64,000 nucleotides of DNA from Thermus neutrinimicus (GTDB taxonomy: Bacteria; Deinococcota; Deinococci; Deinococcales; Thermaceae), in the NCBI RefSeq assembly GCF_022760955.1, contig NZ_JAKTNU010000002.1, positions 124,001-188,000 of the forward strand, read 5' to 3'. The notes below the pieces were generated by a model. The model did no database searches. It was not told the origin of the DNA and was given only the letters and a program-made list of their open reading frames with translations. Of the stretch, positions 1 to 64,000 are shown in pieces. The translations under genes were made by a program, and so were the position numbers. How positions within the stretch are numbered: the stretch's first letter is position 1; each line of letters starts with the position of its first letter.

Positions 1-3000
1 GGCAAACCCCTGAAGGGCCAGATCCACGCCCTCAGGACCCAGCCTCCCCGACACCCCCTGTCCGGAAACCTCCACCTGGAATCCAGGAAGGCCCACGAGG
101 GCAAGCTCCACCTCCCCATGGCGGAACCGGCCCCTAAGCCACTCCCCAGGGTAAACCCCCTGGGCCCAAAGCTCCCCTAGGCCCCTGGGCAGGTCCCCGG
201 CGTAGCGGTAGGCCAGGCGAAAGGGAAGAAGGTCCAGCCGCCCGGACAGGGGAAGCCCCTCCCCCACCAGGTCCAGGCCCAGCCCCCCTCCCCGGGCCAG
301 GACCACCCCGTAAGGGCTGGAAAGCCTACCCTCCCCGGCCACCTCTCCCAGGTAACCCTCCTTCGCCCGGTAGGCGTAGCTTCCGGAAAAGGCATACTCC
401 CCGTAGGCCAGGCCTCCCCGCACCTCACCCTCGAGGCCCGGGCACCCACCCAGGGGAGCCGGCAGGCAGAACCTCCCTTCCAGGCCTCCCCTCCAGGCCC
501 CCTCTCCCTGGAGCTGGAAAAGGCCCGCCCCCAGGTCCACCCTGCCAATGAGCCCCCCTTGGGGCAAGGGGTAGCGAAGGGTAAGGAGGCCGGAAAGCCC
601 CTTCCGGTAGCGGGCCTCCCCCCGAAGCCTTGGCCCCTGGAAATCCCCCAACACCTCCCCATCCCCGTACCGGAGCCTTACCCTTTCCCCAAGCACCTCC
701 CCCGCAAGCTCCGCCCGGAGGGGCCACAGCCACGCCTTCCCGGAAAACCACCCCTCTGGGCGCTCCAGGCGGACCTCGAGGGCCTCCTGCCAGGGCCCAT
801 CCGCCTGGGCCTTCAGCCGCCCGGGAAGGCCAAAGGGGGCAAGGTCCCGGTCCAAGTCCAGGACCAGATGCCCCTCCGCAAATCCCAAGCGGAAACCCTC
901 CGCCTCCCCTGCCAGGGAAAGGGCTTCCAGCCCCAAAGGCCCACCCCGGTAGCGGTAGGCAAAGCGGAAGGGCAAGGCCTCCCCCTTCCCCAAGAGGCTT
1001 CCTTGGCCCTCCAGGTGGCCCAAGGGCTGGCCCCGGAGGGCCTCAGGCCACCCCGCCTGGAAGCTCCCCTGGGCCTCCAGCCGGGCCTGGCCCAGCCCCA
1101 GGCGGTACCTCGCCTTACCCGATAGGAGGAAGCCCTCCAGGATAGCCTCTGCCGCCACCTCCCCGGGAAGGTCCTTGCCCTCCAGCTGGAGGCGCAAGGG
1201 CCCCTCCCCCTCTCCCCTTAGGGCAAGCCCATGCCCCTCCGCAAAAAGCCTTCCCCGGTACCCCTCCGGGCCCCAGGCGAGGTCCACCCGCAAGGCCACC
1301 CCCTCCACCTCCCCTTCCCCCCGCGCCGAAAGATGCCAGGCCCCCTGGTACCGGGCCACCACGACCAGGGGTGCCCCCCAGGAAAGCTCCACCCGGCCTC
1401 CCTCCCCCTCCAGGCGCAAGGGGCCCTCCTGCTTCAGGTAGCGGAGGCTCCTAAACCTTCCCTTCCCCCGGTAGCGGCCTCCCTCCAAGGCCCAGGCCAA
1501 CTCCCCTTCCCCGTAAGGGGAGGCATGGCGCAGGGTACCCTGCCCCCGGAGGGCCAGGAGGTTCACCCAGCCCGAAAGCTCCGTCCACCCCAGCCCCTCC
1601 CCCTGGTACCGGGCCTCCAGGGCCAGGCCCTCCAAGGGACCCTTAAGCCCAAGCCCCAGGGAACCGTAGCGGAAACTCCCCTCCACCTCCCCTTGGAGCC
1701 CGGGCCCCAGGCGGAGCCTGCCCTCCCCGGCCAAGCCCCCAAGCCCCCAAAGCCTCCCCTCCCTGGGGGCCCAGGCTAGGCCCGCATCCCGCCCGGCAAG
1801 GAATAGGCGGAGGACTCCCCCCTGGTAGTCCAGGGCCAAGGGCTCGGCCCCGTAGCGCACCCGCGCCCAGGCCTCCCCCTCCCCGGAAAGGGTCAGCCTG
1901 CCCTCCGCCTTTCCCGCAAGGGGAAGGCCCAGGGCCTGGGCCAAGGGGGAAACCTCCTCCAGGGAAAACCCCACCTCCTCCCCCTTTAGCTCCGCCTCAC
2001 CCCCCTCCCACCGCAGGGCCAGGAAGGGCTCACCCTCGTATCCCCACCGATAGGCGAAGGGCAGGCCGGCAAACCTCCCCTCCCCCTCCCCCGCCACCCG
2101 AAGCCCCTGGCCCCGGAAGCTCCCCGCGATCCTTCCCTCCCTTCCCAGGACGGAGAAGGGCAAGGCCAGGCTACCCCTATAGCTAAGCCCCTCCCCCTCG
2201 AGGGACACGGGGCCTTGCAACCGGTAGCGAAGGCTTCCCTCCTCGGTCCACACCCTTCCCGAAAGGGGCAGGACGCCCAGGTAGGGAAGCCGGGCCTCAC
2301 CGGAAAGCCCCAGGCTGAAGGCCCGCCAGGACCCCCCACCCTCCGCCTCGAGGCGCACCCCTAGGCCGTTCTGCTGGTAAGCTCCCCGCACCGCCAAGGA
2401 AAGCCCTTCCGGGGAAACCCGCCCCTCTCCCCGGAAGTAGGGCCCCTCCAGCCTTGCCCGGGCGGAAAGCAGCTCCTCCCCGGTCAAGAGGGCCTTCCCG
2501 TAGGGGCTTTCCAGCCGGAGGCTTCCCCCCCGGGTGCCCCAGGTGCCGCTGGCCCGGGCGGGAAGCCTCCAAGGGGAAAGGTCAAAGGCCTCCGCCTGCA
2601 GCAGGAGGCTCAGACCCCCCTCGTACCCCCCAAAGAGGCGAAGGCCCGGAGCCTGACCCTGAAAGCGCACGCCCGCCCCCCGCCCCGCCAGGCTGAGCCT
2701 TAGGCCCAGCCTCTCCAGGTGGGCCTGGGCCTGGTAGGAAAGCCCCAGGAGGTCCAGCCTTCCCCCTATCCCCACCGGTCCCAAAAGGGGAACCTCCCCC
2801 TGCCCCTTTACCCGTAGGTCCCGCCACCCTCCCTGGGCCTCCACCAGGCCATAGGGAGAGGAGAGGGTAAGCTGGCCTCCTTCCAGGGTGCCCTGCGCCT
2901 GGAGGTGGCCGGATACCCCCCTGTAGCTCCAAGGGAGGGCCAGGTGGAAGGGGTACCGCCCGGTGAACTCCAGCCTCCCCACCCCAGGCACCTCCAGCCC

Positions 3001-5103
3001 CTTCCGGTCCAGGTGGAAGGGCAAGGGAGGCACCTCGAGGCCCTCGGGCCAAGGGGGGTTCAGCCGGCCCCTCACCTCAAGCCCGGGGTAGACCTCACCC
3101 TGGCCCTCGGCATACCCCTCGAGGCCCTCGAGGAGAAGCCTCCCCCCCTCTCCCTTCACCACCCCCGCCACCCAAGGGGTTTCCACCCGGGCCTGGCCCC
3201 GGAAGCCTCCGTCCCAGGCCAGGTCCGCCCAAAGGGCCAGGGGTCCCAGCTGGGCCCTCCCCTTCAGGCTCAAGCCCCCCTGATAGCGCAGGAGGAGGTC
3301 CTGGGCCCTCAGGGTGAGGCCGGGTTCGGGATCGTAGGCCCCGGCGAAGGGAAGCTCCCCCAGGGGGGTCAAAAGCCTTCCCTTGATCTCTGCCCCCAGG
3401 CGGCGCAAACTCCCCTCCGCCTCCAGGTGGCGGCCCCTCAGGGCGAACCTTCCCGAAAGCCCGCCATCCCGGTAAAGGGCCTGCCCGGAAAGGCGGAGCT
3501 CGTCCAGGGCGTGGATGGGCAGGTCCCGCAAGCGGAGGGCCAGGGCCCCACCCCGGTACTCCCCTTCCCCGTGGGGGCTCAGGAAGCGGAAGGCCCCATC
3601 CTCCTGCCACACCCGCAAGGGGAAGGCGGCGTAGGGGGAACTGTAGCGCAAGGAGGCCTCGAGCCTCCCCAAGACCAGCCTTCCCTCCCCCTCGAGGCTT
3701 CCCACCTGCAGGGGCGTGGGCGCAAGCTGAAGCCCAAGGGAGCTCCAGCTACCCCGAAGGGCCAAGGGGCCAAGCCGCCCCGAAACCCGCTCCCCTTCCC
3801 CCCTCACCTCCCCCGAAAGATCCAGGGGCCGGAAGAGGGGAAGGCCTACCCCGGGGCTTTGCACCCGGGCCTGCCAGCGGCTTCCCCGGGCCTCAAAGGC
3901 CACCTGGGCAAGGCCCTCCAGGGGCCTAGGCCAGGCCACCTGGCCCCGGGCCTCCACGCGGTCCCCCTGGCCCTGCAGGACCACCCTGCTTCCCAAGGAG
4001 TCCTCCAGGCTCGCCCGGTAGCCCTGGCCCACCAGGCCAAAGCCCAGCCGGTAGGTGCGGTCAAAGAACCTCCCCTCCGCCTCCGCCTCCAGCCGGAAGA
4101 CCTGGTCAAAGGAGAGGCTTCCCCGGTGGCGAAAGGGCTCGGAGAGAAGCCGCCCCTCCCCCGCAAACCAACCCTTCACCTGGACCCGGTCCCACCCCTC
4201 CCCCTCGAGGCGAAGCTCCCCATCCCCCTCCACCGGTAGGGAAAGGCGGTAGTGCTGGGCCAGGGCAAGAAGGCGGGGCCGGCCCCGGAGGGAGAAGCGG
4301 TAGCGTTCCCCCTTCAAGTCCACCTCGGCCTTGGCGGAAAGGGGCCCCTCGAGGCCCACCCCCCTCAGCTCCGCCTCCACCCGGTCGTCCCGGAGGCGGA
4401 TGGGCCCCTCCACCCCGGTGAGGCGGAAGCCCACCAGCTCCACCACCCCCCCTTCCACCTGGGCCAGCCCCTCCATGCCCGAAGGGCCAAGGCGGAAAAC
4501 CCCGGAAAGCCTCCCCCCCTTAAGCCCCTCGTAGAAAAAGGAAAGCCCCGGCACCTCGCCCCGATAGCGCACCTCCCAGGCGGACAGGTCCTGGGCCAAG
4601 GCCCGCGCCTCCCCCTGGAAGCTCCCCCCGGGAAGCCGGGCCACGAAGGCATAGGGGTTTTCCCCAAGGAGGGTAAGGCGCAAGGGGGGCAGGAAAAGCC
4701 TCTTCCCCTGGGGAAGCTCCACCTGGGCGTCCTCCAGGCGAAGTTGCCGGAAGACCACCCGGAGGGCAGGGGGCGGTCCGGGTTTTTCCGGGAAGAGGGC
4801 CTCCCAGGTGGGCTTGATCCTCGCACCCCTTAGGGCCAGGGAGAGGGGAAGCTCCTTGCGAAGAAGCCCCAAAAGGTCATAGCCCAGGCGCACCTCCTCC
4901 GCCTCCAGGGCCACCCCCTCCCCCTTTAGGGCTACCCCCTGCAGGCGGAGCCCCAAGAGCAGGTGCCCCCCCACCTCCTGCACCTGGCCCTCCAACCCCG
5001 CCAGGCCCATCCCCCGCTCCACCGCCAGCCGGAGCAGGGGAGGCCAGGCTAGAAGAAGGGTGAGGCACAGGAAAATCCCCAGGAAGAGGAGCCCAAGGCG
5101 CAT
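1..5103 (-). CDS. Giant TamB/AsmA-like envelope protein (3' part missing)
   Basis: One open frame runs from an ATG at 5103 off the left edge, so more than 1,700 codons are visible and the C-terminus is missing. The N-terminus begins MRLGLLFLGIFLCLTLLLAW, a single membrane anchor. The rest is a monotonous series of short alternating segments rich in Gly, Leu, Arg and Tyr (recurring G-x-L-x-L-x-G and YRGxL patterns), as expected for the long beta-rich groove of TamB/AsmA-like proteins that carry lipid or outer-membrane protein between membranes. The family call rests on architecture, not on a diagnostic C-terminal domain, which would lie outside the window. A TATGCT -10 box (5111-5116) lies 7 nt before this ATG, favouring it over the in-frame ATG at 5115. 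An Omp85 gene, the usual partner type, lies 4.5 kb away. Confidence 0.75.
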   Translation of the reverse strand, partial: MRLGLLFLGIFLCLTLLLAWPPLLRLAVERGMGLAGLEGQVQEVGGHLLLGLRLQGVALKGEGVALEAEEVRLGYDLLGLLRKELPLSLALRGARIKPTWEALFPEKPGPPPALRVVFRQLRLEDAQVELPQGKRLFLPPLRLTLLGENPYAFVARLPGGSFQGEARALAQDLSAWEVRYRGEVPGLSFFYEGLKGGRLSGVFRLGPSGMEGLAQVEGGVVELVGFRLTGVEGPIRLRDDRVEAELRGVGLEGPLSAKAEVDLKGERYRFSLRGRPRLLALAQHYRLSLPVEGDGELRLEGEGWDRVQVKGWFAGEGRLLSEPFRHRGSLSFDQVFRLEAEAEGRFFDRTYRLGFGLVGQGYRASLEDSLGSRVVLQGQGDRVEARGQVAWPRPLEGLAQVAFEARGSRWQARVQSPGVGLPLFRPLDLSGEVRGEGERVSGRLGPLALRGSWSSLGLQLAPTPLQVGSLEGEGRLVLGRLEASLRYSSPYAAFPLRVWQEDGAFRFLSPHGEGEYRGGALALRLRDLPIHALDELRLSGQALYRDGGLSGRFALRGRHLEAEGSLRRLGAEIKGRLLTPLGELPFAGAYDPEPGLTLRAQDLLLRYQGGLSLKGRAQLGPLALWADLAWDGGFRGQARVETPWVAGVVKGEGGRLLLEGLEGYAEGQGEVYPGLEVRGRLNPPWPEGLEVPPLPFHLDRKGLEVPGVGRLEFTGRYPFHLALPWSYRGVSGHLQAQGTLEGGQLTLSSPYGLVEAQGGWRDLRVKGQGEVPLLGPVGIGGRLDLLGLSYQAQAHLERLGLRLSLAGRGAGVRFQGQAPGLRLFGGYEGGLSLLLQAEAFDLSPWRLPARASGTWGTRGGSLRLESPYGKALLTGEELLSARARLEGPYFRGEGRVSPEGLSLAVRGAYQQNGLGVRLEAEGGGSWRAFSLGLSGEARLPYLGVLPLSGRVWTEEGSLRYRLQGPVSLEGEGLSYRGSLALPFSVLGREGRIAGSFRGQGLRVAGEGEGRFAGLPFAYRWGYEGEPFLALRWEGGEAELKGEEVGFSLEEVSPLAQALGLPLAGKAEGRLTLSGEGEAWARVRYGAEPLALDYQGGVLRLFLAGRDAGLAWAPREGRLWGLGGLAGEGRLRLGPGLQGEVEGSFRYGSLGLGLKGPLEGLALEARYQGEGLGWTELSGWVNLLALRGQGTLRHASPYGEGELAWALEGGRYRGKGRFRSLRYLKQEGPLRLEGEGGRVELSWGAPLVVVARYQGAWHLSARGEGEVEGVALRVDLAWGPEGYRGRLFAEGHGLALRGEGEGPLRLQLEGKDLPGEVAAEAILEGFLLSGKARYRLGLGQARLEAQGSFQAGWPEALRGQPLGHLEGQGSLLGKGEALPFRFAYRYRGGPLGLEALSLAGEAEGFRLGFAEGHLVLDLDRDLAPFGLPGRLKAQADGPWQEALEVRLERPEGWFSGKAWLWPLRAELAGEVLGERVRLRYGDGEVLGDFQGPRLRGEARYRKGLSGLLTLRYPLPQGGLIGRVDLGAGLFQLQGEGAWRGGLEGRFCLPAPLGGCPGLEGEVRGGLAYGEYAFSGSYAYRAKEGYLGEVAGEGRLSSPYGVVLARGGGLGLDLVGEGLPLSGRLDLLPFRLAYRYAGDLPRGLGELWAQGVYPGEWLRGRFRHGEVELALVGLPGFQVEVSGQGVSGRLGPEGVDLALQGFA

Positions 5104-5191
5104 CCCCCTTAGCATAGTGAAGGGAGATGAAAACCTGGTGGCAACCCCTTAACGGCACGAATCCCCAGGGGCCGTGGGGAATAATAGACCC

Positions 5192-5458
5192 ATGCCGCGC
5201 CTGGTGGCCTTGGTCAAGGGAAGGGTGCAGGGGGTGGGGTACCGGGCCTTCGCCCAGAAGAAGGCCCTGGAGCTTGGGCTTTCCGGCTATGCGGAAAACC
5301 TCCCCGACGGCCGGGTGGAGGTGGTGGCGGAAGGCCCCAGGGAGGACCTCCTCGCCTTCCTCCACCACCTCAAGCAGGGCCCCCGCTTGAGCCGGGTGGA
5401 GGAGGTGGAGGTCCAGTGGGGGGAGGAGACCGGCCTAAAGGGGTTTTACGTGTACTGA
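5192..5458 (+). CDS. acyP: Acylphosphatase
   Basis: This 88-residue protein is the normal size for acylphosphatase, which hydrolyses the carboxyl-phosphate bond of acyl phosphates in the cytoplasm. The signature [11 protein letters not shown] near residue 10 supplies the phosphate-binding loop and catalytic Arg, and the second motif [17 protein letters not shown] holds the catalytic Asn. The ATG at 5192 is chosen because the family begins just before the [11 protein letters not shown] strand and because an AATAAT -10 box (5180-5185) lies 6 nt upstream, indicating a leaderless mRNA. It diverges from the TamB-like gene and converges on hflX, overlapping its end by 13 nt. Confidence 0.93.
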
Positions 5459-7104
5459 GGAGCCTGGGCCCAGGGCTGGGGCCGCACCCCCACCCTGAGG
5501 AGGGCCTCGGCCAGGGCCCCTTTGAGCTCAGGAAGCCCCGTGCCCTTCAGGGCGGAGACCGGTATCCCCCCAAGCCTTTCCCTCAGGTAGTAGAGGTCAT
5601 AGGGGGCCGCCCGGTCCGCCTTGGCGAGGGCCAGGACCCGGGGGGCTTCCACCCCCAGCTCCGCCAGAAGCTCCTCCACCACCCGGTACCGGCCCAGGGC
5701 CCCCTCCTCCGAGGCATCCAGGACGTGGACGAGAAGGTCGGCCTCCCTCACCTCCTCGAGGGTGGCCCGGAAGGCGGTTAGGAGCTCCTTGGGCATCTGG
5801 CGGATGAAGCCCACGGTGTCGGTGAAGAGCACCTCCCCCACCCCAGGGAGGAAGCCCCGACGGGTGAGGGGCCTTAGGGTGGCGAAGAGCTTGTCCTCCC
5901 CGGGCTCCCCGCCCCGGGCCAGGGCCTGGAGGAGGGTGGTCTTGCCCGCGTTGGTGTAGCCCACCACGGCCACCAGGGGCACCCCCCGGCGCTTCCTCTG
6001 CCTCCTCGCCTCCTCCCGGCGCCGGGTGAACTCCTCAAGCCTGCGGCTCAGGTGGGCGATCCGCTCCTGTAGCCTCCTCCGGTCCACCTCCAGCTTGGTC
6101 TCCCCGGGGCCCCGGGTGCCGATCCCACCCCCTAGCCGGCTCAGCTCCTTCCCCTTCCCCACCAGGCGGGGGAGGAGGTACCTGAGCTGGGCCAGCTCCA
6201 CCTGGGTCTGGGCCTCCGGGGTCTTGGCGTGCAGGGCGAAGATGTCCAGGATGAGCTGGGTCCGGTCCAGGACCTTTAGGCCCGTGGCCCGTTCGATCTC
6301 CCGGGCCTGGGTGGGGGTGAGCTCCAGGCCGAAGATGAGGGTGGAGGCGTTCTCGTGGTAGGCCAGGCTCTTCAGCTCCTCCAGCTTGCCCCACCCCACC
6401 AGGTACCGGGGGTCCAGGTGGGGGCGAAAGACCAGGACCCTTTTCACGGGCACGCCGCCGGCGGTGCGGGTGAGCTCAGCGAGCTCCGATAGGTAGGCCT
6501 CCGCCTCGGGGCCCTCCCCCCGGTCCACCCCCACCAGGATGGCCCGCTCCCCGCTGCCGTCCAAAAGCTCCCGCACCCGGGCCTGGCGGGCCATCTCCTC
6601 CTCCAGGGCCTCCACCTCCGCCTTGTGGTCAAAATCCAGGTACTGGAAGTAGGGCCTGGGGGGCAGGATGCGCCAGTCCTCCTCCTGGGCCTTGGGCGGG
6701 GAGAGGAAGGCCAGGTGCAAGGTGGCGGGCCTGCCGTCCTCCACCTCCAGGGCCGCCAAACTGTCCAGCCGGTTTAGGAAAAGCACCGAGAGGTCGGGGC
6801 GGGAAAGCCCGCCCTTGGCCAGGTGGGTGTGGAGGAGGCGGAAGCCCGATAGCCTCCTTTCCCCCCTGGCTCCCTCGGGGATGGGCAGGTCCTTGGCATC
6901 CCCCACCCCCACCCGCACCACCCGCCCCTCCCGGTCCAGGAGGAGGCTTATGGGCCTCCCCATCTCCTGGGAGAGCCCGGCCAGGGCCTGGGCCAGCTCG
7001 GCGGTGAGGACCCTCTCCGGGGGAACCCGCCTACGGTACAGGTTGGAAAGTCTCCTAAGCTCGCTCTTCTTGAGCCCCTCAGTCTTGCCGAAGATCTTCT
7101 CCAA
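5446..7104 (-). CDS. hflX: GTPase HflX
   Basis: HflX is a ribosome-associated GTPase that splits stalled or heat-damaged ribosomes. The 552-residue product has the HflX N-terminal domain (an [18 protein letters not shown] segment and the glycine-rich [15 protein letters not shown] linker before the G domain), then P-loop [10 protein letters not shown], switch DTVGFI and a C-terminal [11 protein letters not shown] motif. The G4 motif reads LAKAD rather than NKxD: Lys and Asp are kept, the first residue is not. The frame is open further upstream, but TTG at 7104 is preferred: the residues after it ([15 protein letters not shown]) look like a natural N-terminus, and an extended -10 box TGGTATACT ends 9 nt before it. 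Confidence 0.93.
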
Positions 7105-7153
7105 GGCACTTCCAGTATACCAAAAGGGCGCCCTTGGCCCTAGATTGAAGGAG

Positions 7154-7729
7154 GTGCGCGGGCTATTCCTGGCCCTCCTCCTGGCCCCGGCCATGGCCCA
7201 GCCGGGCTACGGCTGGATCGTGGTCCTGGGGGCAGCCCAGTACGGGGGCCGGCCCTCCCCCGCCCTGGAAAGGCGCCTCGAGGCGGCCCTTCTCCTCTAC
7301 CGGAGGGGCCTAGCCCCCAGGGTGGCGGTGGCGGGGGGCAGGCTCCCCGGGGACCCCTACAGCGAGGGAGAGGTGGGGTGCCGCTACCTGCGGAGCAAAG
7401 GCGTGCCCCGGGAAGCCCTCCTCTGCGAAACCCAAAGCCAGACCACCTACGAGAACCTCCTCTTCCTCAAGCCCCACCTTTCCGGACGGATCCTCCTGGT
7501 CACCGACGCCCCCCACCTGCCCCGGGCCCTTTTCCTGGCCCGGCTTTTGGGCCTAAGGGCGGAGGGCCATGCCGTGCCCGGCGACTACCCCCTAAGGTAC
7601 TGGGTCCGGGAAGCCCTTTACCGCCTCTGGCTCTACCTGGGCCTGAAACCCCTTCCCGGAGGGCACGGCCTCAGGAGCCCTCCTCTAGGTGCCTCAGGGA
7701 GTCCAGGTACCCCTGGAGAAGGGCCTTGA
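7154..7729 (+). CDS. DUF218 (YdcF/SanA-like) envelope protein
   Basis: The 191-residue product starts with a GTG and a hydrophobic signal-like segment (RGLFLALLLAPAMA), followed by a DUF218 domain: IVVLGAAQYGGRPSPALERR at the start, the VAVAGG and SEGEVGCRYL motifs, and later LLVTDAPHLPRALFLAR. DUF218 proteins such as SanA and YdcF are exported or membrane-bound and linked to envelope integrity; the biochemical reaction is not settled. A TAGATT element lies 7 nt upstream of the GTG. The gene diverges from hflX. Its last 59 nt overlap the 3' end of the convergent DivIVA-like gene, and the low-complexity tail may be non-functional read-through. Confidence 0.8.
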   Translation: MRGLFLALLLAPAMAQPGYGWIVVLGAAQYGGRPSPALERRLEAALLLYRRGLAPRVAVAGGRLPGDPYSEGEVGCRYLRSKGVPREALLCETQSQTTYENLLFLKPHLSGRILLVTDAPHLPRALFLARLLGLRAEGHAVPGDYPLRYWVREALYRLWLYLGLKPLPGGHGLRSPPLGASGSPGTPGEGP

Positions 7730-8123
7730 ACTGGGCCACAAAAAGGGATTTCTCCCCCTTTACCCGCTCCACCTCCCCCTTAAGGCGCTTAAGCTCCTCC
7801 GCCGCCTCCCTCAGCACCTGGTCCTTGGCCGCCAGGGCCTCCTTCCGGATCAGCTCCGCCTCCCGCTCCGCCTGGGCCTTGAGCTCCCGGGCGATGCGCT
7901 CCGCCGCCACCACCGCCCGCTTCAGCTCCCCTTCCGCCTCCTTCAGGCGGGCCACCTCCTCCTCCAAGGCCCTAAGCCTCTCCTTCAGCCCCTCGTTCTC
8001 CTGGATGAGGCCCTCCATGACCTCGGCCACCCGGGCCAGATACCCCCTCACCGCCTCCTTCTGGTAGCCACGAAGCCCCGTGGGGAACTCCTGGTAGCGA
8101 ATATCCAAGGGAGTTAGGTCCAT
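7671..8123 (-). CDS. DivIVA-like coiled-coil protein
   Basis: A 150-residue protein beginning MDLTPLDIRYQEFPTGLRGY, which matches the DivIVA N-terminal lipid-binding region (LTPLDIxxxEF...RGY). The rest is almost wholly charged coiled coil. DivIVA proteins bind negatively curved membrane at poles and septa and position division or growth machinery. The gene follows yggS by 7 nt on the minus strand, a pairing (YggS near DivIVA) common in Gram-positive division clusters. The family call is good; whether it acts in pole or septum organisation is inference. Confidence 0.85.
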   Translation of the reverse strand: MDLTPLDIRYQEFPTGLRGYQKEAVRGYLARVAEVMEGLIQENEGLKERLRALEEEVARLKEAEGELKRAVVAAERIARELKAQAEREAELIRKEALAAKDQVLREAAEELKRLKGEVERVKGEKSLFVAQFKALLQGYLDSLRHLEEGS

Positions 8124-8130
8124 GCGCCCC

Positions 8131-8766
8131 TCAGTCTACAAAAAGCGCCCGGCCCACCCGCACCAAGGTGGCCCTCTCCTCGATGGCGATGGGGAAGTCG
8201 TCGGACATGCCCATGGAGCGCTCGGGAAGGCCAAAGCGGTCGGCCAGCTCCGAAAGCCTCCGGAAGATGGGGCGGACCACGGCCTCCGGGCCCACCGGGG
8301 GCACGGTCATGAGGCCCAGGACCTCCAGGTGCCCAAGCTCCTGGATGCGGGCCAGGGCCTCGGGGAGCTCCTCCTCCAAAAACCCGTGCTTCTGGGGCTC
8401 CCGGCCCAGGTTCACCTCCACTAGGACCCTAAGCCTCACCCCCTCCCTCTCCCCCACCCGGTCCAGGGCCTCCGCCAAGCGCAGGGAGTCCAGGGAGTGG
8501 ATGAGGGCAAACCGGGGGGCGAACTTGGCCTTGTTGCGCTGCAAGGGACCGATGAGGTGCCACTCCGCCTCTAGAAGCTCCATCTTCTTCAAGGCCTCCT
8601 GAACCCGGCTTTCCCCCAAGGGGAAGGAACCGTAGCGGAGGACCTTCTCCTGGATTTCCTCCACGTTCCTCCCCTTGGTCACCGCCACCAGGCGCACCCC
8701 CTTGGGATCCCGCCCCGCGCGGCGGCAGGCGGCCTCCATGGCCTCGAGGACCTCCGGAAGCCCCAT
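8131..8766 (-). CDS. yggS: YggS/PROSC-family pyridoxal-phosphate homeostasis protein
   Basis: This 211-residue protein has the alanine-racemase-like barrel of YggS. VRLVAVTKGRNVEEI carries the PLP-lysine, then GESRVQEAL, WHLIGPLQRNKAKF, and the C-terminal SMGMSDDFPIAIEERATLVRVG that binds the cofactor phosphate. YggS proteins bind PLP and balance vitamin B6 and amino-acid pools without a known catalytic reaction. The ATG lies just after the stop of the purine nucleoside phosphorylase gene, so the two are probably co-transcribed. Confidence 0.93.
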   Translation of the reverse strand: MGLPEVLEAMEAACRRAGRDPKGVRLVAVTKGRNVEEIQEKVLRYGSFPLGESRVQEALKKMELLEAEWHLIGPLQRNKAKFAPRFALIHSLDSLRLAEALDRVGEREGVRLRVLVEVNLGREPQKHGFLEEELPEALARIQELGHLEVLGLMTVPPVGPEAVVRPIFRRLSELADRFGLPERSMGMSDDFPIAIEERATLVRVGRALFVD

Positions 8767-8769
8767 GGC

Positions 8770-9588
8770 CTAAAGCTCAGCCAGGATCCCCCGCACCAAG
8801 CGGCGGAAGATGGGCCCCGTCTTGGCCGCCACCGCCAGGACCTCCTCCTCCGTGGCGTGGTGCTCCCTCTCCGGCACCGCCATGTCCGTGATGGTGGAAA
8901 GGCCCAGGACCCGGGCCCCCAGGTGCCTCAGGGCGATGACCTCGGGGACCGTGGACATCCCGATGGCATCGGCCCCAAGCTCCCTGAGCATCCTGAGCTC
9001 GGCCCGGCTGGCGAAGCTGGGCCCCATGAACCAGGCGTAGACCCCCTCAAAGAGGTGCAGGTCTTGCTTCCTGGCCACCTTGCGGGCAAGCTCTATGAGG
9101 CCAGGATCGTAGGCCTCAAACATCACGGGGAAGCGGGGTCCTAGGCGCTCGTCGTTTCTCCCCCTAAGGGGATTGGCCCCGGCGAGGTTGAGGTAGTCCA
9201 GGTGGAGCATGATCCCCCCGGCCTGGAACCTGGGGTTTAACCCCCCGGCCGCCGAGGTGAGGAGGAAGGTCTTGGCCCCCAGGAAATACCCCACCCGCAC
9301 GGGGAAGACCACCTCCTCAGCGCTGTAGCCCTCGTAGTAGTGGACCCGGCCCTGGTAGACCAGAACCCGCTTGCCCTCCAGCTCCCCCAGGACCAGCCTC
9401 CCCGCATGCCCGGGGGCGGTGGAAAGGGGGAAGTGGGGGATCTCCCCGTAGGGGATCTCCGCCTCCTTGGCCACCTCCTCCGCCAAGGGGCCGAGCCCCG
9501 AGCCCAGGACGATCCCCACCTCGGGCACAAACCCGGTCTTGGAGCGGATATAGGCCACCGCCTCCTGGATCCTGTCGTAGACCTCCAT
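8770..9588 (-). CDS. Purine nucleoside phosphorylase
   Basis: A trimeric-type purine nucleoside phosphorylase of 272 residues, cleaving purine (deoxy)ribonucleosides with phosphate to base and ribose-1-phosphate. Visible motifs are the phosphate-binding GIVLGSGLGPLA near the N-terminus, the HFPLSTAPGHAGRL loop, LTSAAGGLNP, and the purine-site FEGVYAWFMGPSFASRAELRML followed by GADAIGMSTVPE. The start is placed at 9588 (MEVYDRI) because a TAGAAT -10 box (9596-9601 complement) sits 7 nt upstream, making it leaderless; an in-frame ATG three codons earlier lies within that spacing. It heads a minus-strand run with yggS and the DivIVA-like gene. Confidence 0.93.
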   Translation of the reverse strand: MEVYDRIQEAVAYIRSKTGFVPEVGIVLGSGLGPLAEEVAKEAEIPYGEIPHFPLSTAPGHAGRLVLGELEGKRVLVYQGRVHYYEGYSAEEVVFPVRVGYFLGAKTFLLTSAAGGLNPRFQAGGIMLHLDYLNLAGANPLRGRNDERLGPRFPVMFEAYDPGLIELARKVARKQDLHLFEGVYAWFMGPSFASRAELRMLRELGADAIGMSTVPEVIALRHLGARVLGLSTITDMAVPEREHHATEEEVLAVAAKTGPIFRRLVRGILAEL

Positions 9589-9642
9589 GCCTAGCATTCT
9601 ACTCTCACGCCCCCTTCACCCGCCTCTGGTAAGCTTTCCGCC

Positions 9643-12108
9643 ATGAAGCGGCCCCTTGCCCTGGTCTTCTTGAGCCTAATGGCCCTGGCGGCCCCCATCC
9701 GGGAGGTGGCGGTGGAAGGGGGCGACCCCGTCCTTCAGGCCCTGGCCCGGGCCGCCCTGCCCTTCGGGGTGGGGGACGAGCCAGGGAACCTCGAGGAGGC
9801 CAGGAAGGCCCTCCTGGCCACCGGGTACTTCCAGCAGGTGGAGGTGCGTCTGGAAGGGGATGTCCTTAAGATCACCCTCACCCCCTACCCCCCCATCGGC
9901 CAGGTGCGGGTGGAGGGCAAGGCCTTCCCCCAGGAGGCCCTCCTGCGCTTCCTGGAACAGAACTTCGCCATCGGCCCGGAGGCCACCTATAACCCCATAA
10001 GGGCCGGGGAGGCGGCCAAAGCCCTGGCCGAGGCCTACCGGCAGAATGGCTTCCCCTTCACCCCTAAGGTGGTGGTGGAGGCCAAGGAGCAGGCGGGCAA
10101 GATGGCCCTCACCTTCCGGGTGGAGGAAAGCCCGGAGGTGAAGGAGGTCCGCCTAAAAGGGGCAAGCCTCCTCCCCGAGGCCGAACTTCTGAAGCTCCTG
10201 GAACCCCTAAAGGGCCCCTTTGACTTCGCCAAGTACCAGGAGGCCCTAAGGGGCCTGGCCGCCCGCTACGAGAGGGCCGGTTACCGCTTTAGCGGCCCCG
10301 ATGCCCAGGAAAGCCGCCTCGAGGACGGCCTCCTCACCGTGGCGGTACGGGAGCTCAAGGTGGTGCGCATCCAAGGAGAAGGCCTGGACCTCACGGGCTT
10401 TCCCCTGAAGCCCGGGGACTACCTGCGCTACGACCTCCTCCTGGAAGGGGTGCAGGCCCTTTCCAAAAGGCTTTCCCGGGTGGTGAACTTCAACCTCACC
10501 CCCGAGGGGGAGGGGGTGGGGATCCAGCTCCAGCCGGGCCCGGAAGGCGGGGTGATCGAGCGGGTGGAGGTGAGCGGCAACACCGCCTTCCCCACGGAAA
10601 CCCTCCTGGCCCTCCTCCGCCTGAAGCCCGGGGAGGTCTACACTCCCACCCTGGCCCAGGAGGACGCCCGGCGCATCGCCAGCTATTACCAGGAAAAGGG
10701 CTACGAGGTGGCCGACGTGCGCTACGGCTTCCAAGAGGGGGTCTTCCGCCTGCAGGTCCTGGAACTCAAGATCGGGGGCTACCGCCTGGAGTGGCAGGGA
10801 GACCACCGCACCCAGGAGGAGGTGATCCTGCGGGAACTTCCGAGGCCGGGAAGCCTCTTCAGCATCCCCGCCCTGCGCCAGGGCATCGCCCGCCTCATGG
10901 CCACGGGGCTTCTCGCCGAGCCCCCCGGGGTGCGCCTGGCCCCCGGGGAGAAGGAGGACGAGGTGGTGGTGGTCCTTTCCCTCAAGGAGGCCCGCACCGG
11001 CCTCTTCCAGCCCGCCTTGGGCTGGAGCTCCCTGGAGGGCTGGTCGGGTAGCGTCTCCTTCAAGGAGACCAACCTCTTCGGCCTGGCCCACCAGGTGGGG
11101 GTGGACCTGGCCTTCGTGCAAAACGACGCCAAGGACAACCTCTCCCTCTCGGTGAGCTACGCCATCCCCTGGCTCTACCTGGACTTTGGGGATCTCAAGG
11201 AGGTGCGCACCAGCCTTTCCTTCAGCCTCTTCTCCACCCCCATCGGCAACAACAAGCTCCTGGACGGAAGCACGGACACCGGTTGGGAGTACACGGAACG
11301 GCGCACCGGGGGCGGGTTCTCCCTCTCCCGCCCCTTCTCCCAGGACCTGGAGAACCTGCGCCTCTCCTTGGGGCTTTCCGCCCGGCGGTCGGCGTATGCC
11401 CTCGAGGTCTATGACCCCAATGCCCCCTGCAACCCCGCGGCCACCGACCCCAACGACCCCAAGTACTGCGACGGCACCGGCTACAAGAACCCCAGCCTGG
11501 CCCAAAGCCTCCTCCCCACCCCCGGCTGGACCCTGAGGCTGGACACCGGCCTCACCTACACCGAGGTGGACAACCCCCGCTTCCGCACCCAGGGCTACGA
11601 GGCAAGCCTCAGCACCGGCCTAGGCCTTTCCTTCCCCGACACGGGGGGGCGGAGCTTCTTCGTGCCCCTGGTGGCCACGGGGAAGACCTATATGCCCCTG
11701 GACGAGGAACGGCGCCAGGCCCTGGCCTTCCGCCTCTCCGCGGGCACCCTCCTGGGCTTCCCCCCGGAAAGCGAGCGCTTCTTCCTCTCCGGGGGTGGGG
11801 CCGAGGCCTTCCTCCTCAGGGGCTACGAGGACCGCAAATACGGGGGGCTTTCCTTCGCCACGGGAAGCGTGGAGTACCGCTACGACTTCCGCCTCTCCCC
11901 CCAGGGGGGCACCAACCTCTACGGCATCCTCTTCACCGACCTGGGCATTGCCGACAACACCGGGGGGGTAAAGTGGGGGGCGGGCCTGGGCTTCCAGCTG
12001 GACCTGGACCTCTTTGGGGCCCTCCTCCCCTCCTTGCGCCTGGACTACGCCTTTAGCCCGGAAAGCCCCACGGGGAGGCTCCACTTCCGCATTGGGCCCA
12101 TGTTCTAA
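9643..12108 (+). CDS. bamA: Omp85/BamA-family outer membrane protein assembly factor
   Basis: The 821-residue product starts with a signal peptide (MKRPLALVFLSLMALAAPIRE) and then POTRA repeats across about residues 20-400, with repeated strand-helix units such as VRVEGKAFPQEALLRFLEQN and VEVSGNTAFPTETLLALL. The C-terminal half is a beta-barrel with the Omp85 motif LLRGYED (the conserved barrel-lumen loop) and a terminal strand ending LHFRIGPMF with terminal Phe. Such proteins insert beta-barrels into the outer membrane. A TAAGCT -10 box lies 7 nt before the ATG. Whether it is the essential BamA or a TamA-like partner of the nearby TamB-like protein cannot be decided from sequence alone. Confidence 0.92.
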   Translation: MKRPLALVFLSLMALAAPIREVAVEGGDPVLQALARAALPFGVGDEPGNLEEARKALLATGYFQQVEVRLEGDVLKITLTPYPPIGQVRVEGKAFPQEALLRFLEQNFAIGPEATYNPIRAGEAAKALAEAYRQNGFPFTPKVVVEAKEQAGKMALTFRVEESPEVKEVRLKGASLLPEAELLKLLEPLKGPFDFAKYQEALRGLAARYERAGYRFSGPDAQESRLEDGLLTVAVRELKVVRIQGEGLDLTGFPLKPGDYLRYDLLLEGVQALSKRLSRVVNFNLTPEGEGVGIQLQPGPEGGVIERVEVSGNTAFPTETLLALLRLKPGEVYTPTLAQEDARRIASYYQEKGYEVADVRYGFQEGVFRLQVLELKIGGYRLEWQGDHRTQEEVILRELPRPGSLFSIPALRQGIARLMATGLLAEPPGVRLAPGEKEDEVVVVLSLKEARTGLFQPALGWSSLEGWSGSVSFKETNLFGLAHQVGVDLAFVQNDAKDNLSLSVSYAIPWLYLDFGDLKEVRTSLSFSLFSTPIGNNKLLDGSTDTGWEYTERRTGGGFSLSRPFSQDLENLRLSLGLSARRSAYALEVYDPNAPCNPAATDPNDPKYCDGTGYKNPSLAQSLLPTPGWTLRLDTGLTYTEVDNPRFRTQGYEASLSTGLGLSFPDTGGRSFFVPLVATGKTYMPLDEERRQALAFRLSAGTLLGFPPESERFFLSGGGAEAFLLRGYEDRKYGGLSFATGSVEYRYDFRLSPQGGTNLYGILFTDLGIADNTGGVKWGAGLGFQLDLDLFGALLPSLRLDYAFSPESPTGRLHFRIGPMF

Positions 12109-12145
12109 GGCCCTTCGGGAAGCCCTTTTGCGCTACAATGGGCCT

Positions 12146-12457
12146 GTGGCCCAAGAGGTCTTAGGCCCCATCTCCAAGGCCCTCAGCCAGGTGTGCCGCC
12201 CTTTTGGCGTACGGCGCCTTTGGGTATTCGGTTCCTTTGCCCGGGGGGAGGCGGACGAACAAAGCGACCTGGACCTCCTGGTGGAGTTCTACCCCGAAAA
12301 GGTGCCCGGCCTAGACTTTTTCCGGCTAGAAGAGGAGCTTGCCCGCCTCTTTGGCAGGCGGGTAGACCTCCACACGGCAAGAAGCCTGGGCCGCCACTTC
12401 CGCGAGCAGGTCCTAAAGGAGGCCAAACCCCTTTATGAGGAAGGCCAGCCTCTCTGA
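12146..12457 (+). CDS. MNT-family nucleotidyltransferase (antitoxin-type)
   Basis: A 103-residue minimal nucleotidyltransferase with the signature FGSFARGEADEQSDLDLLVEF (Gly-Ser plus two catalytic Asp) and a third acidic residue in VDLHTARSLG. MNT proteins paired with HEPN RNases act as antitoxins by adenylylating the HEPN toxin. The GTG start at 12146 is preferred because TACAAT (12134-12139) lies 6 nt upstream, giving a leaderless transcript. The partner HEPN frame overlaps its 3' end but is destroyed (12435-12682), so this is an apparently intact antitoxin left without its toxin. Confidence 0.85.
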   Translation: MAQEVLGPISKALSQVCRPFGVRRLWVFGSFARGEADEQSDLDLLVEFYPEKVPGLDFFRLEEELARLFGRRVDLHTARSLGRHFREQVLKEAKPLYEEGQPL

Positions 12458-12682
12458 CCGCACCCGCCTCCTTTCTGGAAATCCCAGGGCAAGCAGCCAG
12501 GGGTCTTTCCCCAGCTTGGCAGAGCCGGTACCCTCATGTCCCCTGGCGGAGCATCGCCGACCTGCGCAACCGGCTTATCCATGATTGACGTGGATATGGA
12601 AATCGTGGCCGCCATCGCCCAGAAGGACATACCTGTTCTCAGCCAACAGCCCAAGGCCATCCTGGCGGAAGGGGGATCCTAG
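12435..12682 (+). pseudogene. Broken HEPN-domain toxin gene
   Basis: An ATG overlapping the MNT gene opens a frame starting MRKASLSDRTRLL, typical of HEPN partners, but the rest of that frame is nonsense. In a second frame at about 12526-12582 is YPHVPWRSIADLRNRLIHD, which carries the HEPN catalytic RNxxxH motif (12565-12582), immediately followed by a stop. In a third frame comes VDMEIVAAIAQKDIPVL, the expected C-terminal end. The central helical part is missing. At least two frame disruptions and one internal deletion are required, so this is a decayed gene, not a sequencing slip. Confidence 0.8.
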
Positions 12683-12738
12683 TTGCGCCGAGGCCCAGGC
12701 CCCTGCAAACTGTTCTTGACGCCGGCGGCGTCCCTGCC

Positions 12739-13047
12739 ATGAAAGCCTATCTGGGCCTCTACACCGCAAGGCTGGAAACCCCGGCCCGTAGCCTCAAGGA
12801 AAAGCGCGCCCTTATCAAGCCGGCCCTGGAGCGGGTCAAGGCCCGCTTCCCCGTCTCCGCGGCCCGGCTTTATGGCCTGGACGCCTGGGGCTTTGAGGTG
12901 GTGGGCCTGAGCCTCCTGGGCAACGACCCCGCGTGGGTGGAGGAAACCCTTAGGGAGGCTGCCCGTTTTCTGGCCTACCAGGGGGCCTTCCGGGTGGCCT
13001 TGGAGGAGTTCCGCCTCGAGGCCTTCGAGCTGGACGGCCTGGTCTAG
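12739..13047 (+). CDS. DUF503 (YlxP-like) protein
   Basis: A 102-residue protein that matches DUF503/YlxP in size and opening pattern: a short strand, then the LKEKRALIKPALERVKARFPVSAA segment typical of the family, then VVGLSLLGNDPAWVEETLREAARFL. YlxP proteins are often encoded near nusA-infB-rbfA and are suspected to help ribosome maturation, but the function is unproven. Here the gene stands alone, between the decayed toxin module and the thiolase gene, with which it converges. The ATG at 12739 is the only sensible start. Confidence 0.85.
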   Translation: MKAYLGLYTARLETPARSLKEKRALIKPALERVKARFPVSAARLYGLDAWGFEVVGLSLLGNDPAWVEETLREAARFLAYQGAFRVALEEFRLEAFELDGLV

Positions 13048-13084
13048 ACCCTTCCCGCCTTCCTGCACCCCTCCTGGATTAAGG

Positions 13085-14275
13085 CTAGACCAGCTCCACC
13101 GCCAAGGCCGTGGACCCCCCCGTCCCATGGCAGATGGCGGCCAGGCCCCGCTCCTCCCCCTTCACCCTCAGGGCGTTCAGCAGGGTGACCAGGATCCTGG
13201 CCCCGCTGGCCCCGATGGGGTGGCCCAGGGCCACCGCCCCCCCGAAGACGTTCAGGCGCTCGTAGGGCACCCCCAAGAGCCGGTGGAAGAGCACGTTGTT
13301 CAGGGCGAAGGCCTCGTTGTTCTCAAAGAGGCCGAAATCCTCCACCCGCATGCCAAGCCGGTCCAAAAGGCGCCTCACCGCGGGAATGGGGGCCTCGGGG
13401 AAGCGCCAGGCCTCCCCTGCCGCCCAGGCTCCCCCCAGCACCCGGGCGATGGGCTTCAGGCCATGGGCCCTCACCGCCTCCTCCGAGGCCAAAAGGAGCG
13501 CTGCCGCCCCGTCGGAGATCTGGCTGGCGTTCCCGGCGGTGAGGATGCCCTCCTTCCGGAAGGCCGGCTTCAGGGCCGAAAGGGACTCGAGGGTGGTCTC
13601 GGGGCGGATGCCCTCGTCCTTGTCCACCACCACCGTCCCCTTCCTCCCGGGAAGCTCCATGGGGGCCAACTCCTGGGCAAAAAAGCCCTTCTCCGTGGCC
13701 TCCGCCGCCCGCTTGTGGGAAAGGTAGGCGGCCTCGTCCACCTCCTCCCGGCTCACCCCGTAGTCCTGGGCCAGCCTTTCCGCCTGCTCCCCCATGGCCT
13801 CCCCCGAGAAGGGGTCCGACAGGCCATCCCTGAGGAGGATGTCCTGGAGGCTTTCCGGAGCCCCCATGAGGAACTTGTACCCCCACCGGGCCCTATGGGA
13901 GAGGTAAAACCCCGCCTGGCTCATGGACTCCATCCCCCCGGCCAGGGCCAGCCTTGCCTCCCCCGTGCGCAGGAACTGCACGGCGTTCATCACCGCCATC
14001 ATCCCCGAGGCGCAGACCATGTCCACCTGGTACCCGTCCACCTCCTTGGGGATGCCCGCCTTCAGGGCCGCCTGCCGGGGAAGTAGCTGCCCGTGCCCGG
14101 CCCGAAGCACGTTCCCAAACACGTAGAGGTCCAGCTCCTTCCCCTCCACCCCCGCCCGGGCCAAGGCCGCCCGCATGGCGTGGGCCCCCAGCTCCACCGG
14201 GCTTACGTCCTTAAACGCCCCCCCAAACTTCCCGATGGGGGTGCGCACCGCGGAAACGATGTAGACCTCCTGCAT
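13085..14275 (-). CDS. Acetyl-CoA acetyltransferase (thiolase)
   Basis: A thiolase of 396 residues that condenses or cleaves acyl-CoA/acetyl-CoA. Motifs: EVYIVSAVRTPIGKFGGAF at the N-terminus, the nucleophilic Cys in VDMVCASGMMAVMNAV, NASQISDGAAALLLAS, the GGAVALGHPIGASGARI His motif, and the C-terminal acid/base Cys in AAICHGTGGSTAL. The start is set at 14275 (MQEVYIV) because a TATGAT -10 box lies 6 nt upstream, giving a leaderless mRNA; the frame stays open ten codons further. It diverges from the pilin operon. Degradative versus biosynthetic use cannot be told from the sequence. Confidence 0.93.
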   Translation of the reverse strand: MQEVYIVSAVRTPIGKFGGAFKDVSPVELGAHAMRAALARAGVEGKELDLYVFGNVLRAGHGQLLPRQAALKAGIPKEVDGYQVDMVCASGMMAVMNAVQFLRTGEARLALAGGMESMSQAGFYLSHRARWGYKFLMGAPESLQDILLRDGLSDPFSGEAMGEQAERLAQDYGVSREEVDEAAYLSHKRAAEATEKGFFAQELAPMELPGRKGTVVVDKDEGIRPETTLESLSALKPAFRKEGILTAGNASQISDGAAALLLASEEAVRAHGLKPIARVLGGAWAAGEAWRFPEAPIPAVRRLLDRLGMRVEDFGLFENNEAFALNNVLFHRLLGVPYERLNVFGGAVALGHPIGASGARILVTLLNALRVKGEERGLAAICHGTGGSTALAVELV

Positions 14276-14345
14276 GGGGTCATCATACTCCTTGGCCCAG
14301 CGCACCCGGAAAGGGGCAAGATACCGCTAGACTGATCCTAGACTC

Positions 14346-14816
14346 ATGCGCACGGGCGCCTTTACCCTTCTTGAGCTTTTGGTCATCCTGGGGATCCTGG
14401 GAGTGCTCGTGGGACTGGGACTTCCCCTCCTTTCCCCAAACCGCCTGGCCCTGGACGCCGCCGCCCGCTCCCTGGCGGCGCAAGTGACCCGGGCCAGGCT
14501 GGAGGCCATCCGGCAAAACAGCTTTGCTGGCCTGATGGTCTACACCCAGGGGGCAGGGGGGTATGCCGTCTTCCTGGACCGAAACGGGAACCGGGTTTAC
14601 GACCCGGGCGAAGAGGTCCATCTGGTGCGCTTTGGCCAGGGCGACTGGGCCCGGGTGCGGCTAGACCCCAGCCGGAGCACCCTGGGCAATATGCCCATCC
14701 TGTTCGACCCCAGAGGCCTTCCCGCCAAGCCCATTACCGGCACCATAGGCCTCACCTCCGGCACCGCCACCCGCAAAGTGGTCGTCAGCCAGCAAGGCCG
14801 TGCCCGGGTGGAGTAA
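14346..14816 (+). CDS. pilA1: FimT/GspH-like minor pilin (PilA1 position)
   Basis: A 156-residue prepilin. The class III signal is MRTGA followed by FTLLELLVILGILGVLVGLG; cleavage would fall after Ala5 (Ala at -1 instead of the usual Gly), leaving Phe1 and Glu5 in the mature pilin. The globular part fits the GspH/FimT group of minor pilins. It is the first gene of the competence/type IV pilus operon; the symbol follows the T. thermophilus gene order. A 60-residue block starting LAAQVTRARLEAIRQN is nearly repeated in the next gene, showing tandem duplication. A TAGACT box (14328-14333) lies 12 nt before the ATG. Confidence 0.85.
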   Translation: MRTGAFTLLELLVILGILGVLVGLGLPLLSPNRLALDAAARSLAAQVTRARLEAIRQNSFAGLMVYTQGAGGYAVFLDRNGNRVYDPGEEVHLVRFGQGDWARVRLDPSRSTLGNMPILFDPRGLPAKPITGTIGLTSGTATRKVVVSQQGRARVE

Positions 14817-14867
14817 CCCCCCATCTGGGGGATGTGCCTACCCTCAGCCGGGGCTACCCTGGGAAGC

Positions 14868-15338
14868 GTGAGATGGCGCCATGGCTTTTCCCTGATAGAA
14901 CTCGTCATCCTCCTGGCGGTTTTGGGGGTGGTGCTGGCCCTGAGTGCCGGTATCCTCAACCCCGACCGCCAAGCGGTAAACCAAGCAGCCCAGTCCTTGG
15001 CCGCCCAGGTAACCCGGGCCCGGCTCGAGGCTATACGGCAAAACGCTTTCGCTGGTTTGGTCTTCTTTACCACTGGAAACGGAGGGTACTTGGTTTTTGT
15101 AGATAGGAATGGCAACAGAACCTACGATACTAACGAAGCGATCCAAACCATCACGTTTGGCCAAGGGGACTGGGGGCGGGTAAAGCTCGCCCAAGTTTCA
15201 GGTGGGACTTCCTTAGTTTTTGATACCCGGGGCATTCCCACCGGCTTCATCCAGATTGAGACAATCCTTAGCAACCGACAAGGAACCTATAGCAAAACCG
15301 TGCAGATCTCGCCGCAAGGGAGGGCGGCTATCCAATGA
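14868..15338 (+). CDS. pilA2: FimT/GspH-like minor pilin (PilA2 position)
   Basis: The 156-residue product begins VRWRHG^FSLIELVILLAVLGVVLA, a proper prepilin peptidase site with Glu5. The GTG at 14868 is chosen because it puts the cleavage site six residues in; the upstream ATG at 14832 would add twelve unlikely residues. It is a close paralogue of the preceding pilin: LAAQVTRARLEAIRQN, then FAGL, DRNGNR and FGQGDW recur in the same order and spacing. From about the middle of this gene the DNA becomes visibly richer in A/T. The stop overlaps the next start (ATGA at 15335-15338). Confidence 0.85.
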   Translation: MRWRHGFSLIELVILLAVLGVVLALSAGILNPDRQAVNQAAQSLAAQVTRARLEAIRQNAFAGLVFFTTGNGGYLVFVDRNGNRTYDTNEAIQTITFGQGDWGRVKLAQVSGGTSLVFDTRGIPTGFIQIETILSNRQGTYSKTVQISPQGRAAIQ

Positions 15339-15895
15339 GAAGACAAGGGCTAACCCTGCTGGAAACCCTTATCGCTTTGGCTGTTTTAGGCATTGCCTTT
15401 GGGGCGCTACTCATGAGCCAGCTATCCAATCTACGGGTTTCGGCCCAAAGCCGTTACGCCACCGATGCCAAAGCGGCAGCGGTGAGGGTGTTGGAGCAGA
15501 AGTCCGCCGAGGTGCTAAAAAGCGAAATCCTTCCCTCACCTGACCCGAAAATAGACGATCCCCAGACCGGGCGGAGCTTCTACTTTGTGGATTACTACTA
15601 TCGTTGCCCCACCTCAGTAAACCCTCCCCCTGAGCTCAGAGGAAACAGCACCAACAATCTTCGGAACGTAGCCTGCGAAGGGGAAGAACAGCAGGGGAAC
15701 GTCAAGGTGGACTGGCGTATCTCCGGCGAGAGTGGCATCTTGGGCGAAGGAGTGGTGACCATCGTGGTTACGGCCACACATGACCGTGGGCCCACAGTGA
15801 CCATGGGAAGGCGGGTAACTTGCTATGACGTCTATCCCTCCCCCACCAACGACAAGCCCGCCCCCTGCCCCCCTCCCGGAGGAGGTAGGCCATGA
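15335..15895 (+). CDS. PilV/GspI-like minor pilin
   Basis: A 186-residue prepilin with MRRQG^LTLLETLIALAVLGIAFGA (Leu1, Glu5) at the N-terminus and the longer globular domain typical of PilV/GspI proteins, with an RSFYFVDYYYRC segment and several Cys that could form disulfides. It overlaps both the previous and the following gene through ATGA junctions, so translation is coupled. In Thermus, minor pilins of this operon are needed for pilus assembly and DNA uptake. The specific name (for example pilA3 or pilV) is left open because naming differs among strains. Confidence 0.8.
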   Translation: MRRQGLTLLETLIALAVLGIAFGALLMSQLSNLRVSAQSRYATDAKAAAVRVLEQKSAEVLKSEILPSPDPKIDDPQTGRSFYFVDYYYRCPTSVNPPPELRGNSTNNLRNVACEGEEQQGNVKVDWRISGESGILGEGVVTIVVTATHDRGPTVTMGRRVTCYDVYPSPTNDKPAPCPPPGGGRP

Positions 15896-16596
15896 GGCGT
15901 AGGGGTTTCACCTTGGTGGAAGTCCTGGTAGCCTTGGCCATTTTGGTGGTGATCCTTGGCCTAGCCACGCGATATTTCACCGAAAATGCGGAGCTGGCCC
16001 GGGAGACCCAGGCCCGAAGCGAACTTCAAGACCGGGTGCGCATGGTAATGCAGGTGGTCAGTGGAGACCTCCAGATGGCCGGGGCAACCTATTGGAACCA
16101 AGGTGCTGAGAATAGAGGTTTCACGCTACCTAGCGGGCACGTCTTGGAAGGAATAGACGGCGGGCCCAAGGATTCTATTAAGATTTCCTACGTCACCAGC
16201 CTGCGAGATTCCAGCCAAGCTTGCCGTAGCGTGGAATACGCCTTCCAGGGCGATACCCTGCTACGGAGCGACGTTAATGCTACCCCCACCAGCGGAAGGG
16301 ACTGTTTGGCACCAGACCCTTCTTTTCAACCTTTAGCGGACGGCATAGCCGCTTTAGACATCCGCTATCTGTGTAGCAACGGACAAAGCGGGAACACCTC
16401 CGATTGCGGCTCCGATGCCTACCCCCGCTCCGCCATCGTAGAGGTGGTGGGGTATTCCCTAAGCCCCATGAAGGTTGCCGGGCCCCAAACGATTACCACG
16501 GTTTCGGGTGCAAGTTTTGCCTGTCCTGCAGGACGCGGCTGTTATGCCCTTAGGCAGGAAGTGCTATTGCCCAACCTGAAACCCTTGCCTGAGTAA
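15892..16596 (+). CDS. PilW/GspJ-like minor pilin
   Basis: A 234-residue prepilin starting MRRRG^FTLVEVLVALAILVVILG with Glu5. Its length and the downstream RSELQDRVRMVMQVVSGDLQMAG helix match PilW/GspJ minor pilins, which form part of the tip complex that primes pilus assembly. It begins at an ATGA overlap with the PilV-like gene and is followed 12 nt later by comZ. Codons in this gene include many A/T-ending ones (for example AAT, ATT, GCT), unlike neighbouring housekeeping genes. Confidence 0.8.
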   Translation: MRRRGFTLVEVLVALAILVVILGLATRYFTENAELARETQARSELQDRVRMVMQVVSGDLQMAGATYWNQGAENRGFTLPSGHVLEGIDGGPKDSIKISYVTSLRDSSQACRSVEYAFQGDTLLRSDVNATPTSGRDCLAPDPSFQPLADGIAALDIRYLCSNGQSGNTSDCGSDAYPRSAIVEVVGYSLSPMKVAGPQTITTVSGASFACPAGRGCYALRQEVLLPNLKPLPE

Positions 16597-16608
16597 GGAG
16601 GAGAAAGT

Positions 16609-18273
16609 ATGCGCACGCAAGGCATTGCCCTAGTAGCCACCTTAGCCTTAATGGCCCTCATCACCCTTCTGGTCTTTGGCACCTTCTTTCGGACCCAGAT
16701 TGAGCTTTGGGTTACCCGAAACGATACTACCTCCGTTCAAGCCTTCTATGCCGCCGAAGCCGGCCTTCAGAAGTACAAGGCCGTGCTTTTCCAACAATAC
16801 GTTTGGCGCGAGCAGCAGATAAATACCGGAGGGGGAGCTGGGTGCTACTCCTCCTTAGTCACGGGTGTAGACCTTCATCGCAACGGAACCCTCCTTACCT
16901 TTACCGACAACCGAATCGTCCTGGCCCAAAACGAAAACGTGTTGGATGCCAACGGAAACCCTGTTGGCCAGTATACGGTTACCCTGATCCGAGATGCCCA
17001 GGACGGTGAGCTTTTTACCCTTGTTTCCCGGGGCACCTCTAGTGGAGCCAAAGCGACCGTACAAGCCACTTTCCGTCTCAGCAACAGCGGTTATCTAGAG
17101 CAAGCAATTTTTGCTGGAACAGGCCAGGCCAACCGCTGGCTGAACGGCGGGGCCACCATAAGGGGGGGTATTTACATCGTTGGCAACCCCAGCAATCCCG
17201 ACCAATATGTCATAGAGAGCAACGGCAACTTTACCTTGTACAACCGCTATGACCTCACCACCTACCCTGGCATCGCCAATCTGGTGGAAAGCTCCTACCA
17301 GCGGGTGAGCGATCTGTGCGCTAGTGTGCGCGTTCAATATGGAAAAATCTCCGTAGGAGGAAGCACACAGATTGGAGAGCCCAACAACAAGGTCAAAGGG
17401 GTTTTTGTGGGAAGGGGCACCCAGGACATTACCGGGCAGAACGTAAACGTGTGCCAAAACAACAAGGGGGTGTGCACCGAGGCCATGGGGCCCTTTGACC
17501 TCTCCAATCCCCCACCCTTTCCCACTTTGGACGCAAAACTAGACTCGGACACTTGTAGTAGTTACTCCACGTGGCGCGCGTGCTTGCAGGATAAGGCGGC
17601 TTTGCGGATTGAGCGGATAGGTAACACCCTAAACTTACTCCAGCCTACTCAGGTTACCCTCCAGCCCTCATGCCTTAGCTCCATGCTTTCTGGAACCCTC
17701 ACCCTGGATCAGGGGAACATAGACTGCACCTTTACCCGCCTGGACGGTACCAGGGGTGGCTTTAGGTACTCGTATTCCAGCGGGCAAGGGGTTCTGGAGG
17801 TATACGGAGACATAACGCTAGAGGGGCTGAATGTGGTCTTTGAGCGGCCAATAGCCTACAGGGCTCTTTCCGGCGATGAGAAGAAGGCTACTTTTGCTGT
17901 GCTGGCCAAGGACGGACAAGGAGGTAATTTGGATATAAATGGCAACCTCCTCCCCGATGCTTCCCACGGAAAGTTCCCCAATCATGTGTTGGGCATTGTC
18001 GCTGAAAAGGATGTCTACCAGAGAGGACAATATGTGATGGCCCCGGTATATGCTGGAGGAACTTTCCGGGTGGTAAAAGACAACGTTCTCTTTGGCACAG
18101 TAATCAGCAACCAGTTCTGCACCACCAGCGCCGGTAACCAAACCAACTGTAACGCTGGCCAAAAGGCTGAGGTGGTTTACATACGCATCCCACAACAAAA
18201 CCGTCCCGTGCTTATGCCTAGCCTGAAAGGTGGCGTGCCAACCTTTAAGGTCCTTTCCTATGAGCGGCGTTAG
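16609..18273 (+). CDS. comZ: Competence minor pilin ComZ
   Basis: The 554-residue product begins MRTQG^IALVATLALMALITLLVFGTF and continues with VQAFYAAEAGLQKYK, a PilX/GspK-like N-terminal helix. Mature residue 5 is Ala instead of Glu, as in tip-type pilins that need not be packed by the pilin below. The very large domain is rich in Asn, Gly and Thr (repeated short strands, for example LNGGATIRGGIYIVGN) and fits the beta-solenoid of T. thermophilus ComZ, a pilus-tip protein implicated in DNA binding. Position after four minor pilins and before the major pilin matches the Thermus order. A good Shine-Dalgarno (TAAGGAGGAG) precedes the ATG. Confidence 0.85.
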   Translation: MRTQGIALVATLALMALITLLVFGTFFRTQIELWVTRNDTTSVQAFYAAEAGLQKYKAVLFQQYVWREQQINTGGGAGCYSSLVTGVDLHRNGTLLTFTDNRIVLAQNENVLDANGNPVGQYTVTLIRDAQDGELFTLVSRGTSSGAKATVQATFRLSNSGYLEQAIFAGTGQANRWLNGGATIRGGIYIVGNPSNPDQYVIESNGNFTLYNRYDLTTYPGIANLVESSYQRVSDLCASVRVQYGKISVGGSTQIGEPNNKVKGVFVGRGTQDITGQNVNVCQNNKGVCTEAMGPFDLSNPPPFPTLDAKLDSDTCSSYSTWRACLQDKAALRIERIGNTLNLLQPTQVTLQPSCLSSMLSGTLTLDQGNIDCTFTRLDGTRGGFRYSYSSGQGVLEVYGDITLEGLNVVFERPIAYRALSGDEKKATFAVLAKDGQGGNLDINGNLLPDASHGKFPNHVLGIVAEKDVYQRGQYVMAPVYAGGTFRVVKDNVLFGTVISNQFCTTSAGNQTNCNAGQKAEVVYIRIPQQNRPVLMPSLKGGVPTFKVLSYERR

Positions 18274-18315
18274 CTTTCACACCCCTTTCACACCCCTGCC
18301 CCAACCTAAGGCTGT

Positions 18316-18360
18316 ACCCCCAAAGGGGGGTTGACAAGGAGGGGAAAGACCCAAGAGAAT
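18316..18360 (+). promoter_or_regulatory. Promoter of the major pilin gene
   Basis: TTGACA at 18331-18336 and GAGAAT at 18355-18360 are separated by 18 bp. Just before the -35 lies a short C5/G5 hairpin (18316-18330) that may end some comZ transcripts. Transcription from here would leave a leader of about 120 nt before the pilin ATG, long for this organism, where many genes are leaderless. This allows the abundant major pilin to be made in excess of the minor pilins. Confidence 0.6.
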
Positions 18361-18434
18361 GTGGGGTGAAGGGAGGTGAGAGCGGGGTTAAAAAGGGTAA
18401 GCCCATAGGATAGGCAAGTCGGCAACAGGCAGTC

Positions 18435-18479
18435 ATGGCCGCGCAATACATGAAGGCGCGGGAATCCCTAAGGAGGTAA
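18435..18479 (+). other. Candidate leader ORF upstream of the pilin gene
   Basis: A 14-codon frame (MAAQYMKARESLRR) inside the pilA4 leader ends in TAA 6 nt before the pilin ATG. The pilin Shine-Dalgarno AAGGAGG (18470-18476) forms the last codons of this frame, so ribosomes finishing it would cover the pilin start region. A six-pair stem (CCGCGC/GCGCGG) lies within it. It may be accidental: no Shine-Dalgarno of its own is clear. Confidence 0.3.
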
Positions 18480-18485
18480 AGAGGT

Positions 18486-18848
18486 ATGCGTAACGCAAAA
18501 GGCTTCACCCTGATTGAGCTTCTGATCGTCATCGCCATCATCGGTATCCTGGCAGCGGTCCTGGTACCCAACCTGCTCCAGGCCCGGCGCACAGCCCAGA
18601 TCCGCGCGGAACAGGCTTACGCACAGAACGTCTACAAGGTTGCTAATGCCGCGATCGCTGAGAACCCCAACATTGCCCAGAACGAGGTCCAAAAAACTTG
18701 TCTGAATTCCTATAGCGTAGGCGCCTACAGTGCTGGCACGGCGCCCCAAACTCTGACCACCTGTGACGTTACCTACGACCCCACCACTCAGGTAGTTACA
18801 GTGACATACGGCGGCGCTACCAATCCCAACGAAACTATAGGCCAGTAG
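18486..18848 (+). CDS. pilA4: Major type IV pilin (PilA4 position)
   Basis: A 120-residue pilin starting MRNAKG^FTLIELLIVIAIIGILAAVLVPNLLQARR, the classic type IVa N-terminus with Gly at -1, Phe1 and Glu5. The C-terminal domain is short and has one Cys pair that could close a D-region loop (in QKTCLNSY and TTCDVTY). Position directly after comZ matches pilA4, the subunit of the wide, competence-related pilus in T. thermophilus; the globular part is diverged, as expected of a surface-exposed pilin, so the paralogue name is moderately certain. It has its own promoter and ends at a strong terminator. Confidence 0.8.
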   Translation: MRNAKGFTLIELLIVIAIIGILAAVLVPNLLQARRTAQIRAEQAYAQNVYKVANAAIAENPNIAQNEVQKTCLNSYSVGAYSAGTAPQTLTTCDVTYDPTTQVVTVTYGGATNPNETIGQ

Positions 18849-18860
18849 TTTTCCTTCAGG

Positions 18861-18901
18861 AAACACTGGGTGGGCGAAACGCCTACCCAGTGTTTGCTTT
18901 T
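18861..18901 (+). terminator. Rho-independent terminator of the pilin operon
   Basis: AAACACTGGGTGGGC (18861-18875) pairs with GCCTACCCAGTGTTT (18881-18895) over 15 bp with one G-T wobble, closing a GAAAC loop and followed by GCTTTTA. It lies 12 nt after the major pilin stop codon. Confidence 0.9.
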
Positions 18902-19085
18902 AGCAATCAATGACCAATCTAGCGAACCTTTTTGGCCGCCTCTCCCAAGAGCTCCCGGTTGTGCAAGATGGCGCCCAGGCGCATGGAATCGGTGAACACC
19001 GCCTGCCGCCCCAAGCCCTGCCGGTAGCGGAGGGCCCTAGAGGCGAACCCCGCATGTCGGCCAGGTATATCCGCCAATCACGCAA
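18900..19085 (-). pseudogene. Truncated, frameshifted HEPN-domain gene
   Basis: A TTG at 19085 opens LRDWRIYLADM, a typical HEPN (DUF86) N-terminus. The frame then shifts: the continuing homology RALRYRQGLGR, then MRLGAILHNRELLGEAAKK is read in another frame and ends at a stop after KVR. The C-terminal half, including the RxxxxH catalytic motif, is absent. It overlaps the frameshifted MNT gene upstream, so both halves of this toxin-antitoxin pair are dead. Confidence 0.75.
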
Positions 19086-19355
19086 CCTTTAACGCCTCCC
19101 GCTCCATAAGGGGCCGCAGTTCGGGCCGCAAGGTGTGCTCCATGACCAGGTCCACGGGCCTCCCTAGAAGCTCCTGCAGAAAGAGCTTCAAGCCCATATA
19201 GCCCAGGAAACCGGGCGGGCGGAAAAACGGACCAAAAAGTCCACATCGCTTTCCTCCCCCGCCTCCCCTCGAGCCGAGGAGCCAAAATGGTAAAAGGCCT
19301 CCACCCCAAACCGTTCCCTCAACTCCTCCCGGTAAGGCCCTATCCTGGTCCTCAC
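19078..19355 (-). pseudogene. Frameshifted MNT nucleotidyltransferase gene
   Basis: From a GTG at 19355 the frame gives VRTRIGPYREELRERFGVEA, then FYHFGSSARGEAGEESDVDF, the MNT signature with GSS and D-x-D. At a run of five A on the plus strand (19223-19227; T on the coding strand) the frame is lost. One extra T would restore RPPGFLGYMGLKLFLQELLG, RPVDLVMEHTLRPELRPLME and a stop at 19078. The lesion is a one-base deletion in a homopolymer. Being next to a truncated HEPN gene makes real decay likelier than a read error. Confidence 0.75.
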
Positions 19356-19641
19356 CTCCTGGGGCCCCAGGGCACCTCCACGGTACCACCTGGCCCTCCC
19401 CGTAGGGTGCGTGAGGAGGGAGGGCCGGAAGAGGCCAGCATGAGGCCAGGACGGCAAAAGCCTTCTTCCCCACCCTCAGCCTGAAGGCCCCGGTACACAG
19501 GCGTCACCCCCACGCGCGGGTGTGGCGTGGGACACCCCCTCCAGCAACTCCGTGCCGCTCGGGCTAGGCCCCTCCCGGGCCGGGTACTCCCCGGCGGTTA
19601 ACCGCAGAAGGGGCTTGGCGGCCTCACCCTTCCCACCCCTT
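19356..19641. other. Intergenic stretch without a recognisable gene
   Basis: No coding frame with family features is visible between the decayed MNT gene and scpA. The only structure seen is a short inverted repeat, CCCACGC/GCGTGGG around 19512-19531, with no following T-run, so it is not a convincing terminator. Confidence 0.5.
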
Positions 19642-20340
19642 CTATCCGCCCCCAAGGAAGCCCCCTTCCCTGCCCAGCTGGGCGGGAGAGGGGGGAAAGG
19701 GCGCCTCCTCTTCCCTCTCCCTGGCCACCAGCCAGAGGGGGCCAAAGTTCTCCGCCTGCTCCAGCGCCACCCTCCCCAGGCGGTGGGCCTCCAAGAGGGC
19801 GGCGAAGCCCACGGCCTTCTCCTCCCAGGTCCTCAAGGGGAGCTGGTGAAAGGCCAGACGCCCCTTCAGGAAGGCCTTGATCCGAGCCCAGGCCTCCATG
19901 AGGCCAAACCGCTCCCGGCCCAGGGCCAAGACCGCTTTCCTAAAGGGCCTTGCCGCCTCGGCCAGGGCCCGGGGTGGAAGGCGGAGGGCGGGCTTGGGAA
20001 GGGGAGGAGGGGGGACGGGGATCAGGCGGGAGCGCCTCCTAAGCCGCTCCTCCAAAAAGGCCACGGTCTCCGAAAGGTCCAAAAGCGCCCGCACCAGGGA
20101 GGCCTCCTCCCCTTCCTCCCTGGGGGCAAGGGCCCTTTCCGGGGAAAGCCTCAGGACCAGCAACTCCGCCAGGATGGGGAGGAGCTCGCTTCTCTCCTTT
20201 AGGTCCTCGGGGACCTGGGAAAGGGCCTGCTCCACGATGGCGAGCACGGGTAAAGCCCTGGGGGAGATACGCCCCCGCCTCAAGGCCTCCCGCAACTCCT
20301 GGGGGGTGCCGGAAAACCCGGGGACCTCGAGGCGGATCAC
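19642..20340 (-). CDS. scpA: Segregation and condensation protein A (ScpA)
   Basis: A 232-residue kleisin-type ScpA that bridges the SMC dimer in the bacterial condensin. The N-terminal part (ISPRALPVLAIVEQAL, then ELLPILAELLVLRLSPERAL) and the central Pro-rich linker followed by a winged-helix-like C-terminus (TWEEKAVGFAALLEAHRLGRVALEQAENFGPLWL) match the family. The C-terminal tail is Glu/Pro/Gly rich. Translation starts at GTG 20340, overlapping the trpS stop (GTGA), so the two are coupled. scpB is not in this window. Confidence 0.85.
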   Translation of the reverse strand: MIRLEVPGFSGTPQELREALRRGRISPRALPVLAIVEQALSQVPEDLKERSELLPILAELLVLRLSPERALAPREEGEEASLVRALLDLSETVAFLEERLRRRSRLIPVPPPPLPKPALRLPPRALAEAARPFRKAVLALGRERFGLMEAWARIKAFLKGRLAFHQLPLRTWEEKAVGFAALLEAHRLGRVALEQAENFGPLWLVAREREEEAPFPPSPAQLGREGGFLGGG

Positions 20341-21350
20341 CGGTACACGGGGCGCTTGCTGGGGAGAAGAAGCCCCACCTTCTCCCGCACCTCCTCCATG
20401 GTGGCCTGGGCCACGGCCCGGGCCCGCCTGGCCCCCTCGAGGAGGGCATCCATCACGTAGTCCGGGTCCTTCCTAAGCTCCTCCGCCCGCTCCCGGATGG
20501 GGCGGAGGACCTTCATCATCTCCTCAAAGAGGACCCGCTTCACCACCAAGGTCCCGATCCCCGCCTTGCGGTACTCCTCCTTCAGGACCTCCACCAGCTC
20601 CTTGGGGGCGAAGTAGGAAAGGTAGGTGAACACCACGGTCCGCCCCGGGTCCCCGGGGTCGGAGAGGCGGATGCGCTGGGGGTCGTCGGGAAGGTGGCGG
20701 ATCTTCTCCCAGATGCTCCCCTCCTCCTCCAGGAGGCCGATGGTGTTGCCCAGGGACTTGCTCATCTTGGCCTTGCCGTCTATGCCCGGCACCCTGGGGG
20801 CCTCGGGGTTGAGAAGGGCTTCGGGCTCGGGGAAGGTTTCCCCGAAAAGGGCGTTGAAGCGGCGGGCGATCTCCCGGGTGAGCTCGATGTGCTGCACCTG
20901 GTCCTCCCCCACGGGGACGGTATCCGCCTTGTAGATGAGGATATCCGCCGCCTGCAGGACCGGGTACATGAGGAGCCCGCTCCACACCGCCTCCTGCTTG
21001 GCGGCCTTGTCCTTGAACTGGGTCATGCGGGTGAGGTCCCCCAAGGGGGTTATGGTGGTGAAAACCCAGGAAAGCTCCGTGTGCTCGGGCACATGGGACT
21101 GGACGAAGAGGGTGACATTTTCCGGGTTGAGGCCCGCCGCCATGTTCACCAAGGCGGCCTCAAAGGTGCGCCGGGCCAAGGTCGAGGGGTCGTAGGCCAG
21201 GGGGTTGGTGAGGGCGTGGTAGTCCACGATGCAGAAAAAGGCCTCCCGCCCCAGGCGCTCCCCCAGCTCCACCCACTGTTTGATGGCCCCCAGGTAGTTG
21301 CCGATGTGGATCTCCCCCGAGGGCTGGATGCCGGAAAGAACCCGCGTCAT
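20337..21350 (-). CDS. trpS: Tryptophanyl-tRNA synthetase
   Basis: A class I aminoacyl-tRNA synthetase of 337 residues that charges tRNA-Trp. It begins MTRVLSGIQPSGEIHIGNYLG (the HIGH-like motif is HIGN) and has the KMSKS loop (DGKAKMSKSLGNTI) with EDQVQHIELTREIARRFN between. The ATG at 21350 is chosen over the longer open frame, which runs through a tRNA gene. An extended -10 box (TGCTATTCT, complement of 21358-21366) sits 7 nt upstream and directly abuts the terminator of the upstream tRNA-Leu, so trpS has its own leaderless start. Confidence 0.95.
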   Translation of the reverse strand: MTRVLSGIQPSGEIHIGNYLGAIKQWVELGERLGREAFFCIVDYHALTNPLAYDPSTLARRTFEAALVNMAAGLNPENVTLFVQSHVPEHTELSWVFTTITPLGDLTRMTQFKDKAAKQEAVWSGLLMYPVLQAADILIYKADTVPVGEDQVQHIELTREIARRFNALFGETFPEPEALLNPEAPRVPGIDGKAKMSKSLGNTIGLLEEEGSIWEKIRHLPDDPQRIRLSDPGDPGRTVVFTYLSYFAPKELVEVLKEEYRKAGIGTLVVKRVLFEEMMKVLRPIRERAEELRKDPDYVMDALLEGARRARAVAQATMEEVREKVGLLLPSKRPVYR

Positions 21351-21365
21351 GCCCTTAAGAATAGC

Positions 21366-21386
21366 AAAAACCCCGCATAAGCGGGG
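21366..21386 (-). terminator. Terminator after tRNA-Leu
   Basis: On the minus strand CCCCGC-TTAT-GCGGGG is followed by TTTTT, 6 nt after the tRNA 3' end. The T-run leads directly into the trpS -10 box. Confidence 0.85.
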
Positions 21387-21391
21387 CCTTT

Positions 21392-21478
21392 TGGTGCCGG
21401 GGGCGGGACTTGAACCCGCACGTCCGCAAGGACACACGACCCTGAATCGTGCGCGTCTACCAATTCCGCCACCCCGGC
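21392..21478 (-). tRNA. tRNA-Leu (anticodon CAG)
   Basis: The minus strand gives an 87-nt class II tRNA: acceptor GCCGGGG pairing with CCCCGGC, D-arm with GGCGGAATTGGTAGACGC, anticodon stem CACGA/TCGTG around loop TTCAGGG (anticodon CAG, reading CUG), a long variable arm typical of tRNA-Leu, GTTCAAGTC in the T-loop, and an encoded CCA end (21392-21394). Confidence 0.96.
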
Positions 21479-21523
21479 AGACGCAAGGGTTATTGTACGG
21501 AAGGGCCCTTATCCCGTCAAGTC

Positions 21524-21928
21524 CTAGCGCCAAAGGGTGAGGAGGGCGAGGATTACCGCCAGGGCGCTGAAGTAGAGCATGAGCCGGTTTAGGGCGGTGT
21601 TGATGTCCCCCTTGAGCTCCTGACGCAAGGAAGCCATATCTCCCTTTAGCTCCTGGCGCAGGGAGGCCATATCCCCCTTCAGCTCCTGCCGCAAGGAGGC
21701 CATCTGCTCCCCAAGCCGGCCCTCCAAAGCCCCCATCTCCGCCTTGAGCTCCTGGCGCAGGGAGGCCATCTCGCCCTTAAACTCCTGGCGCAGGCCCGCT
21801 ATGTCGCCCTTAAGCTCTTGGCGCAGGAGGTCCATGCGGTTTTCCAGGGAAGTTATGCGCTCCGGAAGGGTGGCCATCACCCCTTCCACGATCCCTTCCA
21901 GCTTGTAAAGCCGCTCCTCCGTGGTCAT
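21524..21928 (-). CDS. Hendecad-repeat coiled-coil protein with C-terminal membrane anchor
   Basis: A 134-residue protein of unknown role. After MTTEERLYKLEGIVEGVM comes a run of about seven 11-residue units of the form LRQELKGDMAS (two adjacent copies nearly identical also at DNA level, 21599-21700), then a single hydrophobic helix at the C-terminus (LMLYFSALAVILALLTLW). Eleven-residue periodicity suggests a slightly right-handed coiled coil attached to the membrane by its tail. ATG 21928 is preferred over 21946 because the longer form would overlap the TATGCT box. It diverges from the leu operon. Confidence 0.7.
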   Translation of the reverse strand: MTTEERLYKLEGIVEGVMATLPERITSLENRMDLLRQELKGDIAGLRQEFKGEMASLRQELKAEMGALEGRLGEQMASLRQELKGDMASLRQELKGDMASLRQELKGDINTALNRLMLYFSALAVILALLTLWR

Positions 21929-21951
21929 CTGACTTAAGGCTAGCATAGCCC

Positions 21952-21980
21952 TTGACCCCGGGGCAAAGGAAGCGTAGGCT
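21952..21980 (+). promoter_or_regulatory. Promoter of the leuCDB operon
   Basis: TTGACC (21952-21957) and TAGGCT (21975-21980) are 17 bp apart. The -10 ends 8 nt before the ATG of the leader peptide, so transcription should start at or next to that ATG. Confidence 0.8.
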
Positions 21981-21988
21981 ATAGGGCA

Positions 21989-22036
21989 ATGCGGCGGGGC
22001 TTCCTGCTAGACCTAGGCCGGGCAGGCCCGGCATAG
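21989..22036 (+). CDS. Leucine leader peptide
   Basis: A 15-codon frame, MRRGFLLDLGRAGPA, with three Leu codons (CTG, CTA, CTA) clustered at codons 6, 7 and 9; CTA looks rare in neighbouring genes, which favour CTG and CTC. It begins just after a good promoter and is followed by alternative hairpins and a terminator before leuC, the layout of an amino-acid attenuator. No separate function of the peptide is expected; its translation senses charged tRNA-Leu. Notably the matching tRNA-Leu(CAG) gene lies only 0.5 kb away. Confidence 0.75.
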   Translation: MRRGFLLDLGRAGPA

Positions 22037-22082
22037 GGAAGCCCTGTTGCCTTCCCCCGGGCCCAAAACCCGGGGGATTTTT
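21996..22082 (+). promoter_or_regulatory. Transcription attenuator of leuCDB
   Basis: Segment 1 GGGCTTCC (21997-22004, inside the leader peptide) pairs perfectly with segment 2 GGAAGCCC (22037-22044). Segment 2 also includes GGGAAG (22036-22041), which pairs with CTTCCC (22051-22056), the start of segment 3. Segment 3 CCCCCGGG (22054-22061) pairs with segment 4 CCCGGGGG (22069-22076), a terminator followed by ATTTTT. Ribosome stalling on the Leu codons would cover segment 1 and free segment 2 to block the terminator. Confidence 0.75.
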
Positions 22083-22096
22083 CCAAGGGAGGGAGC

Positions 22097-23509
22097 ATGG
22101 GAAAAACGCTTTACGAGAAGGTATGGGAGGCGCACGAGGTAAGGAAGCTCCGAAGCGGGCAAAGCCAGCTTTTCATCGACCTGCACCTCCTGCACGAGGT
22201 GACGAGCCCCCAGGCCTTCGGGATGCTTAAGGACCTCGGCCTTAGGGTACGCTACCCCCACCGCACCTTCGCTACCGTGGACCACATCGTCCCCACCCAC
22301 GACCGCACCGAGCCCTTCCAGGACCCCTTGGCCCAGAGCATGCTGGAGGCCCTGCGCCAGAACACCAGGGAGCACGGCATCACCTTCTTCGACCTGGGAA
22401 GCGGGAACCAAGGCATCGTGCACGTGATCGGCCCCCAGCTGGGCCTGACCCAGCCCGGGATGACCATCGCCTGCGGGGACTCCCACACCTCCACCCACGG
22501 GGCCTTCGGGGCCGTGGCCTTCGGCATCGGCACCAGCCAGGTGCGGGACGTCCTCGCCACCCAGACCCTGGCGGCCCAGAAGCTTAAGGTGCGGCGCATC
22601 AACATCGAGGGGAAGCTTTCCCCCGGGGTCTACGCCAAGGACGTGATCCTGCACATCATCCGCCACCTGGGGGTGAAGGGAGGGTTGGGGTACGCCTACG
22701 AGTACGGGGGAAGCGCGGTGGAGGCCATGGATATGGAAAGCCGCATGACCCTGTGCAACATGTCCATTGAGGGCGGGGCCCGCATCGGCTACGTTAACCC
22801 CGACGAGACCACCTTTGCCTACCTGGAAGGCCGGCCCTATAGCCCCAAGGGAGCGGAGTGGGAGGAGGCCAAGCGGCGCTGGAAAAGCTTCGCCTCTGAC
22901 CCCGACGCCACCTACCACGACGTGGTCACCTTCCGGGCGGAGGAGATCCCCCCCACGGTCACCTGGGGCATCAACCCCGGGCAGGCGGTGCCCATAGACG
23001 GGAGGATTCCCCTTTTGGAGGAGCTTCCCCCAGAGGAGCGCCCGGTGGCCGAGGAGGCCTTGGCCTACATGGGCCTTAAGCCCGGCCAGCCCATCAAGGG
23101 AGTACCCATCCAGGTGGCCTTCATCGGCAGCTGCACCAACGCCCGGCTTTCCGACCTGCGGGAGGTGGCCCGCTACCTCAAGGGCCACCAGGTGAAGAAG
23201 GGGGTGCGGGCCCTGGTGGTGCCGGGGTCGGAGTGGGTGGCCAAGAAGGCGGAAGAGGAGGGCATCGCCGAGGTCTTCCGGGAGGCGGGGTTTGAGTGGC
23301 GGAACCCGGGGTGCTCCATGTGCCTGGCCATGAACCCCGACCGCCTGCAGGGAGACGAGCTGGCGGCCAGCTCCTCCAACCGCAACTACAAGGGAAGGAT
23401 GGGAAGCCCCAAGGGACGCACGGTGCTCATGAGCCCCCTCATGGTGGCGGCGGCGGCGGTGGCGGGGGAGATCGCCGACGCCCGGGAAGTGTTTGGGATC
23501 GGGAGGTAA
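22097..23509 (+). CDS. leuC: 3-isopropylmalate dehydratase large subunit
   Basis: The aconitase-family large subunit (470 residues) that, with LeuD, isomerises 2- to 3-isopropylmalate in leucine synthesis. The three Fe-S cysteines are visible: [13 protein letters not shown] (first Cys), [12 protein letters not shown], and the [12 protein letters not shown] pair. The N-terminus [15 protein letters not shown] and HEVTSPQAF are typical of the bacterial LeuC type. A strong GGGAGGGAG ribosome site precedes the ATG, just after the attenuator. leuD follows 3 nt after the stop. Confidence 0.97.
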
Positions 23510-23512
23510 GCC

Positions 23513-25152
<1,640 letters not shown>

Positions 25153-25157
25153 GGAAT

Positions 25158-25697
25158 ATGCTCCGCTACCGCTTCACCGCCGAGGAGTTCCACCGCCTGG
25201 CCGAGGCCGGCATCCTTCCCGAGGACGCCCGGGTGGAGCTGGTGAAGGGGGAGATCGTCACCATGAGCCCGGTAGGCAAACGCCACATGGCGGCCGTGAA
25301 GCGCCTCATGCACCTTCTCTTTCCCCTGCAACAGGCAAGGAAAGCCCTCCTGCAAATCCAAGACCCCCTAAGGCTCTCCCCGGAAAGCGAACCCCAGCCC
25401 GACCTGGTCCTCCTCGCCTACCGGGAGGACTTCTACCGGGACCGGATCCCGGAGGCCCAGGATGCCTTCTTGGTGGTGGAGGTGGCGGAGACCTCCTTGG
25501 ACTACGACCTAAACGTAAAAACCCCCCTCTACGCCAAGGCGGGCATCCCCGAGGTCTGGGTGGTGGACCTGGAAGGCAGGCGGGTTCTGGTGCACAGGGA
25601 GCCCCAGGGGGAGACTTACCGGGAGGTGCGTACCCTTCACCCCGGGGACACCCTGGTCCATATGGGCGTGGAGATCCCCGTGGAGGAGATTCTATGA
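25158..25697 (+). CDS. Uma2 family (DUF820) putative endonuclease
   Basis: A 179-residue Uma2/DUF820 protein, a PD-(D/E)xK-like fold often annotated as a restriction endonuclease but without a proven role. Features: RFTAEEFHRLAEAGILPEDARVELVKGEIV (Glu-x-x-x-Gly-Glu), QPDLVLL (Asp), AFLVVEVAETSLDYDLNVKTPLYAKAGIPEVWVVD (E-x-A and Lys). These acidic residues and the Lys form the presumed metal site. It lies between leuB and an SDR gene; TAAAAT 7 nt before the ATG suggests a leaderless transcript, and ATGA at 25694 couples it to the SDR. Uma2 genes are often multicopy in genomes, so its link to leucine synthesis may be incidental. Confidence 0.88.
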   Translation: MLRYRFTAEEFHRLAEAGILPEDARVELVKGEIVTMSPVGKRHMAAVKRLMHLLFPLQQARKALLQIQDPLRLSPESEPQPDLVLLAYREDFYRDRIPEAQDAFLVVEVAETSLDYDLNVKTPLYAKAGIPEVWVVDLEGRRVLVHREPQGETYREVRTLHPGDTLVHMGVEIPVEEIL

Positions 25698-26424
25698 GGA
25701 AGACCCTAATCCTCACCGGGGCGAGCCGGGGGATCGGCCGGGCCCTGGCCCTGGAGCTGGCCCGGGCGGGCTACGACCTGGTGCTGAACGCCCGCTCAGA
25801 AGGGCCCTTGGGGGAGGTGGCCGAGGAGGTGCGGGCCCTGGGGGCCAGGGTGGAAACGGTGGCGGGAAGCGCCGGGGAGGCCCAGGTGGCCGAGAGGCTG
25901 GTGAGAAAGGCCGAGGGCCTAGGGGGGTTTTACGGCTACATCCACAACGCCGGGGTCCTCCACCCAGGGCCTTTGGTCTATGAGCTTGCCAAGCCCCTAT
26001 TCCTGGAGGTCCTCGAGGCCAACCTCATCGCCGGCTACCAGCTGGCCCGCTTCGCCTATCCCCTCCTCCGGAAAAAGGGGGAAGGGGTGGTGGTCTATGT
26101 GGGCTCCGGGGCGGCCGAGTCCAACCTTCCCGGCATCGGGGCCTATGCGGTGGCCAAGGCGGCGGAGGAGCACCTGGCCCGGCAGCTGGCCGCCGAGGTG
26201 CCCGAGGTCACCTGCTTCATCTACCGGCCTGGGGTGGTGGAAACCGAGATGCAACGCCAGGCCCGCGAGGCCCAGGGAAGCGCCGCCCTGGTATTGCATC
26301 AGGTTTTCCGCGGGTACAAGGAGGAAGGCCGCCTCCTAAGCCCCAAGGAGGCCGCCTATGCCCTGGTGCGCCTTCTCCCCAGGGCGCGCCAGTTTCATGG
26401 AAAGATCGCAACCTGGAGGGACGC

Positions 26425-26428
<4 letters not shown>
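25694..26428 (+). CDS. SDR-family NAD(P)-dependent oxidoreductase
   Basis: A 244-residue classical short-chain dehydrogenase. Motifs: TLILTGASRGIGRALALELA (nucleotide-binding TGxxxGxG), IHNAGVLHPG (NAG), catalytic Ser in VYVGSGAAESNLPGIGAYAVAKAAEEHLA with Tyr and Lys of YxxxK, and RPGVVETEMQ. The substrate is unknown. ATGA overlaps tie it to the Uma2 gene before it and ilvD after it, so it may be expressed with branched-chain amino-acid genes. Confidence 0.92.
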
Positions 26429-28091
<1,663 letters not shown>

Positions 28092-28095
<4 letters not shown>

Positions 28096-28484
28096 GGCTT
28101 CTCCGGCCGCTTGACCGCATCGGGGGCGAGGTTTAAGCCTCGCCCCTTGGCTATCTCCTCCGGGGCGAAGGGATCCCCCTTGGCCTGGAGAAGGACCCTA
28201 AGGTGGTTTAAAAGGGCGGCCAGCTCCTCGTCCTTGAGCTGGGCGAAGCCAGGCATGAGCCCGGCCTCCCCCTTTTTCCCGTAGAGGACCACCAGGACCA
28301 GGTACCGCCTTCCCTCCGGGGTGGCGAACAGGGGAGCCGAGGCCTGAAGGCCCGGATAAGGCCGCACCCCCTGGCCCTTCTCCCCGTGGCAGACGGCACA
28401 GGTCCGGGTCCAAAGCCCCCCCGCCCCCTGGGCCAGGGCTGCCCCCAGGCCCAGAAGGAAGAGGAGGGGCCAAAGCCGCTTCAT
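28092..28484 (-). CDS. Exported c-type cytochrome
   Basis: A 130-residue protein with signal peptide (MKRLWPLLFLLGLGAALAQG) and one haem c site CAVCH near residue 32, followed by KGQGVRPYPGL and a distal Met ligand in GLMPGFAQL. It is a small class I cytochrome c, probably periplasmic and carrying electrons in respiration. The gene converges with ilvD, overlapping by 4 nt. Confidence 0.9.
28123..28146 (+). terminator. Possible terminator-like hairpin after ilvD
   Basis: GGGGCGAGG and CCTCGCCCC form a perfect 9-bp stem with a TTTAAG loop, 28 nt after the ilvD stop. It lies within the 3' coding part of the convergent cytochrome gene and has no T-run, so its role as terminator is uncertain. Confidence 0.35.
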
Positions 28485-28519
28485 GGGACCAGTATAGGGG
28501 GTCCTCGAGGCTAGGGCCT

Positions 28520-29578
28520 TTAGCGAGCCTTCACCTCGGTCCAGACCCGGTCGTAAAGGGCGATATCCGGCCCCAGGTCCTTGAGGTACTCAAGCTTCTG
28601 CCGCACCTCCTCCGGGGGGAAGACCGTGGGGTCCTGGCGCATCTCCTCGGGAAGAAGGGGAAGCGCCTTGGCCACGGGGGTGGCGTAGCGGGTGTATTCC
28701 GCCAAGGCGGCGGCGTTTTCCGGTTCCAGCAAAAAGTCCATGAAGCGGTAGGCCAGGTCCTGGCTGGGACCCCGCTTCAGGATCACCACGGCATCGGTCC
28801 AGAGGGTGCCGCCTTCCTTGGGCAGGACGTAGCGGAGCCTCTCATCCTCCTGCTTGGCCTGGAGCACATCCCCGGAATAGGCCAGGGTGAGGGCGGCATC
28901 CCCCGCCAGGATGCGGTTCAAGGCCTCCACTCCCCCGGAGAAGCCCACGGAGCGTCCCTTGGCCTCGAGGAGAACCCCCTTGGCCCTCTCCAGGGCCTCG
29001 GGGTCCGTGGTGTTCACCGAGTAGCCCAGGTACTTCAAGGCCGCCCCGATGGTCTCCCGCATCTCGTCCAGGAGAAGGAAGGGCCCCACCTGCCTGGCAG
29101 GGTCAAAGAGAACGGCGAAGGAGTCCACGGGGCCCTGCACCAGATCCTCCCGGTAGGCCAGGCCCGTGGTGCCCCAGAGGTAGGGGATGGAGTACTGCAG
29201 GCCCGGATCATAGGGGGGGTCCAGGAAGAAGGGGTCCAGGTTGGCCAGGCCCTTCAGCCTGCCCTTTTCCAGGGGAGCGATGAGCCCCTCCCGGGCCATC
29301 TGGAGCACGTAGTAGTCGGGGGCCACCACCAGGGAGAACTCCCGGTCCGCCCCCGCCTTCAGCTTGGCCAGCATGGCCTCGGGGGATTCAAAGGTGTCCA
29401 AGACCACCTTGGCCCCGGTCTCCCTCTCAAACTTCCTGAGGAGGTCCTCCGGGATGTAATCCGCCCAGTTCAGGAAGTAAAGGGTCCCCCCCGCCTGGGA
29501 AGCCGGCCGGGGCCGCAAAAGGAAGATCCCCAAGGCCACCAGGGCCAGAAGCAAAACCAGAATGCCCAAACGCCTCAT
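28520..29578 (-). CDS. potD: Spermidine/putrescine-binding protein of ABC transporter
   Basis: A 352-residue PotD-type solute-binding protein with an N-terminal hydrophobic export signal or anchor (RLGILVLLLALVALGIFLL). The mature part starts TLYFLNWADYIPEDLLRKFE, characteristic of polyamine binding proteins, and includes VVAPDYYVLQMAREGLIAPL and LLDEMRETIGAALKYLG. It captures polyamines outside the membrane and delivers them to PotBC. In a thermophile rich in long polyamines this uptake is of interest, but substrate is inferred. It overlaps potC by 4 nt. Confidence 0.92.
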   Translation of the reverse strand: MRRLGILVLLLALVALGIFLLRPRPASQAGGTLYFLNWADYIPEDLLRKFERETGAKVVLDTFESPEAMLAKLKAGADREFSLVVAPDYYVLQMAREGLIAPLEKGRLKGLANLDPFFLDPPYDPGLQYSIPYLWGTTGLAYREDLVQGPVDSFAVLFDPARQVGPFLLLDEMRETIGAALKYLGYSVNTTDPEALERAKGVLLEAKGRSVGFSGGVEALNRILAGDAALTLAYSGDVLQAKQEDERLRYVLPKEGGTLWTDAVVILKRGPSQDLAYRFMDFLLEPENAAALAEYTRYATPVAKALPLLPEEMRQDPTVFPPEEVRQKLEYLKDLGPDIALYDRVWTEVKAR

Positions 29579-30354
29579 ACCCTCCTCCGGCTCAAAGCAT
29601 ACCCCAAGGCCAGGAAAAAGGCGCTAAGGGCGATGATCAGGGTGGAAAGGGCGTGCACCTTGGGGCTTACCCCCAGCTTCACACTGGAATAGATGTAAAG
29701 GGGCAGGGTGGTGGCCCCGGGGCCGGCGGTGAAGAAGGTGACCACGAAGTCGTCCAGGGAAAGGGTGAGGGCAAGCAGCGCCCCCGCTGCCACCCCCGGC
29801 CAGGCCAGGGGCAGGGTCACGTGCCAGAAGGTCTGCCAGCCCCGGGCCCCCAGGTCCCGGGCCGCCTCCTCCAAGGCCGGGTCCAGAAGGAGGAGCCTCG
29901 AGCGCACCACCAGGGTCACAAAGGCCACCTGGAAGGTGATGTGCCCCAGGATCACCGTGAAGAGGGAAAGGCGGGGAAAACCCAAGACCTCCCTTGCCAA
30001 GGCGAAGAGGAGGAGCAGGGACACCCCCATGACCACGTCGGGCACCACCACGGGGATGTAGAGGAGGTAGCGCAAAAAGCCCTTGCCGGGAAAGCGGTAG
30101 CGGACCAGGCCCACCGCCAACAGGGTTCCCAGGGCCGTGGCCACCAGGGTGGAAAGGAAGGCCACCACCAGGGTGTTCAGGAAGTACTCCAGCACCCTGG
30201 GGTCTTGGAAAAGGGCCCGGTACCAGTCCAGGGTGAAGCCGGTGAACCGCACCCCCCGGCGGCCTTGGTTGAAGGAGAGGGCCACGATGACCAGGATCGG
30301 CAGGTAGAGGAAGAAGTAGACCAAAAGGGCGTGGAGGGCAAGAAGCCTTCTCAT
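29575..30354 (-). CDS. potC: Polyamine ABC transporter permease PotC
   Basis: A 259-residue permease with six predicted membrane helices starting MRRLLALHALLVYFFLYLPI. It carries the EAA loop (LEEAARDLGARGWQTFWHVTLPLAWPGV) that docks onto the ATPase. The start is set at the ATG of 30354, which overlaps the stop of potB (ATGA); the frame is open further upstream only as read-through antisense to potB structure. Confidence 0.93.
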   Translation of the reverse strand: MRRLLALHALLVYFFLYLPILVIVALSFNQGRRGVRFTGFTLDWYRALFQDPRVLEYFLNTLVVAFLSTLVATALGTLLAVGLVRYRFPGKGFLRYLLYIPVVVPDVVMGVSLLLLFALAREVLGFPRLSLFTVILGHITFQVAFVTLVVRSRLLLLDPALEEAARDLGARGWQTFWHVTLPLAWPGVAAGALLALTLSLDDFVVTFFTAGPGATTLPLYIYSSVKLGVSPKVHALSTLIIALSAFFLALGYALSRRRV

Positions 30355-31235
30355 AACAGGTCCTCGGGATAGGGGCTCCGCCCGTGTCCCAGGCCCCTTT
30401 CCCCCTGCAGGCGGGCGTAGAGGTAGAGGGATAGGAGGACAAAGCCCATGAGAAAGACGCTTAGGGCAGCGCCAAAGGCCCAGTCCCGGGTGATGCCGAA
30501 CTGCTGCTGGATGAGGTTGCCGATCAAAACCACCCGCCCCGCCCCCAAGAGGTCCGCCACCACAAAGGTGCCCATGGCGGGGATGAAGACCAGGACGCTT
30601 CCCGCAAACAGCCCGGGGTAGGTCTGGGGCAAGACCGCATGCAAGAAGGCCCGAAGGGGCCTGGCCCCCAGGTCGTAGGCCGCCTCCAATAGTTGCCAGT
30701 CCAACCGCTCCACGCTGGCGTACACCGGCAGGACGAAAAAGGGCAGGAAGGTGTACACCGTGGCCAAGAGCACGGCGAAGAAGGAGGGATAGAGGGCCAA
30801 GGGCCCCAGGCCTAAGGCCCCAAGAAGGGCGTTCACCAGACCCTCCCGTTGCAACAGCACCAGCCAGGCGTAGACCCGGATCAGGAAGTTGGTGAGAAAG
30901 GGGAGGAGGAGGAGGAAGAGGAGGAGGTCCCGCCGGGGGTGGCGGGCGATGTAGAAGGCCAAGGGATAACCCAGCAAGGCGGAGAGCAGGGTGGCCAGGA
31001 CCCCCACGAGGAGGCTTTGGGCGAAGGCCTCGAGGTAGACAGGATGGAGGAGCCTGGCGTAGTTGTGAAGCCCCAGGGGGCCCGTAAGCTCCCCGTAAGG
31101 CCCCCGGGTGAGGAAGGAGGCCACGAGGACCAAAAGGGTGGGGAGAAGGACGAAGAGCAAAAGCCAAAGGCCCCCGGGGCCCACCGTGACCAGGACCCGG
31201 AAGGCGCGCCGCCAAGGGGTGGCCGCCTCATTCAT
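30351..31235 (-). CDS. potB: Polyamine ABC transporter permease PotB
   Basis: A 294-residue permease beginning MNEAATPWRRAFRVLVTVGP with six predicted helices, and EAA loop LLEAAYDLGARPLRAFLHAVLPQTYPG. It partners PotC. The ATG at 31235 overlaps the last codons of potA (8 nt), so the operon potA-potB-potC-potD is fully coupled. Confidence 0.93.
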   Translation of the reverse strand: MNEAATPWRRAFRVLVTVGPGGLWLLLFVLLPTLLVLVASFLTRGPYGELTGPLGLHNYARLLHPVYLEAFAQSLLVGVLATLLSALLGYPLAFYIARHPRRDLLLFLLLLPFLTNFLIRVYAWLVLLQREGLVNALLGALGLGPLALYPSFFAVLLATVYTFLPFFVLPVYASVERLDWQLLEAAYDLGARPLRAFLHAVLPQTYPGLFAGSVLVFIPAMGTFVVADLLGAGRVVLIGNLIQQQFGITRDWAFGAALSVFLMGFVLLSLYLYARLQGERGLGHGRSPYPEDLL

Positions 31236-32298
31236 GGACCACCACCAGGTTCTCTGGGGGAAGGTAGCAGAAAACCTCCTCCCCGTAAGCAAACTCCTCG
31301 GCCCCAGGTTCCTGCAGGTCCTGGTTCAGGGTATAGGCCAAAAGCCGCACCTCCCCCGAGCGCAGGTAGTACTGGTTCTCCGCCCCCGTGTAGACGATCT
31401 CCTCCACCCTGGCCCGCACCAGGTTCTCCCGGGCGGGCACCCCGTTGCCCGCAGGGTAAAGGCGGATCTTCTCCGGCCGGATCACCAGATGGGCCTCCCG
31501 CGAAAGGGGCTCCCTTAGGCGCAGAGGGCCAAGGGGGGTTTCCGCCCCCAGGGGGTGGGGCCTGGCGGGCAGAAAGTTGGAGCGGCCCAGGAAATCCGCC
31601 ACAAAGCGGTTTTTGGGCCGCTCGTAGACCTCGTCGGGAAGGCCCACCTGCTCAATCCTCCCCGAGCGCATCACCGCGATCCTGTCGGACATGACCAAGG
31701 CCTCCTCCTGGTCGTGGGTGACGAAGATGAAGGTGGTGCCAAGCCTCCGCTGAAGCTGCATGAGCTCCACCCTTAGTTCCTGACGAAGCTTCAGGTCCAA
31801 GGCGGAAAGGGGCTCGTCCAGGAGGAGCACCTCGGGCTCCAACACCAGGGCCCGGGCCAGGGCCACCCGTTGCCTCTGCCCTCCGGAAAGCTCCCGGGGA
31901 TAGCGTCTTTCCAGGCCCAGGAGATCCACCAGCTCCAAGGCCCAGGCCACCTTCCTGCGGATCTCCCCCGCGGGCAACCCCTTCATGCGCAGGCCAAAGG
32001 CCACGTTCCCCTCCACGGTCATGTGGGGAAAGAGGGCGTAGTTCTGAAAAACGGTGTTCACGGGGCGGGCATAGGGGGGAACCCCGGTCATATCCCTCCC
32101 GGCGATCTCGATCCGCCCCGCATCCGGGGTGTCAAACCCCGCAAGAAGCCTAAGGAGGGTGGTCTTGCCGCATCCCGAGGGCCCCAAAAGGCTGAAGAAC
32201 TCCCCCCGCCTGACCTCGAGGTCCACGCCATCCAGGGCCACCACCCCGCCGTAATCCTTGCGCACCCCCAAGAGGCGAACCAGCACTTCCCCGGCCAC
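31228..32298 (-). CDS. potA: Polyamine ABC transporter ATPase PotA
   Basis: A 356-residue ABC ATPase with Walker A (GPSGCGKTT), Q-loop (VFQNYALFPHMTV), signature (LSGGQRQRVALARAL), Walker B (EVLLLDEPLSALD) and His switch (FVTHDQEEAL), then a TOBE domain. GTG at 32298 is taken as start because TAAACT (complement of 32306-32311) lies 7 nt upstream, so potA has its own leaderless promoter in the gap after rodA; the longer open frame would run back into rodA. Confidence 0.93.
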   Translation of the reverse strand: MAGEVLVRLLGVRKDYGGVVALDGVDLEVRRGEFFSLLGPSGCGKTTLLRLLAGFDTPDAGRIEIAGRDMTGVPPYARPVNTVFQNYALFPHMTVEGNVAFGLRMKGLPAGEIRRKVAWALELVDLLGLERRYPRELSGGQRQRVALARALVLEPEVLLLDEPLSALDLKLRQELRVELMQLQRRLGTTFIFVTHDQEEALVMSDRIAVMRSGRIEQVGLPDEVYERPKNRFVADFLGRSNFLPARPHPLGAETPLGPLRLREPLSREAHLVIRPEKIRLYPAGNGVPARENLVRARVEEIVYTGAENQYYLRSGEVRLLAYTLNQDLQEPGAEEFAYGEEVFCYLPPENLVVVHE

Positions 32299-32338
32299 GG
32301 GGCCCAGTTTAGGGGGAGTGGCCCCTTGGCTCAAGCCC

Positions 32339-33418
32339 TCAGGGAGCCGCCCGGTCCCGGTGCACCAAAAGGGCAAGGCCCAAGGAGAACAGGGTGGCCA
32401 TGAGGCTGGAACCCCCATAGGAAAAAAGGGGAAGGGTCAAGCCGGTCACCGGCATCACCCCCAGGGCCACCCCCAGGTTCACCAGCACCTGGAAGCCCAG
32501 CATCCCCCCCACCCCGGCCAGGAAGAGGCGGTCGGAGGGGCGGGGGCATTCCAAAGCCATGCCCAAAAGGCGCGCCAGAAGGAGGGCGTAAAGCCCAATG
32601 AGGGCCACGGCGCCCACAAATCCCCACTCCTCCGCAAAGACGGCGAAGACGAAGTCCGTGTGGCGGAAGGGGACGAAGCCCAGCTGGGTCTGGGTGCCCT
32701 GGCCATACCCCTTGCCGAAAAGCCCTCCCGAGCCGATGGCGATGGTGGACTGGATCACCTGGAAACCCTGGCCCAGGGGGTCCCGGTAGGGATCCAAGAC
32801 GATGAGGACCCGCTCCCGCTGGTAGGGCTTGAGGTTGGGCCAGACCACAGTGGGCACCAGGAGGGCTAGGGCCAGAAAGCCCACCACAAGGTGCTTCCAG
32901 GGCAGGCCCCGCACGAACAAGACGCTAAAGACGCCAAAGAGCACCACCAGGCCCCCCCCCAGATCCGGCTGCAGGAGGAGGAGAAGGACCACAGGGGCCG
33001 TGAGGAACCCGGGAAGAAGGTAATCCCAAACCCGGCGCACCTCCCGCGCCTCCAAAAGCCGGGCCAAGGCCAGGATCAGGCCCAGCTTGGCCAGCTCCAG
33101 GGGCTGGAACTGCAAGGGGCCCAGGACGAACCAGGCCTTGGCCCCGTTGATCTCCCGGCCGAAGGCCAAGACGGCCACCAATAGGAGCAGGGAAAGGGCG
33201 TAAAGGGGGTAGGCCAGGGCGAAGACGGTGCGGCGGGAGAGGAACTGCACCCCCACCGCCAGGAGGAGGCCCAGGAGGAAGGCCACTAGCTGGCGGTTGA
33301 GGAGGCCTGGGTCGGGGGCAGCGCTTCGGAGGTTGAACAAACCCAGAACGGATATGGCCAAGGCCAGGAGGATTAGACCCCAGTCATAGGCAAGAAGGTT
33401 CGGGCGCCGTAGGACCAT
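32339..33418 (-). CDS. rodA: Rod-shape protein RodA (SEDS glycosyltransferase)
   Basis: A 359-residue integral membrane protein of the SEDS family, which polymerises glycan strands for cell elongation. Family marks: INGAKAWFVLGPLQFQPLELAKLG, LQPDLGGGLVVL (catalytic-type Asp), PYRDPLGQGFQVIQSTIAIGSGGLFGKGYG, FAVFAEEWGF and VMPVTGLTLPLFSYGGSSL near the C-terminus. It follows minE by 6 nt, as min and shape genes often cluster. RodA rather than FtsW is chosen from the compact length and min context. Confidence 0.92.
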   Translation of the reverse strand: MVLRRPNLLAYDWGLILLALAISVLGLFNLRSAAPDPGLLNRQLVAFLLGLLLAVGVQFLSRRTVFALAYPLYALSLLLLVAVLAFGREINGAKAWFVLGPLQFQPLELAKLGLILALARLLEAREVRRVWDYLLPGFLTAPVVLLLLLQPDLGGGLVVLFGVFSVLFVRGLPWKHLVVGFLALALLVPTVVWPNLKPYQRERVLIVLDPYRDPLGQGFQVIQSTIAIGSGGLFGKGYGQGTQTQLGFVPFRHTDFVFAVFAEEWGFVGAVALIGLYALLLARLLGMALECPRPSDRLFLAGVGGMLGFQVLVNLGVALGVMPVTGLTLPLFSYGGSSLMATLFSLGLALLVHRDRAAP

Positions 33419-33424
33419 GGAAGC

Positions 33425-33646
33425 CTACCGCAAGGGGATGTCGGCGACCAGGACCATCTTCTCCCCCCGCTCCTCGAGGGCCACGCTGAGGCCCTCCTCC
33501 TGGGCGGGGAAGTAGCGGCGAAGCACCTCCAGGAGGTCCCGCTTCAGGTTCTCCACCAGGCCCGGGGAAAGCTTGGCCCGGTCGTAGGCCAGGACCAGCT
33601 TGAGCCTTTCCTTGGCCTTCTCCTTGCTCTTCCTACGCCACCACAT
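33425..33646 (-). CDS. minE: Cell division topological specificity factor MinE
   Basis: A 73-residue MinE: basic N-terminus (RRKSKEKAKERLKLVLAYDRAKL), which contacts MinD and membrane, and the C-terminal dimer domain LKRDLLEVLRRYFPAQEEGLSVALE. It stimulates MinD ATPase to set up pole-to-pole patterns. The ATG overlaps the minD stop. Confidence 0.93.
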   Translation of the reverse strand: MWWRRKSKEKAKERLKLVLAYDRAKLSPGLVENLKRDLLEVLRRYFPAQEEGLSVALEERGEKMVLVADIPLR

Positions 33647-34449
33647 CAGCGACCTCCAAAGAGCCTACGGATCACCGCCAGAAAGCCCTGGCTATCCTCC
33701 AGGTTGCGGAAGGGCACCTCCTCGCCCCTAAGGCGCCGGGCGGTGTCCATGTAGGCGAGGGCGGCGGGGCTTGTACCCTTTAGCACTAAAGGCTCGCCCT
33801 GGTTGGTGGAGATGAGCACCTGCTCGTCCTCGGGGATGATCCCGATGGGCTTAAGCCCCAGGATCTCCACCACGTCCTCCACGGAGAGCATATCCCCCCG
33901 GGCCACCATCTTGGGCCGCAGGCGGTTGATGATGAGGAAGTTTTCCCGGACCTCCCGGGCCTCGAGGAGGCCGATGATGCGGTCGGCATCCCGCACGCTG
34001 CTCACCTCCGGGTTCACCACCACCAAGGCCCCTTCCGCCGGGGTGGCGGCGGTCTGGAAACCCTTTTCGATGCCGGCGGGGGAGTCTATGAGCACCCGGT
34101 CAAACCCCTCCTCCGTGAGAAGGTGCTGGACCAGTTCCCGGAACCTTGCGGGGTCCAGGGCCTCCTTGTCCTTGGTCTGGGAGGCGGGGAGCAAGAAGAG
34201 GTTCTCGATGCGCTTATCCCGGATCAAGGCCTGGCGCACCTTGGCCCGTCCCTCCAACACGTCGATCAGGTCAAAGACCACCCTCCCCTCGAGGCCCATG
34301 ACCACATCCAGGTTCCTGAGGCCCACGTCCACGTCCACCACCGCCACCTTCTCCCCCAGTTTGGCCAAAGCCGCCCCCAGGTTGGCGGTGGTGGTGGTCT
34401 TCCCCACGCCGCCCTTACCCGATGTCACCACGATGGCTCTTGCTCTCAC
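33646..34449 (-). CDS. minD: Septum site-determining ATPase MinD
   Basis: A 267-residue ParA-like ATPase. The deviant Walker A SGKGGVGKTTTTANLG is at residues 10-25, followed by VDVDVGLRNLDVVMGLE and LIDSPAGIE. The C-terminal FLAVIRRLFGGR is the amphipathic membrane-targeting helix. It starts at GTG 34449, which overlaps the stop of the HxlR-like gene (GTGA). No minC gene is present in this window, although MinC is the usual division inhibitor recruited by MinD. Confidence 0.95.
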   Translation of the reverse strand: MRARAIVVTSGKGGVGKTTTTANLGAALAKLGEKVAVVDVDVGLRNLDVVMGLEGRVVFDLIDVLEGRAKVRQALIRDKRIENLFLLPASQTKDKEALDPARFRELVQHLLTEEGFDRVLIDSPAGIEKGFQTAATPAEGALVVVNPEVSSVRDADRIIGLLEAREVRENFLIINRLRPKMVARGDMLSVEDVVEILGLKPIGIIPEDEQVLISTNQGEPLVLKGTSPAALAYMDTARRLRGEEVPFRNLEDSQGFLAVIRRLFGGR

Positions 34450-34754
34450 CGCTTTCCCTCCTGCACCATGTCCAATATCCCATCCAATTCGCTTAAGAAT
34501 TCCAAAACCCGCTTGCCCCGCGGGGTCAGGAGGTATTCTACCCGAGGGGGCACCTCGGGGTAGGCCTGCCGCTGTACGAAGCCCAAGAGGTGGAGCTCGC
34601 GAAGCCGCTCCGCCAAGGTGCGGGGGGAAAGGCCCAGGAAGGACTCCAGGTCGGAGAAGCGGGAGGTTCCCCGGCTCAAAGCGAGGAGCACCTCCGGCGC
34701 CCCGCGCCGCGCCAACACCTTGAGCACCTTGCGGGTGTTCTTGGAGAGGGCCAT
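34446..34754 (-). CDS. HxlR-like winged-helix regulator
   Basis: A 102-residue DNA-binding protein: VLKVLARRGAPEVLLALSRG, then FSDLESFLGLSPRTLAERLRELHLLGFVQRQ (helix-turn-helix) and YLLTPRGKRVLEFL (wing). This is the size and layout of HxlR/MarR-like regulators. It is translationally coupled to minD, so it may control the min genes; no ligand is evident. No Cys redox residue typical of HxlR proteins is seen. Confidence 0.8.
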   Translation of the reverse strand: MALSKNTRKVLKVLARRGAPEVLLALSRGTSRFSDLESFLGLSPRTLAERLRELHLLGFVQRQAYPEVPPRVEYLLTPRGKRVLEFLSELDGILDMVQEGKR

Positions 34755-34861
34755 GGCCCAATCCTAGCAAATCGGGCCAGCAGCTATCCACAGGTAAAGC
34801 CTTGGCCCCTCACCCCAATCCCTGCGCCCTTGGCGCGGAAGGGTGTAGGCTAAGGGGGGAG

Positions 34862-34999
34862 ATGAAGGGGGAGATCAAACCCGACTGGAAGGACTTTTTG
34901 GCCCTGGTGCTGGCGGCCTATGGCCTCCTGCTTCCGCCCCTTTTCCTGGTGCTCGGGGCGCTATTCCTCTTCCTCCTCCTGGTCAGGGTTTTCCTGTAA
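34862..34999 (+). CDS. Small membrane protein (45 aa)
   Basis: A short frame MKGEIKPDWKDFLALVLAAY, then a strongly hydrophobic helix-turn-helix pair ending FLFLLLVRVFL. A TAGGCT box (34846-34851) and a GGGGGGAG site precede the ATG. It ends 9 nt before the methylmalonyl-CoA mutase gene. No family recognised; one or two membrane segments, role unknown. Confidence 0.5.
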   Translation: MKGEIKPDWKDFLALVLAAYGLLLPPLFLVLGALFLFLLLVRVFL

Positions 35000-35008
35000 A
35001 ACTAAGGC

Positions 35009-36553
35009 ATGGAAGGCCTCTTTGAGTCCCTACCCGAAGGCTACCGGGAACGGCTTGGTCGCCCGGGGGAGTACCCCTTCACCCGGGGCATCTACCCCCG
35101 GATGTACCTGGACAGGCTCTGGACCATGCGCCAGTATGCGGGCTTCTCCACCGCGGAGGAGTCCAACGCCCGCTACCGATACCTCCTTTCCCAAGGCCAG
35201 ACGGGCCTAAGCGTGGCCTTTGACCTCCCCACCCAGCTGGGCCTGGATCCCGACCACCCCATGAGCGTGGGGGAGGTGGGCCGGGTGGGGGTGTCCATCG
35301 CCACCCTCGAGGACATGCAAAAGCTCTTTGACGGCATCCCCCTGGACCGGGTTTCCACCAGCATGACCATCAACGCCCCCGCCATGATGCTCCTGGCCCT
35401 CTACCTCCTGGTGGCGGAGGAGCAGGGGGTTTCCTGGGACAAGGTTTCCGGAACCGTCCAGAACGACATCCTCAAGGAATACTTCGCCCGGGGCACCTAC
35501 ATCTACCCTCCGGGCCCTTCCATGCGCCTGGTGACCGACATCTTTGAGTTCTGCGCCCGGCACGTCCCCCGCTTCAACACCATCTCCATCTCGGGCTACC
35601 ACATCCGGGAGGCGGGCTCCACCGCCGCCCAGGAGATCGCCTTCACCCTGGCGGACGGCAAGGCCTACGTGAAGGCCGCCCTGGAACGGGGCCTTAAGGT
35701 GGACGAGTTCGCCCCCAGGCTTTCCTTCTTCTTCGCCGCCCATGGGGATATCTTTGAGGAAGCCGCCAAGTTCCGGGCCGCCAGGAGGCTTTGGGCCCGC
35801 ATCATGCGGGAGGAGTTCGGAGCCAAGGACCCGAGGAGCTGGATGCTGCGCTTCCACACCCAAACGGGGGGCTCCACCCTCACCGCAAAGGAGCCCTTGA
35901 ACAACGTGGTGCGCACCGCTTACCAGGCCCTGGCGGCGGTGCTGGGCGGCACCCAGAGCCTTCACACCAACGCCTACGACGAGGCCCTGGGCCTGCCCAC
36001 GGAGAAAAGCGCCCTTCTCGCCCTGCGCACCCAGCAGATCCTGGCCTTTGAGAGCGGGGTCACCCGGGCCATAGACCCCCTGGGGGGAAGCTTCTACGTG
36101 GAGCACCTCACGGACCAGCTGGAGGCGGAAGCGGAAAGGCTCATCCGCGAGATCGACGCCCTGGGAGGTGCGGTGGCCGCGGTGGAGGCGGGGTATTTCA
36201 GCCGGGCCATAGAGGAGTCTGCCTGGCAGTTCCAGAAGGAGGTGGAGGAGGGCAAGCGGATCATCGTAGGGGTGAACCGCTTCGCGGATCCCCACAGCCC
36301 CCTGAACGAGCCCACCCCCGTGCAGCGCATAGACCCCGAGTTGCACGAGAAGCGCAAGCGGGAACTGGCCGCCTTCAAGGCCCGAAGGGATGGGGAAAGC
36401 GTCCGGCTGGGCCTGGAAAATCTGCGCCGGGCCGCTAGGGGTAACGAGAACCTTTTCCCCTACGTGCTGGAGGCCTTCCGCCGCCGGGCCACCCTGGGGG
36501 AGGTCTGCGGGGTGCTAAGGGAGGAGTGGGGGGAGTACCAGCCCGGGAGGTGA
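35009..36553 (+). CDS. Methylmalonyl-CoA mutase catalytic (large) subunit
   Basis: A 514-residue protein equal to the substrate-binding TIM-barrel half of methylmalonyl-CoA mutase, without the C-terminal B12-binding domain, as in enzymes with a separate small subunit. Motifs: [83 protein letters not shown], and the [20 protein letters not shown] region. It interconverts methylmalonyl- and succinyl-CoA, feeding propionate carbon into the TCA cycle. The matching B12 subunit gene is not in this window. The DUF4440-like gene follows 4 nt downstream. Confidence 0.93.
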
Positions 36554-36557
36554 GGCG

Positions 36558-36944
36558 ATGGAAAATGAGGCCCAGCTTTGGGAGTTCTTGGAAAGGCACC
36601 TGGCCAGCATCTACCAAGGGGACTGGGCCACCTACGAGGCCACCACCCACCCCGACCTTTCCCTTTACGAGTGGTTCGTGGCCCCCCACCGCCTGGACGG
36701 CCTTGCCTTCCACCGCTTCATGATCGAGCACAACTGGGCCACCTCAGGAAGACCCCACCGCCTGGACCTTTTGGAAAGGCGCCTGCAACGCTACGGGGAC
36801 GTGGCCATCTTCACCTATACCCTGCTCCTCACCGTGGCGGAGGAGGGGGGGCTAAGGCACCGGGCGGTGAACGAAAGCCGGGTGGCGGTGCGCTTTCCCC
36901 AGGGCTGGAAGGTGGTGCACGTGCACAAGAGCCCGGCCCAGTAG
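36558..36944 (+). CDS. DUF4440/SnoaL-like protein
   Basis: A 128-residue NTF2-like protein: LWEFLERHLASIYQGDWATYEATTHPDLSLYEW at the N-terminus, and NESRVAVRFPQGWKVVHVHKS at the end, typical of the calcium/calmodulin kinase association-like or DUF4440 group. Such small cones may bind or isomerise hydrophobic ligands. Placement directly after the mutase gene suggests co-expression, not a proven link. Confidence 0.75.
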   Translation: MENEAQLWEFLERHLASIYQGDWATYEATTHPDLSLYEWFVAPHRLDGLAFHRFMIEHNWATSGRPHRLDLLERRLQRYGDVAIFTYTLLLTVAEEGGLRHRAVNESRVAVRFPQGWKVVHVHKSPAQ

Positions 36945-36954
36945 CATCCCCGCC

Positions 36955-36983
36955 CTAAAAAAGGGCCGGGTTTCCCCGGCCCC
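36955..36983 (-). terminator. Terminator of acs
   Basis: Read on the minus strand, GGGCCGGG-GAAA-CCCGGCCC is followed by TTTTTT, just after the acs stop at 36988. It may also stop rightward transcripts from the mutase pair. Confidence 0.88.
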
Positions 36984-36987
36984 TCCC

Positions 36988-38934
36988 TTAGCCCCCTTGC
37001 CTGAGGCGCTCCACCACCGAGCGGTCCTCGAGGGTGGAGGTATCCCCCTTGATCTCCTGCTCCCCTGCGGCGATCTGCCTCAAGAGGCGGCGCATGATCT
37101 TGCCGGAGCGGGTCTTGGGCAGGGCATCGGTGAAGCGTACCTCGTCCGGGCGGGCGATGGGCCCGATCACCTTGGCCACATGGGCCTTGAGCTCATCCCG
37201 CAAGGCCTCAGAAGGGGCATGCCCTTCCTTCAGGGTCACGAAGGCCACGATGGCCTCGCCCTTCAAGGGGTCGGGACGGCCCACCACCGCCGCCTCGGCC
37301 ACCGCGGGGTGGGAAACCAGGGCGGACTCGATCTCCATGGTGCCGAGCCGGTGCCCGGCCACGTTCAGGACATCGTCCACCCGGCCCAGGATGAGGTAAT
37401 ACCCATCCTTATCCCGCCTAGCCCCATCCCCGGTGAAGTAGTTGCCGGGGTGTTGGCTGAAGTACTGCTGCAGGAAGCGGTCGGGATCCCCCCAGACGGT
37501 GCGGAGCATGCTGGGCCAGGGGCGGGTAATGCACAGGTGTCCACCCTCGTCGGGACTCTCCACCGGCTTGTGCTGGGAGTCCAGGATCTCCGGCTTCACC
37601 CCGAAGAAGGGTTTGCCCGCATGCCCGGGCTTCATGGGATGCGCCCCGGGGAGGGTGGTGATCATGATGCCCCCGGTTTCCGTCTGCCACCAGGTGTCCA
37701 CGATGGGGCAACGCCCCTTCCCGATCACCTGGTAGTACCAGAGCCAGGCCTCGGGATTGATGGGCTCCCCCACGGTGCCCAAAAGGCGCAGGGAATCCAG
37801 CCGGTGCCTAAGGGGCCAGCCCTCCCCCCACTTCATGAAGGCCCGGATGGCGGTGGGGGCGGTATAGAGGATGTTTACCCCGTACTTGTCCACGATCTGC
37901 CAGAAGCGGTCGGGCTCGGGCCAGTTGGGGGCCCCCTCGTACATCACCGTGGTGGCCCCGTTCAGAAGGGGTCCGTAAACCACGTAGGAGTGGCCGGTGA
38001 TCCAACCCACATCGGCGGTGCACCAGTAGACATCCTCGTCCTTAAGGTCAAAGACCAGCTTGGTGGTGAGGTACACGTAGGTCATGTACCCGCCCAGGGT
38101 GTGCAAGACCCCCTTGGGCTTCCCCGTGGAACCCGAGGTGTAGAGGATGAAAAGGGGCTCCTCCGCCTCCATGGGCTCCGCCTCGGCCCGGTCAGAGGCC
38201 GCTTCCATGAGCTCGTGCCACCAGTGGTCCCGGCCCGGGGTCCAGGGTATCTCCTCGCCGGTGCGCCGCACCACCACCACGTGCTCCACGGTGGAGACCT
38301 CTTTTAGCGCCTCGTCCGCGTTCTGCTTCAGGGGCACGATCTGGCCCCGGCGGTAGCCCCCGTCGGCGGTGATGAGCACCTTGGCCTCGGCGTCCCGGAT
38401 GCGCTCGGCCAAGGCCCCGCTGGAGAAGCCCCCGAAGACCACGGAGTGGATGGCCCCGATGCGGGCACAGGCCAGCATGGCGATGGCCGCCTCGGGAACC
38501 ATGGGCAGGTAGATGGTGACCCGGTCCCCCTTCCTCACCCCCAGGCGCTTGAGGACGTTGGCAAACTTCTGCACCTCCCGCCAGAGGTCGTGGTAGGTTA
38601 AGACCCTTTCCTCCCCCGGCTCCCCCTCCCAGATGAGGGCCGCCTTGTTGCGCCGCCAGGTGTGCACATGGCGGTCCAGGGCGTTGTAGGACAGGTTGGT
38701 CTTGCCCCCCACGAACCACTTGGCGTGGGGCAGCTCCCCTTCCAGGACCTTTTGCCAGGGTTCAAACCAGTGGAGCTCCGAGGCCACCCGGCCCCAGAAG
38801 CCCTCGGGGTCCTTTAAGCTTTCCTCATAGAGGCGCTGGTACTCCTCCTCGCTCCCGATGTGGGCCCGTTGCCGGAAGGCCTCGCTGGGGTAAAAGACCC
38901 GCTCCTCCTTGAGAACGCCTTCGATCCGGTCCAT
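36988..38934 (-). CDS. acs: Acetyl-CoA synthetase
   Basis: A 648-residue AMP-forming acetyl-CoA synthetase of normal length. Motifs: [21 protein letters not shown] (ATP loop), [25 protein letters not shown] (acetate-pocket Trp), [34 protein letters not shown], and catalytic Lys in [16 protein letters not shown] near the C-terminus, the usual target of regulatory lysine acetylation. Its -35 box TTGACC (complement of 38979-38984) and -10 TATCCT (complement of 38955-38960) lie beside an inverted repeat shared with the divergent IclR-ACS gene, and AAGGGAGGG precedes the ATG. It is the housekeeping acetate-activating enzyme. Confidence 0.96.
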
Positions 38935-38980
38935 ATACCCTCCCTTGGCCTTTCAGGATAGGCTGGCCCAGGGATTGGGG

Positions 38981-39029
38981 TCAAGAAAGAGGGGGTTTTT
39001 CACCATTTGCCAAACCCCCCTTTTCTTGA
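38981..39029. promoter_or_regulatory. Inverted-repeat operator between acs and iclR-acs
   Basis: TCAAGAAAGAGGGGGTTT (38981-38998) and AAACCCCCCTTTTCTTGA (39012-39029) are 18-bp arms with only two mismatched positions, separated by 13 bp. The outer TTGA ends fall inside both divergent -35 boxes, so a bound dimer could act on both promoters. The natural candidate ligand is the IclR-type HTH encoded immediately to the right. Confidence 0.7.
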
Positions 39030-39055
39030 CAGGTGGGGCCTAGCCTGCGGAGTAT
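39026..39055 (+). promoter_or_regulatory. Promoter of the IclR-ACS fusion gene
   Basis: TTGACA (39026-39031) and GAGTAT (39050-39055) are 18 bp apart; the -10 ends 8 nt before the ATG at 39064, giving a leaderless mRNA. The -35 overlaps the right arm of the inverted repeat. Confidence 0.7.
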
Positions 39056-39063
39056 GGACGCAA

Positions 39064-41595
39064 ATGGCCAGGAAGAGGAGCCTTTCCACGGTCCAGGCGG
39101 CCTTGCGCATCCTGGCCTACCTGGCCGAGCACCCGGAAGGGGTGGGGGTGAAGGAGGTGGCCCGCCTTTTGGGGAAGAGTCTATCCACCGCCTACGCCCT
39201 TTTGAACAGCCTGGCAGAGGAAGGCTTCGCGGTGAAAACCGAACGGGGGTACCGCCTGGGCCAGGCCAAGCCCCTCCGGTTGGAGACCACGCCCCTCGAG
39301 GAGGCCCTGGAGGAACTCTACCTCCGCACCCGGGAACGGTGCTACCTGGCCCTCTTGACCCCCGAGGGGATCCGGCTCAAGACCCGGGGCCGGCAGGGCC
39401 AGCCCCATCCCCTGGGGGACACCCTGCCGGAGGAGGTCTACGCCCTGGCCCTGGGCAAGGTCCTCCTGGCCTACGGGGCCTTGCCCTTGCCCGCCCTGGT
39501 CCCCAGAACCCCCTACACCCTGACAGATCCCCTGGCCCTCGAGGCGGAGCTCACCCGGGTCCGGGAATCCGGGCTGGCGGTGGAGATGGAAGAGTACGCC
39601 CTGGGCCTATCCGCCCTGGCGGCTCCCCTTTTCGGCCCCGAGGGTAAGCTTTTGGGGGCCTTAGGGGTGGTGGTTCCCGCCAGGCGCTTCCCCTTTGCCT
39701 TCAGCCGCCTGGCCCGCTCCCTTTCCGAGGTGGCCCAGGTTTCCCCTTACCTCAAGCCTCCAGACCCCCCGTCCCTGCCCCCGCCCCTGGAGGCAAACCT
39801 CCACGTGGAAGCGGTAACACCCCCTCCCCCCTTGCGGGAAAAGGCCAACCTCAGGGAGTACGCGGAGGCCTATCGGGCAAGCCTCGAGGATCCCGAAGGC
39901 TTTTTCGGCAGCTTCGCCCGGGAGTTCCACTGGGAAACCCCTTGGGAAAGGGTCCACGATCCCGCCACCCACACCTGGTTCGGCGGAGGGCGCACCAATG
40001 CCGCCATAAACGCCTTGGACCGCCACCTGCCCGAGAAGGCCCAACAGGTGGCCCTCATCACCCTGGACGGGGATGGGCACTTGGAGAAGTGGACCTACCG
40101 GGAACTCCTGGACCTCTCCCGCCGCCTTGCCGGAATCTTCCAGGCCCTGGGGGTGAAGCAGGGAGACCGGGTGGCCCTCTACCTGCCCACGGGGCTGGAG
40201 GCCGCCTTGAGCCTCCTGGCCCTGGCGCGGATCGGGGTGGCCCATGTGGCCCTGCCCGTGGGCCTAGGCCCGGAAGCCTTAAGGGAGCGGCTTCTCCAGA
40301 GCCAAGCCCGCCTCCTGATCGCCGCCGACGCCTACTTCCGCCGGGGACAGCTCATTCCCTTAAGGCCGGTGGTGGAAGCCGCCCTCTCGGGCCTGGATCT
40401 CCCCGTGCTCTGGCACACCCGGGGCACCACGGAGTTCCTGGAAAGGGCCTCGGAGGGAAAGCCCGCGGAGGCCGTCCCCGTCCCCGCCGAGCACCCCCTT
40501 TTCATCCTCCACACCTCGGGCTCCACGGGCAGGCCCAAGGGCGTGGTCCACGGCCATGGGGGGTACATGGTGGGGGTCAGCTGGGCCCTCCGGTACCTCT
40601 TCGACCTCAAACCCGGAGAGGTCTTCCACACCACCGCCGACCTCTTCTGGGTGGTGGGCCACTCCTTCGGCCTTTACGCCCCGCTCTTCCTGGGGGGCAC
40701 CAGCCTTATGGTGGAGGACCGGCCGGACCATCCCAACCCCGCCGCCTTCTACGAGCGGCTGAAGCGGTTTGGCGTGGACGTGCTCCTCACCTCCCCCACG
40801 GTGCTCCGCACCCTGCGCCGCCACGGGGAGGCCCGGCCCACCTCCTTGCGCCTGGTGGGGAGCGTGGGGGAGGCCCTGGCCCCCGAGGTGTGGCGTTGGA
40901 CCCGGGAGAACCTAGCCTGGCCCCTGGACAACTGGTGGCAGACCGAGCTGGGAGCCCCGGCCCTGGCCACCCCCCTCACCCTCCCTGCCAAGCCGGGCTT
41001 CGTGGGCATTCCCTTGCCGGGGGTGGAGGCCCGGGTGGTGGACGGGGAAGGGCAGGTCCTACCCCCAGGGGCCAAGGGCCACCTGGTCCTCCTGAGGGCA
41101 GGGCCAGCCCACATGGTGGACCTCCTGGGGGGGGAAAGCCCCTGGCGGTGTGGCTTGTACTGGACGGGGGACCTCGCCACCTGGGACGAGGAGGGATACT
41201 TCCGCATCCTGGGCCGCTCCGAGGAGGTGATCAAGGTGGGGGAGGCCCGGCTCGGCACCGCCGAGGTGGAGGCGGCCGCCCTCACCCACCCCCAGGTGGC
41301 GGAGGCAGCCGCCATCGGGATCCCTGGGGAGGAGGGGGAGGAGATCGTGGTCTTCGTGGTACCCAAGAAGGAGGTGCCCGAGGAGCTCAAGGCTCTCCTG
41401 GCCGAGAAGATCAAGGCCCACCTCCTGCGGCACCTGGGGCCGGTGCCCCCACCCCGGATCGTCTTCGTGGAGCGCCTGCCCAGGACCCGTAGCGGCAAGA
41501 TCCTAAGGAGGCTCTTAAAGGCGGAACTCCTGGGCTTAGACCCTGGAGACATTTCAGCCCTGGAGGAGGAGTATGGCAGTGGAAAAGCTTCTTAA
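39064..41595 (+). CDS. IclR-type regulator fused to an acetyl-CoA-synthetase-like domain
   Basis: A single 843-residue frame joins two proteins. Residues 1-67 are an IclR winged helix (STVQAALRILAYLAEHPEGV, then GKSLSTAYALLNSLAEEGF); about 70-225 resembles the IclR effector domain (ALGLSALAAPLFGPEGKLLG). A Pro-rich linker (about 229-262) leads to a full ACS domain starting near 270. There TSGSTGRPKG (about 484), WWQTELG with acetate-pocket Trp (624), TGD (D703), Arg718, Arg729 and catalytic-type Lys812 in RTRSGKIL are all kept, but GHR of the A8 region is changed to EAR. It may sense acetate or acyl-AMP, or catalyse. The start at 39064 suits the promoter. The 3' end overlaps acs2 by 23 nt. 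Family assignments of both halves are secure; the role is inference. Confidence 0.88.
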   Translation: MARKRSLSTVQAALRILAYLAEHPEGVGVKEVARLLGKSLSTAYALLNSLAEEGFAVKTERGYRLGQAKPLRLETTPLEEALEELYLRTRERCYLALLTPEGIRLKTRGRQGQPHPLGDTLPEEVYALALGKVLLAYGALPLPALVPRTPYTLTDPLALEAELTRVRESGLAVEMEEYALGLSALAAPLFGPEGKLLGALGVVVPARRFPFAFSRLARSLSEVAQVSPYLKPPDPPSLPPPLEANLHVEAVTPPPPLREKANLREYAEAYRASLEDPEGFFGSFAREFHWETPWERVHDPATHTWFGGGRTNAAINALDRHLPEKAQQVALITLDGDGHLEKWTYRELLDLSRRLAGIFQALGVKQGDRVALYLPTGLEAALSLLALARIGVAHVALPVGLGPEALRERLLQSQARLLIAADAYFRRGQLIPLRPVVEAALSGLDLPVLWHTRGTTEFLERASEGKPAEAVPVPAEHPLFILHTSGSTGRPKGVVHGHGGYMVGVSWALRYLFDLKPGEVFHTTADLFWVVGHSFGLYAPLFLGGTSLMVEDRPDHPNPAAFYERLKRFGVDVLLTSPTVLRTLRRHGEARPTSLRLVGSVGEALAPEVWRWTRENLAWPLDNWWQTELGAPALATPLTLPAKPGFVGIPLPGVEARVVDGEGQVLPPGAKGHLVLLRAGPAHMVDLLGGESPWRCGLYWTGDLATWDEEGYFRILGRSEEVIKVGEARLGTAEVEAAALTHPQVAEAAAIGIPGEEGEEIVVFVVPKKEVPEELKALLAEKIKAHLLRHLGPVPPPRIVFVERLPRTRSGKILRRLLKAELLGLDPGDISALEEEYGSGKAS

Positions 41596-43456
41596 GGCGG
41601 AAGAGCGGCTTTGGGCCCCGGAGGAGGTACGCCTCAGGGCAAACCTCCAGAATTTTTCCGAGGTATACCGGCAAAGCCTCGAGGACCCCGAGGGCTTCTG
41701 GGGAGAATGGGCTAGGAGGTTTGACTGGGAGACGCCCTTCCATAGGGTGCTGGAGTGGAACCTCCCCGAGCACCGCTGGTTCTTGGGAGGCACCACCAAC
41801 GCCGTCTACAACGCCCTGGAGCGCAACGTGGAAAGGGGACTGAGGAACAAGGTAGCCCTCCTCTACCTCTCCGAGGACGGCCGTGAGGAGAAGCTCACCT
41901 ACGGGGAGCTCCTGGACCGGGTGCGCCGCCTGGCCACGGGGCTTAGGCGCCTGGGGGTGCAGAAGGGGGACCGGGTGGTCATCTACATGCCCTTGACCCT
42001 CGAGGGCATCCTGGCCATGCTGGCCACCGCCTACCTGGGGGCCATCCACAGCGTGGTCTACGCCGGCCTTGGGGTGAGCGCCCTGCGCGAGCGCATCCTG
42101 GACGCCGGGGCCAAGCTCCTCATCGCCGGGGACGTGAGCTACCGCAGGGGAAAGGGAGTGGACCTCCGCTCCCTGGTGGAGGAGGCCATCAAGGACCTGC
42201 CCCTTCAGGTGGTCTGGTTCCAAAGGGCCTTCCAGGCCGAGCTTCCCCAAGGCCACCACGACTTCCAGGACCTCCTTTGGGGAAACCCACCTGAGGCCCG
42301 GGCGGAGATGGTGGACGCGGAGCATCCCCTCTTCATCCTCTATACCTCCGGCTCCACGGGAAAACCCAAGGGGGTGGTACACGTCCACGGGGGATACATG
42401 GTGGGCACCACCTACCACCTGCGCACCTTCTTCGACGTGAAGGACGACGACCTCTTCTGGGCCACCAGCGATATCGGCTGGATCGTGGGCCATTCCTACA
42501 TCGTCTACGCCCCCCTCCTGGAGGGGATCACCAGCGTCCTCCGGGAAGGAGCCCCCGACTACCCCGACCCCGGGGCCTTCTGGCAGGTGGTGGAGCGCCA
42601 CCGGGTGAACGTGATGTTCACCGCCCCCACCGCGGTGCGCCTTTTCATGAAGTTCGGCCCCGAGTGGCCTGGGAAGTACGACCTTTCCTCCTTACGCCTC
42701 ATCGCCGTGGCCGGGGAACCCTTAAACCCCGAGGCCCTGCTTTGGGCCTACCAGCACCTGGCGGATGGGGGACGGCGGGGCTTTGTGGCCGATAACTGGT
42801 GGCAGACGGAGCTGGGCGGGCCCACCCTGGGAACCCCCTTGGTGCTCCCCGCCAAGCCCGGCTTCGCCGGGGTGGCCCTTCCCGGGGTGGAAGCGGAGGT
42901 GGTGGACGAGGAGGGCAAGCCAGTCCCCCCAGGGCAAGGGGGGCTTCTCATCTTGAAGCGCCCCTTCCCCCACATGATGCGCACCGTCTGGGGTAACCAC
43001 GACCGCTACCTCCAGTACTGGCGGGAGGTCCCGGGGAACGTGTACGTGGCCGGCGACGTGGCCAGCAAGGACGAGGAGGGTTACTTCAGCGTCCTAGGCC
43101 GGGCGGACGATGTCTTAAACGTGGCCGGGCACCGCATCGGCACCGCGGATGTGGAAAGCGCTTTGGTCTCCCACCCCGCGGTGGCCGAGGCGGCGGTGAT
43201 CGGGGTGCCCGACCCCCTCAAGGGCGAGGCCATCAAGGCCTTCGTGGTGCTCCGGCTCGGCCAGGCCCCCTCGGAGGAGCTTAAGGAAAACCTCATCGCC
43301 CACGTGCGCCGGGAGCTGGGCCCCATCGCCACCCCTGCGGAGGTGGTCTTCCTGGATAAGCTTCCCAAGACCCGCTCCGGCAAGATCCTCCGCCGCCTCC
43401 TCAAGGCCCAGGAGCTGGGCAAGGACCCGGGGGACCTGTCCACGCTGGAGGAATAG
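41573..43456 (+). CDS. Second acetyl/propionyl-CoA synthetase
   Basis: A 627-residue AMP-forming acyl-CoA synthetase with all motifs: [72 protein letters not shown] and catalytic Lys in [14 protein letters not shown]. The Trp of WWQTE implies a small acid such as acetate or propionate. It shares the LPAKPGF and PLPGVEA-type segments with the ACS half of the fusion rather than with the divergent acs, so the fusion half probably arose by duplication of this gene. The start lies within the end of the fusion gene after GGAGGAGGAG, coupling translation. Confidence 0.94.
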   Translation: MAVEKLLKAEERLWAPEEVRLRANLQNFSEVYRQSLEDPEGFWGEWARRFDWETPFHRVLEWNLPEHRWFLGGTTNAVYNALERNVERGLRNKVALLYLSEDGREEKLTYGELLDRVRRLATGLRRLGVQKGDRVVIYMPLTLEGILAMLATAYLGAIHSVVYAGLGVSALRERILDAGAKLLIAGDVSYRRGKGVDLRSLVEEAIKDLPLQVVWFQRAFQAELPQGHHDFQDLLWGNPPEARAEMVDAEHPLFILYTSGSTGKPKGVVHVHGGYMVGTTYHLRTFFDVKDDDLFWATSDIGWIVGHSYIVYAPLLEGITSVLREGAPDYPDPGAFWQVVERHRVNVMFTAPTAVRLFMKFGPEWPGKYDLSSLRLIAVAGEPLNPEALLWAYQHLADGGRRGFVADNWWQTELGGPTLGTPLVLPAKPGFAGVALPGVEAEVVDEEGKPVPPGQGGLLILKRPFPHMMRTVWGNHDRYLQYWREVPGNVYVAGDVASKDEEGYFSVLGRADDVLNVAGHRIGTADVESALVSHPAVAEAAVIGVPDPLKGEAIKAFVVLRLGQAPSEELKENLIAHVRRELGPIATPAEVVFLDKLPKTRSGKILRRLLKAQELGKDPGDLSTLEE

Positions 43457-43477
43457 CCTCTAGGTGGCAAGGGGGCT

Positions 43478-43504
43478 GGGCTGGGGTATCCCCCAGCCCC
43501 TTTC
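43478..43504 (+). terminator. Terminator after the second acs
   Basis: GGGCTGGGG (43478-43486), loop TATC, CCCCAGCCC (43491-43499), then CTTTCTC. It separates the acs pair from the symporter operon. Confidence 0.75.
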
Positions 43505-43524
43505 TCATCCGGAAAAGCCATGCT

Positions 43525-43542
43525 TTTGCGTATACCCGCAAA
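43525..43542. promoter_or_regulatory. Inverted repeat upstream of symporter promoter
   Basis: TTTGCG and CGCAAA flank TATACC, ending 11 bp before the -35 box at 43554, a usual place for an activator site. The protein that binds is unknown; the response regulator here lacks an HTH. Confidence 0.45.
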
Positions 43543-43553
43543 GCCAAGATTTC

Positions 43554-43582
43554 TTGACACCCTCCTCACCCTTTCCTAAGAT
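43554..43582 (+). promoter_or_regulatory. Promoter of the symporter/signalling operon
   Basis: TTGACA (43554-43559) and TAAGAT (43577-43582) with a 17-bp spacer, the best consensus promoter seen in the window. The leader is about 60 nt. Confidence 0.88.
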
Positions 43583-43648
43583 TGCCCCTAACCGCGAGGG
43601 AGGCAAAAAAGGAGCGCATGGAGCGCTTCCCTAGCGGGGGAGGGAGTT

Positions 43649-43897
43649 ATGAGCAACCTGGAAGGGTACTGGAAGGCCAACACCTCACTCATACGAAACC
43701 TGCTCATCGTTTGGGCCCTGGTCTCGTACGTCTTCGGCATCCTCCTGGTGGAGCCCTTAAACGGCATCCGCCTAGGGGGCCTCCCCTTGGGCTTTTGGTT
43801 CGCCCAGCAGGGCAGCATTTACGTCTTCGTCATCCTCATCTTCTACTACGCTTGGAAGATGGACCAGCTGGACCGCCACTACGGCGTGCACGAGTAG
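43649..43897 (+). CDS. DUF4212 small subunit of sodium:solute symporter
   Basis: An 82-residue membrane protein with two predicted helices (LLIVWALVSYVFGILLV and GSIYVFVILIFYYAWKM) and the family end MDQLDRHYGVHE. DUF4212 proteins are encoded directly before large SSS-family symporters of the VC_2705 group, as here (9 nt apart), and are thought to form a complex with them. GGGGGAGGGAG precedes the ATG; an earlier out-of-frame ATG at 43618 is ignored. Confidence 0.9.
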   Translation: MSNLEGYWKANTSLIRNLLIVWALVSYVFGILLVEPLNGIRLGGLPLGFWFAQQGSIYVFVILIFYYAWKMDQLDRHYGVHE

Positions 43898-43906
43898 GAG
43901 GAGAAG

Positions 43907-45649
43907 ATGAGCGTTGAAGCGTGGACCTATCTCCTTGTGGGCATCACCTTTGCCCTTTATATCTACATCGGCTACGCCAGCCGAGTTCGGGAAACCGCGG
44001 GATTCTACGTGGCCGGCCGCGGCGTGCCCGCCATCGCCAACGGAGCCGCCACCGCTGCCGACTGGATGTCCGCCGCCAGCTTCATCTCCATGGCGGGCCT
44101 CATCTCCTTCATGGGGTATGACGGCGCCGTCTACCTCATGGGCTGGACGGGAGGATATGTGCTTCTGGCCCTCCTGCTGGCCCCCTACCTGCGCAAGTAC
44201 GGAAAGTACACGGTGCCCGACTTCATTGGAGATCGCTACTACTCCCACACCGCCCGCGCCGTGGCCGCCATTGCCACCATCTTCATCTCCCTCACCTACG
44301 TGGCCGGGCAGATGCGGGGCGTGGGCATCGTGTTCAGCCGTTTTCTGCAGGTGGACATCGCCACCGGGGTCATCATCGGGGTGGCGGTGGTGGCCTTCTT
44401 CGCGGTGCTGGGGGGGATGAAGGGCATCACCTGGACCCAGGTGGCCCAGTATTCGGTGCTCATCATCGCCTACCTCATTCCTGCCATCGCCATCGCCAAC
44501 GTCCTCACCGGCAACCCCGTTCCCCAGCTAGCTTTCACCTTCAGCGACCTGGTGAGCCGCCTGAACCAGATCCAGGTTGACCTGGGCTTCACCGAGTACA
44601 CCAAGCCCTTCCAGGGCAAGCCCATGATCGATATCCTGGCCATCACCCTGGCCCTGATGGTGGGGACGGCTGGGCTCCCCCACGTGATCATTCGCTTCTA
44701 CACGGTGCCCGACGTACGCTCGGCCCGCTATTCTGCTGGCTGGGCCCTGCTCTTCATCGCCCTCCTCTACACCACGGCCCCGGCGGTTGCCGCCTTTGCC
44801 CGTTACAACCTCATCAGCACCCTGCATGGCAAGACCCTAGAGGAAGTGCGCCAGATCGACTGGGTGGCCAAGTGGGAGAAGACCAAGCTCTTGGCCTTCG
44901 TGGACAAAGACGGGGACGGCAAAGTCACCGTGGCCCCAGGCCGAGCCTTCGCCTTGAAAGGCGGCAGGCCGGACTTCAACACCCCCGACGAGAAGAGCAG
45001 AAACGAGGTGCACATTGACAACGACATCATCGTGCTCTCCACGCCGGAGGTGGCCAAGCTGGCCCCCTGGGTGATCGCCCTGGTGGCTGCAGGCGGTCTG
45101 GCGGCAGCCCTTTCCACGGCCGCGGGCCTGCTCTTGGCCATGTCCAGCGCCATCTCTCACGACATCTACTACCGCATCTTCCGCCCCAACGCCACCGAGG
45201 CCCAGCGCCTCTTGGCGGGCCGCATCGTGATCCTTTTGGCGGTGGTCCTGGCCGGTTACTTCGGGGTGAACCCGCCGGGCTTCGTGGCCCAGGTGGTGGC
45301 CTTCGCCTTCGGCCTGGCAGCGGCGAGCCTCTTCCCCGCCATCCTCTTGGGCATCTTTGACAAGCGGATGAACCGGGAAGGAGCCATCGCTGGCATCCTG
45401 GTGGGCCTCATCTTCACCGCGGTGATGATCGGGATGATGCGGGCACCCCAGATCTTCGGGGCACCAGCCCCCGTCATCCCCAACCTCTTTGGCATCAGTG
45501 CGGAAGGGGTCGGGGTTATCGGCATGATCCTCAACTTTGTGGTTGCGTACCTGGTTTCCCGGGCCACGCCTCCACCCCCGGAGCATATCCAGCACCTGGT
45601 GGAGGAGATCCGCATCCCCAAGGGCGCAGGCCAGGCAGCTGAGCACTAA
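43907..45649 (+). CDS. Sodium:solute symporter, VC_2705/ActP-like
   Basis: A 580-residue SSS-family transporter with about 13 predicted helices. Typical segments: GFYVAGRGVPAIANGAATAADWMSAASF, GWTGGYVLLALLLAPYLRKYGKYTVPDF, ITWTQVAQYSVLIIAY and GGLAAALSTAAGLLLAMSSAISHD. Between helices is a hydrophilic loop with an EF-hand-like stretch DKDGDGKVTV at residues 333-342. Next to two acs genes, acetate or a similar short acid is the probable cargo; related proteins include ActP. The small-subunit gene lies immediately upstream. Confidence 0.92.
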   Translation: MSVEAWTYLLVGITFALYIYIGYASRVRETAGFYVAGRGVPAIANGAATAADWMSAASFISMAGLISFMGYDGAVYLMGWTGGYVLLALLLAPYLRKYGKYTVPDFIGDRYYSHTARAVAAIATIFISLTYVAGQMRGVGIVFSRFLQVDIATGVIIGVAVVAFFAVLGGMKGITWTQVAQYSVLIIAYLIPAIAIANVLTGNPVPQLAFTFSDLVSRLNQIQVDLGFTEYTKPFQGKPMIDILAITLALMVGTAGLPHVIIRFYTVPDVRSARYSAGWALLFIALLYTTAPAVAAFARYNLISTLHGKTLEEVRQIDWVAKWEKTKLLAFVDKDGDGKVTVAPGRAFALKGGRPDFNTPDEKSRNEVHIDNDIIVLSTPEVAKLAPWVIALVAAGGLAAALSTAAGLLLAMSSAISHDIYYRIFRPNATEAQRLLAGRIVILLAVVLAGYFGVNPPGFVAQVVAFAFGLAAASLFPAILLGIFDKRMNREGAIAGILVGLIFTAVMIGMMRAPQIFGAPAPVIPNLFGISAEGVGVIGMILNFVVAYLVSRATPPPPEHIQHLVEEIRIPKGAGQAAEH

Positions 45650-45660
45650 GCAAGGGAAAA

Positions 45661-45684
45661 GGGGGGCCAAGGCCCCCCTACAAT
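45661..45684 (+). promoter_or_regulatory. Hairpin plus -10 box after the symporter
   Basis: GGGGGGC and GCCCCCC (45661-45678) form a stem right after the symporter stop; TACAAT (45679-45684) follows directly and lies 6 nt before the next ATG. This may both trim symporter mRNA and start a leaderless transcript for the signalling genes. Confidence 0.5.
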
Positions 45685-45690
45685 GTTCCT

Positions 45691-46056
45691 ATGCGCCTCC
45701 TTTACCTGCGGTTCTACCTGGGAAGCCTGGTGGTCCTCTTTGGTTTCTACCTGAGCGGCCACTACCTTTTGGGCTTGCCCTTTCCCACTCCCAGGATGCT
45801 TTTCCAGATCGCCCTGGGAACCGCCTTGGGGATGGGGCTGGGCATCCTTTACCACCGGCTTTGGTCCCTCCCTCCTCCAGGCATCGGTCGCGTGGTGCGG
45901 CTTTTCATCCTCCTGCCCCCAGCCTTCATGCTGGGGATAGGCCTTCTGATCCTGCTCCAGGCCCAGGTGGCCTTGCACTACCTCATTCCCCTGGTGGCCT
46001 GGTTAACCCCCGCCTATGGATCCCCGGAAGATTCCTCCCTTAAACGCCCTTCCTGA
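45691..46056 (+). CDS. Membrane protein of unknown function (3 TM)
   Basis: A 121-residue protein with three hydrophobic helices (LGSLVVLFGFYLSGHYLLGL, IALGTALGMGLGILYHRLW, LFILLPPAFMLGIGLLILLQ). No family recognised. It sits between the symporter and the DUF294 gene; its last 41 nt overlap the latter. Conservation of this place in related loci could show whether it is part of the transport or sensing complex. Confidence 0.7.
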   Translation: MRLLYLRFYLGSLVVLFGFYLSGHYLLGLPFPTPRMLFQIALGTALGMGLGILYHRLWSLPPPGIGRVVRLFILLPPAFMLGIGLLILLQAQVALHYLIPLVAWLTPAYGSPEDSSLKRPS

Positions 46057-47764
46057 AGCGGACCTCGAGACCCTTCTCCACCAGGCCCAGGAGGAAGCCC
46101 ATCCCCCGGGCACCCCGCTTTTGGAACAGGGGGGGGCACCCGCGCAAAACCTCTACCTCCTCCTGGAAGGCCAGGTGGCCCTCCTGGACGGGGAACGGGA
46201 GGTGGGAACCCTGGAGGCGGGGGAGTTCTTCGGCTTCCCTTCCCTCCTTTCCGGCGAACCCCCGGCCCTAAGCGTGGTGGCCAAAACCCCGGTCAAGGTC
46301 CTGTCCTTTCCCAAGGAGGCCTTCCAAAGGCTACTGGCCCACCCGGAAATCGCCCGCTTCTTCGGCCAGGGCCTCGTGGAGAGGGTGCGGCTTCGCATGG
46401 ACCTAGAACCCTCCCTCTTGGCCCCGGTGGGAAGCCTGGTCCGCCGTTCCCCTTCCTTTATCCCCCCTTCGGCCACGGTGGAAGAGGCCGCCCGAAGGAT
46501 GCGCCAAGAGGGCATCTCCAGCCTGCTGGTGGAGGGGGAACCCTTGGGCATCCTCACGGACCGCGACCTGAGAAACCGGGTCCTGGCCGAGGGCCGCCCC
46601 CCTTCCACCCCCGTGGGGGAGGTGATGACCGCCCCCCTTTTCTCCCTTCCAGCGGACACCCCCATCTATGAGGCCCTGGCGGCCATGGTGGAGCGGGGCA
46701 TCCACCACCTGCCCCTTACGGAAGGGGGGCAGGTGGTGGGGGTGGTCACCCATACCGACCTGCTCCTCAACCAGGCCCAAAGCCCCTTGGTCCTCCTCCG
46801 GCGGATCGAAAGGCTGGAGCTTTCCCGGTATGGCCTCGAGGTGGCCTCCTTGGTGGAGGGCCTTTTCCAACGGGGCCTGGGCGGGGTGGAGATCGGCCGG
46901 GTGGTGGCCTCCTTGAACGACGCCCTCATCCGCCGGCTGGCCAAGGAAGCGGAAAGGGCCTTGGGCCCGGCCCCAGTTGCCTATAGCTTCATGGTTTTCG
47001 GCTCCGAGGGGCGAAGGGAGCAGGCCCTCTTGACGGACCAGGACAACGCCCTGGCCCTGGAAAGCCAGGATCACGAGGCCTACTTCCAGGCCCTGGCGGA
47101 GCACGTGGTGGGGGGGCTTATCCGGGCGGGGATCCCCGAGTGCAAGGGGGGATACATGGCCACCCGCTGGCGCAAAACCCTGGGGGAATGGCAGGAAACC
47201 TTCCGCCGCTGGATGGAGGCCCCCGAGCCCCAGGCCCTCCTGGAAACCCAGATCTTCTTTGACCTGCGCAAGGCGGCGGGTAGCCTTTCCCTAAAGCCCC
47301 TGGAGGAGACCATCCTGGAGGGCAGCCGGAAGGGGGTCTTCCTTTACCACCTGGCCCGGGCCAGCCTGGAGTTCCGCCCTCCCTTAGGCCTCTTCGGAAG
47401 GGTGCGCACGGAGGAGGGCTTTGTGGACCTCAAGCGCCACGCCATTGCCCCCATCGTGGCCCTGGCCCGGCTTTACGCCCTCACGGCGGGGAGTCTGGCC
47501 AAGGGGACGGTGGAGAGGCTCAAGGCAGCAGCCGAGGGTGGGACCTTAAGCCAGGAGGGTGCGGAAAGGCTGGAAGAAGCCTTCCGCTTCTTCTTTACCC
47601 TGCGCCTAAGGCACCAGCTTGCGGCTTTGCACCAGGGAAAGCCGGTGGAAAACCGGGTGCTCTGGGCTAGCTTAAGCCCCGGGGAGAAGCGCAAGGCCCT
47701 CGAGGGTTTCCGGACCATCGCCGAGATGCAGGAGAGCACCGCAAGCCGCTTCCAGTTGCGATGA
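46016..47764 (+). CDS. cNMP-binding / CBS-pair / DUF294 nucleotidyltransferase
   Basis: A 582-residue cytoplasmic protein with three parts: a cyclic-nucleotide-binding-like fold (about 5-125; LLEGQVALLDGEREVGTLEAGEFFG), a CBS pair (about 145-260; PSATVEEAARRMRQEGISSLLV and ILTDRDLRNRV, then GVVTHTDLLLNQ), and a DUF294 nucleotidyltransferase with FGSEGRREQALLTDQDNAL (GSxGRxEQ...DxD) plus its C-terminal domain. This family regularly accompanies VC_2705-type symporters. It is presumably a nucleotide-sensing regulator of the transporter or kinase; the target of the transferase is unknown. The R-x-x-x-A phosphate cassette of classical cAMP receptors is not evident. Confidence 0.92.
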   Translation: MDPRKIPPLNALPEADLETLLHQAQEEAHPPGTPLLEQGGAPAQNLYLLLEGQVALLDGEREVGTLEAGEFFGFPSLLSGEPPALSVVAKTPVKVLSFPKEAFQRLLAHPEIARFFGQGLVERVRLRMDLEPSLLAPVGSLVRRSPSFIPPSATVEEAARRMRQEGISSLLVEGEPLGILTDRDLRNRVLAEGRPPSTPVGEVMTAPLFSLPADTPIYEALAAMVERGIHHLPLTEGGQVVGVVTHTDLLLNQAQSPLVLLRRIERLELSRYGLEVASLVEGLFQRGLGGVEIGRVVASLNDALIRRLAKEAERALGPAPVAYSFMVFGSEGRREQALLTDQDNALALESQDHEAYFQALAEHVVGGLIRAGIPECKGGYMATRWRKTLGEWQETFRRWMEAPEPQALLETQIFFDLRKAAGSLSLKPLEETILEGSRKGVFLYHLARASLEFRPPLGLFGRVRTEEGFVDLKRHAIAPIVALARLYALTAGSLAKGTVERLKAAAEGGTLSQEGAERLEEAFRFFFTLRLRHQLAALHQGKPVENRVLWASLSPGEKRKALEGFRTIAEMQESTASRFQLR

Positions 47765-47937
47765 AGGAGAGGCCCTTTGCCCTTTTCCTCCTGGCCCTTT
47801 TCCTTTTCCTCTTCCCCGTAAGCCTGATCTTCCCCATGCCCCTGGGGCCTTGGGGCCTTCCTCCCCTTTACCTCTACCTCTACGCCTCCTGGGGCTTGGT
47901 GGTGCTTCTGGCCTACCTCCTATTCCGCCGGCCATGA
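47761..47937 (+). CDS. Small membrane protein (58 aa)
   Basis: The frame MKERPFALFLLALFLFLFPV continues with IFPMPLGPWGLPPLYLYLYA and ends LLAYLLFRRP, giving two membrane helices joined by a Pro-rich turn. ATGA overlaps at both ends (47761 with DUF294, 47934 with the kinase) argue strongly that it is translated. Small proteins of this type accompany SSS transporters elsewhere; here it precedes the SSS-kinase, so it may be its membrane partner. Confidence 0.8.
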   Translation: MKERPFALFLLALFLFLFPVSLIFPMPLGPWGLPPLYLYLYASWGLVVLLAYLLFRRP

Positions 47938-50435
47938 ACCCTTTCCTTCTCCTCCTAAGCCTTTTCCTCTACCTGGGCCTCCTCTTCCTGGTGGCCCTCC
48001 TGGGGGAGGGGCGGGGGCGGGCTTGGGTCCAAAGCCCCTGGGCGTACACCCTTTCCCTGGCGGTCTACGCCACCGCCTGGACCTTCATGGGAAGCGTGGG
48101 CCGGGCGGCCACGGAGGGGGCCAGCTTTCTTCCCATCTACCTGGGACCCACCCTGGCCCTTCTCCTGTGGCCGTTTCTCCATGAAAGGTTGCTTTCCCTG
48201 GCCCGAGCCCACCGCCTCACCTCCTGGGCCGACTTCCTCTACCTGCGCTTCGGCCATAGCCTCCTGGGCCCCCTGGCCGCCGCCTTTTTGGTGGTGGGCC
48301 TGCTTCCCTACCTGGCCCTGCAGCTAAAGGCCATCGCCCAGGCCTTCCTCTTCCTCCGGGGCGAGGAGGAGCCCCTGGCAGACATCGCCTTGCCCACCGC
48401 CTTGCTCCTGGCCCTCTTCGCCATCCTCTTCGGCACCCGCCGCCTGGACCCCTCGGAACGGCATCAGGGCCTGGTGCTGGCGGTGGCCTTTGAGTCCTTC
48501 GTGAAGCTTATCGCCCTCCTCCTCGTGGGAGGGGTGGTCCTTTGGCAACTGGGAAACCCCTTTCCCAGGGTCCAGGGCCATCCCGAGCTCCTCCCCCTCC
48601 TCCTTCCCCAGGAGGGCCTTACCGGCCACCTGGAGTGGAGCAGCCTGGTGGTCCTTTCCGGCCTGGCCTTCCTCTTCCTGCCCCGCCAGTTCCACGTGAG
48701 CGTGGTGGAGAACACTGACCCCCAGCACCTCCGCCTGGCGGCCTGGGCCTTCCCCTTGTACCTGCTCCTCATCAACCTGCCCGTCCTTCCCCTGGCCCTT
48801 TGGGGCCGGCTCCTCCTGCCCCAGGGAAACCCGGACCTCTACGTGCTGGCCCTACCCCTCGAGCTTGGCAACGCCCCCTTGGCCCTTCTGGCCTTCCTGG
48901 GCGGGGTTTCAGCGGCCACGGCCATGGTGGTGGTGGAAAGCCTGGCCCTTTCCATCCTCATCTCCAACCACCTCCTCTCCCCCCTTCTCCTCCGTTTCCG
49001 GGCCCTAGGAAGCCTCCTCCTCTGGCGCAGGATCTCCATCCTGGCGGTGATGCTCCTGGCCTACCTCTACTTCCGCCTGGCGGGGGAGGCCTATGCCCTG
49101 GTGGCCATGGGCCTCATCTCCTTTGTGGCCGTGGCCCAGCTGGCCCCAGCGGGGCTCTTAGGGCTCTACTGGAAGGGGGCCACTCCCCAGGGGGCCTTGG
49201 CGGGTCTTCTGGGGGGAATCCTCCTCTGGGCCTATACCCTTTTCCTCCCAGCCCTGGCCCGCTCGGGCTGGCTCCCCGCCTTTTTCCTGGAGGGCCCCCA
49301 CCCCCTTTTAAAGCCGGAAGGGCTTTTGGGAATCCAGGGCCTGGATCCCGTGGTCCACGGGTTTCTGGCGAGCCTTACCGTAAATCTAGCCCTCACCCTG
49401 GGGGTTTCCCTCTTCACCCGGCGGAAGGCCTTGCAGGAGGAGCGCACAGGGGAGGTGGAGGAGCTCGCCGCCCTTCTCCGGCGGGTTTTGGGGCCCGAGG
49501 CGGAGGAAAACTTCCGCCGCCAGGCCCAGGCCCTCCCGGGCCGGGAAGCGGCAGGGCTCGCGGAAACCCTTCTGGCGGGGTCCGTGGGGCCTGCCACTGC
49601 CAAGCTCCTCCTCCTCTCCGTCACCCGGGAGGCTCCCCCGGAAGCCCTGCGGGAGGAGGTGGAGGAGGCGGCCCGGGAATCCCGGGAACTTCGGGCCTAC
49701 GCCCAGGCCCTCGAGGAGGCCAGGAAGGAGCTTGCCGAAGCCTATGAGCGCCTGAAGGCCCTGGACCAGGCTAAGGATGAGCTCCTGGCCGCGGTGTCCC
49801 ACGAGCTCAAAACCCCCCTCACCGCCGTGCGGGCCCTGGCGGAGATCCTCGAGGCCAACCCCGGCCTCCCTGAAGAGGAGCGTGGGCGCTTCGTTTCCCT
49901 TTTGGCTAAGGAAACCGCCCGGCTCTCCCGCCTGGTGGAGGAGGTCTTGGCCTACACCCGGCTTCAGGCGGGGGTGCCCCTCTCCCGTGGCCCCACGGAC
50001 CTTCGGGCCCTGGCCGAGGAAGCCCTGGCCCTGGTGGAACCCCTGGCCCGGGAAAGGGGCATTGCCCTAGAGTCGCAACTGGTGGGGGTCCAAGCCCTCA
50101 CGGACCGGGACCGGGTCCTCCAGGTGCTTTTGAACCTCCTCCACAATGCCCTGCGCCACGCCCGCAGCCGGGTGCGCCTGGAGCTTACCCTCGCCAACCA
50201 AGAGGCCCTTTTCCGGGTCTTCGACGATGGTCCCGGAGTACCCCCCCAGGCCAGGACCTTGGTATTCGAACCCTTCCAGAGCTTCTCCGGAGGCACGGGC
50301 CTTGGCCTTTTCCTGGCAAGGAGACTCGTGGAAAGCCTAGGGGGACGGATCTTTTTGGAAGAGGGGGAGGGGGCCGCCTTCGCCTTCACCCTTCCCCTGG
50401 AGGTGGAGCATGAGGATTCTGGTGGTGGACGATGA
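47934..50435 (+). CDS. CrbS-like SSS-STAC sensor histidine kinase
   Basis: An 833-residue protein. Residues 1-500 form an SSS-transporter-like domain of about 13 helices (PWAYTLSLAVYATAWTFMGSVG, FLPRQFHVSVVENTDPQHLR). Then comes a STAC-like stretch (LLRRVLGPEAEENFRRQ, LAETLLAGSVGPATAKLLLL), a coiled coil, the H-box AAVSHELKTPLTAVRAL (His623) and an ATPase domain with NLLHNALRHA, FDDGPGVPP and GTGLGLFLARR. This is the architecture of CrbS, which controls acetyl-CoA synthetase in Vibrio and Pseudomonas. No PAS domain is seen between STAC and H-box. It is coupled to the REC protein by a 26-nt overlap. Acetate or another substrate passing through the SSS part is the inferred signal. Confidence 0.92.
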   Translation: MNPFLLLLSLFLYLGLLFLVALLGEGRGRAWVQSPWAYTLSLAVYATAWTFMGSVGRAATEGASFLPIYLGPTLALLLWPFLHERLLSLARAHRLTSWADFLYLRFGHSLLGPLAAAFLVVGLLPYLALQLKAIAQAFLFLRGEEEPLADIALPTALLLALFAILFGTRRLDPSERHQGLVLAVAFESFVKLIALLLVGGVVLWQLGNPFPRVQGHPELLPLLLPQEGLTGHLEWSSLVVLSGLAFLFLPRQFHVSVVENTDPQHLRLAAWAFPLYLLLINLPVLPLALWGRLLLPQGNPDLYVLALPLELGNAPLALLAFLGGVSAATAMVVVESLALSILISNHLLSPLLLRFRALGSLLLWRRISILAVMLLAYLYFRLAGEAYALVAMGLISFVAVAQLAPAGLLGLYWKGATPQGALAGLLGGILLWAYTLFLPALARSGWLPAFFLEGPHPLLKPEGLLGIQGLDPVVHGFLASLTVNLALTLGVSLFTRRKALQEERTGEVEELAALLRRVLGPEAEENFRRQAQALPGREAAGLAETLLAGSVGPATAKLLLLSVTREAPPEALREEVEEAARESRELRAYAQALEEARKELAEAYERLKALDQAKDELLAAVSHELKTPLTAVRALAEILEANPGLPEEERGRFVSLLAKETARLSRLVEEVLAYTRLQAGVPLSRGPTDLRALAEEALALVEPLARERGIALESQLVGVQALTDRDRVLQVLLNLLHNALRHARSRVRLELTLANQEALFRVFDDGPGVPPQARTLVFEPFQSFSGGTGLGLFLARRLVESLGGRIFLEEGEGAAFAFTLPLEVEHEDSGGGR

Positions 50436-50769
50436 GGAAAGCATTCTGGTGCCCTTGGAGTTCCTCTTGAAGAAGGCGGGGCACGAGGTGGTTCTGGCCC
50501 GCACGGGGGAGGAGGCCCTAAAGGCCCTATCCCAAGACGCCTTCGACCTCATGGTGCTGGACCTCATGCTTCCGGGAATGGATGGCTTCGCCGTTTTGGA
50601 GCGGACCAAGGCCCTACCCCAAAGGCCCAAGGTCCTGGTCCTCACCGCCCGGGGGCGGGAGGCGGACCGGGCCAAGGCCTTGGCCCTGGGAGCCGAGGCC
50701 TTCATGGCCAAGCCCTTTGGCATCCAGGACCTCCTTTCCCAGGTGGAAGGGCTCTTGGGGGGAAGATGA
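50410..50769 (+). CDS. REC-only response regulator
   Basis: A 119-residue receiver domain without output domain: acidic pocket D7/D8, phosphoacceptor Asp51 (VLDLMLPGMDG), Thr79 (LTARG) and Lys101 (MAKPFG). It must act through protein contacts, for instance on the exonuclease-sensor protein or another regulator. In Proteobacteria the CrbS partner CrbR has a LuxR HTH, so this output differs. It overlaps both the kinase gene and the next gene (ATGA). Confidence 0.93.
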   Translation: MRILVVDDEESILVPLEFLLKKAGHEVVLARTGEEALKALSQDAFDLMVLDLMLPGMDGFAVLERTKALPQRPKVLVLTARGREADRAKALALGAEAFMAKPFGIQDLLSQVEGLLGGR

Positions 50770-52673
50770 GGGAGACGTTACGCTTTTTGGGAGCCCTCCT
50801 CCTGGGCCTCCTCCTGGTGGGGGGGGCCGTGGGCCTGGGCCTTTTCCTCCTCCTTCAGGGAGAGGAGGACCTGGGGAAGGAACTCCTCCGCCTGGCCCAA
50901 AGGAAGCTACCCCTGCTCCTTTTCTTGGGCTTCCTCTTCACCCTGGTCCTGGCCGTTCTGCTCTACCCGGTCTTCCTGGGCTACCTGGCCGCCACCCGGG
51001 CCCTGGGCCAGGAGGCGGAGATCGTCCTGGCCAACCCCGGCCACCGCTTGCGCCTTCGGGGACCCTTTGAGCTCAGGGCCCTGGCGGACCTCATCAACCG
51101 CCTGGCGCAGGAAAAGGAGGCCTTGGAGAAGGAGGTGGCAACCCGCATCGCCGAGGCGAAATCCCTCCTGGAGGAGGAAAGGAGGAAGCTGGCCGCCCTC
51201 ATCGGCCACCTTCCCCACGGGGTGGTGCTGGCCAACCCCAAGGGCCAGGTCCTCCTCTACAACCAAGGAGCCCGGGAGCTATTGGGGGAGGGCCTGGGGG
51301 TGGGCAAAAGCCTCTTCGGCCTCCTGGACCGGGGGCTCATGGTCCACGCCCTGGGGCTACCAGGGGAAAGGTTCTTAACCCAGGGCCCCAAGGGGACCCT
51401 TTGGCTCCAGGTGGTGCCCCTGGAGGGGGAGGAAGGGTTTTTGGTCCTCCTGGAGGAGGCCCGGGAACAGGGAGGGTGGGATGCCGCCCTCCTCCACCGC
51501 CTAAAGGACAAGCTGGCGGGGCTCAAGGCCTTAGCCGAGACCCTGGAGCAGGAGGCCAGGGGAACCCCCCTCGAGCCCCTCCTCAAGACCGCCACGGCCA
51601 CCGCCCTGGAGCTCAGCCAGCTGGTGGCCTCTTGGGAAGCCCCGTCCCAGGCGGCGGAGGTATTGGCGGAAGACCTTTTAGCCCTCCTGGCCCAGGCCCT
51701 GGAGCGGGAAACAGGGGTTTCCCCAGGGTTCTCCCTGGAGGAGGAGGCCAGGGACCTCCTGGTCCAGGCGGACACCTATGCCTTGGCTCGAGGGCTGGCA
51801 GCCGCCCTAAAGGACGAGGAGGAAGCCTTCCTGGAGGGAAAGCGTGAGGGCAACCTGCTCCACCTCATCCTCGCCCTGCCCAAGCCTCCCCCAGGGCCCG
51901 CCCACCCCGACCTTCCTCCTCTCCTGAAGGAGGCGGTGGAGCGGTCCGGCGGGAGCGCCTGGTGGGCGGGAGCCCGCCTTCACCTCCTCCTCCCCGCCCG
52001 GGAAGCACCCCGGCTTCCCGCCAAGGCGGGCCCTCCCCCCCGGGCCGAGGTCTTTGACCTCTCCCTGCTCCATGCCCCCGAGGAGCTGGAGGAGGCTCCC
52101 CTGGAGGGCCTCCTCTACACCGCCTTCGACCTGGAAACCACGGGCCTGGATCCGGAAAAGGACGCCATCATCGCCCTGGGGGCGGTCCACATCCTGGGGA
52201 AAAAGGTGCTCCGCCACGAGATCTTCGAGGCCCTGGTCAACCCCGGACGCCCCATCCCCAAGGCTTCCACCGAGATCCACGGCCTCACCTGGGAGATGCT
52301 GAGGGAAAAGCCCAAGCTGGAGGAGGTGCTCCCGGGGTTTCGCCTGTTCCTGGAGGACACGGTGCTCCTGGCCCACAACGGGGCCTTTGACATGGCCTTC
52401 CTAAGGCGGGTGGGCCTCCACCAGCCCCCTTTGGTGGACACCCTGCTCCTTTCCCACCTGCTCTTCCCCGACCTCCAGGACCACCGCCTGGAAACCCTGG
52501 CGGAGCGCTTCGGCGTGCCCGTGATCGGCCGGCACACCGCCTTGGGGGACGCCCTCATGACCGCGGAGGTCTTCGCGGGCATGGTCCCCCTCCTAAAGGC
52601 CAGGGGCTACCGCACCCTGGGGGAGGTGCTCAGGGCCTGCGCCAGGTTGCCCCTGGCCAGGCTCAAGTACTGA
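50766..52673 (+). CDS. Membrane sensor fused to DEDDh 3'-5' exonuclease
   Basis: A 635-residue protein. Two N-terminal helices (about 8-30, 46-70) are followed by a HAMP/coiled-coil stretch (to 145), a PAS-like domain (about 140-230: LIGHLPHGVVLANPKGQVLLYNQGARELLG), a degenerate kinase-like helix region (LLHRLKDKLAGLKALAETLE, no working ATP boxes seen), and a DnaQ-like exonuclease (about 450-630). The DEDDh residues are all present: D455 and E457 (FDLETTGL), D542 (NGAFDMAFL), H590 and D595 (HTALGDALM). It ends the symporter operon, an arrangement in which exonucleases are known beside VC_2705-type symporters. Nucleic-acid or nucleotide substrate unknown. Confidence 0.88.
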   Translation: MRETLRFLGALLLGLLLVGGAVGLGLFLLLQGEEDLGKELLRLAQRKLPLLLFLGFLFTLVLAVLLYPVFLGYLAATRALGQEAEIVLANPGHRLRLRGPFELRALADLINRLAQEKEALEKEVATRIAEAKSLLEEERRKLAALIGHLPHGVVLANPKGQVLLYNQGARELLGEGLGVGKSLFGLLDRGLMVHALGLPGERFLTQGPKGTLWLQVVPLEGEEGFLVLLEEAREQGGWDAALLHRLKDKLAGLKALAETLEQEARGTPLEPLLKTATATALELSQLVASWEAPSQAAEVLAEDLLALLAQALERETGVSPGFSLEEEARDLLVQADTYALARGLAAALKDEEEAFLEGKREGNLLHLILALPKPPPGPAHPDLPPLLKEAVERSGGSAWWAGARLHLLLPAREAPRLPAKAGPPPRAEVFDLSLLHAPEELEEAPLEGLLYTAFDLETTGLDPEKDAIIALGAVHILGKKVLRHEIFEALVNPGRPIPKASTEIHGLTWEMLREKPKLEEVLPGFRLFLEDTVLLAHNGAFDMAFLRRVGLHQPPLVDTLLLSHLLFPDLQDHRLETLAERFGVPVIGRHTALGDALMTAEVFAGMVPLLKARGYRTLGEVLRACARLPLARLKY

Positions 52674-52683
52674 CCGCGAGGCC

Positions 52684-53931
52684 CTAACCCAGGCGGAGGG
52701 CCTTGTGGCCTATGTCCTTCCGGTACTGGGCCCCGGGGAAGCCCACCTGGGGAATGAAGCCATAGGCCCGGGAAAGGGCCTCCTCCAGGGTCTTCCCCAA
52801 CCCCACCACGTTCAGAACCCGCCCCCCCGCGCTCACCAGCCTGTTCCCTTCCCACCGGGTCCCCGCGTGGAAGACCAAGACCCCTTCCGGCGGCTCAGGA
52901 ACATGGAGGGGAATGCCCTTCCGCGGGCTTTCCGGGTAACCGGGGGCCGCCAGGACCACGCAGGCGGAGGCCCCCTCCCGCCAGGCAAGCTCCGTTCCCT
53001 TAAGCCGCCCCTCCGCCACCCTCAGGGCCAGATCCACCAGATCATTCCGCAAAAGGGGCAGGATGGCCTGGGCCTCGGGGTCGCCAAAGCGGGCGTTGAA
53101 CTCCAGCACCTTGGGGCCCTCCCGGGTCAGCATCAAACCGGCATAGACCACCCCCCGGTAAACCACCCCTTCCGCCCTCAGACCCTGGATCAGGGGTTTC
53201 AGGATCTCCTCCTCCACCCGCCTCAAGGTGGCGGCCTCCATGGGGTAAGGGGCCACGGCCCCCATGCCCCCGGTCATGGGCCCCTGGTCCCCGTCCAACA
53301 GGCGCTTATGGTCCTGGGAGGGGAGGAGGGGCAGGATGGTCTCCCCGTCGGTTAGGGCCAGCACCGTGGCCTCGTCCCCCTCCAGGTATTCCTCCACCAC
53401 CACCTCCCCTCCCTCGGGGCCGGAGAGAAGGTTGAGGATGGCCTGCTTGGCCGTGTGCAGGTCAAAGGCCACCGTCACCCCCTTGCCCCCCGCCAGGCCG
53501 GAGTCCTTGATGACGATGGGCACACCCACGCCCTCCACGTACTCCAGGGCCAGCAGGGCATCCTGGAATACCCGGTACCGGGCCGTGGGAATGCCGTGGC
53601 GCTCCATGAGCCCCTTGGCGAAGGCCTTGGAACCCTCGATCATGGCGGCCTTCTGGGTGGGGCCAAAGAGCAAAAGGCCCCGCTTCTGGAAGGCATCGGC
53701 GATGCCCTCCACCAGGGGCGCCTCGGGACCCACCAGGGTAAGGTCTATCCCCTCGCCCAAAGCCCAGTCCGCCAGGGCTTCCACATCCCCATTCCAGGGA
53801 ACCAGCTCCGCCAAAGCCGCCATCCCGGCATTGCCAGGGGCGGCGTAGAGCCGATCCACCAGGGGGCTTTGCGCCGCCTTCCAAAGGAGGGCGTGCTCCC
53901 GCCCCCCGGAACCCACCACCAGCACCTTCAT
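52684..53931 (-). CDS. purD: Phosphoribosylamine-glycine ligase
   Basis: A 415-residue ATP-grasp GAR synthetase, second step of purine synthesis. It starts MKVLVVGSGGREHALLWKAAQ, has LTLVGPEAPLVEGIADAFQ, KDSGLAGGKGVTVA (ATP grasp), VVEEYLEGDEATVLALTDG and EFNARFGDPEAQAILPLL. The ATG at 53931 overlaps the purN stop (ATGA), whereas the longer frame is read-through. The 3' end converges with the exonuclease gene. Confidence 0.96.
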   Translation of the reverse strand: MKVLVVGSGGREHALLWKAAQSPLVDRLYAAPGNAGMAALAELVPWNGDVEALADWALGEGIDLTLVGPEAPLVEGIADAFQKRGLLLFGPTQKAAMIEGSKAFAKGLMERHGIPTARYRVFQDALLALEYVEGVGVPIVIKDSGLAGGKGVTVAFDLHTAKQAILNLLSGPEGGEVVVEEYLEGDEATVLALTDGETILPLLPSQDHKRLLDGDQGPMTGGMGAVAPYPMEAATLRRVEEEILKPLIQGLRAEGVVYRGVVYAGLMLTREGPKVLEFNARFGDPEAQAILPLLRNDLVDLALRVAEGRLKGTELAWREGASACVVLAAPGYPESPRKGIPLHVPEPPEGVLVFHAGTRWEGNRLVSAGGRVLNVVGLGKTLEEALSRAYGFIPQVGFPGAQYRKDIGHKALRLG

Positions 53932-54818
53932 AGGGGAGATTCTACCCGCCTTAAGGCATCCTCCGCCCTCAGGCGGACCTCTCGGGAAAGTTCGGAAAGC
54001 TCCTGCCGCAGGGCAGGATGGTCCTCCGCCAGGAGGTGGGCGGCGAGGAAGGCTCCCCGGACCCAGTCCCCTCCCTGGCCCAGCAGGGCGGCGGGCACAA
54101 GGTGCCCTAGGCCCCAAGCGGAAAGCAGGGCCACGGCCCGAAGATAAAGGGGCTTCTCCCCGGGAGCAAACTCCTGGAAGCGGGGCCAGGCCTCCCCAAG
54201 AAGGGCCTTAAGGCCCTCCCCTGGAGGGAAGGCCAGTCCCGAAAGCACCAGGCGCACCGCCCTTGGGTAAAGGCGGTGCTCCAGGAAAAGCACCCGCCTT
54301 TCCAAGGTTTCCGGGGTATCCCCGGGCAGGACGGGCACCCGCCCCTGGAGGACGATGGGACCGGTGTCCATCCCCTGGTCCACGAAGTGGACCGTGGAGC
54401 CCGTTTCCCTCTCCCCCGCCTCGAGGACCCGGGCGTGCACGCGAAGCCCCGGATAGGCGGGAAGGAGGGAGGGGTGGATGTTCAAAAGGCGGCCGTACCA
54501 GGGTTCCACAAAAGCCGGGGAGAGGAGGCGCATGAAGCCGGCCAGGAGCACCAGGTCCACGCCCCTGGCCTCTAAAAGGCCCAGGGCCTCCCCTTCAAAG
54601 GCCTTCCGCCCCCGCCAGGGGATGGCCACCGCCTCCACCCCCCGCCTCGAGGCCCGCCTTAAAGCGTAAGCCTCCGGGTTGTCGGAGAGGACCAGCACCA
54701 CCTCCCCCCAGGGGTTTTTGGGGGGGAAAGCCTCCAAGAGGGCCTCCAGGTTGGTACCCCGGCCCGAGGCCATCACCGCCATCCGCGCAGGGCGGCCCAA
54801 GGGAAAGGGACTCAGCAT
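53928..54818 (-). CDS. purN: Phosphoribosylglycinamide formyltransferase with C-terminal extension
   Basis: The first 190 residues are PurN: MAVMASGRGTNLEALLEAF, LLAGFMRLLSPAFV, LLNIHPSLLPAYPGL (catalytic Asn-His) and STVHFVDQGMDTGPIVLQG (Asp). It transfers formyl from formyl-THF to GAR. The protein continues for about 100 residues beyond the normal end (GEGLKALLGEAWPRFQEFAP, then largely helical), making 296 in all. I do not recognise the extension; it may contact PurD, which is coupled by an ATGA overlap. Confidence 0.93.
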   Translation of the reverse strand: MLSPFPLGRPARMAVMASGRGTNLEALLEAFPPKNPWGEVVLVLSDNPEAYALRRASRRGVEAVAIPWRGRKAFEGEALGLLEARGVDLVLLAGFMRLLSPAFVEPWYGRLLNIHPSLLPAYPGLRVHARVLEAGERETGSTVHFVDQGMDTGPIVLQGRVPVLPGDTPETLERRVLFLEHRLYPRAVRLVLSGLAFPPGEGLKALLGEAWPRFQEFAPGEKPLYLRAVALLSAWGLGHLVPAALLGQGGDWVRGAFLAAHLLAEDHPALRQELSELSREVRLRAEDALRRVESPL

Positions 54819-54822
54819 AGGT

Positions 54823-55719
54823 CTATCCCAGGGCCTCCGGGTGGTGCTTCTGCCAGTAACGCACCAAACCTTGCAGGTTCATGTAGGGGGGGTCGGCGAG
54901 CTCATAGAGGCGCATCGCCTCCTCCCCCATCCCCGCCCGCCTCAGACCCTCCCGCCAGTAGGCCTCAAAGCGCTGGGTCATCTCCTCCAGGGGAAGGCCT
55001 TCCTTGAGCCGGTGCAGGACCCAGCCCGCCCACTCCTCCAAGACCTCCCGCAAGGCCAGGAGGTGGGCCTCCACGTCCCGGTAGGGGCCGAAGTGGGTGA
55101 GGTAGAGGGCCTCGGGCCTGAGGGCCAGGAGGCGGTCCAGGGAGGCGTACCAGGTTTCCAGGTGGATGTCGGGGGGCGGGGTAGGGGGCAGAACCGGCCC
55201 CGGGGCTATGCGCACCCCAGCGATGTCCCCGGCGAAGAGGAGGCCCTCCACCAGGTAGGCGTGGTGGTGGGAGGCGTGGCCCAAGGTTTCCAGGGCCTGG
55301 ACCCTAAGCCCCCCGAGGTCCACCACCTCCCCATCCCCCAAGGCCCGCACCCGCTCCTGGGGAACCCCTTTAAGCTCTCCCCAGAGGGGTTTCAGCATCG
55401 CCCCGTAGATGCGCTCGGCGGAGGCCAAAAGCCTCGAGGGATCCACCAGGTGAGGGGCCCCCCGGGGGTGCACGTACACCGTGGCCCCAAGCTCCGCAAA
55501 CCGCCATGCGGCCCCGGCGTGGTCCAGGTGGATGTGGGTCACGAAGACATGGCGGACCTCCTTAGGGTCCACCCCCTCCTGCCTCAAGGCGGCCTCGAGG
55601 CGGGGATAGGTGCTCTCCGGCCCCGTTTCCACCAGAACAGGCCCCTCCTCCGCCTCGAGGAGGAAGCTGGCGATAACCCTCTGTGCCCCCTGGAAGTGGA
55701 GGTCCAGGACCCTCACCAT
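54823..55719 (-). CDS. Metallo-beta-lactamase fold hydrolase
   Basis: A 298-residue MBL-fold protein. Metal ligands: [14 protein letters not shown] (HxHxDH), [20 protein letters not shown] (His and Asp) and a final His in LTHFGPYRD. The C-terminal helical part is typical of the glyoxalase II-like/hydrolase subgroup. It overlaps the FAH-family gene upstream by 7 nt. The substrate is unknown. Confidence 0.9.
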
Positions 55720-56507
55720 GGGCGCTCCTCCTTAGGGCCGATCCGGGTGTGCAGGGTGCCGATGCCCTCGATGGCCACCTCCAGCCTGTCCCCCGGCTGC
55801 AGGGCCCCCACGCCCTCCGGGGTTCCGGTGAGGACCACGTCCAAGGGCTCCAGGGTCATGAAGCTGGAGATGTAGGAGAGGATCTCGGCCACGCTGAAGA
55901 TCATGGCCGAGGTGTGCCCCTCCTGCCGAAGCTGGTCGTTCACGTAGGTGCGCACCCAGGTGTTCTGCGGGTCCAGATCGGTTTCGATCCAGGGACCCAA
56001 GGGCAGAAACTTGTCCGCGCTCTTGGCCCGCACCCACTGGAGGTCCTGCTTCTGGGCATCCCGGGCGGTGATGTCCACGGCGATGGTGTACCCCAACACG
56101 TGCTCCAGGGCTTTTTCCGGGGGCACGTTCCGCATGCGATCGCCCACGACCACCGCCAGCTCCCCCTCGTAGTGGAGCTCCTGGGTAAAGAAGGGGTAGG
56201 GCACGGCATCCCCGGTGTTCCAGGGGTCCCGGGGGTTGCCGGGATGGGCCAGGGTGTTGGGGGCCTTCAGGAACAGGCCCGGCTCCTTGGGCAGGCCCTG
56301 GCCGAAATCGTGCCCCATCTCCCGGATGTGCTCCCGGTAGTTTCTCCCCACGCACACGATCTTGCTGGGGGTAGCCGGCACCAGCAGGCGCACCGAGGCC
56401 AGGTCGTAGCGCCTCCCCGTGGGGTTTCCCCCGGGGCCATCCGTTTCCAGGACCATCTCCCCCTCCAGTATCCCCCAACGGCCTCCGTTAAAGCGTAGAA
56501 GCTTCAT
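55713..56507 (-). CDS. Fumarylacetoacetate hydrolase family protein
   Basis: A 264-residue FAH-fold protein: [20 protein letters not shown] near residue 50, [17 protein letters not shown] (Glu metal ligands), [30 protein letters not shown] and [17 protein letters not shown]. Members act as acylpyruvases, oxaloacetate tautomerases or decarboxylases in aromatic or sugar acid breakdown; which one is not clear. It lies 9 nt after plsY. Confidence 0.92.
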
Positions 56508-56516
56508 GCCCTAAAA

Positions 56517-57050
56517 CTACCATCTTCCCAAGAGGATTTGCAGGCCCCTCGAGGCCACCAGCAAGGCCACCAGAAAGGCGGCAAGCCGCCCCTCTTGGGG
56601 GGCCAGGAGCAAAAGGGCCAGGTAGCCGAAGATGGCCCCGAAGGGGATGGGATAGATGCCCCTACGGCGCCTCCGCCAGTAAAGGAGGTGGTGGACCCCC
56701 GCCACCCCCAGGCCCAAAAGGGCCGCCCCCAGGGTCTCGCGGGGAAGCCAGGCCAGGAAGTAGCCCAGGGAGGGGGCGATCCCTCCCCCGCCCCGGAAGC
56801 GGAAGAAAAGGGGCCAGTTGTGCCCCGCCACCACCGCCCCCGCGGCCCACACCCGCCACTCCGGGGGAACGAGGAGAAGGGCCAAGGCCCCCTTGCCCAG
56901 GTCCCACAACACCACCCCAAGGGCGGCCCAAGGGCCCTTATGGCGAAAGACCCCCGAGCCCCCCGGAAGGTCCCTGGCCCGCACCTCGGGGAAGAAGAGG
57001 AGCCCCCCCACCAGGGAACCCAGGAGGTACGCCAGAAGCAGGTAGGCCAT
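56517..57050 (-). CDS. plsY: Acyl phosphate:glycerol-3-phosphate acyltransferase PlsY
   Basis: A 177-residue membrane acyltransferase making lysophosphatidate. It has MAYLLLAYLLGSLVGGLLFF, then RARDLPGGSGVFRHKGPWAALGVVLWDLGKGALALLL (motif 1, slightly diverged), VVAGHNWPLFFRFRGGGGIAPSLG (motif 2 with GHNW, where the usual KGGKG(V/I)A is replaced by RGGGGIA). The ATG at 57050 is set by homology. It diverges from the LacI-type gene. Confidence 0.85.
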   Translation of the reverse strand: MAYLLLAYLLGSLVGGLLFFPEVRARDLPGGSGVFRHKGPWAALGVVLWDLGKGALALLLVPPEWRVWAAGAVVAGHNWPLFFRFRGGGGIAPSLGYFLAWLPRETLGAALLGLGVAGVHHLLYWRRRRRGIYPIPFGAIFGYLALLLLAPQEGRLAAFLVALLVASRGLQILLGRW

Positions 57051-57060
57051 GCCCCCATTC

Positions 57061-57117
57061 TTGCAAAAACCCCCCCCTTGCCCTATCCTGGTTATGGAAG
57101 TTTCCATGAAGCGCTTC
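57061..57117 (+). promoter_or_regulatory. Promoter and double operator of the LacI-type gene
   Basis: TTGCAA (57061-57066), 17 bp, TATCCT (57084-57089). ATGGAAGTTTCCAT (57094-57107, arms ATGGAA/TTCCAT) and GAAGCGCTTC (57108-57117, perfect) lie end to end over the expected start of transcription. Both resemble LacI/GalR-type sites with a central CG or similar, suggesting autorepression. Confidence 0.65.
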
Positions 57118-57131
57118 CACCAGGACAGGCT

Positions 57132-58166
57132 ATGAGCAAGAAGAAACCCACCATCCTCGAGGTGGCCGCCCGGGCCGGGGTCGGTCTGGGCACGGTGAGC
57201 CGGGTGCTCAACAACCACAAGGCGGTGCGCCCGGAAACCCGGGCCCGGGTGCTCAGGGCCATGGAGGAGCTGGGCTACACCCCCAACCCCCATGCCCGGC
57301 GCATCGCGGGAGGGAGAAGCTACACGGTCTCCGTCCTCCTCCCCTTCGTGGCCACGGAGTTCTACCGAAGGCTTGTGGAGGGCATCGAAGGCGTCCTCCT
57401 GGAAAAGCGCTACGACCTGGCCCTCTTCCCCATCCTCTCCCAGGCTCGGCTCAGGCGGTACTTGGAAAGCTCCACCCTGGCCTTCCTCACCGACGGCCTC
57501 ATCCTGGCCTCCTACGACCTGAGCGAGCACTTTGAGGGGGGCCGCCTCCCCACCGACCGCCCCGTGGTGCTGGTGGACGCCAAGAACCCCCGGTACGACT
57601 CCGTCTACCTGGACAACTCCCTGGGGGGCCACCTGGCCGGGGAATACCTGGCGCGCTTCCCCGGCCCCGTCTTCGCCGTGAAGGTGGAGGAGGAGCCCGA
57701 CCGGGCCTTCCACCACACGGTCTTCGCCGAGCGCCTGGCCGGCTTCCGGGAAGCCCTCAAGGCGGCGGGCCGCCCCTTTCCCGAGGAGCACCTCTACACC
57801 ACCCGGCTCTCCCAGGAAGGGGGGAGGCTAGCCCTCCGCTATTTCCTGGAGAAGGCCTCCCCACCCCTCAACGTCTTCGCTGGGGCTGACCAGGTGGCCT
57901 TGGGCGTCCTGGAGGAGGCGGAAAGGCTAGGGCTTACCGTGGGGAAGGAGGTGCGGGTTTTGGGCTTTGACGGCCATCCCTTCACCGAGGAGGTGGGGCT
58001 TTCCACCATCGCCCAGCCGGTGGAGGCCATGGGGGCCAGGGCGGCCCAACTCCTCCTGGAGAGGATGCAGGGCTATGCGGGCCCTCCCCGGACGGTGCGG
58101 TTTGAGCCCCTCTTGATCGAACGGGCCTCCACCCGTACCTCTCCGGGGGTTCCCTATCTGCCTTAA
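57132..58166 (+). CDS. LacI-family transcriptional regulator
   Basis: A 344-residue LacI/GalR regulator. The HTH is TILEVAARAGVGLGTVSRVLNN with hinge HARRIAGGRSYTVSVLLPF; the periplasmic-binding-like domain includes LTDGLILASYDLSEH, VFAGADQVALGVLEEAERLG and RVLGFDGHPFTEEVGLSTIAQPVEAMG. The effector is probably a sugar, but no sugar genes lie nearby. The Leu of the hinge usually inserted in DNA is not obvious. Candidate operators lie directly upstream. Confidence 0.93.
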   Translation: MSKKKPTILEVAARAGVGLGTVSRVLNNHKAVRPETRARVLRAMEELGYTPNPHARRIAGGRSYTVSVLLPFVATEFYRRLVEGIEGVLLEKRYDLALFPILSQARLRRYLESSTLAFLTDGLILASYDLSEHFEGGRLPTDRPVVLVDAKNPRYDSVYLDNSLGGHLAGEYLARFPGPVFAVKVEEEPDRAFHHTVFAERLAGFREALKAAGRPFPEEHLYTTRLSQEGGRLALRYFLEKASPPLNVFAGADQVALGVLEEAERLGLTVGKEVRVLGFDGHPFTEEVGLSTIAQPVEAMGARAAQLLLERMQGYAGPPRTVRFEPLLIERASTRTSPGVPYLP

Positions 58167-58175
58167 AATCTCCCC

Positions 58176-58619
58176 ATGCGCCCGGAAACCCTGGTCTACC
58201 CTTTGCGCTGGCTCATGCTCCTGCCCGTGGTGGGGATGCTCCTTGGGGCCCTCTACTTTGCCTGGCACGCCCTCGAGGAGTCCCTCCTTGCGGTGCAAAA
58301 ACCCTTGGACGAAGCCCTCCCCGTCCTGGTGGGCGCCGTGGACCTGGCCCTCTTGAGCGCGGTTTTCCTCATCTTCAGCCTGGGCCTTTTCGAGCTTTTC
58401 ATCCGCAAGCTGGAGCTTCCCCTGGAAAACGTCCTCACGGTGGAAAGCCTGGCGGACCTCAAGGGCAAGCTGGGCCAGGTGATCGTCATGATCCTGGTGG
58501 TGAAGTTCTTTGAAAAGGCCTCGGCCTTCAAGCCCCAGACCTCCTTGGATTTCCTCCTCTTCGCCGGCGGGGTCGCCCTCCTGGCCTCCGCCCTTTGGCT
58601 GGCCAAGGCCAAAGACTGA
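58176..58619 (+). CDS. UPF0114 (YqhA) membrane protein
   Basis: A 147-residue membrane protein of the YqhA group: LRWLMLLPVVGMLLGALYFAW, VDLALLSAVFLIFSLGLFELFI, LADLKGKLGQVIVMILVVKFFEKA and LLFAGGVALLASALWLA, four helices. Function unknown. TAAAAT ends 6 nt before the ATG, giving a leaderless mRNA. The PIN-like gene starts 5 nt after its stop. Confidence 0.9.
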   Translation: MRPETLVYPLRWLMLLPVVGMLLGALYFAWHALEESLLAVQKPLDEALPVLVGAVDLALLSAVFLIFSLGLFELFIRKLELPLENVLTVESLADLKGKLGQVIVMILVVKFFEKASAFKPQTSLDFLLFAGGVALLASALWLAKAKD

Positions 58620-58624
58620 GGGGT

Positions 58625-59305
58625 TTGCTCATCTACCTGGACCAAAACCACGCCAGCCGCATGGCCAAGCACCGCCTGGGCCAACGGGGGCACGAGGCCT
58701 TCGGCGAGCTCTACCTGGCCCTAAAGGGCCGGGTCCTGGCCCCACCCAGCCCCTTCCACGTGCTGGAAACCCTCTTCCCCATCCGCGGTCCCCAGGAAAA
58801 GGCAGGCTACCTGCTCCCCGCCTTGCAGGACCTCTTCTCCGAGCTTTCCCAGGGGTACTGGGTGCGCCCCTGGCAGGAGGTGGCCGTGCGCCAGGCACGG
58901 GGCCTTTCCCGGGAGGATTTCCTCTGGCGGGGGGGAAGCTGGGAAGCCCCTGCGGACCTCTCCCCCTTCCAGGGCCTGCCCGAGGCCTTGCGGGGCCTGC
59001 CTTACCGGGAGGCCCTCGAGGCGGCCCTGAAGGAGATCCGGGCGCGCACCGGCCTCAAGGAGGTGCCCTTCGTGCGCCTCCTGGCCGAGCTCCTCGCCCG
59101 CATGGCCTCGGACCTAGACCGCAGACCCCGGCCCTCCGACCTTTTGGACGCGGTCATGGCCGCCACCGTCTACCCCTACGTGGACCTCCTCCTCACCGAT
59201 CGCTACCTGCGGGGCCTTCTGCCGGGGAAGAGCGTGGGGGGGAGGCGAAGGGAAGTGGAAGCCCTAGTCCAAAGGTTCCGGGAAGGGGTAGACTCCTCCC
59301 CGTGA
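58625..59305 (+). CDS. PIN-like domain protein
   Basis: A 226-residue protein read from TTG 58625 (the natural start of LLIYLDQNHASRMAKHRLG). Acidic residues are placed as in PIN RNases: first Asp in YLDQN, Glu in FHVLETL, Asp in SDLLDAVMAATVYPYVDLLLTDRYL. The middle is helical. PIN-like identity is a judgement from this pattern only; RNase activity is not shown. It is coupled to mqnE by GTGA and has no evident antitoxin partner. Confidence 0.55.
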   Translation: MLIYLDQNHASRMAKHRLGQRGHEAFGELYLALKGRVLAPPSPFHVLETLFPIRGPQEKAGYLLPALQDLFSELSQGYWVRPWQEVAVRQARGLSREDFLWRGGSWEAPADLSPFQGLPEALRGLPYREALEAALKEIRARTGLKEVPFVRLLAELLARMASDLDRRPRPSDLLDAVMAATVYPYVDLLLTDRYLRGLLPGKSVGGRRREVEALVQRFREGVDSSP

Positions 59306-60450
59306 AGGGCATCCGGGATCCCAAGCTCTGGCCCATCGCCGAGAAGGTGGAGGCCGGCGAGCGCCTCACCTTTGCCGAAGGGCTGATCCTCTACCAAACC
59401 CAAGACCTCCCAGGCCTCATGCGCCTGGCCAACCGGGTGCGGGAGAAAAAACACGGGCACAAGACCTACTTCGTCCACTCCCTCCGCGTTTCCCAGACCA
59501 ACATCTGCTACGTGGGCTGTACCTTCTGTGCCTTCCAGAGAAGGTTCGGGGAGGAGGGGGCCTGGGACTGGGACGTGGAGGAGGTGGTGGCCTGGGTAAG
59601 GGAGCGGTACCAGCCCGGCCTCACGGAGATCCACATGACGGCGGGCCACCACCCCAAAAGACCCTTTTCCTACTACCTGGACCTGGTTAGGGCCCTGAAG
59701 GAAAACTTTCCCGGGGTCCAGGTGAAGGCCTGGACGGCGGCGGAGATCCACCACTTCTCCAAGATCGCCCGCCTCCCCTACAAGGAGGTGCTTCTGGCCC
59801 TTAAGGAGGCGGGGTTGGACGCCATGCCGGGGGGCGGGGCGGAGATCTTCGCCGAGAGGGTGCGCAAGGAGATCGCCCGGGCCAAGGTCTCCGCGGAGGG
59901 GTGGCTTTTGATCCACCGGACCGCCCACCAACTGGGCATCCCCACCAACGCCACCATGCTCTACGGGCACATGGAGACCCTCGAGGAGCGCCTGGACCAC
60001 ATGGACCGCCTGCGCAAGCTCCAGGATGAAACCGGGGGGTTCATGAGCTTCATCCCCTTAGCCTTCCAGCCAGACGGCAACCTGCTGGCCAAGAAGCTAG
60101 GGAAGCGAGAGTTCACCACGGGTCTGGACGACCTCCGCAACCTGGCCGTGGCCCGCCTTTACCTGGACAACATCCCCCACATCAAGGGGTACTGGGCCAC
60201 CCTGACCCCAGAGCTGGCCCAGGTTTCCCTGGACTGGGGGGTCACGGACATCGACGGCACCCTGATCGAGGAGCGCATCGTCCACATGGCGGGAAGCCCT
60301 GCCCCCAAGGGGCTGTCCAAGAGGGAGCTGGCGGAAATCATCCGCAAAGCGGGGCGGATCCCCGTGGAACGGGACGCCCTTTACCGGGAGATCCGGGTCT
60401 GGGAGAGCGCCACCGCACCCGCGGAAGGCAGGGCTCCGCAAGAGGCCTGA
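59302..60450 (+). CDS. mqnE: Aminofutalosine synthase
   Basis: A 382-residue radical SAM enzyme that couples 3-enolpyruvylbenzoate to SAM in the futalosine path to menaquinone. The Fe-S motif is CYVGCTFCAFQRR (CxxxCxxC); other family segments are GLTEIHMTAGHHPKRPFSYYLDLVRAL, KAWTAAEIHHF, DAMPGGGAEIFAERVRKEI and DWGVTDIDGTLIEERI. GTG 59302 overlaps the PIN-like stop. mqnA starts on its last base, making a pathway operon. Confidence 0.94.
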   Translation: MKGIRDPKLWPIAEKVEAGERLTFAEGLILYQTQDLPGLMRLANRVREKKHGHKTYFVHSLRVSQTNICYVGCTFCAFQRRFGEEGAWDWDVEEVVAWVRERYQPGLTEIHMTAGHHPKRPFSYYLDLVRALKENFPGVQVKAWTAAEIHHFSKIARLPYKEVLLALKEAGLDAMPGGGAEIFAERVRKEIARAKVSAEGWLLIHRTAHQLGIPTNATMLYGHMETLEERLDHMDRLRKLQDETGGFMSFIPLAFQPDGNLLAKKLGKREFTTGLDDLRNLAVARLYLDNIPHIKGYWATLTPELAQVSLDWGVTDIDGTLIEERIVHMAGSPAPKGLSKRELAEIIRKAGRIPVERDALYREIRVWESATAPAEGRAPQEA

Positions 60451-61268
60451 TGGTCTACTCCCTAGGGGTTCCCCTCTACGCCAACACCGCCCCCCTATAC
60501 CATTTCCTGGAAGCCCATGGCTGGACCCTCCGCCACGGGGTCCCCGCGGAACTCAACCGCATGGTGCTCTCGGGGGAGGTGGGGCTTTCCCTGGTTTCCA
60601 GCTACTTCTACCTGGAGCACCAGGAGGAGCTCGGGCTTCTTCCCGACTTCTCCGTGGCCGTGCTGGGGAGGGTGTACTCCGTGAACCTGTTCCACAAGGG
60701 AAGGCTTAGAGACCTGGGAAGGGTCGCCCTCACCGCGGAAAGCGCCACCAGCGTGGAGCTCCTTAAGCTCCTCCTGAGGGAACGGGGGATCTTTCCCGAG
60801 TACGAGAAGCGGGAGGGGGGGCTTGAGCTCCTCCGGGAGTACGACGGGGTCCTGCTGATCGGCGACAGGGCCATAAGGGCCTACGCCAGCCTCCTGGACC
60901 GCCTTCCCGAAACCCCCCACGCCCTGCCCACCCGCTTTGGGGAGGTGGAGGTGCTGGATCTCTCCATGCTCTGGTTCGAGCGCACCCGCCTTCCCTTTGT
61001 CTTCGCCGTCTGGGCCTACCGCAAGGAAACCCCTCCCCCCCTGGAGTTGGTACAGGCCTTAAGGCGGGCCCGGCGCCAGGGGCTTGCCCGGCTCGGGGAG
61101 GTGGCCGAGGCCGAGGCCAGGCGGCTGGGAGTCCAGCCTGCCCTTATGGAACACTACCTGTGGAACTTCCGCTACCACCTGGAGGAGCCCGACCGCCTGG
61201 GCCTACAGGCCTTCGCCCAAGCCCTGGGCCTTTCCTTTGTCCCTGCCTACTACCCCGAAGCCCCTTGA
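60450..61268 (+). CDS. mqnA: Chorismate dehydratase
   Basis: A 272-residue periplasmic-binding-like fold enzyme (MqnA) that dehydrates chorismate to 3-enolpyruvylbenzoate, first step of the futalosine pathway. Motifs: LGVPLYANTAPLYHFLE, GVPAELNRMVLSGEVGLSLVSSYFY, VALTAESATSVELLKLLL, DGVLLIGDRAI and DLSMLWFERTRLPFVFAVW. It ends inside the -35 box of the aro promoter. Confidence 0.94.
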   Translation: MVYSLGVPLYANTAPLYHFLEAHGWTLRHGVPAELNRMVLSGEVGLSLVSSYFYLEHQEELGLLPDFSVAVLGRVYSVNLFHKGRLRDLGRVALTAESATSVELLKLLLRERGIFPEYEKREGGLELLREYDGVLLIGDRAIRAYASLLDRLPETPHALPTRFGEVEVLDLSMLWFERTRLPFVFAVWAYRKETPPPLELVQALRRARRQGLARLGEVAEAEARRLGVQPALMEHYLWNFRYHLEEPDRLGLQAFAQALGLSFVPAYYPEAP

Positions 61269-61293
61269 CAGCGTCCTTCCCTTCCCCTATCCT
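61265..61293 (+). promoter_or_regulatory. Promoter of the aroF-tyrA operon
   Basis: TTGACA (61265-61270) and TATCCT (61288-61293) with a 17-bp spacer. The -10 ends 10 nt before the leader-peptide ATG. The -35 overlaps the mqnA stop codon. Confidence 0.88.
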
Positions 61294-61303
61294 TGGAGGC
61301 AAT

Positions 61304-61369
61304 ATGCGGACCCTTGGGCGCCACTTCGGCTTTTATTATCCCGCCGGGGGCGCCCTGCGGCCTGCATAG
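61304..61369 (+). CDS. Aromatic leader peptide
   Basis: A 21-codon frame with the core HFGFYYPAGG: Phe at codons 8 and 10 (TTC, TTT) and Tyr at 11 and 12 (TAT TAT). TAT and TTT look rare in neighbouring genes, which use TAC and TTC. GGAGG lies 5 nt before the ATG. It ends in TAG before the terminator hairpin. The aromatic codons match the products controlled by the next gene, DAHP synthase. Confidence 0.82.
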   Translation: MRTLGRHFGFYYPAGGALRPA

Positions 61370-61417
61370 GGTTTTTCGCAAGAGGGCGCCCCCAAAAAGG
61401 GGGCGCCCGAGGCTTTT
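61316..61417 (+). promoter_or_regulatory. Phe/Tyr transcription attenuator
   Basis: Four segments: A GGGCGCC (61316-61322), B GGGGGCGCCC (61346-61355), C GGGCGCCCCC (61384-61393), D GGGGGCGCCC (61399-61408). C pairs with D over 10 perfect bp around AAAAA, followed by GAGGCTTTT (terminator). B is identical to D, so B-C is an equally perfect antiterminator. A-B is a 7-bp protector. The Phe/Tyr codons (61325-61339) lie between A and B, so a ribosome stalled there would mask A and free B. Confidence 0.82.
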
Positions 61418-61428
61418 GGGAGGCCAAG

Positions 61429-62463
61429 ATGCTGATCGTGATGAAGCGGGGACACACGGATGCGGAGCTGGATGAGGTGATCCGGGAGATCGAGAAGGTG
61501 GGCTACCGGCCCCACATCTCCCGGGGGGTGGAGACCACCCTGGTGGGGGCCATCGGCCGGGGGCCCACCCCGGAGCTGATGGAGCACTTCCGGGCCCTTC
61601 CCGGGGTAGCGGACGTCATTCCCATCTCCAAGCCCTACAAGCTGGCGAGCCTCGAGGTCCAACCCTTCCCCACCATCCTGGAGTTTCCCACCGGCAAAAC
61701 CGGAGGCGACCACGTCCTCGTGGCCGCAGGCCCTTGCGGGGTGGAGTCGAGGGAGCAGACCCTGAAAGCGGCGCGTTACGTGAAGGCCCACGGGGCCGCC
61801 ATGCTCCGGGGCGGAGCCTTCAAGCCCAGGACTAGCCCCTACGCCTTCCAGGGCCTGGGGCTGGAGGGCCTAAGGATCCTGGCGGAGGCCCGCCGGGAAA
61901 CGGGACTTCCCGTGGTCACCGAGGTCTTATCCCCAGACCAGGTGGAGCTGGTGGCGGAGTATGCCGACGTGCTGCAGGTGGGGGCCCGCAACGCCCAGAA
62001 CTTCCCCCTGCTTCAGGCGGTGGGTGAGGCGGGGAAACCCGTCCTCCTCAAGCGGGGCATGAGCATGACCCTGGAAGAGTTCCTGATGAGCGCGGAGTAC
62101 ATCCTCTCCCGGGGCAACATGCAGGTCATCCTGGTGGAGCGGGGCATCCGCACCTTTGAGAAGGCCACCCGCTACACCCTGGATGTCTCCGCAATCCCCG
62201 TGCTCAAGAGCCTTACCCACCTTCCCGTCTGGGTGGACCCCTCCCACCCCGCAGGCCGGCGGGAATGGGTCATTCCCCTGGCCCTGGCGGGTCTGGCCGC
62301 CGGGGCGGATGGCCTCATCGTGGAAACCCATCCCGAACCGGAAAAGGCCCTTTCCGATGCCGCCCAGCAGCTCCACGAGCACGAGTTCGCCGAGCTCATG
62401 GCCAAGGCCCGGCGCCTGGTGGAGGCCCTGGGCAAAACCCTCGCCGCTCCCGTTCTGGGATGA
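61429..62463 (+). CDS. aroF: DAHP synthase, type I-beta with N-terminal regulatory domain
   Basis: A 344-residue 3-deoxy-7-phosphoheptulonate synthase that condenses PEP and erythrose-4-phosphate, first step of the shikimate path. Residues 1-70 form the ferredoxin-like regulatory domain ([20 protein letters not shown]) as in the T. maritima enzyme, which is inhibited by Tyr and Phe. The catalytic part has AAGPCGVES (metal Cys), [33 protein letters not shown], and [19 protein letters not shown] precedes the ATG at 61429. Its expression is gated by the attenuator, so control would be both allosteric and transcriptional. Overlaps tyrA by ATGA. Confidence 0.95.
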
Positions 62464-63539
62464 AGCCGCTTTTCGCCAAGGTGGGCATCTTCGGTGTGGG
62501 GCTTCTGGGCGGGAGCGTGGCCCTGGGGCTAAAGGAACGCTTCCTGGCCGAGGAGGTCCACGCCTACGACCAGGATCCCGAGGCCCTGGAAAAAGCCCTT
62601 TTCCTGGGGGTGGCGGACCGGATCCACCCTGAGCCCGGCCCCTGGGTAGGGGAGCTGGAGCTGGGCGTCCTGGCGGCCCCCGTGGGGGCCCTGGTGGGTC
62701 TGGGGAAGGCCCTGGCCCCCTTCGCCAACCCGGAAAGCCTCTGGACCGACGTGGGTAGCGTCAAGGCCCAGGTGGTGGGGGCCCTGGAAGGCCTCCTCCC
62801 CCACTTCCTGGGGGGCCACCCCATGGCGGGAAGCGAACGGGCCGGGGTGGAAAACGCCCACGCGGGCCTTCTGCAAAACGCCATCTGGGTCCTAACCCCC
62901 ACAAGGCGGACCAGCCCCCAGGCCAAGGAGGGAATCCGGAAGCTGGTGGAGGCCCTGGGGGCCTACCCCTTGGAGATGACCCCGGAGCTTCACGACAACT
63001 TGGTGGCCCGCATCTCCCACCTGCCCTACCTCCTGGCGGTGGCCCTGAACCGCCTGGTGGCCCATAGCCCCCACCGGGACCTCCTGATGTTTTTGGCGGC
63101 CGGGGGATTCCGCGACCTCACCCGGGTGGCCTCCGGCTCCCCCAGGATGAGCCGGGACATGGTGGTGGAGAACAAGGAAGCCCTCAGGGAGGCCATGGAG
63201 GAGCTGAGGGGGGTCCTTTGGGAACTGGAGGGGCTCCTGGACGAACCCGAGGCCCTGCTACAGGCGGCGGAGGAAGCCAAGCGCACCCGGGATAGCCTCC
63301 CCATCGTGCGCCGAAGCCTCCTCCCCGAGATGCACGACCTGGTGGTCCAGGTGCCAGACCGCCCGGGCCAGATCGCCCGGATCGCCACCGCCTTGGGGGA
63401 GGCCGGGGTCAACATCAAGGACATCGAGGTCCTCACCATCCGGGAGGAGGCCGGGGCCATCCGCCTGGGCTTCGCCAGCCGGGAGGAGCGGGAAAAGGCC
63501 CGGGAGGTGCTTTCCCAGGTGGGGTACCGGATCCCCTAA
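62460..63539 (+). CDS. tyrA: Prephenate dehydrogenase with ACT domain
   Basis: A 359-residue TyrA. The NAD site is VGIFGVGLLGGSVALGL, active-site segments are DVGSVKAQVV and HPMAGSERAGVENAHAGLL (His), plus SHLPYLLAVAL; residues about 285-359 form an ACT domain (LVVQVPDRPGQIARIATALG, NIKDIEVLTI) that probably binds tyrosine. It oxidises prephenate to hydroxyphenylpyruvate. With DAHP synthase it forms a two-gene operon controlled by Phe/Tyr codons. The ATG at 62460 overlaps the DAHP synthase stop. Confidence 0.95.
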   Translation: MKPLFAKVGIFGVGLLGGSVALGLKERFLAEEVHAYDQDPEALEKALFLGVADRIHPEPGPWVGELELGVLAAPVGALVGLGKALAPFANPESLWTDVGSVKAQVVGALEGLLPHFLGGHPMAGSERAGVENAHAGLLQNAIWVLTPTRRTSPQAKEGIRKLVEALGAYPLEMTPELHDNLVARISHLPYLLAVALNRLVAHSPHRDLLMFLAAGGFRDLTRVASGSPRMSRDMVVENKEALREAMEELRGVLWELEGLLDEPEALLQAAEEAKRTRDSLPIVRRSLLPEMHDLVVQVPDRPGQIARIATALGEAGVNIKDIEVLTIREEAGAIRLGFASREEREKAREVLSQVGYRIP

Positions 63540-64000
63540 GGAGCCCGCTCCACCCGGTTCCTGCCCCTCTTTTTGGCCAAGTACAGGGCACTATCGGCCC
63601 TTTGGAAAACCTCCTTCACATCCCCCCGGTACACCGCCACCCCAAAGCTTCCCGACACGCCCAAGCGGCTAAGCTCCGCCCTGAGCCTCTCCGCTACCCG
63701 CATGGCCTCCCCCTCCTCGGCGCGGGGGAGAAGGATGGCGAACTCCTCCCCACCCCAACGCCCCACCAAATCCCCGTGGCGGACGTGGGCGATCAGGAAC
63801 TGGGCCACCTCCTTCAGAAGCCGGTCCCCTTCCTGGTGGCCCTGGGTGTCGTTCACCCGCTTGAAGTGGTCCAGGTCCAAAAGGACCAAGCTAAACGGCT
63901 TCTCCCCTCGGTCCACCCGGGCGGCCTCCCGCTCTATGGCCATCTCCAGGGCGCGGCGGTTGGGCAGGCCGGTCAGGGGATCGGTGAGGGCCTGCTCCCG
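63536..64000 (-). CDS. GGDEF-domain diguanylate cyclase (5' part missing)
   Basis: The visible C-terminal 154 codons form a GGDEF domain: DPLTGLPNRRALEMAI at the right edge, LVLLDLDHFKRVNDTQGHQEGD, the active site GRWGGEEFAILLPR, and ALYLAKKRGRN at the end. The GGEEF signature and preserved Asp imply c-di-GMP synthesis; RHGD five residues before GGEEF is a product-inhibition I-site (RxxD). The frame is open through the right edge, so the sensory part is not seen. It converges with tyrA with a 4-nt overlap. Confidence 0.92.
   Translation of the reverse strand, partial: REQALTDPLTGLPNRRALEMAIEREAARVDRGEKPFSLVLLDLDHFKRVNDTQGHQEGDRLLKEVAQFLIAHVRHGDLVGRWGGEEFAILLPRAEEGEAMRVAERLRAELSRLGVSGSFGVAVYRGDVKEVFQRADSALYLAKKRGRNRVERAP

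Follow-up and report, generated by a model that had tools for sequence, protein, structure and literature searches.

A putative ribosome-mediated attenuator with phenylalanine and tyrosine codons precedes the aroF-tyrA operon across the Thermaceae

Known attenuators and the aroF-tyrA locus of Thermus

The Yanofsky-type attenuators of Escherichia coli, namely those of pheA, pheST and trp, follow a protector, antiterminator and terminator logic. The same logic is also described in PMC11802643, which summarizes as well the work of Neshat et al. (2014) on the aroR-aroF attenuator of Corynebacterium glutamicum. Here a Phe-Tyr-Phe leader lies ahead of an operon that includes a DAHP synthase gene; ribosome stalling under Phe limitation enhances transcription, and the system responds to Phe with no response to Tyr. 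In Acholeplasma, the uORFC-13-1 motif combines an upstream ORF bearing one or more Phe codons with a terminator stem before aroF, and attenuation has been proposed for it computationally (PMC8632094). A survey from 2010 held leader-peptide attenuation to be unknown outside Proteobacteria and Actinobacteria, except for a then new hisS case in Firmicutes (PMC2965389). A search of the literature, covering papers outside subscription, found no paper on aromatic attenuators of Thermus and Meiothermus, nor one on the present element in Deinococcota. The initial annotation of this DNA had called attenuation of DAHP synthase by both Phe and Tyr codons little described in Deinococcus-Thermus; what is new, as far as searched, is the phylum (Deinococcota) and the details, whereas the kind of attenuation is already known from the published C. 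glutamicum aroR and Acholeplasma cases.

The element lies at the end of the analyzed window, a stretch of 64,000 nucleotides from Thermus neutrinimicus, where the locus reads promoter, 21-codon ORF, three pairing segments (B, C and D), Shine-Dalgarno sequence (GGGAGG, 61418-61423), DAHP synthase gene and tyrA, all on the forward strand. The DAHP synthase gene (61429-62463) codes for a type I-beta enzyme with a ferredoxin-like regulatory N-terminal domain (Pfam PF18152 and PF00793; NCBIfam NF006421, TIGR01361), a relative of PDB 1rzm, which likewise has a ferredoxin-like N-terminal domain. Its stop codon is overlapped by the start of tyrA (62460-63539), whose product is a prephenate dehydrogenase carrying an ACT domain (PF02153, PF20463, PF01842). 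The two genes adjoin each other in 57/57 loci checked, a count that includes some places twice. Convergent with tyrA, the reverse strand carries an open frame (63536-64000) whose GGEEF motif suggests a diguanylate cyclase. The genome has a second DAHP synthase (L002, G000:C1:334282-335040) with a chorismate-mutase-like N-terminal region; no aromatic leader ORF was found either before this gene or before pheA/PDT (L091).

The leader ORF (61304-61369, from ATG at 61304 to TAG at 61369) encodes the 21-residue peptide MRTLGRHFGFYYPAGGALRPA, with the codons TTC GGC TTT TAT TAT (F G F Y Y) at 61325-61339. As the initial annotation had it, an FGFYYP leader starts just after a consensus promoter, and the four Phe/Tyr codons fall exactly where it placed them (TTC 61325-61327, TTT 61331-61333, TAT 61334-61336, TAT 61337-61339). 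At the window's combined Phe and Tyr frequency of 6.3%, four such codons among five consecutive ones are expected ~0.001 times per 20-codon ORF. The leader also prefers T-ending codons when compared with the window genes, in which TTT makes up 26% of Phe and TAT 16% of Tyr codons.

The sigma-70-type promoter (61265-61293) consists of a TTGACA -35 box (61265-61270), a 17-nt spacer and a TATCCT -10 box (61288-61293), and the leader ATG lies 10 nt past the latter. This distance is 8-11 nt in 44/44 leaders with enough upstream DNA. Transcription is expected to start at ~61300, and a spacing of 8-11 nt should leave a 5′ UTR of only ~1-4 nt; the leader ORF is thus probably leaderless or nearly so. 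With the ATG this close to the 5′ end, the GGAGG (61295-61299 in the window) or GGGG just before it would be mostly untranscribed, lying mostly 5′ of the expected start point; it may act as a discriminator for the polymerase, an idea drawn from general knowledge of the Thermus sigma factor. The E. coli pheA, pheST and trp leaders share the protector, antiterminator and terminator logic of the aroF leader but have a normal 5′ UTR with a Shine-Dalgarno sequence. A start codon near the 5′ end is instead seen in leader peptides of Streptomyces lividans attenuators, for which leaderless cases are documented (PMC8079986). Like C. glutamicum aroR, which we know by its published description, the aroF leader places Phe and Tyr codons before a DAHP synthase gene; it differs in its phylum, in its own stems, in the Trp codon of its Meiothermus versions and in being followed by tyrA, which is absent from the aroR description. 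The Acholeplasma uORFC-13-1 motif likewise belongs to a different phylum, and no Tyr codon cluster is described for it.

Conservation of the leader and its alternative pairings

This DAHP synthase was found at full length in 45/50 genomes of the family, and a search by name also recovered it from species of Thermus, Meiothermus and Calidithermus. Upstream DNA was read for 45 Thermaceae genomes, and in each of them a leader ORF with a cluster of Phe/Tyr codons lies ahead of the orthologous gene; the expected conservation of these codons was thus borne out in every Thermus, Meiothermus and Calidithermus leader. The 28 Thermus-type leaders carry FGFYYP, FGFYPP, FGFYRP or YGFYPP, and the 17 from Meiothermus and Calidithermus mostly (F)FGYFYWP, with an extra Trp codon (Arg at this place in L044). 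Peptide length ranges from 21 to 33 codons, yet the aromatic block remains near segment B throughout. A Pro codon (61340-61342 in the window) follows the block in all 45 aroF leaders and in nearly all trpE leaders of these bacteria. One leader (L039, G012) is separated from its DAHP synthase gene by an insertion of ~100 nt containing another TTGACA box, perhaps a bypass promoter.

Four segments of the leader can pair in mutually exclusive ways. Segment A, the 5′ protector arm (61304-61321), pairs through 61304-61312 with 61359-61367 and through 61316-61321 with 61350-61355. Segment B (GGGGGCGCCC, 61346-61355) is the 5′ arm of the antiterminator, extended by 61356-61359, which pairs with 61377-61380. 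Segment C (GGGCGCCCCC, 61384-61393) is common to the antiterminator, with B, and the terminator, with D (GGGGGCGCCC, 61399-61408), whose 3′ arm the latter forms. B and D are, exactly as first noted, identical 10-mers competing for C. This duplication had been singled out in the description of the element; while exact, it is no special feature, because both segments pair with C and any antiterminator/terminator pair will therefore have them alike.

Across 26 distinct Thermus sequences, C:D and the core of B:C are paired in 100% of alignment cells, the B:C extension in 87.6%, and the two A helices in 91.5% (61304-61312:61359-61367) and 97.4% (61316-61321:61350-61355); the structure as a whole is paired in 96.3% of cells, as against 36-57% when slid. 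In Thermus, B, C and D are almost invariant and no pair shows a double compensatory change, so covariation within the genus is uninformative. The anticipated covarying stems were therefore not seen within Thermus but have a counterpart in the comparison between genera: the arms of Meiothermus and Calidithermus differ wholly in sequence (GTCCCCG, CTTCCGGGGAC, CCCCGGAAG) and form the same three pairings, with a few two-sided compensatory changes. Both the B:C and the C:D stem are maintained across these relatives, and we take the retention of three alternative pairings by different arm sequences to be the main structural evidence.

Putting these features together, we propose, with a probability of about 0.88, that the aroF-tyrA operon is controlled by ribosome-mediated transcription attenuation at this element. 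As RNA polymerase makes the leader, whose ORF would begin at or within ~4 nt of the 5′ end, a scarcity of charged tRNA-Phe or tRNA-Tyr would halt the ribosome on the TTC, TTT or TAT codons of 61325-61339. The halted ribosome would hide A and leave B free to form the B:C antiterminator; D would then stay single-stranded and transcription would proceed into the DAHP synthase gene and tyrA. With both charged tRNAs plentiful, the ribosome would reach the stop codon and hide B, C:D would form, and transcription would end near 61414-61417. Without translation, the start of the ORF would pair with its end (A:B), and C would again be available to D.

Termination, ribosome position and chance

The least canonical part of the element is the tract following the hairpin (GAGGCTTTT, 61409-61417), whose U-run (61414-61417) lies ~5 nt off the stem. 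A comparison of terminators covering the window and the loci read shows that the stem is perfect in Thermus and is followed by a sequence like AAGGCTTTT, (A/G)AGG(C/T)UUUU, and not by an immediate U-run; this displacement, of ~4-5 nt, recurs in essentially all Thermus aroF leaders, with the U-run abutting the Shine-Dalgarno sequence. In Meiothermus and Calidithermus, a U-rich run follows the hairpin. On the standard U-tract score, the aroF leader of the window reaches 0.24, trpE in this genome 3.69 and Meiothermus aroF ~4.8. Of the terminator originally proposed, the perfect C:D stem stands, but in Thermus it lacks an adjacent U-run. Given a U-run ~5 nt from the stem and a score of 0.24, termination in Thermus is what we infer; U-runs that are displaced or broken likewise occur in trpE attenuators elsewhere in the genus, and this makes a functional displaced-U terminator plausible.

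The trpE leader of the same genome (L090, upstream of G000:C1 353198) encodes MSPLPALWWPG from an ATG 6 nt past the -10 box and ends in a hairpin with U5, and leaders with WW precede trpE in 29/30 family members examined. The trpE and aroF leaders of Thermus and Meiothermus occur in the same genomes and have the same layout, with a -10 box near the ATG, a short ORF with aromatic codons followed by Pro, a GC-rich hairpin and then the gene. They differ in that the former has Trp and the latter Phe/Tyr codons, and in that the trpE U-run is adjacent to the stem in this genome and variable in others, ranging in the relatives from an adjacent U5 to a displacement of ~5 nt. A trp attenuator-like leader was reportedly noticed in T. 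thermophilus as early as 1988.

The displaced U-run abutting the Shine-Dalgarno sequence would also fit a reading in which the leader peptide and the switch are as described but the Thermus C:D hairpin does not itself terminate, serving as a pause or acting through Rho-dependent termination, through mRNA stability or by affecting how ribosomes load at the DAHP synthase gene, which has its start codon 21 nt beyond the hairpin. We regard this as unlikely, since Meiothermus has a canonical U-rich terminator at this place and the Thermus trpE attenuators extend from an adjacent U5 to a similar displacement (GGCGCTTTTTTGG in G032), such that displacement seems to be tolerated in the genus; moreover, C:D covers neither the Shine-Dalgarno sequence nor the start codon, and no segment was seen to pair with the Shine-Dalgarno sequence in one state only. 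A separate candidate, an alternative Shine-Dalgarno switch in which the A-tract of the loop would pair with the U-run, was judged by eye and dropped because the loops (AAAAA, AAACG, CAAG, AACC) do not vary with the U-run.

For the attenuator itself, the position of the aromatic codons was compared with that of the structural switch by placing a ribosome at every codon of each leader in turn and folding the uncovered RNA, both with and without D transcribed, under an assumed footprint of 12 nt beyond the first base of the A site. In the window, these folds allow the antiterminator with the A site at or before 61337 and no longer once the ribosome is past Pro-Ala; with the ribosome at the stop codon, the terminator alone forms. 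In every one of the 45 leaders, the last Phe/Tyr codon is followed by the predicted switch at a distance of 0-4 codons, and the antiterminator is impossible with the ribosome at the stop codon. At 37 °C, the equilibrium model usually favors the terminator even with B free; hence, as in classical attenuators, the proposed mechanism needs B:C to form while D is still untranscribed. In the Meiothermus and Calidithermus leaders, all aromatic codons, the Meiothermus Trp codon included, fall in the zone where a stalled ribosome permits the antiterminator in the folds. It is tempting, if still tentative, to suppose that the FFGYFYWP leader of these genera might let the gene for the first enzyme of the pathway respond to each of its three aromatic end products, and that in Thermus a Tyr, Pro or Arg at the Trp position might have left a leader that senses Phe and Tyr and has a non-canonical terminator with a displaced U-run.

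Retention of the Pro after the aromatic block and of the nearby Gly across genera exceeds what codon counting needs, and could hint that the FGFYYP sequence itself stalls the ribosome, in the manner of the TnaC and Erm arrest peptides, without regard to tRNA charging. However, conservation among the leader peptides is confined to Gly, the aromatic block and Pro; the residues before the block and after Pro differ between genera, and the conserved C-terminal residues of Thermus are explained at the RNA level, by the helix between the two ends of the ORF. The order and number of aromatic residues vary as well (FGFYYP, YGFYPP, FGYFYWP, FGYFYFYWP), as codon sensing predicts, making nascent-peptide arrest very improbable.

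Recurrence of the exact D 10-mer alone is seen in 154/20000 shuffles of the ORF (~0.8%) and is less impressive because the DNA is GC-rich; by comparison, none of 5000 dinucleotide shuffles of the leader gave a perfect hairpin of at least 9 bp with its 3′ arm repeated upstream, and the fold of the leader is more stable than 199/200 shuffles (z -3.0). Conservation is stronger evidence for the element than these chance tests: the arrangement persists in 45 genomes and across genera whose arms differ in sequence, which already refutes the notion of chance repeats in GC-rich DNA beside a meaningless short ORF, the odds of which are negligible. No Rfam covariance model matched a leader at gathering score in the window, nor was anything meaningful recovered at a relaxed threshold over 61200-61500; a T-box or other Rfam leader was accordingly rejected.

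Leaders of sister families and biological significance

Ahead of the same DAHP synthase gene, two further families of this order have a conserved leader of another type. Its ATG lies 6-10 nt, mostly 6-7, past the -10 box, and 10-17 codons further on there follows, in frame, a near-perfect Shine-Dalgarno sequence and then an ATG or GTG with the peptide [ED][DE]GY, usually with a second Tyr. The pattern occurs in 18/111 genomes of the phylum, once in each, with 0 matches in any genome for the reversed control; in two genomes (L106, L107) it precedes tyrS instead. The two in-frame starts, together with the single Tyr codon of two members, set it apart from ordinary attenuators, and it may not be one.

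At the aroF-tyrA and trpE operons, two putative attenuators with probably leaderless or nearly leaderless leader ORFs are conserved across a thermophilic family, which suggests that tight coupling of transcription and translation is exploited at high temperature. Such elements make a ready system for asking how Thermus RNA polymerase terminates at stems with a displaced U-run, and the aroF leader would offer Thermus genetics a Phe/Tyr-responsive control element.
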